A stretch of DNA of 37,545 bases, from contig CABMII010000081.1 in assembly GCA_902386255.1 (NCBI GenBank), positions 1-37,545 of the forward strand, in the 5' to 3' direction. Origin of the DNA: an uncultured archaeon. Lineage in GTDB: Archaea > Halobacteriota > Methanosarcinia > Methanosarcinales > Methanoperedenaceae. The notes under the pieces are model-generated. The model did no database searches. It was not told where the DNA came from and was given only the letters and a program-made list of their open reading frames with translations. Positions 1 to 37,545 of this stretch are shown here, one piece after another. Numbering within the stretch: position 1 is the stretch's first letter; each line of letters opens with the position of its first letter. The position numbers and the translations under genes were made by a program.

Positions 1-159
1 AATTCTTAAATGTCGGTGATATAGTAACCATGGTGCGCAAGTAGTATCATTGCATTAAAGGATAAATAATTATTTATTGTGATGATATTACTTTATTATT
101 CATAACTGAATTATGGAACTGTGCCACCCTGGAGGATTTCAAATAAAAAAGGGAGGATT
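1..159 (+). promoter_or_regulatory. AT-rich leader and promoter of the stressosome operon
   Basis: There is no credible gene here. The stretch is very AT-rich and holds a perfect 16-bp palindrome (ATAAATAATTATTTAT, 62-77) that could serve as a TATA element or operator. A strong Shine-Dalgarno sequence GGGAGG (151-156) stands just before the ATG at 160. An in-frame GTG at 121 lacks such a site, so it was not used as the start. The transcription start is not resolved. Confidence 0.45.
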
Positions 160-1056
160 ATGAAGAAAGAAAAAATCAGCCAACCAACACCGGAATCGCT
201 GCGGCAGGAGTTAGTAGAACATTTCCGTGAAAAGCGGGAGCTTCTACGGCAGCAATGGGTACAGCATATGACCGTCAAGGGATTGCTTGCCGGCCTGACG
301 CAGGAAGAGATCGAAACCGAGTCGATCACGATTTATGACACTGTCATTGTCTGTCTGGAAACCAGAGAATATGAAGGGGCAGAGACCTATGCAGCGCGCA
401 TGGCAGAACGCGGGGTGCTGCGCGGAATGACGACCGAGCAGATAATAGGCGGCATGCTCACATTGCGCGATGTGTACGGGCGCAGCCTGTTTGAGCGGTA
501 CCAGCGGGATATGGAACGGCTGTATGCGGCGTTGGACATTTACGAACCTGTTGCAAACAAGATTCTCTCAATCGTTGCACTCGGTTTCGTCGAAGAACGT
601 GAAAAAACCGTCCGCCAGGCCCAGGAGGCGATTCGTGAGCTATCAACCCCAGTATTGCAGGTTCAGGACCAGTTGCTCATCCTGCCGATTATCGGTGTTA
701 TCGATACCAACCGTGCCCGCCAGTTAACGGAGCAACTGCTGCGGACTATCCGCACGAAGCGCGCCAAGGTTGTGGTTATGGATATCACAGGTGTTCCTGC
801 CGTGGATTCCAAGATTGCCGGGCACCTGGTGCAGACCGTGGATGCATCGAAGCTCATGGGCGCGACGGTCATTGTTACTGGTGTATCTCCCGAAATCGCC
901 CAGACTCTCGTAACCCTTGGCGTGGATATATCCAAGATGAACACGGTAGGCGACCTCCAGGGAGGCATCGAGGTGGCAAACCAGTTTCTGGGCTACAGGG
1001 TTGTCAGGACTGAGCCTGAAACCGGGATGACTCATCCGGAAAAAAAGGTGCAGTGA
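160..1056 (+). CDS. rsbR: RsbR-type stressosome scaffold protein (RsbRD-like N-domain plus STAS)
   Basis: This 298-aa protein is a predicted co-antagonist and sensor subunit of a stressosome. Residues about 10-150 form an all-helical sensor domain of the RsbRD_N type, not the globin-like domain of Bacillus RsbRA. From about residue 162 a STAS domain begins (STPVLQVQDQLLILP), with the DITGVPAVDS loop. The serine at about residue 217 aligns with a known phospho-acceptor threonine in RsbRA. The start is ATG 160 behind GGGAGG. The gene begins a tight run rsbR-rsbS-rsbT-rsbX-kinase; rsbS follows after 3 bp. In the family model, RsbT phosphorylates RsbR and RsbS under stress and the complex then releases RsbT. 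The sequence looks closely bacterial, which suggests horizontal acquisition by this archaeon (inference). Confidence 0.9.
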   Translation: MKKEKISQPTPESLRQELVEHFREKRELLRQQWVQHMTVKGLLAGLTQEEIETESITIYDTVIVCLETREYEGAETYAARMAERGVLRGMTTEQIIGGMLTLRDVYGRSLFERYQRDMERLYAALDIYEPVANKILSIVALGFVEEREKTVRQAQEAIRELSTPVLQVQDQLLILPIIGVIDTNRARQLTEQLLRTIRTKRAKVVVMDITGVPAVDSKIAGHLVQTVDASKLMGATVIVTGVSPEIAQTLVTLGVDISKMNTVGDLQGGIEVANQFLGYRVVRTEPETGMTHPEKKVQ

Positions 1057-1059
1057 ACA

Positions 1060-1437
1060 ATGCTTGTCCCAATCCTCAAACAGGGCGATTATCTCATCGC
1101 TTCTATCCAGTCAGAGCTTAGCGATGCCGATTTGCTGAAATTGCGTGACGACCTGGTAAGGAGGGTAAGCGAGTTCCGTTCACGCGGCGTTATCGTGGAC
1201 GTCACCGTTCTGGATGTGATGGACTCGTTCGCTACCCGTACCCTGCGTGCCATGGCGCACATGATAATGCTTCGCGGGGCAGAGACAGTCATAGTCGGGA
1301 TACAGCCCGAGGTGGCGTTTTCGATGGTTCAGCTTGGCTTGAAGCTTGAGGGCGTGGAGACCGCGCTTGATCTGGAAGAAGGGCTGGCACTTCTTGATAA
1401 CCGGATAAAAAAAGGAGATAAAAAGCTTGGAACATGA
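1060..1437 (+). CDS. rsbS: RsbS, STAS-domain antagonist of the stressosome
   Basis: This is a single-domain STAS protein of 125 aa, the usual RsbS length. The motif VTVLDVMDSFATRTL carries Ser56, which aligns with the RsbS serine phosphorylated by RsbT. The C-terminal GVETALDLEEGLALL is typical of RsbS. The protein should form the stressosome core with RsbR and sequester RsbT until Ser56 is phosphorylated. The ATG lies 3 bp after rsbR. Its last 11 bp overlap rsbT, which implies translational coupling. Nothing looks degraded. Confidence 0.93.
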   Translation: MLVPILKQGDYLIASIQSELSDADLLKLRDDLVRRVSEFRSRGVIVDVTVLDVMDSFATRTLRAMAHMIMLRGAETVIVGIQPEVAFSMVQLGLKLEGVETALDLEEGLALLDNRIKKGDKKLGT

Positions 1438-1840
1438 AGTGTGTATCCCTGTCAGTTCCGAAATCGACATCGTTACAGCCCGCCAGAAAGGACGGCAGAT
1501 GGCCGCGCCGCTGGGTTTCTCAAACACGGAACTTACGCTTATCGCTACTGCAATCTCCGAGGTGGTGCGTAACATCGTGGAATATGCCAGGAGCGGCGAA
1601 CTCTGCCTGGACATTGTCCGGGAAGGAGACCGGCGCGGCATCGTCGTAACCGCACAGGACCGCGGGCCCGGGATTCCCAATATCAAGCTCGCCATGCAGG
1701 ACGGCTACTCTACAGGGAAAAGCCTGGGGCTCGGTCTTCCCGGAGCCAAGCGGCTGATGGACGAGTTTGAAATAGAATCAGAAGTCGGAAGGGGAACAAA
1801 AATCACTATGAAAAAATGGGTGCAAAAAAATGCACGATGA
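1427..1840 (+). CDS. rsbT: RsbT-like switch serine kinase (GHKL ATPase)
   Basis: The protein is 137 aa with a GHKL/HATPase_c fold: an N-box (SEVVRNIVEYA), a G1 box (DRGPGIPN) and a G2 region (GKSLGLGLPGAKRL). It should phosphorylate the serine of RsbS and serine/threonine of RsbR, then leave the stressosome to act on a downstream partner. The start is TTG 1427 with AAAGGAG (1411-1417) at normal spacing; an out-of-frame ATG sits at 1434. It overlaps rsbS by 11 bp and rsbX by 11 bp. The likely downstream partner is the RsbU_N domain on the kinase encoded two genes later (inference from context). Confidence 0.92.
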   Translation: MEHEVCIPVSSEIDIVTARQKGRQMAAPLGFSNTELTLIATAISEVVRNIVEYARSGELCLDIVREGDRRGIVVTAQDRGPGIPNIKLAMQDGYSTGKSLGLGLPGAKRLMDEFEIESEVGRGTKITMKKWVQKNAR

Positions 1841-2426
1841 CCGGTCAATCGAGTGGGGTTTTGCGGGGGTTCCTATCCGGGGAGAGACGGTCTCAGGCGA
1901 CAGCCACATTGTCAAGCCGGTTCCGGCTGGCTTCCTCATTGCAGCAGTGGACGGGCTTGGACACGGTCATGAAGCCGCCGCAGCTTCCAGGATTGCCGTT
2001 ACCACGCTTGAAACTTATGCGGGCGAGCCTGTTATAATGCTTGCCAGGCGCTGCCATGAGGCCCTGAAGGGAACGCGCGGGGTAGTGATGAGTATTGCAA
2101 AGCTAAATTTTGATAATAATATGATGACATGGCTCGGCGTGGGCAATATTGAGGGTTTGCTGCTGAAAGGGAATGCCATTTCACGTGAGAGACTACTGCT
2201 TCGCGGCGGGATACTGGGTTATCAGCTTCCGCCTCTCAGGGAAGCCGTAATTCCTTTTATGTCGTGCGACACGTTGATTTTCGTCACCGATGGCATTCGC
2301 AGCAGCTTTGACGGCGGGATTAAAATCTGCGACAGGCCGCAGCAAATTGCAGATGATATAATGGCGCAGTACAACAGGGGTACGGACGATGCACTGGTGC
2401 TGGTCGTGCGATATACATGCAAATAA
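1830..2426 (+). CDS. rsbX: RsbX-like PP2C/SpoIIE-type phosphatase
   Basis: This 198-aa single-domain PP2C-family phosphatase carries the metal-binding motifs AAVDGLGHGHEA near the N-terminus, FVTDGI near residue 152, and a C-terminal GTDDALVLVV. Size and position after rsbT match RsbX, which removes phosphates from RsbR and RsbS and resets the stressosome. It overlaps rsbT by 11 bp and the next gene by 10 bp. SpoIIE-type phosphatases also include RsbU, but that role is less likely because no RsbT-binding domain is attached. That domain sits on the next gene instead. Confidence 0.87.
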   Translation: MHDDRSIEWGFAGVPIRGETVSGDSHIVKPVPAGFLIAAVDGLGHGHEAAAASRIAVTTLETYAGEPVIMLARRCHEALKGTRGVVMSIAKLNFDNNMMTWLGVGNIEGLLLKGNAISRERLLLRGGILGYQLPPLREAVIPFMSCDTLIFVTDGIRSSFDGGIKICDRPQQIADDIMAQYNRGTDDALVLVVRYTCK

Positions 2427-4618
2427 AGAAAAACATGCTGGATGATTTAGAAAAACAATACGCTTCCGCACTGGCGGATTATCTTGCTGGAGGAGGGGAA
2501 ACGGCTCTTGAGCATGCATATGAGCTCGGGCGCAAAGCAATTGCGGATGGGCTTGGCATACTGGACCTGGCAACGGCTCACCAGAAAGCGCTTGTCCGGG
2601 TACTGCCGCGCGTGCCGCAGGAGAGCGCAGGAACCATAACGAAGGCAGCCCAGTTTTTCGCTGAGAGCATTGCGCCATTTGAAATGACATTCCGTGGGTT
2701 CCAGGAATCCATGGCCAGGCTGCACGAAGTGAACAGGACACTTGAACAGTCCGAGATGAAATTCCGCTCCGTCGTGCAGGCGGCGAATGACGCAATTATT
2801 TCAAGCGACAGCAATGGAAAAATTATCTCATGGAACAAAGGCGCACAAACCATTTTCGGATATGCTGAAAAGGAAGTGCTGGGAGAGTCTGTTACGATCC
2901 TGATGCCTGAAAAATATAGAGATATTCATTCAAGGTATTTTGAACACTTCAGGTCAACAGGCAAATCCAGGAATGAAGGAAGAACGCAAGAATCCAGCGG
3001 CCTCAGGAAAGATGGAAGTGAATTCCCTGTTGAGATATCCGTAACTACCTGGAAAACAGAAGAAGGAACATTTTTTACCTGTGTCCTTCGCGATATCACC
3101 GAACGCAAGAAAGCCCTGGAGAAAATAAGAGAGCAAGCCGCACTTCTCGACAAAGCGCAAGATGCCATTGCAGTCCGGGATCTGGAACACCGTATCATTT
3201 ACTGGAATAAAGGCGCGCAGAGCTTATACGGCTGGACAGAAGAGGAAGCTTTAGGCAAAAATGCCAATGAACTTCTATATAAAGAGCAATCGTCCGGCCT
3301 CATTGAAGCCAGGAAGACTGTCATCGCTGAAAGTGAGTGGAAGGGTGAGTTGAGGCAGGTAACCAAAGATGGTCATGAAATCATCGTCGATAGCCGATGG
3401 ACTCTTGTGCGTGATAACGAAGGGAAGCCAGAATCAATACTTATCATTAACACGGACATTACTGAAAAGAAAAAGCTTGAATCGCAGTTATTACGGGCAC
3501 AGCGGATGGATAGCATAGGCACACTTGCCGGAGGTTTAGCGCATGACCTTAACAATATGCTGACGCCAATAATGTTGTCGCTGCAACTGTTAAAAGAGAA
3601 AGCCAACGATGAACAGAGCCGGAAATTGCTTGATATCCTGGAAAATAATTCCCGGCGCGGAGCTGATTTAATAAAGCAGGTCATGTCTTTTGCGCGCGGG
3701 ATTGAGGGTGAACGCAATACTCTCCAGGCAAAACATATTATCGACGAAATCGAGAAGGTCGCAAAAGAAACGTTTCCAAAAGAAATTGAAATCCGAACAG
3801 ACATACAGAATGATCTCCTATCCATTGCAGGGGATGCCACGCAACTGCACCAGGTCATATTGAACCTGTGTGTGAATGCCCGCGATGCCATGCCGGATGG
3901 CGGAACTTTGAGCATCACAGCTTCGAATTTCTGTATTGATGAGAACTATGCACGGATGCATAACGAGGCAAAAATAGGTCCTTACATTTCAATCACAGTC
4001 ACGGATACCGGAACCGGCATTCCCCCCGGGATATTTGACAGGATTTTTGAGCCGTTTTTCACGACAAAGGAATTGGGTAAGGGCACAGGGCTTGGTCTTT
4101 CAACAGCACTTGGAATTGTGAGGGGCCACGGAGGATTCATTAATGTATATAGCGAAGTCGGAAAAGGAACAACATTCAGCGTATATTTGCCCGCGATTAA
4201 AACCGAAATGCAAAATGTTGAGGAGCGACAGCTTGAATTGTTCGGCGGGCAGGGTGAATTGGTTCTGGTTGCTGAAGATGAAGATTCAGTTCGTGATATT
4301 ACTGCTTCGACATTGGAAAAATATGGGTATAATGTGCTTGCAGCCAACGATGGTGCAGACGCAGTAGCATTGTATGCTAAAAATAAAAATAAAATCAATG
4401 TTATTCTTATGGATATGATGATGTCTGTTATGGATGGTATAGCGAGCATCCGGGCGATTCATAAAATTAATCCTGAAGCCAGAATTATCGCAGTCAGCGG
4501 ATTGGCAGAGAAAGACAGGCTTGCGAAGGTCGCAGATTTTGCAAATGTGTTTTTGCCAAAGCCTTACACTGCTGAGAAGCTGCTCAAGACCATACATGAG
4601 GTTCTGGGCGCGAAATAG
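2417..4618 (+). CDS. Hybrid histidine kinase with RsbU N-terminal domain, two PAS, HisKA, HATPase and receiver
   Basis: The protein is 733 aa. Residues 1-110 resemble the RsbT-binding domain of RsbU (AYELGRKAIADGL, then SIAPFEMTFRGF). Two PAS domains follow (about 114-235 and 238-355; NGKIISWNKGAQTIFGY and RIIYWNKGAQSLYGW). The HisKA H-box has His376 in GGLAHDLNNML. The HATPase shows DTGTGIPPG and GKGTGLGLS, and a C-terminal receiver has Asp666 in ILMDMMM and a KPY near the end. No output domain or membrane segment is seen. The inferred role is that freed RsbT binds the N-domain and tunes a phosphorelay. The start is ATG 2417, overlapping rsbX; ATG 2435 is possible. Confidence 0.9.
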   Translation: MQIKKNMLDDLEKQYASALADYLAGGGETALEHAYELGRKAIADGLGILDLATAHQKALVRVLPRVPQESAGTITKAAQFFAESIAPFEMTFRGFQESMARLHEVNRTLEQSEMKFRSVVQAANDAIISSDSNGKIISWNKGAQTIFGYAEKEVLGESVTILMPEKYRDIHSRYFEHFRSTGKSRNEGRTQESSGLRKDGSEFPVEISVTTWKTEEGTFFTCVLRDITERKKALEKIREQAALLDKAQDAIAVRDLEHRIIYWNKGAQSLYGWTEEEALGKNANELLYKEQSSGLIEARKTVIAESEWKGELRQVTKDGHEIIVDSRWTLVRDNEGKPESILIINTDITEKKKLESQLLRAQRMDSIGTLAGGLAHDLNNMLTPIMLSLQLLKEKANDEQSRKLLDILENNSRRGADLIKQVMSFARGIEGERNTLQAKHIIDEIEKVAKETFPKEIEIRTDIQNDLLSIAGDATQLHQVILNLCVNARDAMPDGGTLSITASNFCIDENYARMHNEAKIGPYISITVTDTGTGIPPGIFDRIFEPFFTTKELGKGTGLGLSTALGIVRGHGGFINVYSEVGKGTTFSVYLPAIKTEMQNVEERQLELFGGQGELVLVAEDEDSVRDITASTLEKYGYNVLAANDGADAVALYAKNKNKINVILMDMMMSVMDGIASIRAIHKINPEARIIAVSGLAEKDRLAKVADFANVFLPKPYTAEKLLKTIHEVLGAK

Positions 4619-4640
4619 ATTATGTTTGCTGACTTTTATT

Positions 4641-4670
4641 TTTTGAAACCTGTTTCAAAAGCTTTTTATT
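4641..4670 (+). promoter_or_regulatory. Perfect inverted repeat next to the cofC TATA box
   Basis: Arms TTTTGAAAC (4641-4649) and GTTTCAAAA (4652-4660) pair perfectly around 2 nt. An AT-rich box (CTTTTTATT) follows, about 26-34 bp before the cofC start, a typical archaeal TATA distance. The repeat could be an operator, or the hairpin ending the upstream operon. Sequence alone cannot separate these. Confidence 0.5.
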
Positions 4671-4695
4671 GATATACCCTGTTTTTTAGGGGGAC

Positions 4696-5334
4696 ATGAG
4701 AGCAGTAATCCCATTTAAGAAAAACAACGCCAAATCAAGATTATCCGCGCTTCTCTCCGAAAATGAGCGCGAGGGGCTTGCAATGGCAATGCTCAACGAC
4801 GTCGCAGAAGCTTTGCTCTCATCGGCATGCTTTTCGGTAGTTGATGTTTTATCCACCGCCATAGTTGAAGTTAATGGGGCAAATCTGGTGTTGACAGAGA
4901 AGGGTTTGAACGAGGCTCTTAACGAGTACCTGCAGAAAATGTCATTACATTCCATAAACGAGCCGGTTTTGATAATAATGGCAGATATTCCGCTTGTTTC
5001 GATAAAGAACATCAGGGATATTGTGAACACTTCTTCTGACCTTGTAATTGTTCCCGGGAGGATGGGCGGCACCAATGCTTTGTTTATCCGCGAATTGGCC
5101 AGTTTCCACGTTGATTATTACGGCGCAAGTTTCCTGAAACACGTAGATATCGCATCAGGAAACGGGCTTGATGTCCTGGTTTTTGATTCTTTTAACCTCA
5201 GCACCGATATCGATGAAGTCGCCGACCTTGCCGAGGTTTTGCTTCACGGGAAAGGGCATGCGCTCAGTTATCTTAAAAAACTGAGGTTTGGCATCATGGA
5301 AAATAACGGGCGCGTCGGGGTGAAACGGGGATAG
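4696..5334 (+). CDS. cofC: CofC, 2-phospho-L-lactate guanylyltransferase
   Basis: This 212-aa nucleotidyltransferase activates 2-phospho-L-lactate (or a related C3 phosphate) with GTP in coenzyme F420 biosynthesis. The N-terminus MRAVIPFKKNNAKSRL matches the CofC signature loop (IPFK...KSRL). A central IIMADIPLV and a later VPGRMGGTNALF fit the family's GT-A-like fold. Length is normal. The start ATG follows a GGGGG run. The gene stands alone between the stressosome operon and a hairpin-rich gap. It supports an F420-using archaeon. Confidence 0.93.
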   Translation: MRAVIPFKKNNAKSRLSALLSENEREGLAMAMLNDVAEALLSSACFSVVDVLSTAIVEVNGANLVLTEKGLNEALNEYLQKMSLHSINEPVLIIMADIPLVSIKNIRDIVNTSSDLVIVPGRMGGTNALFIRELASFHVDYYGASFLKHVDIASGNGLDVLVFDSFNLSTDIDEVADLAEVLLHGKGHALSYLKKLRFGIMENNGRVGVKRG

Positions 5335-5356
5335 CGTTCTGCAATATACTGATAAA

Positions 5357-5417
5357 TCACCGCAAAGAGCGCCAAGAACGCAAAGCAGAGAGTAAACCTT
5401 TGCGAACTTTGCGGTGA
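5357..5417. repeat. Long inverted repeat downstream of cofC (dispersed CACCGCAAAG type)
   Basis: Outer arms TCACCGCAAAG (5357-5367) and CTTTGCGGTGA (5407-5417) are perfect complements. Inner arms CGCAAAG (5379-5385) and CTTTGCG (5398-5404) also pair, giving a nested hairpin of about 61 nt. The motif resembles dispersed intergenic repeats common in prokaryotic genomes. It may also end cofC transcription. Confidence 0.8.
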
Positions 5418-5697
5418 GTACTTCATGCTCACAACTTCAGGCAAATTTACATTAAATTAAGCACCCTTTTCGTTATGGATAAAGATAAATGGCACAAAGT
5501 ATAATATCTCGTATTTTTCCAAAATAAAACATAAGAGTTTTATTTCCATAAAATGATAGAAATAAAAATAAAATCAGATGGCTTAGGACTATCAAATATT
5601 GAAAACGCTATTAGGAGAACTATTTTAAAATGGAAGTGTTTTTAAAATATGCGACGACTGATTAGAAAATTAGTCGTGAAAATCTTACGACAAGCAT
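5418..5697. other. Gene-free AT-rich stretch with two hairpins
   Basis: No supported gene. It holds an 8-bp perfect hairpin (AATAAAAC 5523-5530 with GTTTTATT 5537-5544) and a 10-bp hairpin with one mismatch (5654-5663 with 5668-5677, core ACGACT/AGTCGT). A 30-codon open stretch from ATG 5553 ends at TAA; it may be a truncated gene start but shows no recognisable domain. Confidence 0.5.
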
Positions 5698-5812
5698 ATA
5701 CCATCTACTAATGGCGCTTACGCGGCTCCCTCTCTGCAGCTGCACCGGCTCGCCAAAGGTGCGCGCGCTGCGCGCATCCCTGCAGGGACGAGCCGGGTTA
5801 CGGTAGATGTAT
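5698..5812. other. Highly structured GC-rich segment, possible ncRNA or recombination site
   Basis: An outer stem pairs ATACCATCTAC (5698-5708) with GTAGATGTAT (5803-5812), with one bulge. An inner perfect stem pairs CCGGCTCG (5745-5752) with CGAGCCGG (5789-5796). Inside lie a GCGCGC/GCGCGC hairpin (about 5761-5775) and a perfect 12-bp palindrome TCCCTGCAGGGA (5777-5788). Nested pairing of this extent without an ORF suggests a folded RNA or a DNA structure. It matches no RNA family I recognise. Confidence 0.5.
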
Positions 5813-6065
5813 CCAGCTAAGAACGCTGCGCAACCTTAACGGGATTGCCCCCGAGGACGTGCCTTCGCAGTCCCGCATCTCTGCCGAGGGCGAAACTTTG
5901 AAAAGTTTCATCAAACTTCCGTAATCTGCTTCTCGCTGCGGCGAGAAGTCCACTTATTACGTTTTTTGCTTTTGCGCCGGAAAAATTGGTACGGATTATG
6001 GCCAAGGGGTGTTCGAAGCAGTTCCCATATTAAAGGTTAAATAGTATGCAATTCAAGTATGGTTT
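5813..6065. other. Gene-free stretch with two hairpins before the integrated element
   Basis: A minus-strand open frame (5817-6005) has no recognisable domain and crosses two perfect hairpins, so it was not called. The hairpins are GAAACTT/AAGTTTC (5892-5909) and CTTCTCGC/GCGAGAAG with a 4-nt loop (5929-5948). From about 6010 the sequence turns AT-rich, with TTAAATAG near 6035 as a possible promoter for the small genes that follow. Confidence 0.4.
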
Positions 6066-6176
6066 ATGACTTCAATAGAAAAGATTCACAAAATCGATTA
6101 CACAGATGTAATGATATGGTTAGGCATTGCACTATTGGTTTTGTGGGTTATCGCTAAAATTATAGGGTTAAGTTAA
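6066..6176 (+). CDS. 36-aa single-pass membrane protein
   Basis: This mini-protein was found by direct reading. After a polar start (MTSIEKIHKIDYTD), residues about 15-34 form one hydrophobic helix (VMIWLGIALLVLWVIAK). Its stop codon shares a base with the next start (TAATG), indicating translational coupling. No family is recognised. Together with its partner it resembles the small membrane and coiled-coil pairs seen in archaeal viruses and plasmids; function is unknown. Confidence 0.55.
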   Translation: MTSIEKIHKIDYTDVMIWLGIALLVLWVIAKIIGLS

Positions 6177-6355
6177 TGGTCCTGCTTGATGTTCTGCCTG
6201 TTATCAGTGCAATTGTAACGATCGCAGGTCTAAGTTTGAAAGCCGGCAGAATACTTCAAAAGCTGGATTATCTTATTGATGATGTAAAGAATATAAAAAC
6301 AGACCTGAAAGAACTTGATAAACGTATAACAGTTTTAGAAACTAAAATTGCATAG
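6176..6355 (+). CDS. 59-aa membrane-anchored coiled-coil protein
   Basis: The ATG overlaps the previous gene's stop. The N-terminus (MVLLDVLPVISAIVTIAGLS) is a hydrophobic anchor. Residues 25-59 form a heptad-rich, charged coiled coil (LDYLIDDVKNIKTDLKELDK, then ITVLETKIA). It most likely interacts with its 36-aa partner at the membrane (inference). No family is recognised. T-rich sequence and hairpins follow, consistent with the end of a two-gene transcript. Confidence 0.6.
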   Translation: MVLLDVLPVISAIVTIAGLSLKAGRILQKLDYLIDDVKNIKTDLKELDKRITVLETKIA

Positions 6356-6587
6356 AATTGATAAAAGGCTTGCAAGGACTACACCCGGGTTTCGTCTGAT
6401 CTCTTTTTTAGATTATTATTATTATACTGGCCTTGCGCGCCCAGGGCAAGGCCCCGCGCAACAGTACAACAACAACTCTTTTTCCTCAAAATGTAGCAGC
6501 TCCTCGTATTTACCGGCGCTGCCTGCGAGCAGCCCTTCGGGAGAGATTCTATAGAAATCTCGGTATGAATTATTAACCTCTTTTTAT
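6356..6587. terminator. Intergenic region with T-runs and several hairpins
   Basis: No gene is supported. A T-run near 6404-6409 and an ATT repeat precede a perfect 8-bp hairpin GGCCTTGC/GCAAGGCC (6429-6436 with 6446-6453). GCTGC/GCAGC (6518-6533) and GAGATT/AATCTC (6543-6561) follow, the latter leading to an AT-rich tract. These could terminate the rightward mini-operon and the leftward nuclease gene, which converge here. Confidence 0.5.
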
Positions 6588-7016
6588 TTATATTAAGTTT
6601 TTATTTTTCCAGACAAAATTTTTATCAGGAGGTTGTCTTTCATAATGTTCTAAGAACGAGAGATAGAGTTTAGTGTATTTTATATCTTTTAGTGGAATAC
6701 AGAATATTCTACCTGGTTTGCATGGTTTGTTTCCGAGACCGATTACTATGAATGTGGGTATGTCATTTTCATATTCGAATGTTTTGTAGTTTTGTATTAA
6801 GTCTGACTTTGCCCATGACAAAGTGTTATTATATAATTGTGATTTGAATTTACATTCGATGCAGAATGACTCTTGAGTTGGGATATATTCAATAGTAATG
6901 TCTGGGTCGCTATTATCTGAGGTGTGGAGTATTGAAAAATACTCGGGATCAAATAGGAATTTAACACAGTCCTCAAAACATTTACCCATCATAGTTGTTT
7001 CAGTAAAGAATCTCAT
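6588..7016 (-). CDS. PD-(D/E)XK family nuclease-like protein
   Basis: The protein is 142 aa from ATG 7016. A TTG at 7043, with AAGG upstream, would add 9 residues. The core shows Glu15, then SDPDITIEY (Asp39), then FCIECKFK (Glu54, Lys56), the Asp...Glu-x-Lys pattern of restriction-like and Holliday-resolvase-like nucleases. It should bind a metal ion and cut DNA; its target is unknown. No methyltransferase is adjacent, so a resolvase or DNA-processing role for the element is as likely as restriction. It follows the abrB-like gene on the same strand. A perfect 16-bp palindrome lies just upstream of ATG 7016. Confidence 0.65.
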   Translation of the reverse strand: MRFFTETTMMGKCFEDCVKFLFDPEYFSILHTSDNSDPDITIEYIPTQESFCIECKFKSQLYNNTLSWAKSDLIQNYKTFEYENDIPTFIVIGLGNKPCKPGRIFCIPLKDIKYTKLYLSFLEHYERQPPDKNFVWKNKNLI

Positions 7017-7022
7017 AAAAAT

Positions 7023-7038
7023 TATTTCACGTGAAATA
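7023..7038. promoter_or_regulatory. Perfect 16-bp palindrome resembling a parS/ParB site
   Basis: TATTTCACGTGAAATA is a perfect palindrome. It differs at only two symmetric positions from the bacterial parS consensus TGTTTCACGTGAAACA (remembered consensus). It lies between the AbrB-like gene and the nuclease start. It may be a partition site of the element or an operator; chance palindromes of this length are not negligible in AT-rich DNA. Confidence 0.4.
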
Positions 7039-7046
7039 TTCAAAAA

Positions 7047-7193
7047 TCAGCCTTTTTTAATGATGATATCGCCTTTATCTGACTTATAAAATCCGATAAC
7101 ATCACCCTCTTTTGCATCAAGTTCTTTTGCTACATCAGAAATTAAAGCTATTTTTTTGCCTGTTGTAACTTTTGTAGCTCCTAACAACCTCAT
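7047..7193 (-). CDS. AbrB/SpoVT-type DNA-binding regulator
   Basis: The 48-aa protein MRLLGATKVTTGKKIALISD... has the swapped-hairpin AbrB pattern: a short beta start, a TGKKIALI turn, a small helix (VAKELDAKEGD) and an end strand (VIGFYKSDKGDIIIKKG). Such proteins bind DNA as dimers and act as transition regulators or antitoxins. The frame stays open further upstream, but ATG 7193 follows a good TATA box on this strand (about 7212-7222), so the longer hydrophobic extension was rejected. It is divergent from the 86-aa gene at 7282 and upstream of the nuclease gene. It may repress both promoters (inference). Confidence 0.75.
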   Translation of the reverse strand: MRLLGATKVTTGKKIALISDVAKELDAKEGDVIGFYKSDKGDIIIKKG

Positions 7194-7281
7194 AGATTCT
7201 AATAAAGCAATAAAGCTTAAATACCTTACGAATCTAATAGAGTAAATAGACCTTAAAAGGTCAATAAAGGAGAAAATAACA
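7194..7281. promoter_or_regulatory. Divergent promoter region with inverted-repeat operator
   Basis: The AAGCTTAAATACC block (7214-7226) can act as a TATA element on both strands. A GACCTT-AA-AAGGTC inverted repeat (7249-7262) lies between it and the rightward start. AAAGGAG (7267-7273) is the ribosome-binding site for ATG 7282. The AbrB-like protein is the obvious candidate to bind here. Confidence 0.5.
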
Positions 7282-7542
7282 ATGGAAAACCAACCAAACA
7301 AAAAAATAGAAATTGAAACCGTGACACATGAACAGGAAATTATCTGGGTAAAAGTACCGGTAGCTAAAAGCAATCTTCACGCCGCGCAGATTTATGCAAG
7401 AATACTCGATACGGATCCGAGCACAGTTTTGGGCGATGTAGTTAAAAAAGGCATGACTGAAATCAGAAACAAACTTAACTCGCTACCGTTCACGAACTAT
7501 GACAAACTCGTGAAACAACACTTGGAACGGCAGACCGTTTAA
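7282..7542 (+). CDS. 86-aa hypothetical protein, possible small DNA-binding protein
   Basis: Clear start: AAAGGAG then ATG. After a charged head, a short strand (IIWVKVPVA) precedes helices (LHAAQIYARILDTDPSTVLG, then VVKKGMTEIRNKL). That strand-helix-helix order resembles ribbon-helix-helix proteins, though I cannot confirm it. It is divergently transcribed from the AbrB-like regulator. A hairpin and T-rich terminator span its stop codon. Its place in the element suggests a copy-number or expression regulator (inference). Confidence 0.6.
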   Translation: MENQPNKKIEIETVTHEQEIIWVKVPVAKSNLHAAQIYARILDTDPSTVLGDVVKKGMTEIRNKLNSLPFTNYDKLVKQHLERQTV

Positions 7543-7560
7543 TCTGCCTTCTCTTTTTTC
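7529..7560 (+). terminator. Hairpin plus T-rich terminator
   Basis: GGCAGA (7529-7534) pairs with TCTGCC (7543-7548) and is followed by a pyrimidine, T-rich run to 7560. The upstream gene's stop codon lies in the loop. Confidence 0.65.
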
Positions 7561-7919
7561 TTCTCAAATTTTTTCCGATATTTTTTATTTTTCAAATATT
7601 TCAACAGAGCTGCTTCTGTTAAAGTCAATTCTAAAACCGTGATATCACCATTGTGCAAACCCAGTTTTTAACAGGATCAGCATAATAAACAATGAAAGAG
7701 CAACGAACCCAACCAAAAACAAGGAAATTGCATCTACAGGCCTCATAGATCACCATGACACTTTTTATAAAATCTGCAAGAAACAAGATCACAGGATAAA
7801 ATATAAAGCTCAAATTCGGGACACCACACCCTTAATTGAGGAGTGCGCAGGGGAAAAGAAATAAACCCCTGCACATTGAGATGCTGCTCACCTGTCATGA
7901 CGGATCATTGCAGGCAGAA
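7561..7919. other. Gene-free stretch with one strong hairpin
   Basis: No convincing gene on either strand. A minus-strand open frame (7631-7813) has no ribosome-binding site or recognisable domain. A perfect stem GCAGGGG/CCCCTGC (7847-7853 with 7866-7872), extendable by GTG/CAC with one bulge, may terminate the leftward gene that ends at 7920. Confidence 0.45.
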
Positions 7920-9125
7920 TCATAGCAAACCCTTCCTGTTAACGTAGCCAGGTAAGAAGGACTCTGAACCTTTCGGCTTGAAGGATTTAAGCATCGCTTT
8001 GAACTGAGATGTTACCCTGTAGATCTTCCTCTTAGACCGTCCCAAGTCATCAGTCACAGGCTCAAGCAAATGTTTTTTCATCAGTTTGCGCCTTAAATTA
8101 TCCGTTTTTCGCGAAGACTCAAAAACCTCAACATTCTTTAGAAGATAAATTATATCTTCAGAAAGACCTGTCATACCAGCAATAGTTTTTACTATGTTCT
8201 CAAGGCTTACGTCATATCTCTTAACGCAGGCAGCGACCTTGTCGCGGTCCCTGAATTGTTTATGCACCCACCTTACAAGCCTTTCAGCATCCCCGGAAAT
8301 TTCATAGTTATGAAAAGAAAATATAGCATTGACTTCCTCTTTATAGATCGTAAACTCTATTCGCACCAAGCCAAACGTCTTTTGATAGAATTTAAGCTGT
8401 ATCTTATTTTCTTTGTATCCCCCATTTATACCATTAACGTAAACAGTATCAAAATCATCCGGGATTCTTGTGGATAAACCATTCGGTAACTCCACTTCGG
8501 TTTTACTCTTGTTCTCTGTTAAATAAAGCGTCGCTGATTGCGTATTGTATTTTTTGAAGGAAACGCCATCATTATCAAGGTAAGATGCTATTTCATCAAC
8601 ACAGGACGGTGAAACCTCAAAAGGTATCTCCATTTCGCTGACGCTGACCTTAACATCGTTCAGGTCCTCACCCCAGAACTTTTTGACGAGCTCCTTATAC
8701 TCATTTTTATAGTGTTCAATGACTGTATAAAGAGCTTCGATATAATCCCTTGCAGTAAGGGTACAATCCAGAGGCATGAAATTACTTTCATGGATAACAT
8801 GCTCAGGCGAAGGTCTTATTCCTTTAAAATCTTGCAAATATTCAATAATATTTACATAGACAAACATAGACCGAGCGCCTTTTAATCGCAAGTCGAAGAA
8901 TGTACAGTTTTTAGGAGCATAATGTAAAACATCTTCATAGCGGCCATTCTTTACCCTAGATCGCTTCATGGCATGAGGATGATGTGAAGCAAGATCGTCA
9001 TCAAAAGGATGATCCTGAGTAGAATACCAGCCATCATAGATGTGCAGACAGACCTTATCAATACAGACACGTTCCAGATCGAACGTTTTAAAATAAGTTT
9101 CGTCAAAAGGAATTATAGAAGGCAT
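7920..9125 (-). CDS. Large element protein, possible replication initiator
   Basis: I do not firmly recognise this 401-aa protein. Features seen: a His/Asp-rich segment (HPFDDDLASHHPHAMKRS, about residues 39-56), a middle region VKVSVSEMEIPFEV, and KIQLKFYQKTFGLVRIEF, which resembles the Y-K...RiE strand pattern of rolling-circle replication proteins of filamentous phages and plasmids. The C-terminal third is basic and helical with a winged-helix feel (TDNLRRKLMKKHLLEPV). The ATG directly abuts the stop of the 102-aa gene, so the two are co-transcribed. Context (integrase, small regulators) makes a replication role plausible but unproven. No signal peptide or membrane segment. Confidence 0.6.
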   Translation of the reverse strand: MPSIIPFDETYFKTFDLERVCIDKVCLHIYDGWYSTQDHPFDDDLASHHPHAMKRSRVKNGRYEDVLHYAPKNCTFFDLRLKGARSMFVYVNIIEYLQDFKGIRPSPEHVIHESNFMPLDCTLTARDYIEALYTVIEHYKNEYKELVKKFWGEDLNDVKVSVSEMEIPFEVSPSCVDEIASYLDNDGVSFKKYNTQSATLYLTENKSKTEVELPNGLSTRIPDDFDTVYVNGINGGYKENKIQLKFYQKTFGLVRIEFTIYKEEVNAIFSFHNYEISGDAERLVRWVHKQFRDRDKVAACVKRYDVSLENIVKTIAGMTGLSEDIIYLLKNVEVFESSRKTDNLRRKLMKKHLLEPVTDDLGRSKRKIYRVTSQFKAMLKSFKPKGSESFLPGYVNRKGLL

Positions 9126-9434
9126 TTAACCGGCCCTCTGTAATTCAGCCTCTTCCTCTATCTCTTTATCAAGGTTCCCATTGAAGACCTCAGCGTTCTT
9201 CTTGATAAAGGCAAGCATTTTTGCAGCCTGTTTATAGGTTATGCGTACCCATTTCTTCTCCTTCCAAGTACCCGGCCCTAAACCTATACCCACTCTCGCG
9301 GAGAAGGTCCTAGTTCCATCATCGCTTTTGATCTGGGACCCGAGGACAAACGTTAATACACCGTCTACGTCAAGCACTGGATCGTTATTGGCGTATTTCG
9401 GAAGAGATTTAGCATCCTCGCCTTTCTTGATCAC
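9126..9434 (-). CDS. 102-aa element protein, unknown function
   Basis: It starts at GTG 9434, which overlaps the stop of the upstream 43-aa gene and has a GGGGGTGA ribosome-binding site. It contains a beta-rich middle (VLTFVLGSQIKSDDGTRTFS, then ARVGIGLGPGTW) and a helical, acidic tail (KEIEEEAELQRAG). Small beta-rich proteins with acidic tails next to replication genes are sometimes single-strand DNA-binding proteins; that is only a suggestion here. It lies in an operon with the 43-aa gene upstream and the 401-aa gene downstream. Confidence 0.6.
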   Translation of the reverse strand: MIKKGEDAKSLPKYANNDPVLDVDGVLTFVLGSQIKSDDGTRTFSARVGIGLGPGTWKEKKWVRITYKQAAKMLAFIKKNAEVFNGNLDKEIEEEAELQRAG

Positions 9435-9562
9435 GTTCTCACCCCCTGATTATCACCGTCAATCTTTTTCTTCTCAGATACTATACGCTGACTTTCATTC
9501 TCAACAAAGTTAAAAATCTCACTCAAACCCGGCTTTTTGGCCAAAAACTCTTTTATTTTCAT
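9431..9562 (-). CDS. 43-aa small protein, first gene of the element operon
   Basis: Found by direct reading of the minus strand: MKIKEFLAKKPGLSEIFNFV... ends VRT. A good GGAG ribosome-binding site precedes the ATG, and its TGA overlaps the GTG start of the next gene, indicating coupling. It is charged and helical, with no recognised domain. It may be a regulatory or leader peptide for the operon. Confidence 0.6.
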   Translation of the reverse strand: MKIKEFLAKKPGLSEIFNFVENESQRIVSEKKKIDGDNQGVRT

Positions 9563-9777
9563 TCAGTTAACTCCTTCAAACCTTTATCAAGTTTTATAGG
9601 AGTCGCCCGAACGGCTCTTTTTAAGATGGGACACATCAGGATGATTTTCCGGGACTTTTTTACCGGGTTTATTGTCCTACAGAATACTTCGCCTGTAGTC
9701 CCTCATTTAACTAAATGTTATAAGAACTATTTAAAACTATCTTACATAGAACATATAATTGAGCATTGAACAAAATC
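9563..9777 (-). promoter_or_regulatory. Promoter and long structured leader of the element operon
   Basis: On the minus strand a TATA box (TTTAAATA at about 9729-9736) predicts a start near 9700, leaving a leader of about 140 nt, long for an archaeon. It holds a CTACAG/CTGTAG hairpin (9677-9682 with 9693-9698) and a wobble-paired stem near 9601-9618 (GAGTCG with CGGCTC). No further gene is seen. Confidence 0.45.
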
Positions 9778-10803
9778 TCAGCTTTTATCCATAAGTTCAT
9801 TAACTCTTTTCTCTATCAATACCTGGATCATCTTTTCATCAAACATATCCGCATTTTTTTCTAATTGATCTATGCGTTCTTTAAGATCCTCATTCTCAGC
9901 TGCTAGCTTCTGGAACTGCATCGATGCATCAGCAATCTTAAGAGATTCTGCTTGTTTCAGGTTTGCGACTGGCTGACGTGGTATGTCCGCACCTGCCATT
10001 TCTAATGTCGCATTAATCACGTCATCGTCTACAACATGGCTGTATCTGGCCAGCATCTTACTGTCATCCTTCCAGCCTAATTTTTTCTTGGTAATCTGAT
10101 CTTGATAACCTCTTTTTAACATGTCCACAGCCTGAGCATGTCTAAATTTATGTGCTGATATTGGTTTTGTGATTCCCGATTTTTTCCCTATCTTTTTCAA
10201 CATCTCCCATACCGAGACATCAACAACGGGAAAAAGTCTGTCCTTTTTATCGAGAGCGGAATAGGTTATATGGTTTCTAATGTATTGCGCCGAAAAAATA
10301 CATAAAACTGGTCTATAATCCTCCCCGGTCTTAGACTGGTGCAACGGGATAATCATACCTTTATCTGTTTCTTTAACTTCTTCAACTGTTATAGGAAGCA
10401 CTTCATTAATCCGCCCTCCAGACTCAAACAAAAGAGCGATTAAAGCCTTATACATTGGCGATTCTGTGGTTTCTATCATCAGATTCACATCTTCCACAGT
10501 TAAGATGTCATTTCTATTCAGCGGGGTTTTTACTGCTTTTATCTTCAAATGATTAACTATTTCAGGCTTCCCATACCACTTAAACAAGGTCTTAAAAACA
10601 GTCTTACGCAACTCGATTGTAGCTTTAGAATAGTCCTTTTCAAGTGAAAGAATATAATTAGTTACATCCTCTTTAGTCCATTGCTCTAAAGGCTTGTATT
10701 CATTAGCTGCTTTCAAAATAGAAGTATAATTTTTTATTGTATTTGCAGATGCACCGTTAAGCTTTTGATGTTTCAGGAACTCTTCATACAACACATAAAC
10801 CAC
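9778..10803 (-). CDS. int: Tyrosine recombinase/integrase
   Basis: This 341-aa phage-integrase-family protein has an N-terminal SAM-like core-binding domain (1-90) and a catalytic domain with Arg131 (ESGGRINEV), Lys158 (SKTGEDYR), His218-x-x-Arg221-His222 (HKFRH), Trp244 and the nucleophile Tyr254 (ARYSHV). Residues about 275-341 add a coiled-coil tail, which is less usual. The catalytic set is complete, so the enzyme may be active. It should integrate or excise the 6-10.8 kb element. It lies at the element's right edge, divergent from pdxS. The start is GTG 10803, with alternative GTG/TTG codons just downstream. No flanking tRNA was found. Confidence 0.92.
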   Translation of the reverse strand: MVYVLYEEFLKHQKLNGASANTIKNYTSILKAANEYKPLEQWTKEDVTNYILSLEKDYSKATIELRKTVFKTLFKWYGKPEIVNHLKIKAVKTPLNRNDILTVEDVNLMIETTESPMYKALIALLFESGGRINEVLPITVEEVKETDKGMIIPLHQSKTGEDYRPVLCIFSAQYIRNHITYSALDKKDRLFPVVDVSVWEMLKKIGKKSGITKPISAHKFRHAQAVDMLKRGYQDQITKKKLGWKDDSKMLARYSHVVDDDVINATLEMAGADIPRQPVANLKQAESLKIADASMQFQKLAAENEDLKERIDQLEKNADMFDEKMIQVLIEKRVNELMDKS

Positions 10804-10886
10804 AAATACTTTGATTAACCCGATGGTATATATATTATTAGGTTTTTCAAAAGAATATCTCGCATTATAAGGAAGAATAACAATTT
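10804..10886. promoter_or_regulatory. Shared divergent promoter of integrase and pdxS
   Basis: A symmetric AT box (GGTATATATATTATTA, 10825-10840) can serve as a TATA element in both directions, about 50 bp before pdxS and about 25 bp before the integrase start. GGAAG (10871-10875) is the pdxS ribosome-binding site. If the element joined here, the pdxS promoter could be partly element-derived. Confidence 0.55.
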
Positions 10887-11783
10887 ATGCAGCTTGAAAA
10901 TCTAAGACACGGCACAGAACTCATAAAACGCGGTTTTGCAAAAATGCAAAAAGGCGGAGTAATAATGGATGTCACAACGCCACCGGAGGCACTGATAGCT
11001 GAAAGAGCGGGAGCCGTGGCTGTGATGGCGCTTCACCAGGTGCCTGCCGATATAAGAAAGGCAGGCGGGGTTGCAAGAATGGCCGACCCGCAGGTGATTG
11101 CAGCTATCATTGATGCTGTGACCATACCTGTAATGGCTAAAGCGCGCATCGGGCATTTTGTTGAGGCTGAAATCCTCGAAGCGCTTGGCGTTGACATGGT
11201 GGATGAATCCGAAGTGCTCACGCCTGCGGATGAGAGCTTCCATATCGACAAGACAGGATTCACAATACCTTTCGTATGCGGCGCAAGGGACTTGGGCGAG
11301 GCGCTTCGCAGGATTAACGAGGGCGCTGCCATGATACGGACAAAGGGAGAAGCGGGCACGGGAGACGTGAAAGAGGCTGTGAGGCACATGCGCGCAATCA
11401 TGGGCGCAATACGGGAGCTGAAGGGCAAGGGTTCCGAGGAGCTTGTCGCTGCGGCGCGAAAGATTGAGGCGCCGATTGAGCTTGTGAAAGAGACAGCAAA
11501 ACTCCAGAGACTGCCTGTTGTGAACTTTGCTGCAGGAGGCATTGCCACGCCTGCAGATGCAGCATTGATGATGCGCCTCGGGGCGGACGGGGTTTTCGTG
11601 GGTTCGGGGATATTCAAGGCAGAGAACCCTGAGAAGATGGCTTCTGCTATTGTTGAGGCTGTGAATAATTTTGATAATCCTTCGGTGCTTGCCGAGGTTT
11701 CAAAGGGACTTGGCGGTGCTATGAAAGGTATCGATATCAGGAGCCTGACCGAGAAGGAAGTATTGCAGGCGCGCGGATGGTAG
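10887..11783 (+). CDS. pdxS: PdxS, pyridoxal 5'-phosphate synthase lyase subunit
   Basis: This 298-aa (beta/alpha)8 enzyme makes pyridoxal 5'-phosphate from ribose 5-phosphate, glyceraldehyde 3-phosphate and ammonia; the ammonia normally comes from PdxT glutaminase. Conserved residues visible are Asp28 (GGVIMDV), Lys85 (MAKARIGHF) and Lys153 ([10 protein letters not shown]), the two lysines that carry the covalent intermediates. Full length for the family. pdxT is not in this window. It is convergent with the permease gene that ends 2 bp after its stop. Confidence 0.97.
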
Positions 11784-11785
11784 TT

Positions 11786-13099
11786 TTACGTCCCCGCTTG
11801 CTTTTTAATATCCTGTCTTTTGTTATATTCATAAGCTGCCAGCCCGATTATAATCCATATACCTGCAAAAATCACGGCATTCTGGTTGAGGTAGAAGGAG
11901 AGGACAAAACAGCTCAGTACCCCGAGCACGGGAGGCAGCGGGTATAACGGCACTTTGAATTTGCGGTCAGCATCGGGCATTGTTTGCCGCAAGCGCACCA
12001 CGCTTAGATTAATGAAAAAGTAAGTCATCATCGTCCCGAAATTGAAAATAGAAGCAAGCCAGTCAAGATTGCCCTCTGCCGCTATGACAATCAGCGCGAT
12101 TACAACCCCGCTTAACAATACTGAAGATGTGGGAACACCGTTTTTTGATATTTTTGCAAGCATCCCCGGAATCACGCGCTGTCTTGCCATTGCAAAAATC
12201 GCCCTTGACCCGCCGAGAATGGATGCCATCACCACCGACGCTGTCGCGAACAGCGCTGAAATCGAGATGAATTTCAGGATGAAAATATTATTCGTTGCTG
12301 CTCTTAATGCTATTTCAAGCGGGGCATCCGAAGTTTCTAGGGTTTTCCAGTTCATAAGCCCGACTGAAACCAGGGACACCCCGATGTAAAGTAGCGTGCA
12401 TATAAAAAATGCCAGCATTATCGCCTTTGGAACGGTTTTTTCAGGTTCCTTTACTTCCTCGGCTATGACTGTAATGGTGTTGAACCCCACAAACGCAAAA
12501 AAAATTATCGCAGCACCTCCAAACATTCCCGCAACACCCATTGGGAAAAAGGGATGGTAATTGGAGAAATCCTGGTGAGAAACAAGAAATGACCCGCCTA
12601 CAAATATGAAGATTACAAGCGCCGAGACTTTCAAGCCTACCAGCAAATTGTTCGCGCCTGATGCTTCTTTTATCCCCTTGAAATTTATCAGCATGAGGAC
12701 GATGGGGAGGACTGACCCGACGATTATTATTATTCCCTGAGCCGGCGGGATCCCGAGGAAATACGTAAAGTACGCAGCAAAACCTATGCTGACCGCGCTT
12801 GCGCCAACTATATAATCGAAGGACTGCATCCACCCCACAAGGTATCCCCAGAATTTCCCGAACGCCATGTGGGTGTAAATATAGGAACCGCCGGATTCGG
12901 TGATGAATGAGGCAAGTTCTGCTGAACTCAGCGCAGTGAAGAATGCTACTACTCCGGCAAGGATGAACGAGAGTATCACCGCCGGCCCTGCCAGTCCCGA
13001 TGCCACGCCGATAAGGACGAAAATTCCCGCTCCGATAATTGCGCCGATGCTGACGCTTGCCGCACCTAAAACGCCGAGACTTCTTTTTAATTCTGGCAT
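11786..13099 (-). CDS. APC-family amino acid permease
   Basis: This 437-aa cytoplasmic-membrane transporter has about 12 transmembrane helices. Helix 1 has the APC signature GAIIGAGIFVLIG, and helix 6 has FFAFVGFNTITVIAEEVKEP, typical of amino acid/polyamine antiporters of the cationic and YfnA/BAT-like subfamilies. The start is ATG 13099 because GGGGTGA stands just upstream; a frame extending to 13120 lacks such a site. The substrate cannot be deduced. The gene is divergent from the oxidase operon. Confidence 0.92.
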   Translation of the reverse strand: MPELKRSLGVLGAASVSIGAIIGAGIFVLIGVASGLAGPAVILSFILAGVVAFFTALSSAELASFITESGGSYIYTHMAFGKFWGYLVGWMQSFDYIVGASAVSIGFAAYFTYFLGIPPAQGIIIIVGSVLPIVLMLINFKGIKEASGANNLLVGLKVSALVIFIFVGGSFLVSHQDFSNYHPFFPMGVAGMFGGAAIIFFAFVGFNTITVIAEEVKEPEKTVPKAIMLAFFICTLLYIGVSLVSVGLMNWKTLETSDAPLEIALRAATNNIFILKFISISALFATASVVMASILGGSRAIFAMARQRVIPGMLAKISKNGVPTSSVLLSGVVIALIVIAAEGNLDWLASIFNFGTMMTYFFINLSVVRLRQTMPDADRKFKVPLYPLPPVLGVLSCFVLSFYLNQNAVIFAGIWIIIGLAAYEYNKRQDIKKQAGT

Positions 13100-13225
13100 T
13101 CCTTGCTCACCCCAAAGCAATCAATACTATTTTGCTTCTGATTATTATATGTATTCACTTCGGGACCGCATAACTTTGGGAAACAAAAAAAAAGATTTAT
13201 TAACTTCCTGTGCATTTAAAATTTT
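13100..13225. promoter_or_regulatory. Divergent promoter of permease and oxidase
   Basis: AAAGATTTATTAAC (about 13191-13204) is a TATA box about 25 bp before ATG 13226, which predicts a nearly leaderless oxidase mRNA. GATTATTATATG near 13140 may serve the permease gene on the other strand. Confidence 0.5.
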
Positions 13226-15865
13226 ATGAGTGAAAGGGAATGGACGGAGTATAGTTCAGCAAAGAATTTCCTGCTCTCCTCGGTATTCTGGCTGGTTCTG
13301 TTCACGACATTCGGTTTTATCCTTGCGATCAAGTTTTTTGCGCCTGAGTTCCTTGGGCAAACCTCATTCCTGACATTCGGGCGCGTGCGCCCCATGCACG
13401 TAAACGGCGTGGCTTTTGGCTTTCTTTCAACCGGGCTCATCGGAGCGGCTTATTATATCATTCCCAGGATTTCGGGAACGAAGCTCTATAGCGAAAAACT
13501 CGGGAATATCACTTTTTTACTGTGGAACCTTGCTATTGCCTCGGGAACCATCCTTCTGGCTCTGGGATACACGCAGGCCAGGGAATATGCCGAGTATATC
13601 TGGATAATCGATGTGGCGATACTGGCAACGCTGCTCTTGATAGGATATAATATAATTAAAACCATACTCGCAAGGACAGAACGCAAATTGTACGTCTCTA
13701 CATGGTACATCATGGGGACGTTTCTCGTATTTCCCATAGTATATTTCATAGGCAATGTGATGTGGCATCCGGATACAGGGTCGCTTGCCGGGACCGAGGA
13801 TGCAGTTTTTAACTGGTTCTACGGGCATAATGTCCTCGGGCTCTGGTTCACCACCCTTGGTATCGGCGCATGGTATTATCTAGTTCCCGTCATCATAAAG
13901 CGCCCCCTTTACAGCCACCTGCTTTCAATGATAGGGTTTTTTTCCATCGTGTTCGTTTATACCGGCGTTGGCGGGCATCATCTCCTGCAGGCGCCCATCC
14001 CTGAATGGTTAAAAACCGTGGCAGTCGTGAACAGCGGTTTGATGATGATTCCGGTTCTTGCATTTATCACAAATATCGGTCTTACAATGCGCGGGAGCTG
14101 GAAGCATTTTATCGAGAGTATTCCGTTGCGCTTCATCCTCATCGGCTGGTTTTTCTATTTGCTCGTATCTGTCCAGGGCACTTTCCAGGCCATGCGCGAT
14201 ACAAATATGTACCTGCATTTCAGCCAGTGGCCTGTTGGTCATGCCCACCTTGCCCTTCTTGGTAGTTTTGGGCTGCTTGTATTTGGAACTGTATATTTCC
14301 TGATCCCGAGGGTAACAGGGAAAGAAATTTATTCAAAGCGGCTGATGAGCTATCATTTCTGGCTCACTGTTCTTGGTTTTATCCTTTTTTTCTCCGCAAT
14401 GACCATAATGGGACTTATCCAGAATGCAGGCTGGATAAGAAATATTACAGTTCCTATCGTACTGCTCCAATTGAAGCCGTTTTTCATTCTCAGGGCAATC
14501 GGCGGGGGCACGATAATCCTGGGCCAGTATGTGTTCTTTTATAATATCTGGAAAACGCTGGGAAATAAATCCGCGCCTGCGCCCGAACCGCATGAACCAA
14601 TCGCGCCCCGGAAACGGGAAACCCAAAAATACAGGGAAAGCGTTCCGCTGTTCGCTATTGGTGGTCTTGGGTTGTTCTTATCCATGGTTTTTATTGTTGT
14701 ACTTCTTCCGCATCTTCTAATGCAGTATGAACCTACCGAAATATCACATCCTTACTCCGAAGAACAGGCCCACGGCAGGGAAATATACAAAAGCATGGGG
14801 TGCGTTTACTGCCATTCCCAGTTCGTAAGACCGCAGGACTGGGGTATCGGGAACACGTCAATGCCAGGGGATTATTACTACGACCGGCCGCATCTTCTCG
14901 GAACCGAAAGGACGGGTCCTGATCTTGCGCAGATAGGAGGAATAAGACCTACGCTGTGGAATATCCAGCATCATAAGAACCCGCGTTCCGTAAGCCCCGG
15001 CTCCATTATGCCGAATTTCTCCTTCATCCCTGACCAGGACCTTCTTGACCTTGAAGCCTATATCCAGAACCTCGGAGGCAGGAACCTTGAAACCCAGAAT
15101 TTCCAGCCTCTCGTTCCAGAGCCTTACTCCGGGCAAAAAAACCCTTATGCTGATATTATCATAAATGTTAATTCAAGCAACGAGAGCATGGCCGCTTATG
15201 CAGGCCTGGTAGCTGAAGGAAAGACTCTGTTTGTCCAGAGATGCCTCCCCTGCCACGGTGCTTCGGGGAACGGACAGGGCCCGTATGCGCGTCATGTGAA
15301 TACACATCCAGCAAACCTCAACGAAAGGATTTCGAATTTCCCGGGCGTGGATTACCAGTTCTGGAGGGTCATGGAGGGCGTTCCGGGCACTGCCATGCCC
15401 ACGTGGCGGCTTTCTTTGACCGAAGATACCATTTGGAAGATTATCTCTTATGAAAGAACGTTTGTGGACGGTATCGTGAGAGTGGTTCCGGGCGATTTTT
15501 CCGACAGCGAGGCTGAAGAATTTGCTAAAAAGGGCATAACATCGCCTATCCTGCAGGACGATGCCAATTTCACGGAAGGCGGGAAGCTCTTTAACCTCTA
15601 TTGCGCCCAGTGCCACGGCGCGGATGGGCAGGGCGACGGACCCGCAGCTTCTTATATCAATCCCGAACCAGCAAATTTCACCGAGACCAGCAATGATTTC
15701 ACAATGGAGGGGCAGTGGTTCTGGAAAGTGAGCGAGGGTGTGGAGACGACCAACATGCCCCCATGGAAATATGTGCTTTCAGATGATGAACGCTGGAAGG
15801 CGATATACTATATCCAGAAGAATTTCTCGGCTCCCGGTGTATTCGATGCTAAATGGAGGTCATAA
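13226..15865 (+). CDS. ccoNO: Fused cbb3-type oxidase CcoN-CcoO with two further cytochrome c domains
   Basis: The 879-aa protein has a 12-helix CcoN part (about 1-450) with heme b/b3 ligands His58, His339 and His341, CuB ligands His201, His251 and His252, and Tyr245, matching the cross-linked His-Tyr spacing of C-family oxidases (44 residues). A CcoO part follows: one helix (about 472-500), CVYCH (526-530), RTGPDLAQIGG and SPGSIMPNF. Two extra cytochrome c domains carry CLPCH (673-677, MPTW) and CAQCH (793-797, MPPW). It predicts O2 (or possibly NO) reduction with three c hemes outside the membrane. Oddity: the cbb3 glutamate in the TFEGP motif is Gln317 here (VSVQGTF). Next come a CcoS-like gene and a small membrane gene. 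Confidence 0.93.
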   Translation: MSEREWTEYSSAKNFLLSSVFWLVLFTTFGFILAIKFFAPEFLGQTSFLTFGRVRPMHVNGVAFGFLSTGLIGAAYYIIPRISGTKLYSEKLGNITFLLWNLAIASGTILLALGYTQAREYAEYIWIIDVAILATLLLIGYNIIKTILARTERKLYVSTWYIMGTFLVFPIVYFIGNVMWHPDTGSLAGTEDAVFNWFYGHNVLGLWFTTLGIGAWYYLVPVIIKRPLYSHLLSMIGFFSIVFVYTGVGGHHLLQAPIPEWLKTVAVVNSGLMMIPVLAFITNIGLTMRGSWKHFIESIPLRFILIGWFFYLLVSVQGTFQAMRDTNMYLHFSQWPVGHAHLALLGSFGLLVFGTVYFLIPRVTGKEIYSKRLMSYHFWLTVLGFILFFSAMTIMGLIQNAGWIRNITVPIVLLQLKPFFILRAIGGGTIILGQYVFFYNIWKTLGNKSAPAPEPHEPIAPRKRETQKYRESVPLFAIGGLGLFLSMVFIVVLLPHLLMQYEPTEISHPYSEEQAHGREIYKSMGCVYCHSQFVRPQDWGIGNTSMPGDYYYDRPHLLGTERTGPDLAQIGGIRPTLWNIQHHKNPRSVSPGSIMPNFSFIPDQDLLDLEAYIQNLGGRNLETQNFQPLVPEPYSGQKNPYADIIINVNSSNESMAAYAGLVAEGKTLFVQRCLPCHGASGNGQGPYARHVNTHPANLNERISNFPGVDYQFWRVMEGVPGTAMPTWRLSLTEDTIWKIISYERTFVDGIVRVVPGDFSDSEAEEFAKKGITSPILQDDANFTEGGKLFNLYCAQCHGADGQGDGPAASYINPEPANFTETSNDFTMEGQWFWKVSEGVETTNMPPWKYVLSDDERWKAIYYIQKNFSAPGVFDAKWRS

Positions 15866-15866
15866 A

Positions 15867-16034
15867 ATGATGGGCGAAATGTCAGTTGATTACCAGATTA
15901 TCCTGGTTGCAAGCGCGATAATACTTCTAATCTATCCTGCAATGCTTCTCTGGGGTTATTTGAAAGGGCAGTATGAGGATATCGAAGAGGCAAAATACAG
16001 GATAATAGAGATGGAGGAACAGGATGCCGATTGA
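15867..16034 (+). CDS. ccoS: CcoS-like cbb3 oxidase assembly protein
   Basis: 55 aa; the start ATG 15867 has GGAGGT upstream, 1 bp after the oxidase gene. One transmembrane helix (IILVASAIILLIYPAMLLWG) is followed by KGQYEDIEEAKYRIIEM. That tail matches the CcoS pattern, where a W..+SGQFDDL...A.RIL motif follows the helix. CcoS is needed for cofactor insertion into cbb3 oxidase. The stop overlaps the next start. Alternative: a CcoQ-like small subunit. Confidence 0.65.
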   Translation: MMGEMSVDYQIILVASAIILLIYPAMLLWGYLKGQYEDIEEAKYRIIEMEEQDAD

Positions 16035-16275
16035 AGTTTCACAGGCCGAGCTGGGTTCCCAGATGCTCGTGTATGTGCTGCTTTTAGCCCTCGGGATTGC
16101 GATTTATTTCGGCCTGAAAAGCGGTGATAAGTATTCGGAAGAGGATACACAGCGTGATGCGGTGGGTTTTGCTGGTGTTATCTCGGAGGCCGAAGGACCA
16201 CTTACAACGTTTCTTATTATTGCTTTTATAATTCTCATCTTATGGGCCGTGGTTTATCTGGTGTTGTACCTGTAA
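16024..16275 (+). CDS. Small two-helix membrane protein of the oxidase operon
   Basis: This 83-aa protein starts at ATG 16024 with GGAGG upstream and overlaps the CcoS-like gene by 11 bp. Helix 1 is MLVYVLLLALGIAIYFGL, helix 2 is TFLIIAFIILILWAVVYLVL, separated by an acidic, soluble loop (DKYSEEDTQRDAVGF). Position and size suggest a structural subunit of the oxidase, perhaps replacing the membrane anchor of CcoP, since its c-heme domains are fused to the main gene. No heme motif is present. Assignment rests on context. Confidence 0.6.
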   Translation: MPIEVSQAELGSQMLVYVLLLALGIAIYFGLKSGDKYSEEDTQRDAVGFAGVISEAEGPLTTFLIIAFIILILWAVVYLVLYL

Positions 16276-16361
16276 TCGCAACCTAAAGGTTGAAAGTAAG
16301 AATGAAACATTTGCAAAAGATATATTCACAAGTTCGATTATACCTATGGAAGAGGTATAAT
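16276..16361 (+). promoter_or_regulatory. Promoter and inverted repeats controlling the ABC exporter operon
   Basis: CAACCT-AA-AGGTTG (16279-16292) is an inverted repeat just after the oxidase operon. AAGATATATTC (about 16317-16327) is a TATA box. A perfect 9-bp inverted repeat ATTATACCT (16337-16345) / AGGTATAAT (16353-16361) covers the expected transcription start, the AGAGGT ribosome-binding site and the first base of the TTG start. Confidence 0.6.
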
Positions 16362-17110
16362 TGGAACCCATCATTGAGGTCAGGAATCTTACAAAGATTT
16401 TCTTATCAAGAAGAGCGAAAGTAACAGCGGTAGATGACATCAGTTTTGACGTAAACAGGGGTGAGATTTTTGGCATGATAGGGCCTAACGGCGCGGGCAA
16501 ATCCACTACTTTTGCCATGATGTCCACATTAATAAAACCCACAAGCGGCAGCATAAAAGTTTCAGGGTTTGATGTTGAAAAGGAGGGTGACAGGATAAGG
16601 CCGATAATTGGTATAGTTCCCCAGCAGTATAGCCTTTACTCAGACCTGACCGCCCGGGAAAACCTGGAGCTTATGGGAAACCTTTACGACGTTCCCAAAA
16701 AGGTCATGAAAGAAAGAATAGAATACTATCTTAAGCTTGTCAATCTGGAGGCTCAGGCCGACCGCTTCACAGGCCGCTTTTCAGGTGGAATGAAACAGCG
16801 GCTCTCTGTAGTCAGCGCAGTGATACATGACCCGGCAATAATTTTCTGGGATGAGCCAACGACCGGGCTTGACCCGCAGACCAGGCAGGCCATCTGGAAA
16901 CTTGCCCGGAAGTTCAATACTGAGGGGAAAACTCTTATTTTCACGACCCATTACATGGAAGAGGCGGACAAACTATGCGACAGGGTTGCGATAATGAATG
17001 TCGGTAAACTGGTGGCGCTTGATACACCGCAAAACCTGAAACGAGCGTCAAACAGCGCGAGTCTTGAAGATGTTTTCATACATCTGACAGGCGAGGAGAT
17101 ACGTGATTGA
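16361..17110 (+). CDS. ABC exporter ATP-binding protein (ABC-2/DrrA-like)
   Basis: 249 aa. Walker A is GPNGAGKST, the Q-loop is VPQQYSLY, the signature is FSGGMKQRLS, Walker B is AIIFWDEPTTGLDP and the switch His is in TTHYMEEAD. The start is TTG 16361; the ATG 15 bp upstream runs into a stop. It energises the permease encoded next, which overlaps by 8 bp. DrrA/NatA-type ATPases export drugs, lipids or ions; the third gene, a secreted S-layer-type protein, suggests a cell-envelope role (inference). The start lies inside an inverted repeat. Confidence 0.92.
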   Translation: MEPIIEVRNLTKIFLSRRAKVTAVDDISFDVNRGEIFGMIGPNGAGKSTTFAMMSTLIKPTSGSIKVSGFDVEKEGDRIRPIIGIVPQQYSLYSDLTARENLELMGNLYDVPKKVMKERIEYYLKLVNLEAQADRFTGRFSGGMKQRLSVVSAVIHDPAIIFWDEPTTGLDPQTRQAIWKLARKFNTEGKTLIFTTHYMEEADKLCDRVAIMNVGKLVALDTPQNLKRASNSASLEDVFIHLTGEEIRD

Positions 17111-18224
17111 AATGAATATAAAAAGCGAACTTAAAAAATCCTGGATAATCATGATCAAGGAGTTCAAGCAGATTTTCAGGAAAAAAGCGCTCATGATCCC
17201 GCTGTTTGCGTTCCCGTTAATCATGATAATCTTCTTTGGCTACGGCATGGGCGGCACGGTCAAAAACGTTGATATTCTCGTTGTAAATGACGACACAGGT
17301 ACGGCTTCAAGTTCCCTTGTCCAGGAAATCGGAAGCTTCATCCCCAAATACGGCGACGTCAAGATGTTCTCGATAACTTATACGAAGGATATGGGGCAAT
17401 CCGAGGCAGAGAGGAAAATAGACGCCGGGTTGTATAAAGCAGTCCTGATCATTCCGCAGGATTACAGCGAACGCGTGGCAAAAAATGAAAGCGTCACCCT
17501 GACGCTGCTGACCGACTCCTCAGATACCACATCAAGCGGCATAATAATTAATTTTATGAAGCAGTTATTTGCGGGAACTGCAGGTTCCCTTGTTTCGCTG
17601 AAAATCCCTGATATTTACGGCAAATTGGAATACCTGGACTTTCTCACGCCTGCGGTAATTGCCCTGACTGTATTCTTCGGTACTGTGCAGAGCACGGGGT
17701 ATGCGATAGCAGGAGAGAGGCAGGACGGCACCATCGTTCGCATTATGATGACGCCTGTGAGCCGGGGTGCCGTTATTCTCGGTAAAACCCTGCACCAGCT
17801 TATATTGCAGCTTGCAAGGGCTGTAATCCTGATTCTCGGCGCGACTGTAATTCTTGGGGTCACGATGAATGGAAGCTGGCTCCTTGTCGCCCTGGTGCTT
17901 ATCATCTTCACTTTTGGTGCCGTAGGTCTCGGGATTGCGATGTCTGCAATATCTGAGGACATGACATCTTTCCAGCAGTTAAGCCTTTTATTTACCTTGC
18001 CTTCCATGTTCGCCACAGGTGTTTTTTATCCTTTGAGCTCGGTTCCTGACTGGATGCGCTGGATTGCCTACACCATGCCCCTGACTTTTGCAAACAATGC
18101 AATGCGCACCATCATGGTCAAGGGCCAGGGTCTTGCCTTTATAGCTAATGATTTGATTATACTTATTTTCTTTGCGATTTTTTATTTCGGTTTAGGCGTT
18201 TATCTTTTCAGGAGGGAAGTTTAA
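17103..18224 (+). CDS. ABC-2 type exporter permease
   Basis: 373 aa. A first transmembrane helix (IPLFAFPLIMIIFFGYG, about residues 30-50) is followed by a large external domain of about 120 residues (DILVVNDDTGTASSSL...) and five C-terminal helices, the ABC2_membrane_3/YhgE-like layout. It starts at GTG 17103 (ATG 17112 is possible) and overlaps the ATPase gene. As a homodimer with the ATPase it should form an exporter in the cytoplasmic membrane. The substrate is unknown. The next gene starts 2 bp after its stop. Confidence 0.9.
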   Translation: MIEMNIKSELKKSWIIMIKEFKQIFRKKALMIPLFAFPLIMIIFFGYGMGGTVKNVDILVVNDDTGTASSSLVQEIGSFIPKYGDVKMFSITYTKDMGQSEAERKIDAGLYKAVLIIPQDYSERVAKNESVTLTLLTDSSDTTSSGIIINFMKQLFAGTAGSLVSLKIPDIYGKLEYLDFLTPAVIALTVFFGTVQSTGYAIAGERQDGTIVRIMMTPVSRGAVILGKTLHQLILQLARAVILILGATVILGVTMNGSWLLVALVLIIFTFGAVGLGIAMSAISEDMTSFQQLSLLFTLPSMFATGVFYPLSSVPDWMRWIAYTMPLTFANNAMRTIMVKGQGLAFIANDLIILIFFAIFYFGLGVYLFRREV

Positions 18225-18226
18225 GA

Positions 18227-19213
18227 ATGAAGAAAACTTTGATTGTATTTTTCCTGCTGGTTATTCTGGCGGCAGGCAGCGCCGCAGGCGCCGATACCCC
18301 GAGCACGTATAATGTGCCCAGGAGCTTTGATTTCGGGGCGCATTACTATTCTGCATACGGCAGCCCGGATATTAATGCTACCATTGTGGGTACTAATGAA
18401 TTCGACAGGGACCAGACCATTACTTTGCCTATTGATTTAATGAACCGGGGCAAATTTTTAGGGTTTGAGAGAGACCACACTCCTCAAACTGCTGATGAAA
18501 TATATGCCGCTCAGACTGAAGTGAAGCTTGACGGCAAGATAGTTGATGCAACAGGCGTAGTTGCATCGCTCTCCGTGGATCCAAATGGCCCCCTTGAAGT
18601 CTTGTCTCCAGCCCAGCAGGTAGGTTCCATTAAAAGCGGAGAGAATACGCTTTCTCCTCTAAAATTCGATATAAAAATCGCCAGGAAAGCAAAGGCCGGC
18701 GTATATAATCTCCACTTAAACCTCGCCTACGATTACCAGCAATATGCGCAAATCTCGAATCCGAATGCAACCGCGCAAACGTATGATGCAAGCTACTGGT
18801 ACGGGATGATGGCCCAGAACCAGACCCTCAAACTCAAGGTAAAAACGCAGGCCGATTTTGAGGTCGTGCGAACCAATGGCAGCCTTTATGCAGGAAGGGA
18901 AGATGTTGTAGTGATAGCGATTAAAAATACGGGTGAGGAAGATGCGAAAGATGCCAGGGCAATAATCAACCCGTCTGACCCCCTGAGCACCACGGATGAC
19001 CAGGCGTTCCTCTATACCATAAAGCCCGGCGATACGGTAGTTGCCAGCTATAGTATCAAGGCAGATAGCAAGGCCGTACCCAAAACCTATGCGGTGGACA
19101 CAGTGATAAGATATGAAAACCCGGATGGGGATATCAAATATTCAAGCACCCTGCAGGCGCCGGTGGAAGTGAAGAAACTGGGCTTTTTCCAGCGATTGTT
19201 CGGATGGATTTAG
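18227..19213 (+). CDS. Secreted S-layer-domain (COG1361-like) protein
   Basis: This 328-aa protein has a clear Sec signal peptide (MKKTLIVFFLLVILAAGSAA). It has beta-rich Ig-like repeats: a region with asparagine-linked sites (NATIVGTNEF, NQTLKL) and a later CARDB-like domain (GREDVVVIAIKNTGEEDAKD). No C-terminal transmembrane helix is visible; it ends with the amphipathic FFQRLFGWI, which may associate with the membrane. Such proteins often accompany archaeal ABC exporters. Here it is the last gene of the operon, with GGAGGGAAG overlapping the permease end as the ribosome-binding site. Confidence 0.8.
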   Translation: MKKTLIVFFLLVILAAGSAAGADTPSTYNVPRSFDFGAHYYSAYGSPDINATIVGTNEFDRDQTITLPIDLMNRGKFLGFERDHTPQTADEIYAAQTEVKLDGKIVDATGVVASLSVDPNGPLEVLSPAQQVGSIKSGENTLSPLKFDIKIARKAKAGVYNLHLNLAYDYQQYAQISNPNATAQTYDASYWYGMMAQNQTLKLKVKTQADFEVVRTNGSLYAGREDVVVIAIKNTGEEDAKDARAIINPSDPLSTTDDQAFLYTIKPGDTVVASYSIKADSKAVPKTYAVDTVIRYENPDGDIKYSSTLQAPVEVKKLGFFQRLFGWI

Positions 19214-19259
19214 GGAGCAACCAGAAAGTTTTTATTCAGAATATCCTTTTTAGAATACC

Positions 19260-20384
19260 ATGGTGGATTTTGCCGAGATTGAAGAGGTTTATAAAAGGCT
19301 TGAAGGGAAGCTTACGCGTGACGAATTCAAGTCAAAGGTTGAGGATAAAGTAACGATGATGAACGGTCTTTGCGACTCCAAGACCGCAGCGATGCTTGTT
19401 GCAAGCGAGATGGGATTAAACGAGACAATTAAAATCAAGGACATTGCAGCTGATAAGAGTAATGTTGTCTTTATTGCAAGAGTGACCGCGGTGGGTGATA
19501 TCAGGGAATTCTCACGCGACAATGATACGACAGGCCGCGTGGTAAACCTGACCCTTGCGGATGATACGGGTTCTATCAGGGCTGCGCTCTGGGATGAGGC
19601 CTGCGACCTTGTGAAAATAGGCGACATAAAGATGGGGCAGAGCCTAAAAGTGAAAGGATACATAAAACAGGGGCAGCGAGGGCTTGAGGTCAATGTGGGA
19701 AAGGGTGGAGGCATCGAGCATGTGGAAAAAGAGGTGGCGGTGAATATCAAGCCGCAAAAGATTGCCGATATTAAGACCGGGATGAATGGCCTGAATCTCA
19801 TAGCGAAAGTAATTGACACGGGAAAAGTGCGAACTTTCGCGCGAAAGGACGGGACGACAGGAAAGGTAACAAACGTTACTCTTGGCGATGATACTGGTAA
19901 AATTCGCATCACATTGTGGGATAAAAAGGCGGAAGATCCCGGTTTCAAAGCAGGTGAGACCGTAGAAATAACCAATGCCTATGCCCGCGAGAATACGTTC
20001 AGCAACCAGACAGAACTCCAGCTGGGTTCTGGCGGCGGGATAGCGAAGAGCAGCGCGAATGTGGATTATTCCGAACCACTTACTCCAATCGCTGATATCG
20101 GAATAAATTCCGCTTACAGCGTTTCCGGGCATGTCTCCGGGCTTGATGAAATAAGGGAATTTGAGAGACCGGACGGCACCAAGAGCAAGGTATCGAATAT
20201 CTACGTTTCCGACGATACCGGGCGCATTAAAGTGGCATTGTGGGGCGAGCATGCAGACCTCGTTAATGAACTCGATATAGGTAGCGAGATACGCATCATC
20301 GACGCATTTGCTAAATCCGGCAGGAATGAGGAAGTGGAACTAAGCGCAGGCGCAAGGACGGGCATACAGATTATAAGAAAATGA
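19260..20384 (+). CDS. rpa: Replication protein A (three OB folds)
   Basis: This 374-aa single-strand DNA-binding protein has three OB-fold repeats at about 66-155, 175-265 and 275-370. Each contains a repeated signature such as VTAVGDIREF...DDTGSIRAALWD, VIDTGKVRTF...DDTGKIRITLWD and VSGLDEIREF...DDTGRIKVALWG. No zinc finger is seen. It protects single-stranded DNA in replication and repair. The TATA-like GTTTTTATTC about 30 bp upstream predicts a leaderless mRNA at ATG 19260. radA follows after a gap that carries an Orc1-type box. Confidence 0.93.
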   Translation: MVDFAEIEEVYKRLEGKLTRDEFKSKVEDKVTMMNGLCDSKTAAMLVASEMGLNETIKIKDIAADKSNVVFIARVTAVGDIREFSRDNDTTGRVVNLTLADDTGSIRAALWDEACDLVKIGDIKMGQSLKVKGYIKQGQRGLEVNVGKGGGIEHVEKEVAVNIKPQKIADIKTGMNGLNLIAKVIDTGKVRTFARKDGTTGKVTNVTLGDDTGKIRITLWDKKAEDPGFKAGETVEITNAYARENTFSNQTELQLGSGGGIAKSSANVDYSEPLTPIADIGINSAYSVSGHVSGLDEIREFERPDGTKSKVSNIYVSDDTGRIKVALWGEHADLVNELDIGSEIRIIDAFAKSGRNEEVELSAGARTGIQIIRK

Positions 20385-20400
20385 GAGGTACTGGCGTCGT

Positions 20401-20421
20401 CTCCAGTGGAAATAAAGGGGT
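20401..20421 (+). promoter_or_regulatory. Origin recognition box (ORB) between RPA and radA
   Basis: CTCCAGTGGAAATAAAGGGG followed by T matches the ORB in front of orc1 at 26978-26998 in 19 of 21 positions, and it fits the archaeal ORB pattern (TTCCAnTGGAAAC...GGGG). It is isolated; no second box or long AT-rich unwinding element is seen nearby. It may let Orc1 regulate radA, or mark a secondary Orc1 site. Confidence 0.7.
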
Positions 20422-20558
20422 CATCATCATGAGCTTGAGCAGAATTGACCCTTGATTACTTTCACCCCGCTCTGGTAAGGTTTATAACAATGTATGGCGA
20501 TTTGAAAATATCGTAACTGTGCACCAGACAACAAATAAATCGTGCACTGGAGGAAACA

Positions 20559-21536
20559 ATGGTAGAAAGAAAAGGATTGGAAGATTTGCCGGGCGTCGGT
20601 CCGGCTACAGCAGAGAAATTGAAAGAAGCGGGTTTTGGCTCGATTGAAGCCATTGCCGTATCGTCGTCGTCCGAACTGGCAAGCATTGCAGAAATCGGCG
20701 AGTCCACGGCTCAGAAAATCATCAATGCTGCGCGCCAGGCTGCGGACGTGGGAGGATTTGAGACAGGCGACCTTGTGCTTGAGAGACGAAAACTTATTGG
20801 AAAACTCAGCTTCGGCACAAAGGCTTTTGACGACCTGATGGGCGGGGGCGTTGAGACCCAGGCGATTACAGAATTTTACGGCGAGTTCGGCTCAGGAAAG
20901 ACGCAGGTGGGTCACCAGATGGCTGTGAATGTCCAGCTGCCGCAGGAAGATGGCGGCCTTGGGGGCTCTGTTATAATAATAGATACTGAAAATACCTTCA
21001 GGCCTGAAAGAATCACGCAGATGGTAATGGGATTATCCGCGAAAAAAGGGAAGGAATACGACCCTGAGGAGTTCCTGAAAAACATCCATGTTGCAAAAGC
21101 CTATAATTCAAATCACCAGATACTGCTTGTCGACACGGCCAATGATCTCGCTCTTAAATTGAAAGATACTGATAAGCCTGTGCGCCTCCTGATAGTTGAT
21201 TCCCTGACAGCGCATTTCAGGGCTGAATATGTTGGCCGGGGGACTCTTGCAGACAGGCAGCAGAAGCTCAATAAGCACATGCATGAACTGATGAAATTTG
21301 CAGGTCTTAATAATGCTGCCATCATCGTGACAAACCAGGTGATGTCAAAACCTGATGCGTTCTTTGGCGACCCCACAAAACCCATAGGCGGGCATATCGT
21401 GGGACATACTGCAACGTTCAGGCTGTACCTTCGGAAATCGAAGGGAGAAAAAAGGATTGCAAGGCTTGTGGACTCTCCCAATCTCCCTGAAGGCGAGGCT
21501 ATATTCTCGGTCACCATGGAAGGGCTTAAGGATTAA
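20559..21536 (+). CDS. radA: RadA recombinase
   Basis: 325 aa, normal for archaeal RadA. An N-terminal helix-hairpin-helix domain ([15 protein letters not shown], to about 60) is followed by the RecA core: Walker A GEFGSGKT (108-115), Walker [16 protein letters not shown], an L1/L2 region and the conserved [21 protein letters not shown]. It performs strand exchange in homologous recombination and fork repair. The TATA-like GTTTATAAC lies near 20479 and GGAGG precedes the ATG. It is preceded by RPA and an ORB-like element, a replication/repair cluster. Confidence 0.98.
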
Positions 21537-21553
21537 AAACCGTTATTAAAGAT

Positions 21554-22228
21554 GTGGAATACAAAGCTGTCGTGGTCGATGTTGATGGGACAATTACTTA
21601 TAGCGACAGGAGCCTTGATTTCAGGGCTGTTGAAGCGCTCCGAAGCCTCCAGGTACCGGTGGTGATTGCCACCGGCAATGTCCTTTGTTTTGCCAGGGCT
21701 GCCTCAAAACTCGTAGGGACGGGCGGCATCGTGATAGCCGAGAACGGCGGGGTCGTGGAGTGCGGAAGGGTTGAATCCGACACTTCGCATATGAAGGAGT
21801 GCGAGGAGGCTTTCGGGTTCCTGAAAAGGCATTTCACCCTTGAAAGACTTGACCCTGAATACAGGAAAACTGAGATTGGTCTGCGGCGGAATTTTGATGT
21901 GGAGCGAGCAAGGGAATTGCTAAAAGAGTTTCCTGGGGTTGAGATCGTGGATACCGGGTTTGCGGTGCATATCAAGAGCAAGAGGATTAATAAAGGCACG
22001 GGGCTTAAACGGATTGCAGAGATGATGGGGCTTGAAGCGCGGGATTTTGTGGCTATCGGGGATGCGCCTAATGATATAGAGATGCTGAAGTTATCGGGTT
22101 TTGGCGTGGCTGTGGGGAATGCGCATCCTGAGGTGAAGAGGGTGGCGCGGATGGTGACGAAGGGGGAGTACGGAGCCGGGGTGGCGGAGGCGGTGGGGGA
22201 GTTCAAGAAAAAGGGTATGTTAAGATGA
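21554..22228 (+). CDS. pgp: Archaeal phosphoglycolate phosphatase (HAD family)
   Basis: 224 aa; HAD type IIB. The nucleophile loop is VVVDVDGTIT (Asp9, Asp11), motif II is VVIATGN, a lysine-containing cap region follows, and motif IV is VAIGDAPNDIEML. It removes phosphate from phosphoglycolate; some relatives act on other sugar phosphates. The start is GTG 21554 with no clear ribosome-binding site, possibly coupled to radA 17 bp upstream. The 3' end is unusual: a decayed second copy of its last codons lies 600 bp downstream, beyond a toxin-antitoxin pair. The present C-terminus may therefore be a replacement. Confidence 0.9.
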   Translation: MEYKAVVVDVDGTITYSDRSLDFRAVEALRSLQVPVVIATGNVLCFARAASKLVGTGGIVIAENGGVVECGRVESDTSHMKECEEAFGFLKRHFTLERLDPEYRKTEIGLRRNFDVERARELLKEFPGVEIVDTGFAVHIKSKRINKGTGLKRIAEMMGLEARDFVAIGDAPNDIEMLKLSGFGVAVGNAHPEVKRVARMVTKGEYGAGVAEAVGEFKKKGMLR

Positions 22229-22551
22229 ATATGCCAGAAAATTCACATGAAGAAATAAAGAAAGCATATAACAAGAAAGTGCTGTTTACATCTCATAGTT
22301 TGAGTCAGATGAATCTGTCAGATCGAATGATTCTAAGAGAAGAAGTTATTGAGACGATTCTTAATGGTCATGTTATTGAAGAATATCTGGATGACCCAAG
22401 AGGAAAAAGTTATTTAATGTACTGCAATACAAAATCTGGTAGAACAATTCATGTAGTATGCGCACCAAAAAAAGATTATCTGGCAATAATTACAGCTTAT
22501 GTTCCCACAGTAGATAAATGGGAAACTGATTTAAGATGCCGGAGGAAATAA
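22225..22551 (+). CDS. DUF4258 protein, probable toxin of a TA pair
   Basis: 108 aa. Core features are FTSHSLSQM, REEVIETILNG, GKSYLMYCNTKSGRTIHVVC and LAIITAYVP, the layout of DUF4258 proteins, which share a RelE/MqsR-like fold and are often mRNA-cleaving toxins. The ATG overlaps the phosphatase stop; an internal ATG at 22231 is also possible. A YgiT-type zinc protein starts 1 bp after its stop, the usual order for MqsR/MqsA-like pairs. The sequence is more AT-rich than the flanking genes, which suggests transfer. Confidence 0.8.
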   Translation: MNMPENSHEEIKKAYNKKVLFTSHSLSQMNLSDRMILREEVIETILNGHVIEEYLDDPRGKSYLMYCNTKSGRTIHVVCAPKKDYLAIITAYVPTVDKWETDLRCRRK

Positions 22552-22552
22552 A

Positions 22553-22771
22553 ATGCAGTGCCACTTTTGTGCCGGAGAAATGAAAAAAGGGAAAACCACC
22601 TATACGCTGAATAGGGCAGGTTATCATCTGTTAATCGACGACGTACCGGCCTGGATTTGTTCCCAGTGCGGTGAGGTATATTTTGAAGAGAATGCAGTTG
22701 ATATGATACAGGGTATGATTAAAAATCTCGATATGCAGGTCAATAAAGTGAGGGAAGCGGCGATTGCTTAG
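22553..22771 (+). CDS. YgiT-type zinc-finger protein, probable antitoxin
   Basis: 72 aa. Two Cys pairs (Cys3-x2-Cys6, Cys36-x2-Cys39) form the N-terminal zinc ribbon seen in MqsA/YgiT antitoxins. The short C-terminal helix lacks the DNA-binding HTH of full MqsA, as is common for this subfamily. GGAGG overlaps the end of the toxin gene. It likely binds and silences the DUF4258 protein. Confidence 0.83.
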   Translation: MQCHFCAGEMKKGKTTYTLNRAGYHLLIDDVPAWICSQCGEVYFEENAVDMIQGMIKNLDMQVNKVREAAIA

Positions 22772-22789
22772 TGTTAGTTTAAGAAGCGA

Positions 22790-22898
22790 TACCCGCATCC
22801 CGGTTGGTGATGGTAGTGTACATGGTTAGAGGGTGGAGTACGGCGTCGGGGTGGCGGAGGCGGTGGGAGTGCTTAAGGAGAGGGGATTGATAAAATGA
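22790..22898 (+). pseudogene. Decayed second copy of the phosphatase 3' end
   Basis: From 22836 to 22898 the reading EYGVGVAEAVGVLKERGLIK-stop parallels the real C-terminus EYGAGVAEAVGEFKKKGMLR-stop at 22166-22228; the core CGGGGTGGCGGAGGCGGTGG is identical. Weaker similarity continues upstream to a GCATCC match at about 22795, with one frameshift and stop codons. This is a relic left when the TA pair or an element carrying it entered at the gene end. Confidence 0.8.
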
Positions 22899-23017
22899 GA
22901 ATAGAGATTATTGCAACTGGAGGAAAAATTATATAGCGAAGATACCATTAAATAATGATATAATTAGAATAGATTAAAAATATTACAGATTAGTTTAATA
23001 AATTCACGCAAGATAAT
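22899..23017. other. AT-rich gap between the phosphatase relic and the nuclease-like pair
   Basis: No gene. The very AT-rich sequence (ATGATATAATTAGAATAG around 22957) offers promoter-like motifs for the following two genes, but no clear ribosome-binding site. Confidence 0.35.
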
Positions 23018-23233
23018 ATGAAAACTTATAATGTGGCTTTATCAAGGGCATATATTGTAACTATTGAGGCGGAAAACGAAGAAAAAGCATGTAGATATGC
23101 AGAGTATTTTTTAGGCCATTGTTATGATGCATCTGATTTAAAAGATAAACAGGAATATAAATTTTCGATTAAAGAAATTGAGCCTACTATAAACGATGCT
23201 ATTGACGTTGAAGAAGTAAAAGAACATGAGTGA
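23018..23233 (+). CDS. 71-aa DpnD/PcfM-like small protein
   Basis: The N-terminal strand-helix pattern (MKTYNVALSRAYIVTIEAEN, then EEKACRYAEYF) resembles the DpnD/PcfM C-terminal-like fold, a small alpha/beta domain seen beside restriction and mobile genes. The acidic tail overlaps the next gene by 8 bp (ATGAGTGA), so the two are coupled. AT-rich, like its partner. It may be an accessory or immunity partner of the nuclease-like protein (inference). Confidence 0.55.
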   Translation: MKTYNVALSRAYIVTIEAENEEKACRYAEYFLGHCYDASDLKDKQEYKFSIKEIEPTINDAIDVEEVKEHE

Positions 23234-24161
23234 AAGTTTTAAAAAGCTATCGCCAACAGAACTTTTAGTAGATAAATTTTTACAAAAAGCCAAAGAATTT
23301 CAAACTGATGTTGAGTTTATAAAAGTTCTAAAATCGCGAACATATAAAATAGCTGAAGCAAACGTTTTAATCCGTGCGGCATCGGAAGGAGATAGAAGGT
23401 ATTTCTTTGGGTTAAACTACATTACAGCAGAGGAGATGGCAAATCTTGACAACCCATTCATTGCCTTTATCTGCGGTTCTTTGGATAGGACGATTATCAT
23501 ACCCGCTCAGATTTTATTTAAAAATTTACCGCAAATCAGTCACGATAGAAACGGAGAATATAAAATAAATATTGATAACGATTTGAATATTGTTTTAGCA
23601 GGACGCAACCATAGAATGGATTGTAGTAAATACATTAATTCATGGGAATTACTTTTAAACTCTACAAATATACCAGAAGAAAAAAATACAATTGAAGTAA
23701 GTTTACATACTATTTTACAGGGAAGACTTTTAGAAATAGGTAATATACGTGGCTTTCAAACTTATTGCCCCGATAAGGCCAAAAAGTTTAATGATAATAA
23801 ATTATCTGATATTTCTTCTTTAGAAACTTGCCCAAACTTGCAGTTTTCGGATTATGATGTTTTGAGATATATTGATGTACTTTGGTTTAAGGAAAAAGGT
23901 AGAAATTTCATTCCAGAATGTGCATTTGAAATAGAACTTAATACAGGAACATGGTCAGGAGTTGGTCGGTTGGCATCATTGATTGATTACAGCAACGTGA
24001 ACCTATATATTATTTCAAATGATTCACGAAAATATAAACAAGTTCTGAACTCTTTTCCAGAATATAATCACCGTTATAAAAACATTCCTTTCGATCAGAT
24101 TGGTGAGTTATATTCGGCTGAAAAACAATTAAGAGAATTAAGATATAGTATCGGTTTATAG
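23226..24161 (+). CDS. PD-(D/E)XK-like endonuclease candidate
   Basis: 311 aa. The C-terminal half shows RYIDVLWF (Asp217), then CAFEIELNTGTWSGVGRLAS (Glu235, Glu237), then a strand VNLYIISNDSRKY, a nuclease-like core in which the catalytic lysine is replaced by Glu (E-x-E). Related proteins in archaea and bacteria are annotated as restriction-like. The N-terminal half (1-200) is unrecognised. No methyltransferase for DNA is adjacent; the next gene is an rRNA-type methyltransferase. AT content is high relative to neighbours, suggesting transfer. Confidence 0.55.
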   Translation: MSESFKKLSPTELLVDKFLQKAKEFQTDVEFIKVLKSRTYKIAEANVLIRAASEGDRRYFFGLNYITAEEMANLDNPFIAFICGSLDRTIIIPAQILFKNLPQISHDRNGEYKINIDNDLNIVLAGRNHRMDCSKYINSWELLLNSTNIPEEKNTIEVSLHTILQGRLLEIGNIRGFQTYCPDKAKKFNDNKLSDISSLETCPNLQFSDYDVLRYIDVLWFKEKGRNFIPECAFEIELNTGTWSGVGRLASLIDYSNVNLYIISNDSRKYKQVLNSFPEYNHRYKNIPFDQIGELYSAEKQLRELRYSIGL

Positions 24162-24210
24162 GATTTTTTAAATGATAATACATGATGATCATGTTTTTCC
24201 AAAAAAATTA

Positions 24211-24243
24211 AATCTGCGTTCATTTGCGTTTATCTACGGTTCG
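24211..24243. repeat. Short tandem-like dispersed repeat (CTGCGTTCAT type)
   Basis: AATCTGCGTT CATTTGCGTT TATCTACGGT TCG is three degenerate 10-nt units. Similar TCTGCG-TCAT repeats are scattered in many prokaryotic intergenic regions. It lies in the gap before the Rsm22-like gene. Confidence 0.45.
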
Positions 24244-24269
24244 TTTTTTTCTAGGGATAACGCTTATCA

Positions 24270-25751
24270 ATGACCACCGAACCCCTCTCCCTCGCAAAAT
24301 ACCTCGCCTCCTCCCGCTCTGAGTTCGCGCTCTCCGAGATGAACCAGTACCTCAGCAGGAGATGCGAAGAAAAAGAATTATATGAGCTTTTAAAATCTCA
24401 CTTTTATGACCTTGACCTCTTTTGCGATGCAGGCTACAAATGCACGAAACTCGTTAAGCACGCGCTTCCTGCTGACGAGGCTGTGGTCAGGGAACTTGAA
24501 GCGCTCTTTAAAAACCCCCAGCTTCCGGCGCGCGTCGAGAAACTGATTAACTCTTACATAGAACGCTCCTGCGGGAAGGACTGGCACACGGGCGAGACCG
24601 GGCTATTGATTCGGGAAAATATCGTGAAGCAGAAAGAGGAATACTGGGGGGGCAAACCGCAATATCCCAAAATCAGGATAATTTCCTACCTGCTGTACCA
24701 TTTCCCGGTTTATTTCTGCCAATTCCAGTACATGCTGCTTGAGCTGTGGAGGGGCGGACTGCTCACGAACAAGATGAGCATTCTCGACGCTGGGGCAGGA
24801 CCGGGAACGATAACGCTCAGTACGCTTGATTTCATCAGGAAATTGCAGGATGTTTATTCCAAAAACAAAATAGATGTGAAGCTGAATATCAGGATTGATT
24901 CGATTGAAAGGGCCTCTGAGAATATCGATTGTTATAAAGAGCTTACTTCCCTTTATCTCTCAGGTCTCAAGCAGGAGGATACGATTGTCACCATAAATGA
25001 ACCTGTCCGTTCGCCCATTGAGTCTGCGCCTGTCCTACCGAATGTTGACCTTATGGTTTTTTCAAATGTGCTGGCCGAGATGGGTGCACCTCCTTCGCAA
25101 CGTGCTGCTGTTGTGGAACGGGCAGCCTCGGGCAGTGAAAATCCCACAGTGGTCATCATCGAGCCTGCCGACCTTGATAATTCAAAGGCGCTCAGGGTCA
25201 CCCAGCACGCCCTCGTTAAATATGGGTTTACCGTGTATAGCCCATGCTCTTTCATCTGGGGGCTTGAATGCTCAGGAGAAAACTGCTGGAGCTTTCAGGA
25301 ACTCGGGAATATCCGGGCGCCGGATTTCATGGAAAGGATAGCAAATACTGGGGAATTTTATAGATACATAAATACGGATATGAAATTCTCATTTGTAATA
25401 TTGAGAAAAGACGGCCTGGTAAAACACAAATATCTGGCAAAAGGAAAATTCATGAGGCTTTCAAACCTCAAAAAACATATCGAAAAAAGGGTCAATATTG
25501 CTGTATCCGTAATGTCCGGGAATCTCGGGGATGAGAAAACGTTTGTGTACAAGATATGCGATGGCACCACATCTATCCCGTGTTATGCAGTACTGCCTGC
25601 GTATCACATAAGCGATAATAATAGTATGCTTTTTGAAGCCGGATATGGCGGCATAGTTGAGATTTACGGCACACTGGTCCGGGAAAATAAGGCTTTGTCC
25701 TCCTATAATCTCCTGATAATGCGAAATACCATGGTCAGTGTCGCCGGATAG
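24270..25751 (+). CDS. Rsm22-like ribosomal small-subunit methyltransferase with C-terminal OB-like domain
   Basis: 493 aa. After a helical N-terminus, YPKIRIISYLLYHFPVYFCQ precedes the SAM-binding motif ILDAGAGPGTITL (about 172-184). MVFSNVLAEMG and VVIIEPAD follow. Then comes a Cys cluster PCSFIWGLECSGENCW, matching the metal/Fe-S cysteines of Rsm22 relatives. From about 390 an OB-like beta domain (RVNIAVSVMSGNLGDEKTF...) follows. Rsm22 proteins are linked to mitochondrial or archaeal small-subunit maturation; the precise target is uncertain. The ATG at 24270 has no ribosome-binding site, so the mRNA may be leaderless. Confidence 0.8.
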   Translation: MTTEPLSLAKYLASSRSEFALSEMNQYLSRRCEEKELYELLKSHFYDLDLFCDAGYKCTKLVKHALPADEAVVRELEALFKNPQLPARVEKLINSYIERSCGKDWHTGETGLLIRENIVKQKEEYWGGKPQYPKIRIISYLLYHFPVYFCQFQYMLLELWRGGLLTNKMSILDAGAGPGTITLSTLDFIRKLQDVYSKNKIDVKLNIRIDSIERASENIDCYKELTSLYLSGLKQEDTIVTINEPVRSPIESAPVLPNVDLMVFSNVLAEMGAPPSQRAAVVERAASGSENPTVVIIEPADLDNSKALRVTQHALVKYGFTVYSPCSFIWGLECSGENCWSFQELGNIRAPDFMERIANTGEFYRYINTDMKFSFVILRKDGLVKHKYLAKGKFMRLSNLKKHIEKRVNIAVSVMSGNLGDEKTFVYKICDGTTSIPCYAVLPAYHISDNNSMLFEAGYGGIVEIYGTLVRENKALSSYNLLIMRNTMVSVAG

Positions 25752-25778
25752 GCGCGAGGATTCGGTCTTTGCCGCTCT

Positions 25779-26165
25779 TCATTCCTGCATTAGCTTCAAT
25801 ATTTTTATACCCTGCTCGATGCAGTCCAGTTTATCCTTCATCCTGTGTAGGTCGGTCTCATCTTCAAGGCTCGTCGTGATTTCATGGATTTTTGTCAGGA
25901 TTATGCGCTTGATGAATTGAAGATCAACCGGCTCAGGTTCTTGCCCTGATTTCTGTGTTTTGGCTGCTTTCTGGGATTCCGGCGCTCTTTTGGATTCTCT
26001 TGGAGGTTCTGGCTTTTCCTGAAAATCGCATACCGGGCAGACTATTTTCCCCTGGTACCTGAACATGGGAGCTCCGCATTCGTGATGGTTGGCAAGCATG
26101 GTCCCGCCGATTTCAAGAAGTTTTGTAATCCTCTGTAATTTGTCATTTGTTTCTTTTTCATTCAT
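25779..26165 (-). CDS. Sjogren-autoantigen (SSSCA1/UPF0148)-like zinc protein
   Basis: 128 aa. The N-terminal zinc ribbon uses HHEC (Cys30 region) and CPVC (Cys43, Cys46), in the pattern LLEIGGTMLANHHECGAPMF. A proline/lysine-rich linker (about 50-78) leads to a C-terminal helical pair. Archaeal members of this family are widespread and of unknown function. The gene is convergent with the Rsm22-like gene and divergent from UPF0147. Confidence 0.85.
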   Translation of the reverse strand: MNEKETNDKLQRITKLLEIGGTMLANHHECGAPMFRYQGKIVCPVCDFQEKPEPPRESKRAPESQKAAKTQKSGQEPEPVDLQFIKRIILTKIHEITTSLEDETDLHRMKDKLDCIEQGIKILKLMQE

Positions 26166-26230
26166 GATATCACCGAAAGTCTTTTCATTAAAGAATCTTT
26201 ATATGCTCTTTTTGTTTTATAATAACATCC
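26166..26230. promoter_or_regulatory. Divergent promoter for the SSSCA1-like and UPF0147 genes
   Basis: CTTTATATG (26197-26205) is a TATA box about 26 bp before GTG 26231, predicting a leaderless UPF0147 transcript. The minus-strand gene starts at the opposite edge of this 65-bp gap. Confidence 0.55.
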
Positions 26231-26512
26231 GTGGTGATAACTGTGCCTGAAAACTCAAGTGAAATCATAAAACAGTGTATTGATGCTCTTGATAAAATAA
26301 TCAATGACGACTCTGTCCCCAGAAATATTAGGCGGTCTGCTGATAATATCAAAAACATTCTCTCAAGTGAAAAGGATACGCCATCAAGAAAGGCTGCAAT
26401 GGTCATTTCAAATCTTGACGAGATTGGTAATGATCCTAATGTTCCTATCCATACAAGAACCCTTATCTGGAGCTTGTCCAGTCGCCTTGAATCCATTCCT
26501 GTTGATAGATAG
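26231..26512 (+). CDS. UPF0147 family protein
   Basis: 93 aa, fully helical. Key stretches are DSVPRNIRRSADNIKNIL and DPNVPIHTRTLIWSLSSRLE, typical of the archaeal UPF0147 family of unknown function. Consecutive GTG codons at 26231 and 26234 and another at 26243 are possible starts; TATA spacing favours 26231 or 26234. It is the last gene before the origin region. Confidence 0.88.
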   Translation: MVITVPENSSEIIKQCIDALDKIINDDSVPRNIRRSADNIKNILSSEKDTPSRKAAMVISNLDEIGNDPNVPIHTRTLIWSLSSRLESIPVDR

Positions 26513-26556
26513 CCGAATTGGGTGATTTTCTTTTCTGGAGTGTAAGCGTTAGAGGT

Positions 26557-26577
26557 ACCCTCTCGTTTCTGCTGGAG
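26557..26577 (-). promoter_or_regulatory. ORB box 1 (minus orientation)
   Basis: Read on the minus strand: CTCCAGCAGAAACGAGAGGG followed by T. It keeps the TCCA...GAAAC...GGG core of archaeal origin recognition boxes and lies on the far side of the AT-rich core from the other boxes. Confidence 0.7.
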
Positions 26578-26799
26578 ATTGTTAGTTAGTACTTTTTGTT
26601 GTTAGTTTTGATTGTTCTTTGGTTATTGGGTTCTCATGGTTTAGCCGTTGTCATTATCCGTTCACTTTTTTCTTTACCATTTTTTATCTATAGTTTTATA
26701 TTATGCTAAAATAGAAAGATTTATATATAGTGAAACGTTTACTGAGTCTCGTGGGTTTTTGTTATATTTCCATTATATGAACCTGTTGGTTTTTGTTGC

Positions 26800-26821
26800 C
26801 TTCCAGACGAAACAATGGGGT
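26800..26821 (+). promoter_or_regulatory. ORB box 2
   Basis: TTCCAGACGAAACAATGGGG (26801-26820) plus flanking C and T keeps the TTCCA, GAAAC and GGGG blocks of the ORB consensus. It is the first plus-oriented box after the AT-rich core. Confidence 0.75.
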
Positions 26822-26837
26822 TGGTCTTCTTTTAAAA

Positions 26838-26857
26838 CTCCAGAGGAAACAAGGGAT
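26838..26857 (+). promoter_or_regulatory. ORB box 3
   Basis: CTCCAGAGGAAACAAGGGAT starts 38 bp after the start of box 2, in the same orientation. The GGAAAC core is perfect; the G-run is one base short. Confidence 0.75.
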
Positions 26858-26977
26858 TTTTGGCTGCAGAGGTCAAATCCGGTTTATGAACAGAAGGCAA
26901 CAGGTTATAAGCATATGGATGATAATCTACCCCCGAATCCCGGTTTTTAATAGCAAAACCTGTGGCGGTTCCACACG

Positions 26978-26998
26978 CTCCAATGGAAATGAAGGGGT
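26978..26998 (+). promoter_or_regulatory. ORB box 4
   Basis: CTCCAATGGAAATGAAGGGG plus T. It is nearly identical to the distant box at 20401-20421 (19 of 21 positions) and is the best-conserved box at this origin. Confidence 0.8.
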
Positions 26999-27017
26999 GA
27001 GAACCATAAGTGTTAAT

Positions 27018-27036
27018 ACCTTTCTTTCTATTGGAG
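27018..27036 (-). promoter_or_regulatory. ORB box 5 (minus orientation), next to the orc1 start
   Basis: Read on the minus strand: CTCCAATAGAAAGAAAGGT. It faces box 4 and lies 20 bp before the orc1 ATG, so Orc1 bound here could also repress its own gene (inference). Confidence 0.6.
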
Positions 27037-27056
27037 TGGTATAGGAGGCTAAAGGT

Positions 27057-28298
27057 ATGGATAGCAAGGCGATGACAATAAATGGTATTTTCGAGGATAT
27101 GTTAACGGGGGCAAATATATTTGATAACCGAGAGGTTCTCCGTTCTTCGTATACACCGGATTATCTTCCCCACAGGGACGAACAGGTTAAAGGGCTGGCC
27201 ACAATACTGGTATCAGCTCTGCGGGGAGAAACGCCATCAAATATTTTGATATACGGGAAAACGGGAACGGGCAAGACCGCAGTTGCAAAACACGTGGGAA
27301 AGGAGCTTGAGCGGACAGGTGAACTGCACGGCGTGCCATGTGTCGTTGTATATATAAACTGTGAAGTCGTGGATACGCAGTATCGCCTTCTGGCATCCCT
27401 GGCACGGCACTTCGATAAGGATATTCCCATGACCGGCTGGCCGACAGACCAGGTATATACTGAACTTAAGAGCGCGCTGGATTCGGACAAGCGCATTGCG
27501 ATAATCATTCTTGACGAAGTGGATAAGCTCATATCCAAAGGGGATGACGTACTGTACAATCTCACCAGGATAAATTCAGATCTGAAGAAGGCAAAAGTCA
27601 GCCTCATAGGCGTTACAAACGATTTAAAATTCACCGAATTCCTTGACCCGAGAGTAAAAAGTTCTCTCGGCGAAGAAGAGATAATCTTTCCGCCATACGA
27701 TGCCAACCAGATAAGGGACATCCTGCGCCAGAGAGCTAAAGTAGCTTTTAAGCCGGAAGCTCTTGAAGAGATGGTGATACCCCTTTGCGCCGCATACGCT
27801 GCACAGGAACACGGGGATGCGAGGCGTGCGCTTGATTTATTGCGGGTGTCCGGAGAACTCGCTGAACGTGTGAAAGCGCCCAGGGTCCAGGAGATACATG
27901 TTAAACATGCCCAGGAGAAAATAGAGATAGACAGGATAGTCGAGGTGGTGAGGACATTGCCAAGCCAGTCGAAGCTCATCCTCTTAAGCGTGGTTCTTAT
28001 TGGTCATGATGGAAACAGCAGCATAACAACGGGTGAGGCATATAATATTTACAAACAGATGTGCAGGATAATTGGAATCGAAGTCCTGACGCAGCGCAGG
28101 GTGACGGATTTAATATCCGAACTCGATATGCTCGGAATCCTGAACGCGACGATTGTGAGCAAGGGCAGGTACGGCCGGACCAAGGAAATATCACTCTCAG
28201 TCCCGACCGACAGCACCAGGAAAGTTCTTTTTGAAGATTACAGGTTAAAGCCTCTTGAAGATTACAGGCCCCCTAACCAGACAAAACTATACGCCTAA
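27057..28298 (+). CDS. orc1: Orc1/Cdc6 origin-binding ATPase
   Basis: 413 aa. AAA+ domain: Walker A GKTGTGKT (67-74), Walker B IIILDEVDKL (Asp153 region), sensor 1 IGVTND, and an arginine-rich RVKSSLGEEEIIFPPY. The C-terminal winged-helix domain (about 300-400) binds ORB DNA. It recognises the origin just upstream and loads MCM. The start ATG has AGGAGG (27043-27048). Its 3' end overlaps the convergent signal peptidase gene by 12 bp. Confidence 0.97.
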   Translation: MDSKAMTINGIFEDMLTGANIFDNREVLRSSYTPDYLPHRDEQVKGLATILVSALRGETPSNILIYGKTGTGKTAVAKHVGKELERTGELHGVPCVVVYINCEVVDTQYRLLASLARHFDKDIPMTGWPTDQVYTELKSALDSDKRIAIIILDEVDKLISKGDDVLYNLTRINSDLKKAKVSLIGVTNDLKFTEFLDPRVKSSLGEEEIIFPPYDANQIRDILRQRAKVAFKPEALEEMVIPLCAAYAAQEHGDARRALDLLRVSGELAERVKAPRVQEIHVKHAQEKIEIDRIVEVVRTLPSQSKLILLSVVLIGHDGNSSITTGEAYNIYKQMCRIIGIEVLTQRRVTDLISELDMLGILNATIVSKGRYGRTKEISLSVPTDSTRKVLFEDYRLKPLEDYRPPNQTKLYA

Positions 28299-28862
28299 TA
28301 TCTTCCTGGGAATAAGAGACACATAACCAAGGACAGGAATCCTGTATAAACGGGCAACCCCTATGACCCACTCCTTTTTTACAGGCTGGAGATAGCTTAT
28401 GCTTCCCTCCTGGTCATAAACAGGGTTTGTCTTTGTATTGTCGCCTTTTGTGATATAGCCTGCATGAGGTGCGGGGGGACCGCCGGGCCACATGGGTTCT
28501 CCCGTTTCAACATAGTACATGGCACGGTGGATAATGGGCGTGACCCCCTCCCTGCCAAGAGGCCGGTATAAAATTACATCACCGGGTTCCTCAAAGGATG
28601 TATATCCTGTTTCCTGTCCTGTATTGTATGTTATTATCTGGGTGCGGTCGATGCTCTGGACAAGGATGATATCCCCTATCTGGATGTGGGGAATCATGCT
28701 GCCGCTTTCCACTGCAACCATGGGCGACCAGAGCCCCAGGGCGATGTGGGAAACTGAAGCAAAAATCGCTACAACCGAAACAACGAAGAGAATGTCCCGT
28801 AAGAAACCTACCCAGAAATTCTCGCTTTCATTGAATGATTTTATTTTTTCTCTCAGACTCAT
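28287..28862 (-). CDS. Archaeal type I signal peptidase
   Basis: 191 aa. An N-terminal transmembrane helix (LFVVSVVAIFASVSHIALGL) is followed by the catalytic site: Ser55 in VESGSMIPHI, His112 in PIIHRAMYY and Asp141 in YITKGDNT. The Ser-His-Asp set is that of the ER/archaeal Sec11-type enzymes, not the Ser-Lys bacterial type. It cleaves signal peptides outside the membrane. The start MSLREK (28862) is preferred; the frame extends 19 codons further without support. It converges with orc1. Confidence 0.93.
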   Translation of the reverse strand: MSLREKIKSFNESENFWVGFLRDILFVVSVVAIFASVSHIALGLWSPMVAVESGSMIPHIQIGDIILVQSIDRTQIITYNTGQETGYTSFEEPGDVILYRPLGREGVTPIIHRAMYYVETGEPMWPGGPPAPHAGYITKGDNTKTNPVYDQEGSISYLQPVKKEWVIGVARLYRIPVLGYVSLIPRKILGV

Positions 28863-28965
28863 AAACAGGCAGATAATATCTGAATAAAGTAATAAGGCTT
28901 GCCCCGAATCAATAATCATACAGGTTTATAAAGGACAAAGCCATAATCGGGGCAAAAGGATATTT

Positions 28966-30312
28966 ATGGAACTCCAGAGACCCCGCGGCACACGCGATTT
29001 TTTACCTGATGAGATGGCAAAACGAAGGTATGTTGAGAATAAGCTGCGTGAGGCTGCAACACGGTGGGGATACGGCGAAATCAAAACACCGACTTTCGAG
29101 CATATCGAGCTGTTTACATTAAAGTCAGGCGAGGGAATTCTCGGCGAGATATACAATTTCAAGGATAAAGGAGACCGCGAGATTGCGCTGCGCCCCGAAC
29201 TCACGGCTCCAGTGGTGAGGATGTATGTGGAGGAACTCCAGAGGTCGCCAAAGCCCTTGAAATTCTTTTATTTTGACAACTGTTTCAGGTACGAGCGCCC
29301 TCAAAAGGGACGCTTTCGCGAGTTCTTCCAGTTCGGCGTGGAGATAATAGGAAGCGCCCGCCCGGAATCGGATGCAGAGGTTATAGCGCTTGCAGTGGAA
29401 ATGCTGGAGAGAGCAGGCGTTCGCGGAGACCTGCATGTGGGGCACCTCGGGATTGTGCGGGCTTTGATGAAGGAAATACAGCCTGAACACCAGAGCAAGA
29501 TTATGAGGCTTGTGGATAAGAAGGATGATAAGGGGCTTGAGGAGTTCCTTGATGAGCTCCAGATCCCCGATGAGCTGCGGGGGAAACTGTTCCGCCTGAT
29601 AGGGCTGCGTGGCGAAAATGCAGTGCATGAAGCCCGGGAGCTTGTGGGTGACATCGAAGCGATGTCGCAGTTCGAGGCGCTTCTTGACCTGCTGGACGTG
29701 TACGGGCTGGAATACCAGGTTGACCTCGGGATTGCAAGGGGTCTTGATTACTATACAGGCATGGTTTTTGAGATATACTGCGAAGGTTTAGGTGCGCAGA
29801 ACCAGGTTTGCGGCGGCGGCGCTTATCGTCTCGCGCAGTTGTTCGGAGGCGAGGATACGCCTTCTACTGGATATGCTATCGGGTTTGACAGGATAATGGA
29901 GGTCTGTAAGGTAGAGTATCAACCACAAATTCGGGTAGCTGTGATTTGTTTCGATGATACGAGAAAAGAAGCAATAAAGATTACAAAAGAGTTAAGGGAT
30001 GCAGGATTTATAACGTATTTGGATTTAATGGGGCGCAAATTCAGAGACCAGCTTACGCATATTAATACTATCGACAACGCGAGGTATGAACAGGTTATAA
30101 AACTATATGGCGGCATGGAAAATACAGAACTTGAGCAAACTTATGCGATAATTGTTGGCACTGATGAGTTGAAAGCGGGAAAATACACTTTTAAGGAGAT
30201 GGGTAGCGGTCAGCAGACCTTAATGATGGACTTAGAAATAATATCTCGATTAAAAGAAGAAACTAAAAAATTGAATGATACGATGGAAGGTAAACGAATT
30301 TTATCCGCATAG
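28966..30312 (+). CDS. hisS: Histidyl-tRNA synthetase with a replaced C-terminal part
   Basis: 448 aa, class II. Motif 1 region RGTRDFLPDEM, motif 2 FYFDNCFRYERPQKGRFREF, HisA LDYYTGMVFEIYC and motif 3 STGYAIGFDRIME are all present, so the enzyme should be active. It attaches histidine to tRNA-His. At about nt 29915 codon use shifts from GC-rich to AT-rich and stays so to the end (anticodon-binding domain), and an old 3' tail remains downstream. This points to a chimeric gene. TATA GGTTTATAAAG lies about 42 bp upstream. Confidence 0.96.
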   Translation: MELQRPRGTRDFLPDEMAKRRYVENKLREAATRWGYGEIKTPTFEHIELFTLKSGEGILGEIYNFKDKGDREIALRPELTAPVVRMYVEELQRSPKPLKFFYFDNCFRYERPQKGRFREFFQFGVEIIGSARPESDAEVIALAVEMLERAGVRGDLHVGHLGIVRALMKEIQPEHQSKIMRLVDKKDDKGLEEFLDELQIPDELRGKLFRLIGLRGENAVHEARELVGDIEAMSQFEALLDLLDVYGLEYQVDLGIARGLDYYTGMVFEIYCEGLGAQNQVCGGGAYRLAQLFGGEDTPSTGYAIGFDRIMEVCKVEYQPQIRVAVICFDDTRKEAIKITKELRDAGFITYLDLMGRKFRDQLTHINTIDNARYEQVIKLYGGMENTELEQTYAIIVGTDELKAGKYTFKEMGSGQQTLMMDLEIISRLKEETKKLNDTMEGKRILSA

Positions 30313-30322
30313 ATTCATTGAA

Positions 30323-30403
30323 GTAGGGGCGCTCAAGGATATGAGGACAGGTGAGCAGGAGATGGTGACAGTGGAGGAAGTGGCAGGGCGGGTGAATGAA
30401 TAA
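30323..30403 (+). pseudogene. Relic of the original hisS 3' end
   Basis: The frame reads VGALKDMRTGEQEMVTVEEV then AGRVNE-stop. This matches the end of archaeal histidyl-tRNA synthetases (K-D-M-x-T-G-E-Q followed by V-x-x-E-E-V) and parallels the FKEMGSGQQTLMMDLEII end of the intact gene. It is GC-rich like the first two thirds of hisS. It has no start and is not translated on its own. Confidence 0.8.
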
Positions 30404-30533
30404 AAAATTAAAGACAGAAAAACCTCCACGGGATGCAGTTGCCATATTCAGGGAAAACGCAAAGGGCATGGGCAAACTCAAGTTCCATCCTCATGAAGCG
30501 TATGAAGAGGAACTGGAAGAGAAGATAAATTGA
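30396..30533 (+). CDS. 45-aa small protein after the hisS relic
   Basis: Found by direct reading: MNKKLKTEKPPRDAVAIFRE... ends EEELEEKIN. The ATG overlaps the stop region of the hisS relic (GTGAATGAATAA), suggesting it was once coupled to the original hisS. It is hydrophilic and helical, with a basic start and acidic end. No family recognised. It could be an antitoxin-like peptide or a gene fragment. Confidence 0.45.
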   Translation: MNKKLKTEKPPRDAVAIFRENAKGMGKLKFHPHEAYEEELEEKIN

Positions 30534-30644
30534 ATTATTTTGATTCAAGTCATCTCTAATCACACCTTCCTCACACCCATCCTAATACAATTGTGAACAG
30601 CTTAGTGGGATAGCCTGAAATCAGGTTGTAAAAAAGGTAATATC

Positions 30645-30770
30645 ATGAAATGCAAACACTCAGACATCAATTGCGTAACGCGCATCATCACCCAGACATG
30701 GGAAGAGAGCCGCGCTTGCGAATATGGCGTATCCTGCAGCTACAAGGAAAAACGCCTGGTAAACAATTAA
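30645..30770 (+). CDS. 41-aa four-cysteine mini-protein
   Basis: ATG 30645 follows AAAAAAGGT. The peptide MKCKHSDINCVTRIITQTWE continues with ESRACEYGVSC. Cys3, Cys10, Cys25 and Cys31 could bind zinc. No homolog is recognised. It lies alone between the hisS relic region and the CNNM gene. A small CCTGA/TCAGG repeat (30614-30625) precedes it. Confidence 0.55.
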   Translation: MKCKHSDINCVTRIITQTWEESRACEYGVSCSYKEKRLVNN

Positions 30771-30891
30771 GATTTACTTAAAAGTTCAATCTAACTGTGA
30801 GCAAACAGCTCATTCCAGCTAATTTTATCTTATTTAAACCGGTTTTCAAGATTAGTTTTAAGAGCATCCATGCATTTAACAGACTCAACTG
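30771..30891 (+). promoter_or_regulatory. Promoter of the CNNM/CBS gene
   Basis: TCTTATTTAAACC (about 30827-30839) is a good TATA box with a start expected near 30865. No other gene is seen in this 121-bp gap. Confidence 0.5.
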
Positions 30892-31884
30892 GTGAATTCA
30901 TTGTCCCTCCCCGAGCTAACCTTAATAATAATCGTAATAATTTTCCTGATGCTGGCATCCATCTTCTTCAGCCTTTCAGAGACCTCTATAACATCCCAGA
31001 ACAGGGTTCGGCTCAAAGGTTATCTTGCAAAAGGGCGAAAAAATGCCGACATCCTGAAAGACCTTCTCAATACGCCTGAAAATTTCCTTGCCGTGATCTT
31101 AATTGGCAACAATATTGTCAACATAACTATGTCGGTGCTAATAACTGTCGTTGTAATCGATATTTTCGGCCCTGATGCTATTACACTTGCGACTATAATT
31201 GCAACCCTCCTGATTGTGGCTTTTGCAGAAATAACCCCGAAAGCTTATGCAGCAAGGAATCCTGAGATAGCCTACAAACTCGCTCCGGTAATGAAATACC
31301 TCGTATGGCTCCTGAAACCTTTAATCGTCTTTTTTACGGGATTCACTAATGTATTATTGAGGTTAATCGGATCCAGTTCTTCTATGAGGGAACCCATTTT
31401 CCTGCGCGAGGATGTCTCGCATCTTATTGAATTGGGCGAAGAAGAAGGAGTAATCCAGAAACAAGAGACACACCTTCTTAAATCGGCGCTTGATTTTTCA
31501 AGGATAAAGGCAAAAGATATAATGATCCCGATTGAAAAAGTTACCTGCATAGATTCCTCTGCAACGCTTGAAGATGCGATTGAACTTGTCCGCATAAAAA
31601 AATTTGCAATAATTCCCGTAATCAGCGAAGGCAAGATACTGGGTTTTGTGCATATGAAAGATGCATTGAACAATCTCACAAACAGGAACAAACCTATAAA
31701 AGAACTGGCAAGACCTGCGCTATTTGCATCTCCTGAAACTTCACTGCTTGAGCTTGTGGATTTGATAAAAGGCAGCCAGTCAAGCATGTGCTTTGTGGTA
31801 AATGAGGAAGGAAAACCGCTCGGTCTTATAACGCTGGGGTTGCTGCTTGAAAAAATCGTGGGCGAAATCAGGCATATAGAGTAA
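30892..31884 (+). CDS. CNNM/CorC-type transporter (DUF21 plus CBS pair)
   Basis: 330 aa. The DUF21 part (about 1-175) has four hydrophobic segments and the motif FFSLSETSITSQNRVRLK. A CBS pair follows (about 195-320; DIMIPIEKVTCIDSSATLED and ALFASPETSLLELVDLI). There is no C-terminal CorC_HlyC domain, so the protein is the short form. CNNM/CorC proteins are linked to Mg2+ or Na+ export and adenine-nucleotide sensing. It starts at GTG 30892; TTG 30901 is possible. It is convergent with hisF. Confidence 0.88.
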   Translation: MNSLSLPELTLIIIVIIFLMLASIFFSLSETSITSQNRVRLKGYLAKGRKNADILKDLLNTPENFLAVILIGNNIVNITMSVLITVVVIDIFGPDAITLATIIATLLIVAFAEITPKAYAARNPEIAYKLAPVMKYLVWLLKPLIVFFTGFTNVLLRLIGSSSSMREPIFLREDVSHLIELGEEEGVIQKQETHLLKSALDFSRIKAKDIMIPIEKVTCIDSSATLEDAIELVRIKKFAIIPVISEGKILGFVHMKDALNNLTNRNKPIKELARPALFASPETSLLELVDLIKGSQSSMCFVVNEEGKPLGLITLGLLLEKIVGEIRHIE

Positions 31885-31897
31885 ATATAGAGTACCC

Positions 31898-32719
31898 TTA
31901 AATCCGGATTGCTACGCCTTTATTCCTCAGATATTCCTTTGCCTCGCCAATCGTGTATTCCCCGAAATGGAAAATACTCGCAGCAAGCGCGGCGTCAGCC
32001 TTGCCTTCTGTGAAGGCATCGAACATATGCCCGATATTACCGGCGCCGCCCGAGGCTATTATCGGGATATCCAGTGTTTCTGAAAGCGTCCTCGTTACAG
32101 GCAAATCATAACCGTCCTTTGTCCCGTCCCTGTCCATGCTGGTGAGCAGGATTTCACCTGAGCCGAGGTTTTCAACTTTTTGCGCCCACAGCACGGCATC
32201 GAGGCCTGTGGGTGTCCTTCCCCCGTAGATAACAACCTCGTACCATGCTCTTGTTCCATCCTCAAGCTCGATTATGGTTTTATCCTTATTATCCTTAATA
32301 TTAAAATTACGCTTGCAATCTATCGCTGTAACGATGCACTGGGAGCCGAATATCTCTGAAGATTCCCTCACAAAATCGGGATTCTTTACAGCAGCGGTAT
32401 TGATGGAAACCTTGTCAGCGCCGGCGCGAAGTATGTTCCGTATCGCCTCCGTACTTGCGATTCCGCCGCCCACGGTAAGAGGGATAAACACCTCATCAGC
32501 GGTTCTTTCTATCACATCGATCATCGTGCCACGCCGTTCATGCGACGCTGTGATATCCAGGAAAACAAGCTCGTCAGCTCCCTGCTCATTATATCTCTTT
32601 GCAAGCTCCACAGGGTCGCCCGCCTCTCGCAGGTGGACGAATTCGACTCCCTTTACCACGCAGCCCCCTTCTTTATCAAGGGTGACATCAAGGCACGGAA
32701 TGATTCGTTTGGTGAGCAT
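31898..32719 (-). CDS. hisF: HisF, imidazole glycerol phosphate synthase cyclase subunit
   Basis: 273 aa, (beta/alpha)8 barrel. Catalytic Asp11 (IIPCLDV) and Asp134 (VTAIDCKRN) are present, along with the phosphate loops VGGGI and SGGAGN. With HisH it closes the imidazole ring in histidine synthesis and yields AICAR. HisH is not in the window. Full length for the family. The gene ends 13 bp from the CNNM gene, facing it. Confidence 0.97.
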
Positions 32720-32770
32720 TGCCCTGTTTTAGTTGTTACAGAATGAAATAGTTTTGTGCCCCGCAGCCTT

Positions 32771-32810
32771 GCACCTAAAGTCCTAATTCTGCACCTGAAA
32801 TCCTATTGCA
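32771..32810. repeat. Two 20-bp imperfect direct repeats upstream of the MacB-like gene
   Basis: Two abutting 20-nt units, both beginning GCACCT, share 15 of 20 positions (32771-32790 and 32791-32810). The 20-bp period places both on one face of the helix, as expected for an operator. A TATA-like GTTTAAATATG follows at about 32846. Confidence 0.45.
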
Positions 32811-32908
32811 AGCTTTGTAGTTACCCACAAATACAACAACCAAAGTTTAAATATGACTGCAGGAAGAGTTGTTAAAATGCTGGATGGAAAAATAACAGGC
32901 TGAACTAA
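32811..32908 (+). promoter_or_regulatory. Promoter of the MacB-like permease gene
   Basis: AAAGTTTAAATATG (32843-32856) is a TATA box about 55 bp before the ATG at 32909. No clear Shine-Dalgarno sequence is present. Confidence 0.5.
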
Positions 32909-34120
32909 ATGAAAACGTTAGATATTTTCACCTTGCCCCTGAGCCATGTTAAGAAAAGCAAGATGCGAAGCTGGCTCACTGTTATCGGTATTGTGATAGG
33001 AGTGGCTGCAGTCGTAGCTATAATATCCATTGGCCAGGGCTTGCAGGAAAGCGTCCAGGCTAACCTGGGCAATCTTGGAGCTGATTTGATCACGGTCACC
33101 CCGGGTTTTTCGCGTGCTTCTACCGGTTTTGGAGGGATGGGGGCGTCTTCTGGTAATATTAATCTCACTGATAAAGACCTGAACGCGATCAAGCAGGTGC
33201 CAGGCGTGTTATATGTAAATGGCATGGTATCAGGCAGTTCGGATATAAGAGTGGGAACGGAAAAGACCTCAGTATCCGTAAGCGGCGTTGATACCGCGGT
33301 CTGGCGTTCCATGGTCACAACAAAGCTTGAAGCCGGCAGATACCTTCAGCCAGGTGACTCGAACACTGTGGTTATTGGCTACTCTTTAGCTCATGATACT
33401 TTTTTACAGCAGATTACCCTGAATAGACCAATTACAATAGGAAGCAAGACTTTTAAGGTCGTGGGAATATTCGCTAAATCTGGCGGTTTTGGAGGAGGAG
33501 ATAATGCAGTATATATGCCAGCAGATCAAGCTCGTGATGTGATAACTGAAAGTCTATCCAGAAATATATTTAATTCCATTATGGTAAAAGTAGCCGACCA
33601 AGCACAGGCTAATAAAATAGCTGACGATATTATACAAAAGCTCATGCAGTCAAGACATGTGAATACAAGAACCAGGGATTTTACAGTCACTGCATTCGCA
33701 TCGATTCAGCAGCAGATAAGCAGTATCACTCAGGCTATATCACTGTTCCTTGCTGCGATTGCGGCAGTTTCGCTTCTTGTAGGCGCTGTAGGAATAGCGA
33801 ACACCATGTTCATGTCAGTCATGGAACGCACGAGACAGATAGGATTACTCAAGGCACTTGGAGCTACAGATAATGAAGTAATGAAAGTTTTCATTATGGA
33901 GTCCGGATTATTCGGATTTGTTGGTGGGGTAATCGGGATAATTTGTGGCATACTGATATCAGTACTAATTTCTGTTATAGGTCTGAGCGCTGTTGTCACA
34001 CCTCAACTCCTGGTCTTTGCACTTGCATTCTCTGTATTTGTGGGGGTACTCTCAGGCGTCGCACCTGCAAGATCGGCAGCAAAGATGAACCCGGTGGATG
34101 CTCTGCGGTTTGAACAATAG
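32909..34120 (+). CDS. MacB-type ABC transporter permease (FtsX fold)
   Basis: 403 aa. One N-terminal transmembrane helix (LTVIGIVIGVAAVVAIISIG) and three C-terminal ones flank a large external MacB_PCD domain (about 45-260). The C-terminal FtsX region has MERTRQIGLLKALGATDNEV and VAPARSAAKMNPVDALRFE, a close match to MacB permeases. Such proteins need an ATPase with a GTGKST-like Walker A, but none lies next to it here. It may work with an ATPase encoded elsewhere. A small membrane protein follows 11 bp later. Confidence 0.93.
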   Translation: MKTLDIFTLPLSHVKKSKMRSWLTVIGIVIGVAAVVAIISIGQGLQESVQANLGNLGADLITVTPGFSRASTGFGGMGASSGNINLTDKDLNAIKQVPGVLYVNGMVSGSSDIRVGTEKTSVSVSGVDTAVWRSMVTTKLEAGRYLQPGDSNTVVIGYSLAHDTFLQQITLNRPITIGSKTFKVVGIFAKSGGFGGGDNAVYMPADQARDVITESLSRNIFNSIMVKVADQAQANKIADDIIQKLMQSRHVNTRTRDFTVTAFASIQQQISSITQAISLFLAAIAAVSLLVGAVGIANTMFMSVMERTRQIGLLKALGATDNEVMKVFIMESGLFGFVGGVIGIICGILISVLISVIGLSAVVTPQLLVFALAFSVFVGVLSGVAPARSAAKMNPVDALRFEQ

Positions 34121-34131
34121 GAGAATTATAT

Positions 34132-34620
34132 ATGCAAAACGGAAATTTCTTCAAGAAAATTTTAAATTTTCTGAATATTAAAGAACATCCAGCGAAGAAA
34201 CATATAGACCGAAAGCTCATTTTTAGGATAAGGATTTTTTATGTGATAGGTATCATCCTGACCGGGCTTATGCTGTATGATATCCTGGAAGGTATTATTG
34301 GCATCGAGCTATCTCTCGGTGGATTTCTCCTGGGATTATTCCTTGGGTTCATTGCTACTCGCATGTTTATTATTCACTGGCATGAAGAGAGGGCAAAAGT
34401 TGTTTCTCGTTTTGATACGATTGGCATTATTGTAATGCTATTTTACGTGGCTTTTTCAGTATCAAGAACATGGCTTTTTGGTCATTGGATACATGGTTCT
34501 ATTCTCACCGCCTTCACTTATAGTATTCTTGCAGGAATAATGATCGGGAGGATTGTAGGGATGCGTTTTAAAATAAAAAATATACTGTCTGAGCATTCAT
34601 TCCAAAGTCCTAAAGGTTAA
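34132..34620 (+). CDS. 162-aa four-helix membrane protein
   Basis: After a basic, soluble head (about 1-30), four hydrophobic segments follow: IFYVIGIILTGLMLYDIL, LSLGGFLLGLFLGFIATRMF, TIGIIVMLFYVAFSVSRTWL and ILTAFTYSILAGIMIGRIVG. It starts 11 bp after the MacB-like gene and is probably co-transcribed. No family is recognised. It could be a helper of the transporter. Confidence 0.75.
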   Translation: MQNGNFFKKILNFLNIKEHPAKKHIDRKLIFRIRIFYVIGIILTGLMLYDILEGIIGIELSLGGFLLGLFLGFIATRMFIIHWHEERAKVVSRFDTIGIIVMLFYVAFSVSRTWLFGHWIHGSILTAFTYSILAGIMIGRIVGMRFKIKNILSEHSFQSPKG

Positions 34621-34705
34621 TACATCAAAGGAAGTCCCTTAGACTTAACAGACAAGTTGAAGAAACAGACCATTACAGGTTCGCTTGAAGACGCTTTTGC
34701 CCGGC
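34621..34705. other. Short gap between convergent genes
   Basis: No gene and no strong hairpin was seen in this 85-bp stretch. Confidence 0.3.
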
Positions 34706-35008
34706 TTACTTTTTGATTGTCGTCTCCCCAAGCACTCTTTTTGCCAGCGGCGCATTCCCGAATACGTCCTCACGCTTGCCTTTTCCGTTAATATAAACCG
34801 CTACGAGCACAATGGTAAGCCCGATTGATGGGTTTCCCAGAGTTACAATCATGCCAATCCAGGCAAGTGCACCTGCAACCATGCCTCGCAGCGCGCCTTT
34901 CCTGTACGATTCAATTTTGGTCCGGTGGAAGATGCGAATATCGCGAAGCGTCAGATAAAGAATTGCAACGAAACCAAAGGCAGCAATGTAGATATAAATG
35001 TCTGCCAT
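34706..35008 (-). CDS. 100-aa membrane protein downstream of HARP
   Basis: Three hydrophobic segments are visible (IYIYIAAFGFVAILYLTL, GMVAGALAWIGMIVTLG, IGLTIVLVAVYING) with a basic loop between the first two (HRTKIESYRKGALR). It starts 1 bp after the HARP stop and is likely co-transcribed. No family is recognised; small archaeal membrane proteins of this kind are usually of unknown function. Confidence 0.7.
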   Translation of the reverse strand: MADIYIYIAAFGFVAILYLTLRDIRIFHRTKIESYRKGALRGMVAGALAWIGMIVTLGNPSIGLTIVLVAVYINGKGKREDVFGNAPLAKRVLGETTIKK

Positions 35009-35009
35009 A

Positions 35010-35705
35010 TTAAATCATACTTGCTACTTTTTCAGGTTTTATGCGTTTCAGGTATTCTTTTATCATGGCAGGGAAGGATTTTGCCTCAACGAAACGAAGT
35101 CCGAGCTGCTCAGCCCATTTCTGGATGCCGATATCGCTTGCAACGACAGCGGCGTCAAGCTCCTTGGCAAGCAAAAGCACATCGATATCAGGTGCGCTGT
35201 CAAGAATACCATATCTTAGCGCGTTCCTGTATTTATCGCGGAATGAATTTATTATCGCGCCAATGACATTGCGCTCTATCTCAGGCTCAATCTCCTGCTT
35301 TGTCTTTGCCTTTGTGGTGCGAAAGAGGCACTCTGTAGCGGATTCCCATATAGCATCCTCTGCCACGTTCATTCCTTTGTTGATGCGTCCGCGCATGAAA
35401 TCCACGTAATCATAAAAAATCTTGGAAGGGATTTTTACTTCATACCTGTCCGGGGTTTTCTTGACAAGCCACGTATCTATCTTTGCCAGGGTTTCCTCGT
35501 CGCAGCCATTGTTTTTTGCAAAATCCCGCATCTCGTTATATACCGAAGGATACGGGATGTAGCAACTGATGCCAAGATTAAGACGCGCCTCGGCTATGAT
35601 ATCAAGAATTCCTCCCATTGCAACGCAAAGTGTCCCGCCCTCAAGTTCCCTTGTCTGCGTGTCGGTGAGGGCGCTTGTATCAAGAACGAATCTCTGGCGA
35701 ATCAT
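35010..35705 (-). CDS. HARP, protein-only RNase P (PIN-like RNA ligase partner family)
   Basis: 231 aa. The start is [15 protein letters not shown], with Asp9 of the PIN-like active site. Further acidic residues occur in [14 protein letters not shown] and in [20 protein letters not shown] with ASDIG. These fit the UPF0278/TIGR03875 (RNA ligase partner) family, known as homologs of Aquifex RNase P, which can remove tRNA 5' leaders without RNA. In archaea it usually coexists with the RNA-based enzyme. AT-rich promoter sequence lies directly upstream. Confidence 0.88.
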
Positions 35706-36080
35706 ATGATGGATTATTATATATTATTACGGTAAATATAATATTTCTCCTCTTTTTTGTTGTTATTACTATAATGGATTATGATAAAAAGCTTTGTTTG
35801 TTGTTCCAACCTTAGGGGTTAATGGGTGAATTGTAGATTACATTTTATCCATATTACACCAAAATCTAATAATATATTTTTAGACCAGAGCATTTGTTTT
35901 AAAAATCTTTTAAGTTTTTTATCTAATTTTTTTTCAATGTATAATTCTAAATATGACGCCGGATATTTAAAGTTTGTTTTAATGAGATTCTATTAAGTTT
36001 TCGTGAGATAGAAAGGAGTGTTAACTGTGGGATGGATGGATTGCGTTCTGGATTTCGATTGATGAAATTAGCATTGGTGA
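35706..36080. other. AT-rich intergenic region, no gene
   Basis: No gene is seen in 375 bp. Near 35716-35745, ATTATATATTATTACGGTAAATATAATA carries TATA-like boxes for the minus-strand HARP gene. The rest shows no recognisable element. Confidence 0.4.
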
Positions 36081-36719
36081 CTATTTAAAAAATAATCCTA
36101 TTATAACCAAAACAACACCAATAAGAATGCCAACAACAATATTTAAAGCCGTGTTTTTCAATTTTTCATTATGTTTTTTGTTTTCGTATTCTACTATTGC
36201 AGGTTTAGCACTACGAATCTTCTCAAGTATTTCCTGCAATTTAATAGTTTTCTGAAAATAACTCTCAAACACTTCTGCTGATGGATTGGCAACATCTTTA
36301 TTAATCCTTAATTTGATTATATCAGACGTTATATTTTCAACTGAAGGACGTACCTCAGAATAATATGTTGGGATTGCAGCTTGAATTGCAGAAGATGAAA
36401 ATCCAATCACTTCCTTGTTTATTTTATCTCGCAAAATAATTGCGGCAAAATCTAACGTGTCATAACCTGCTCTATAAACATGCCCAAAGACCTTTTCCAT
36501 ATTTATTTCTATATAGTTTCCGTCTTTTTCTTCTTTAATATCAAGCTTTACGGCAAAAATACGCATTAAATGGTCAAAGGCATCTCTAAGTTCTTTCACT
36601 ACATGAAGATTTGATTTAAATTCATCATGGTTCTCTTCGCAAAAAATTATTAATTCTTTAACTTTGCCATATAATTGGGCAATGTGTTTCAGATTTTCCC
36701 TTTCGGTGTTTGAAAACAT
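36081..36719 (-). CDS. HEPN-like helical protein with C-terminal membrane anchor
   Basis: 212 aa, helical. Residues 43-53 (ELRDAFDHLMR) contain Arg45-x4-His50, the RX4-6H pattern of HEPN ribonucleases. The C-terminus (about 190-212) is one transmembrane helix, NIVVGILIGVVLVIIGLFF, with a short basic tail before it. The assignment to HEPN rests on one motif and helicity and is tentative. The AT-rich gene follows a 59-aa gene on the same strand after 20 bp, so the two may form a toxin or defence pair (inference). Confidence 0.5.
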   Translation of the reverse strand: MFSNTERENLKHIAQLYGKVKELIIFCEENHDEFKSNLHVVKELRDAFDHLMRIFAVKLDIKEEKDGNYIEINMEKVFGHVYRAGYDTLDFAAIILRDKINKEVIGFSSSAIQAAIPTYYSEVRPSVENITSDIIKLRINKDVANPSAEVFESYFQKTIKLQEILEKIRSAKPAIVEYENKKHNEKLKNTALNIVVGILIGVVLVIIGLFFK

Positions 36720-36740
36720 ATTTTAAGGAAAAAAGTTAAG

Positions 36741-36920
36741 TTAAGGCAGTTTCTCAGACAGTACTTTGTTGCGCCAATGATTATATTCATCGTTGGAGAA
36801 AAAAAGTCCCATACTCATCCTCATCGAGCCTCTATATCTATGCGAGAATGTCTTAGTTTTTTCTCTGTCGATAATAATTTCATCAAAGCTCTTATCCCAT
36901 ACGTCTTCTCTCTTGACCAT
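36741..36920 (-). CDS. 59-aa small protein upstream of the HEPN-like gene
   Basis: Found by direct reading: MVKREDVWDKSFDEIIIDRE continues with KTKTFSHRYRGSMRMSMGLF. A strong AAGGAGGGAT ribosome-binding site precedes the ATG at 36920. It is soluble, with a charged N-terminal helix and a basic, methionine-rich middle. No family recognised. Its place suggests an antidote or partner of the HEPN-like protein. Confidence 0.65.
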   Translation of the reverse strand: MVKREDVWDKSFDEIIIDREKTKTFSHRYRGSMRMSMGLFFSNDEYNHWRNKVLSEKLP

Positions 36921-37172
36921 TCGCCTAATCCCTCCTTACCACATTCCAGACCCCAAGCATGTTTTTATTTGATGGTGCTGTGCATCGATTGATATTGCCG
37001 AAAGAATAATTAGAATTACGGATCTAACAGACGCAATTTTCAGTCCCAGCCACCTCTTGGTTTTTGTCATTGCATCAACATCGATATGTATAGTGTATAG
37101 GCACTTTGCATGCACTAACGATGATATAAAGGTTTCTATATTATTTATATATATCGGTCAATGATTAAAAAA
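36921..37172. other. AT-rich intergenic region with TATA boxes
   Basis: No supported gene. A short minus-strand frame (MTKTKRWLGLKIASV...) ends just before the 59-aa gene's ribosome-binding site and was not called. TATATATAAATAATATAG on the minus strand (about 37133-37155) is promoter-like. Confidence 0.35.
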
Positions 37173-37398
37173 TCACTGGGAACTAATTATTTTTTGGTTT
37201 TGAATTACTGGCATTCTGATAAGCGTTACCCACTTATTTTCTTCTACTGCCTCTATCCCGCAGGCTTCCGCAGGGGTCTTACCTTTCAATGCTTCATGAG
37301 TCCTTATAAGATTGTGGAATATTTACAGCCCTTTGAGGATTGGCGTATCATCTTTCTTCAAACCTCTGTTAACAGAGCCATTTTCCATTTTCAATAAG
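37173..37398 (-). pseudogene. C-terminal remnant of a DDE transposase
   Basis: The minus strand reads DDTPILKGL, a stop, then IFHNLIRTHEALKGKTPAEA and CGIEAVEENKWVTLI. This matches the NFIRPHEALKGKTPAEAAGI ending common in archaeal DDE-type transposases and integrase-core proteins. One in-frame stop and the missing N-terminal catalytic domain show it is dead. No inverted repeats were seen. Confidence 0.75.
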
Positions 37399-37545
37399 AT
37401 TTAAATACAGATTGTATTACTACCTGAACAGATAGACTTTTCCCCCCTACATTCTTCAATCGTACACTCTCAATAACTCAATTTCACATTCTATCAACCG
37501 TTTTTTCTCACAAAACCAAACCGAAATATTTATTTCTTTGTAGGG
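37399..37545. other. Window end, no recognisable gene
   Basis: AT-rich sequence after the transposase remnant. No ORF, hairpin or repeat is supported. Confidence 0.3.

Follow-up and report, generated by a model that had tools for sequence, protein, structure and literature searches.

In Bacillus subtilis RsbU, an N-terminal RsbT-binding domain (RsbU_N) and a helical linker are joined to a PP2C effector that feeds RsbV–RsbW–sigma B, and the same domain has been described with other effectors, being moved to a non-phosphatase, the diguanylate cyclase MtG of Moorella thermoacetica, which it controls, and to histidine kinases in stressosome operons of some Proteobacteria, one of which was modelled (2025 eLife, PMC12143880). 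RsbR-RsbS-RsbT-RsbX (RSTX) modules were already mentioned in archaea by Heinz et al. 2022 (PMC9237108), who also listed kinase/receiver modules downstream of RSTX, some with RsbU_N. In the Vibrio vulnificus RSTX-D1-D2 operon, the RSTX core is directly followed by a kinase/receiver protein and no sigma factor is encoded; a haem globin is part of the Vibrio RsbR, and D1 is without RsbU_N. No paper linking stressosomes with Methanoperedens was found, most of the subscription literature lying outside the search.

Here we analysed such an operon in Candidatus Methanoperedens, a methane-oxidising member of the Methanosarcinales with a 2.6 Mb, 96% complete genome; the window is the whole 37,545-nt stretch of its DNA that was examined. 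The operon shares with Vibrio the direct succession of RSTX core and kinase/receiver protein without a sigma factor, but its RsbR has no apparent haem ligand and its kinase has an RsbU_N; it shares with RsbU the RsbT-binding domain and helical linker, but the effector is a histidine kinase, neither the phosphatase of Bacillus nor the cyclase of Moorella. Since bacterial RsbU_N-kinases and archaeal RSTX modules have both been published, the kinase type is therefore already known, and it is the archaeal member that is new. We read the locus, with a probability of about three in four, as a stressosome operon whose output is a two-component system, in which stress would free RsbT, RsbT would alter the kinase via RsbU_N and linker, and RsbX would reset the system.

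The RSTX module and its RsbU_N hybrid kinase

The RsbR and RsbS STAS proteins, the GHKL kinase RsbT and the PP2C phosphatase RsbX were encoded together (Table 1), and the complete set that the initial annotation had read from the letters was confirmed, with all genes lying where it had placed them and both domains and solved relatives in agreement. Its claim of overlapping genes including the kinase held as well: RsbR and RsbS are 3 nt apart, and the S/T, T/X and X/kinase joins each overlap by ~10 nt. RsbR starts with ATG behind a GGGAGG Shine-Dalgarno, and RsbT with TTG behind a Shine-Dalgarno-like GGAG. Downstream of the kinase, cofC follows across a T-rich 77-base gap, while the upstream context of the operon is cut because the contig starts only 160 nt ahead of RsbR.

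Table 1. Genes of the operon and domains of its kinase, in positions of the window
Feature	Position	Strand	Kinase residues (Pfam)	Description and basis
RsbR	160..1056	+		globin-like helical N-domain (~10-150), STAS at C-terminus
RsbS	1060..1437	+		one STAS domain; phospho-site S56
RsbT	1427..1840	+		GHKL serine kinase; HATPase_c_2 1.4e-12
RsbX	1830..2426	+		single-domain PP2C feedback phosphatase; SpoIIE 3.6e-11
Hybrid histidine kinase, RsbU_N N-terminal	2417..4618	+		733 aa; Pfam
RsbU_N	2453..2686	+	13-89	predicted four-helix bundle, last helix continuing into linker
PAS1, FixL-like	2762..3097	+	116-227	Pfam PAS 1.3e-34, two stretches; Foldseek
PAS2	3146..3472	+	244-352	Pfam
HisKA (H376) + HATPase_c	3518..4195	+	368-428; 472-593	Pfam, alignment
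C-terminal receiver (D666), without output domain	4262..4594	+	616-726	Pfam, alignment

The best solved relatives of RsbR (Pfam STAS 3.2e-16) and RsbS were the Listeria stressosome proteins 7b0u (1.3e-31) and 6qcm (5.4e-26), respectively, and those of RsbX were from Moorella (3zt9, 1.3e-17) and Bacillus (3w40, 9.5e-15), while the top solved matches of RsbT were anti-sigma F factors (SpoIIAB, 7.9e-10), i.e. members of the same GHKL ATPase family. Alignment to the Listeria and Bacillus proteins located the stressosome phospho-sites at RsbR S217 and T249 (T171/T205 type) and RsbS S56 (S59 type); RsbR position 217 was S or T and position 249 was T in 21/21 rows, S56 and the DSF motif were invariant in 37/37 rows, and the metal-site Asp residues of RsbX in 34/34. 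The modelled RsbR N-domain resembled the RsbR N-domain 2bnl with a target-normalised TM of 0.69, at an E of only 0.03 and moderate model confidence (AlphaFold2/Foldseek). A haem-binding globin was considered for this predicted globin-like fold and rejected: the sole invariant N-domain His is in the first helix, and so no haem ligand is apparent.

The kinase reads RsbU_N-PAS-PAS-HisKA-HATPase-REC (Pfam), having the HisKA histidine, HATPase_c and C-terminal receiver aspartate of a hybrid histidine kinase; of the RsbU (PP2C) family it has the N-terminal domain but, in place of a C-terminal PP2C/SpoIIE domain, HisKA-HATPase-REC. That the kinase begins with an RsbU-type domain was borne out by the PF08673 search that the initial annotation had proposed, with 35.9 bits versus the curated Pfam cut-off of 25.5. 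RsbU_N was found once in the whole genome (profile search, E 1.1e-9), and B. subtilis was the sole match among 14 control genomes; kinase residues 10-101 also matched the B. subtilis RsbU N-domain structure 2j70 (phmmer, 8.6e-4). AlphaFold2, run on seven sequences, predicted N-terminal helices at 2-26, 28-43, 48-65 and 71-102 and then a PAS fold, with low confidence for residues 89-123. Foldseek with the kinase N-terminus returned PAS matches only and no RsbU_N fold match, so the RsbU_N fold is assigned from sequence and helix pattern; the top matches of PAS1 were FixL haem PAS domains (32-37% identity).

Residues of the RsbT–RsbU contact were partly kept. The B. subtilis RsbT residues numbered as R19 and R23 were reported to contact RsbU (PMC12143880), and in the alignment R19 was R in 39/39 rows with a letter and R23 was R or K in 38/39. 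Kinase E28, equivalent to RsbU E24, was E in 40/41 rows and D in one, while the RsbU Y28 position is E in the window's kinase. A salt bridge of the RsbU R91–RsbT D92 kind looked conserved at first and was considered as proof of contact, but we dropped it, since the linker can be aligned in more than one register (kinase R93 stood opposite RsbU R91 in one alignment and opposite Q85 in another) and the covariation holds too few independent changes. Kinase residue 93 and RsbT residue 92 paired as R-D in 22 and Q-G in 5 of 35 loci, which by corrected mutual information placed them 4th among 9179 column pairs between the two proteins; on the RsbT tree this amounts to only 2-3 independent changes, too few to reach significance in an independent-pairs test, and this alignment-based covariation is only a lead.

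Recurrence in archaea and in some bacteria

RsbU_N was detected in 28/60 genomes (its own and 59 relatives) and in 24/394 genomes of the phylum. Genes around the RsbU_N loci were called with HMMs built for this analysis, and counts were made over 47 archaeal loci with a called RsbU_N ORF, which, being chosen via RsbU_N, tell the partners of this domain and not of every archaeal stressosome. RsbT was adjacent on the same strand in 38/47 loci, and RsbU_N and a histidine kinase shared one ORF in 35/47, so that RsbU_N-histidine kinases encoded beside RsbT were found. The remaining RsbU_N ORFs comprised RsbU_N-GAF or RsbU_N-PAS proteins, a truncated RsbU_N-HisKA_2 ORF (L145) and a broken frame lying at the end of its contig (L081). 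Two of the GAF cases, L052 and L059, had a histidine kinase two genes further on. No PP2C domain was found in the RsbU_N proteins run against Pfam, and an RsbX-derived HMM hit 0/47. Across the RSTX operons found via RsbU_N, the partner of RsbT was an effector of the two-component or GAF/PAS type, and in no case a phosphatase.

Nine more genomes of the genus had the order R-S-T-X then hybrid kinase-receiver, with the exact RsbU_N-PAS-PAS-HK-REC architecture in seven loci (L062-L064, L066, L067, L069, L072) and a one-PAS version in L076 and L077; R-S-T(-T)-X with simpler RsbU_N-HK kinases occurred outside the family, both within the order and elsewhere in the phylum, and the near-relative loci L070, L071 and L079 had an RsbU_N-HK without adjacent RsbT. 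The predicted co-occurrence with RsbT is therefore conserved in Methanoperedens and beyond the genus, and neither of the adverse findings that the initial annotation had named and that were looked for, a missing RsbU_N match or a kinase missing from relatives' operons, was obtained.

The same annotation had taken the output to be rewired since archaea have no sigma factor, an explanation that found no support. RsbU_N kinases beside RsbT occur in bacteria too (PMC9237108, PMC12143880; L149-L156): RsbU_N was found in 9/399 sampled genomes of one bacterial phylum (Pseudomonadota), where L149, L151, L154 and L156 encode RsbU_N-PAS-HK-REC and L152 and L153 RsbU_N-HK. As in the archaeal operon, the proteobacterial kinases (PMC12143880 Fig. 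5; L149, L151-L156) are RsbU_N-HK proteins, several with the PAS-HK-REC order, and RsbT or RsbX was present in most of these short loci (L149, L151-L154, L156); several Pseudomonadota loci differ in having two tandem RsbU_N proteins, where the archaeal operon has one. Since the wiring is shared by further archaea and also by some bacteria, it belongs to a type of module that existed beforehand and is not an adaptation forced by missing sigma factors.

The bacterial type of the module might suggest that a bacterial operon had entered the archaeal genome through contamination or mis-binning. However, Cdc6/ORC, RadA and CofC are encoded on the operon's own contig, the closest kinases (65-77% identity) are Methanoperedens and other archaeal records, and orthologous operons were present in several independent archaeal assemblies and in single-contig genomes from other families of the order, leaving contamination a negligible chance. 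A search of the genome for an archaeal 16S gene gave no match and so added nothing on host identity.

Proposed wiring and its alternatives

The genome holds exactly two STAS domains, both within the operon (profile search), one HATPase_c_2 over cut-off (RsbT) and a single SpoIIE domain (RsbX); in this 96% complete genome, nothing else that could be RsbV or RsbW scored over the STAS or HATPase_c_2 cut-off. A route through RsbU, RsbV and RsbW is therefore not visible beside the lone STAS pair, RsbT-like ATPase and PP2C, and genes, domains, conserved phospho-sites and gene order make up the observed part of the system. Most likely, the RsbT release signal switches the histidine kinase rather than the sigma-factor pathway of Bacillus.

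We infer the assembly of the complex, the release of RsbT, its binding to the kinase, the sign of its effect and the downstream target as follows. RsbR and RsbS would form a sensor core holding RsbT, which upon stress would phosphorylate the core and then come free; free RsbT would bind the kinase at its RsbU_N dimer and linker, and binding may shift the HisKA dimer geometry and hence kinase or phosphatase activity. Control of autophosphorylation by RsbT, as the initial annotation had it, is plausible. The two PAS domains would provide a second input, RsbX would dephosphorylate the core for reset, and phosphate would pass to the kinase's own receiver and/or a stand-alone receiver protein working through protein contact.

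RsbT could instead phosphorylate the kinase on Ser/Thr, with RsbU_N serving for dimerisation only. Heinz et al. proposed this for downstream kinases without RsbU_N, such as V. vulnificus D1 (PMC9237108), and Moorella RsbT was described as phosphorylating the cyclase (PMC4976288); the archaeal RSTX operons sampled here, all found through RsbU_N, cannot show kinases without it. Against phosphorylation, RsbU_N is present here and its nearly invariant E28 fits a binding surface, making this route unlikely. Many close kinase paralogues without RsbU_N in the genus, and the retention of the kinase in L006 though its stressosome genes were lost, would fit a kinase that is an independent PAS sensor merely sharing the operon, with RsbU_N left over as a dimerisation domain and the output of the stressosome lying elsewhere. 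Yet gene order and RsbU_N–RsbT co-occurrence persist across families despite differing kinase bodies (PAS, GAF, direct HK), and no other RsbT target candidate was visible in the operon's own genome, which renders such independence quite improbable.

A stressosome acting on the kinase through RsbT binding would bear on the open question of sigma-free stressosome output. To our knowledge, sigma factors are entirely absent from archaea; in a conserved archaeal operon of RSTX and RsbU_N-kinase, the kinase branch therefore stands by itself and could be tested in vitro with just five proteins. The operon also offers a stress-signalling hypothesis for nitrate- or metal-dependent methane oxidisers.

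Receivers as possible downstream partners

A conserved gene after the kinase was considered as the output and dismissed, the gene varying by genome (CofC, epimerase, FAD oxidoreductase, receiver), and so was a dedicated Hpt phosphorelay, the one Hpt of the genome lying in a 647-aa frame, a putative CheA. Receiver domains gave 18 matches in the genome, several in frames short enough for stand-alone receivers; according to a published census, most response regulators of archaea are either stand-alone receivers or receivers with PAS/GAF, probably working via protein contacts (PMC5847659).

In one relative (G003, L072), a 140-residue receiver begins ~5 bases past the kinase; the same receiver lies ~80 bases past the kinase in L006, and ~4 kb downstream on the opposite strand in G008 (L077). 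Within the window's genome it most resembles an orphan stand-alone receiver, G000:C98:3965-4375 (70% identity over 125 residues), which as an orthologue of a receiver near this kinase in relatives is a suggestive candidate for the phosphate acceptor of the kinase. We propose only tentatively, as a rather doubtful extension, that Halobacteriota stressosomes as a class signal via histidine kinases and that the Methanoperedens chain ends in this receiver by protein contact. The orphan receiver adjoins an FAD oxidoreductase; relatives of this oxidoreductase, at 76-80% identity, lie beside the kinase in L063, L067 and L069, where their orientation differs from that beside the C98 receiver.

Fold similarity of the first PAS domain

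In the top Foldseek matches, the nearest fold to the first PAS domain (PAS1) of the RsbU_N-containing hybrid kinase was the haem PAS of FixL, and H171 of the kinase coincides with the position of the FixL proximal His. This residue is kept in 6 of the 7 close kinases. PAS1 may be a haem gas sensor.

Features located in the window
Feature	Position	Strand	Method
PAS1 of the kinase	2762-3097	+	Pfam, Foldseek
XerA-like tyrosine recombinase, 341 aa	9778-10803		
cbb3-type oxidase ORF, 879 aa (regions resembling CcoN and FixO, plus two of cytochrome c)	13226-15865		

Operon variants in other genomes

At locus L006:3986-4300, which belongs to one of the Methanoperedens assemblies, the opening ~40 codons of rsbR are fused in frame to the kinase from residue ~102 onward, and an in-frame stop lies within the rsbR-derived stretch. 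From its sequence, this locus has apparently lost rsbS, rsbT, rsbX and the RsbU_N domain by deletion and retained the kinase and its receiver.

Complete operons of the order R-S-T-T-X were observed to encode RsbU_N-GAF proteins of 360-364 aa (L053:9288-10382 and similar), in which the kinase domain is absent and the C-terminal ~105 residues had no domain assignment. Paired neighbouring RsbT-like proteins occurred in operons of two archaeal families (L053, L055, L060, L061 and L138-L142), with the second of each pair scoring lower than the first. At L056:8957-9943, a single 328-aa ORF fuses RsbT-like and RsbX domains; next to it are encoded a further, unfused RsbT and an RsbR that contains five PAS domains.

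Recombinase and oxidase genes of the window

Family search gave no confident match for the two ORFs (7920-9125 and 9126-9434) beside the XerA-like recombinase, and the three together possibly represent a mobile element separating the operon from the remaining contig. The cbb3-type oxidase regions are joined as one ORF, in a genus of anaerobic methanotrophs.
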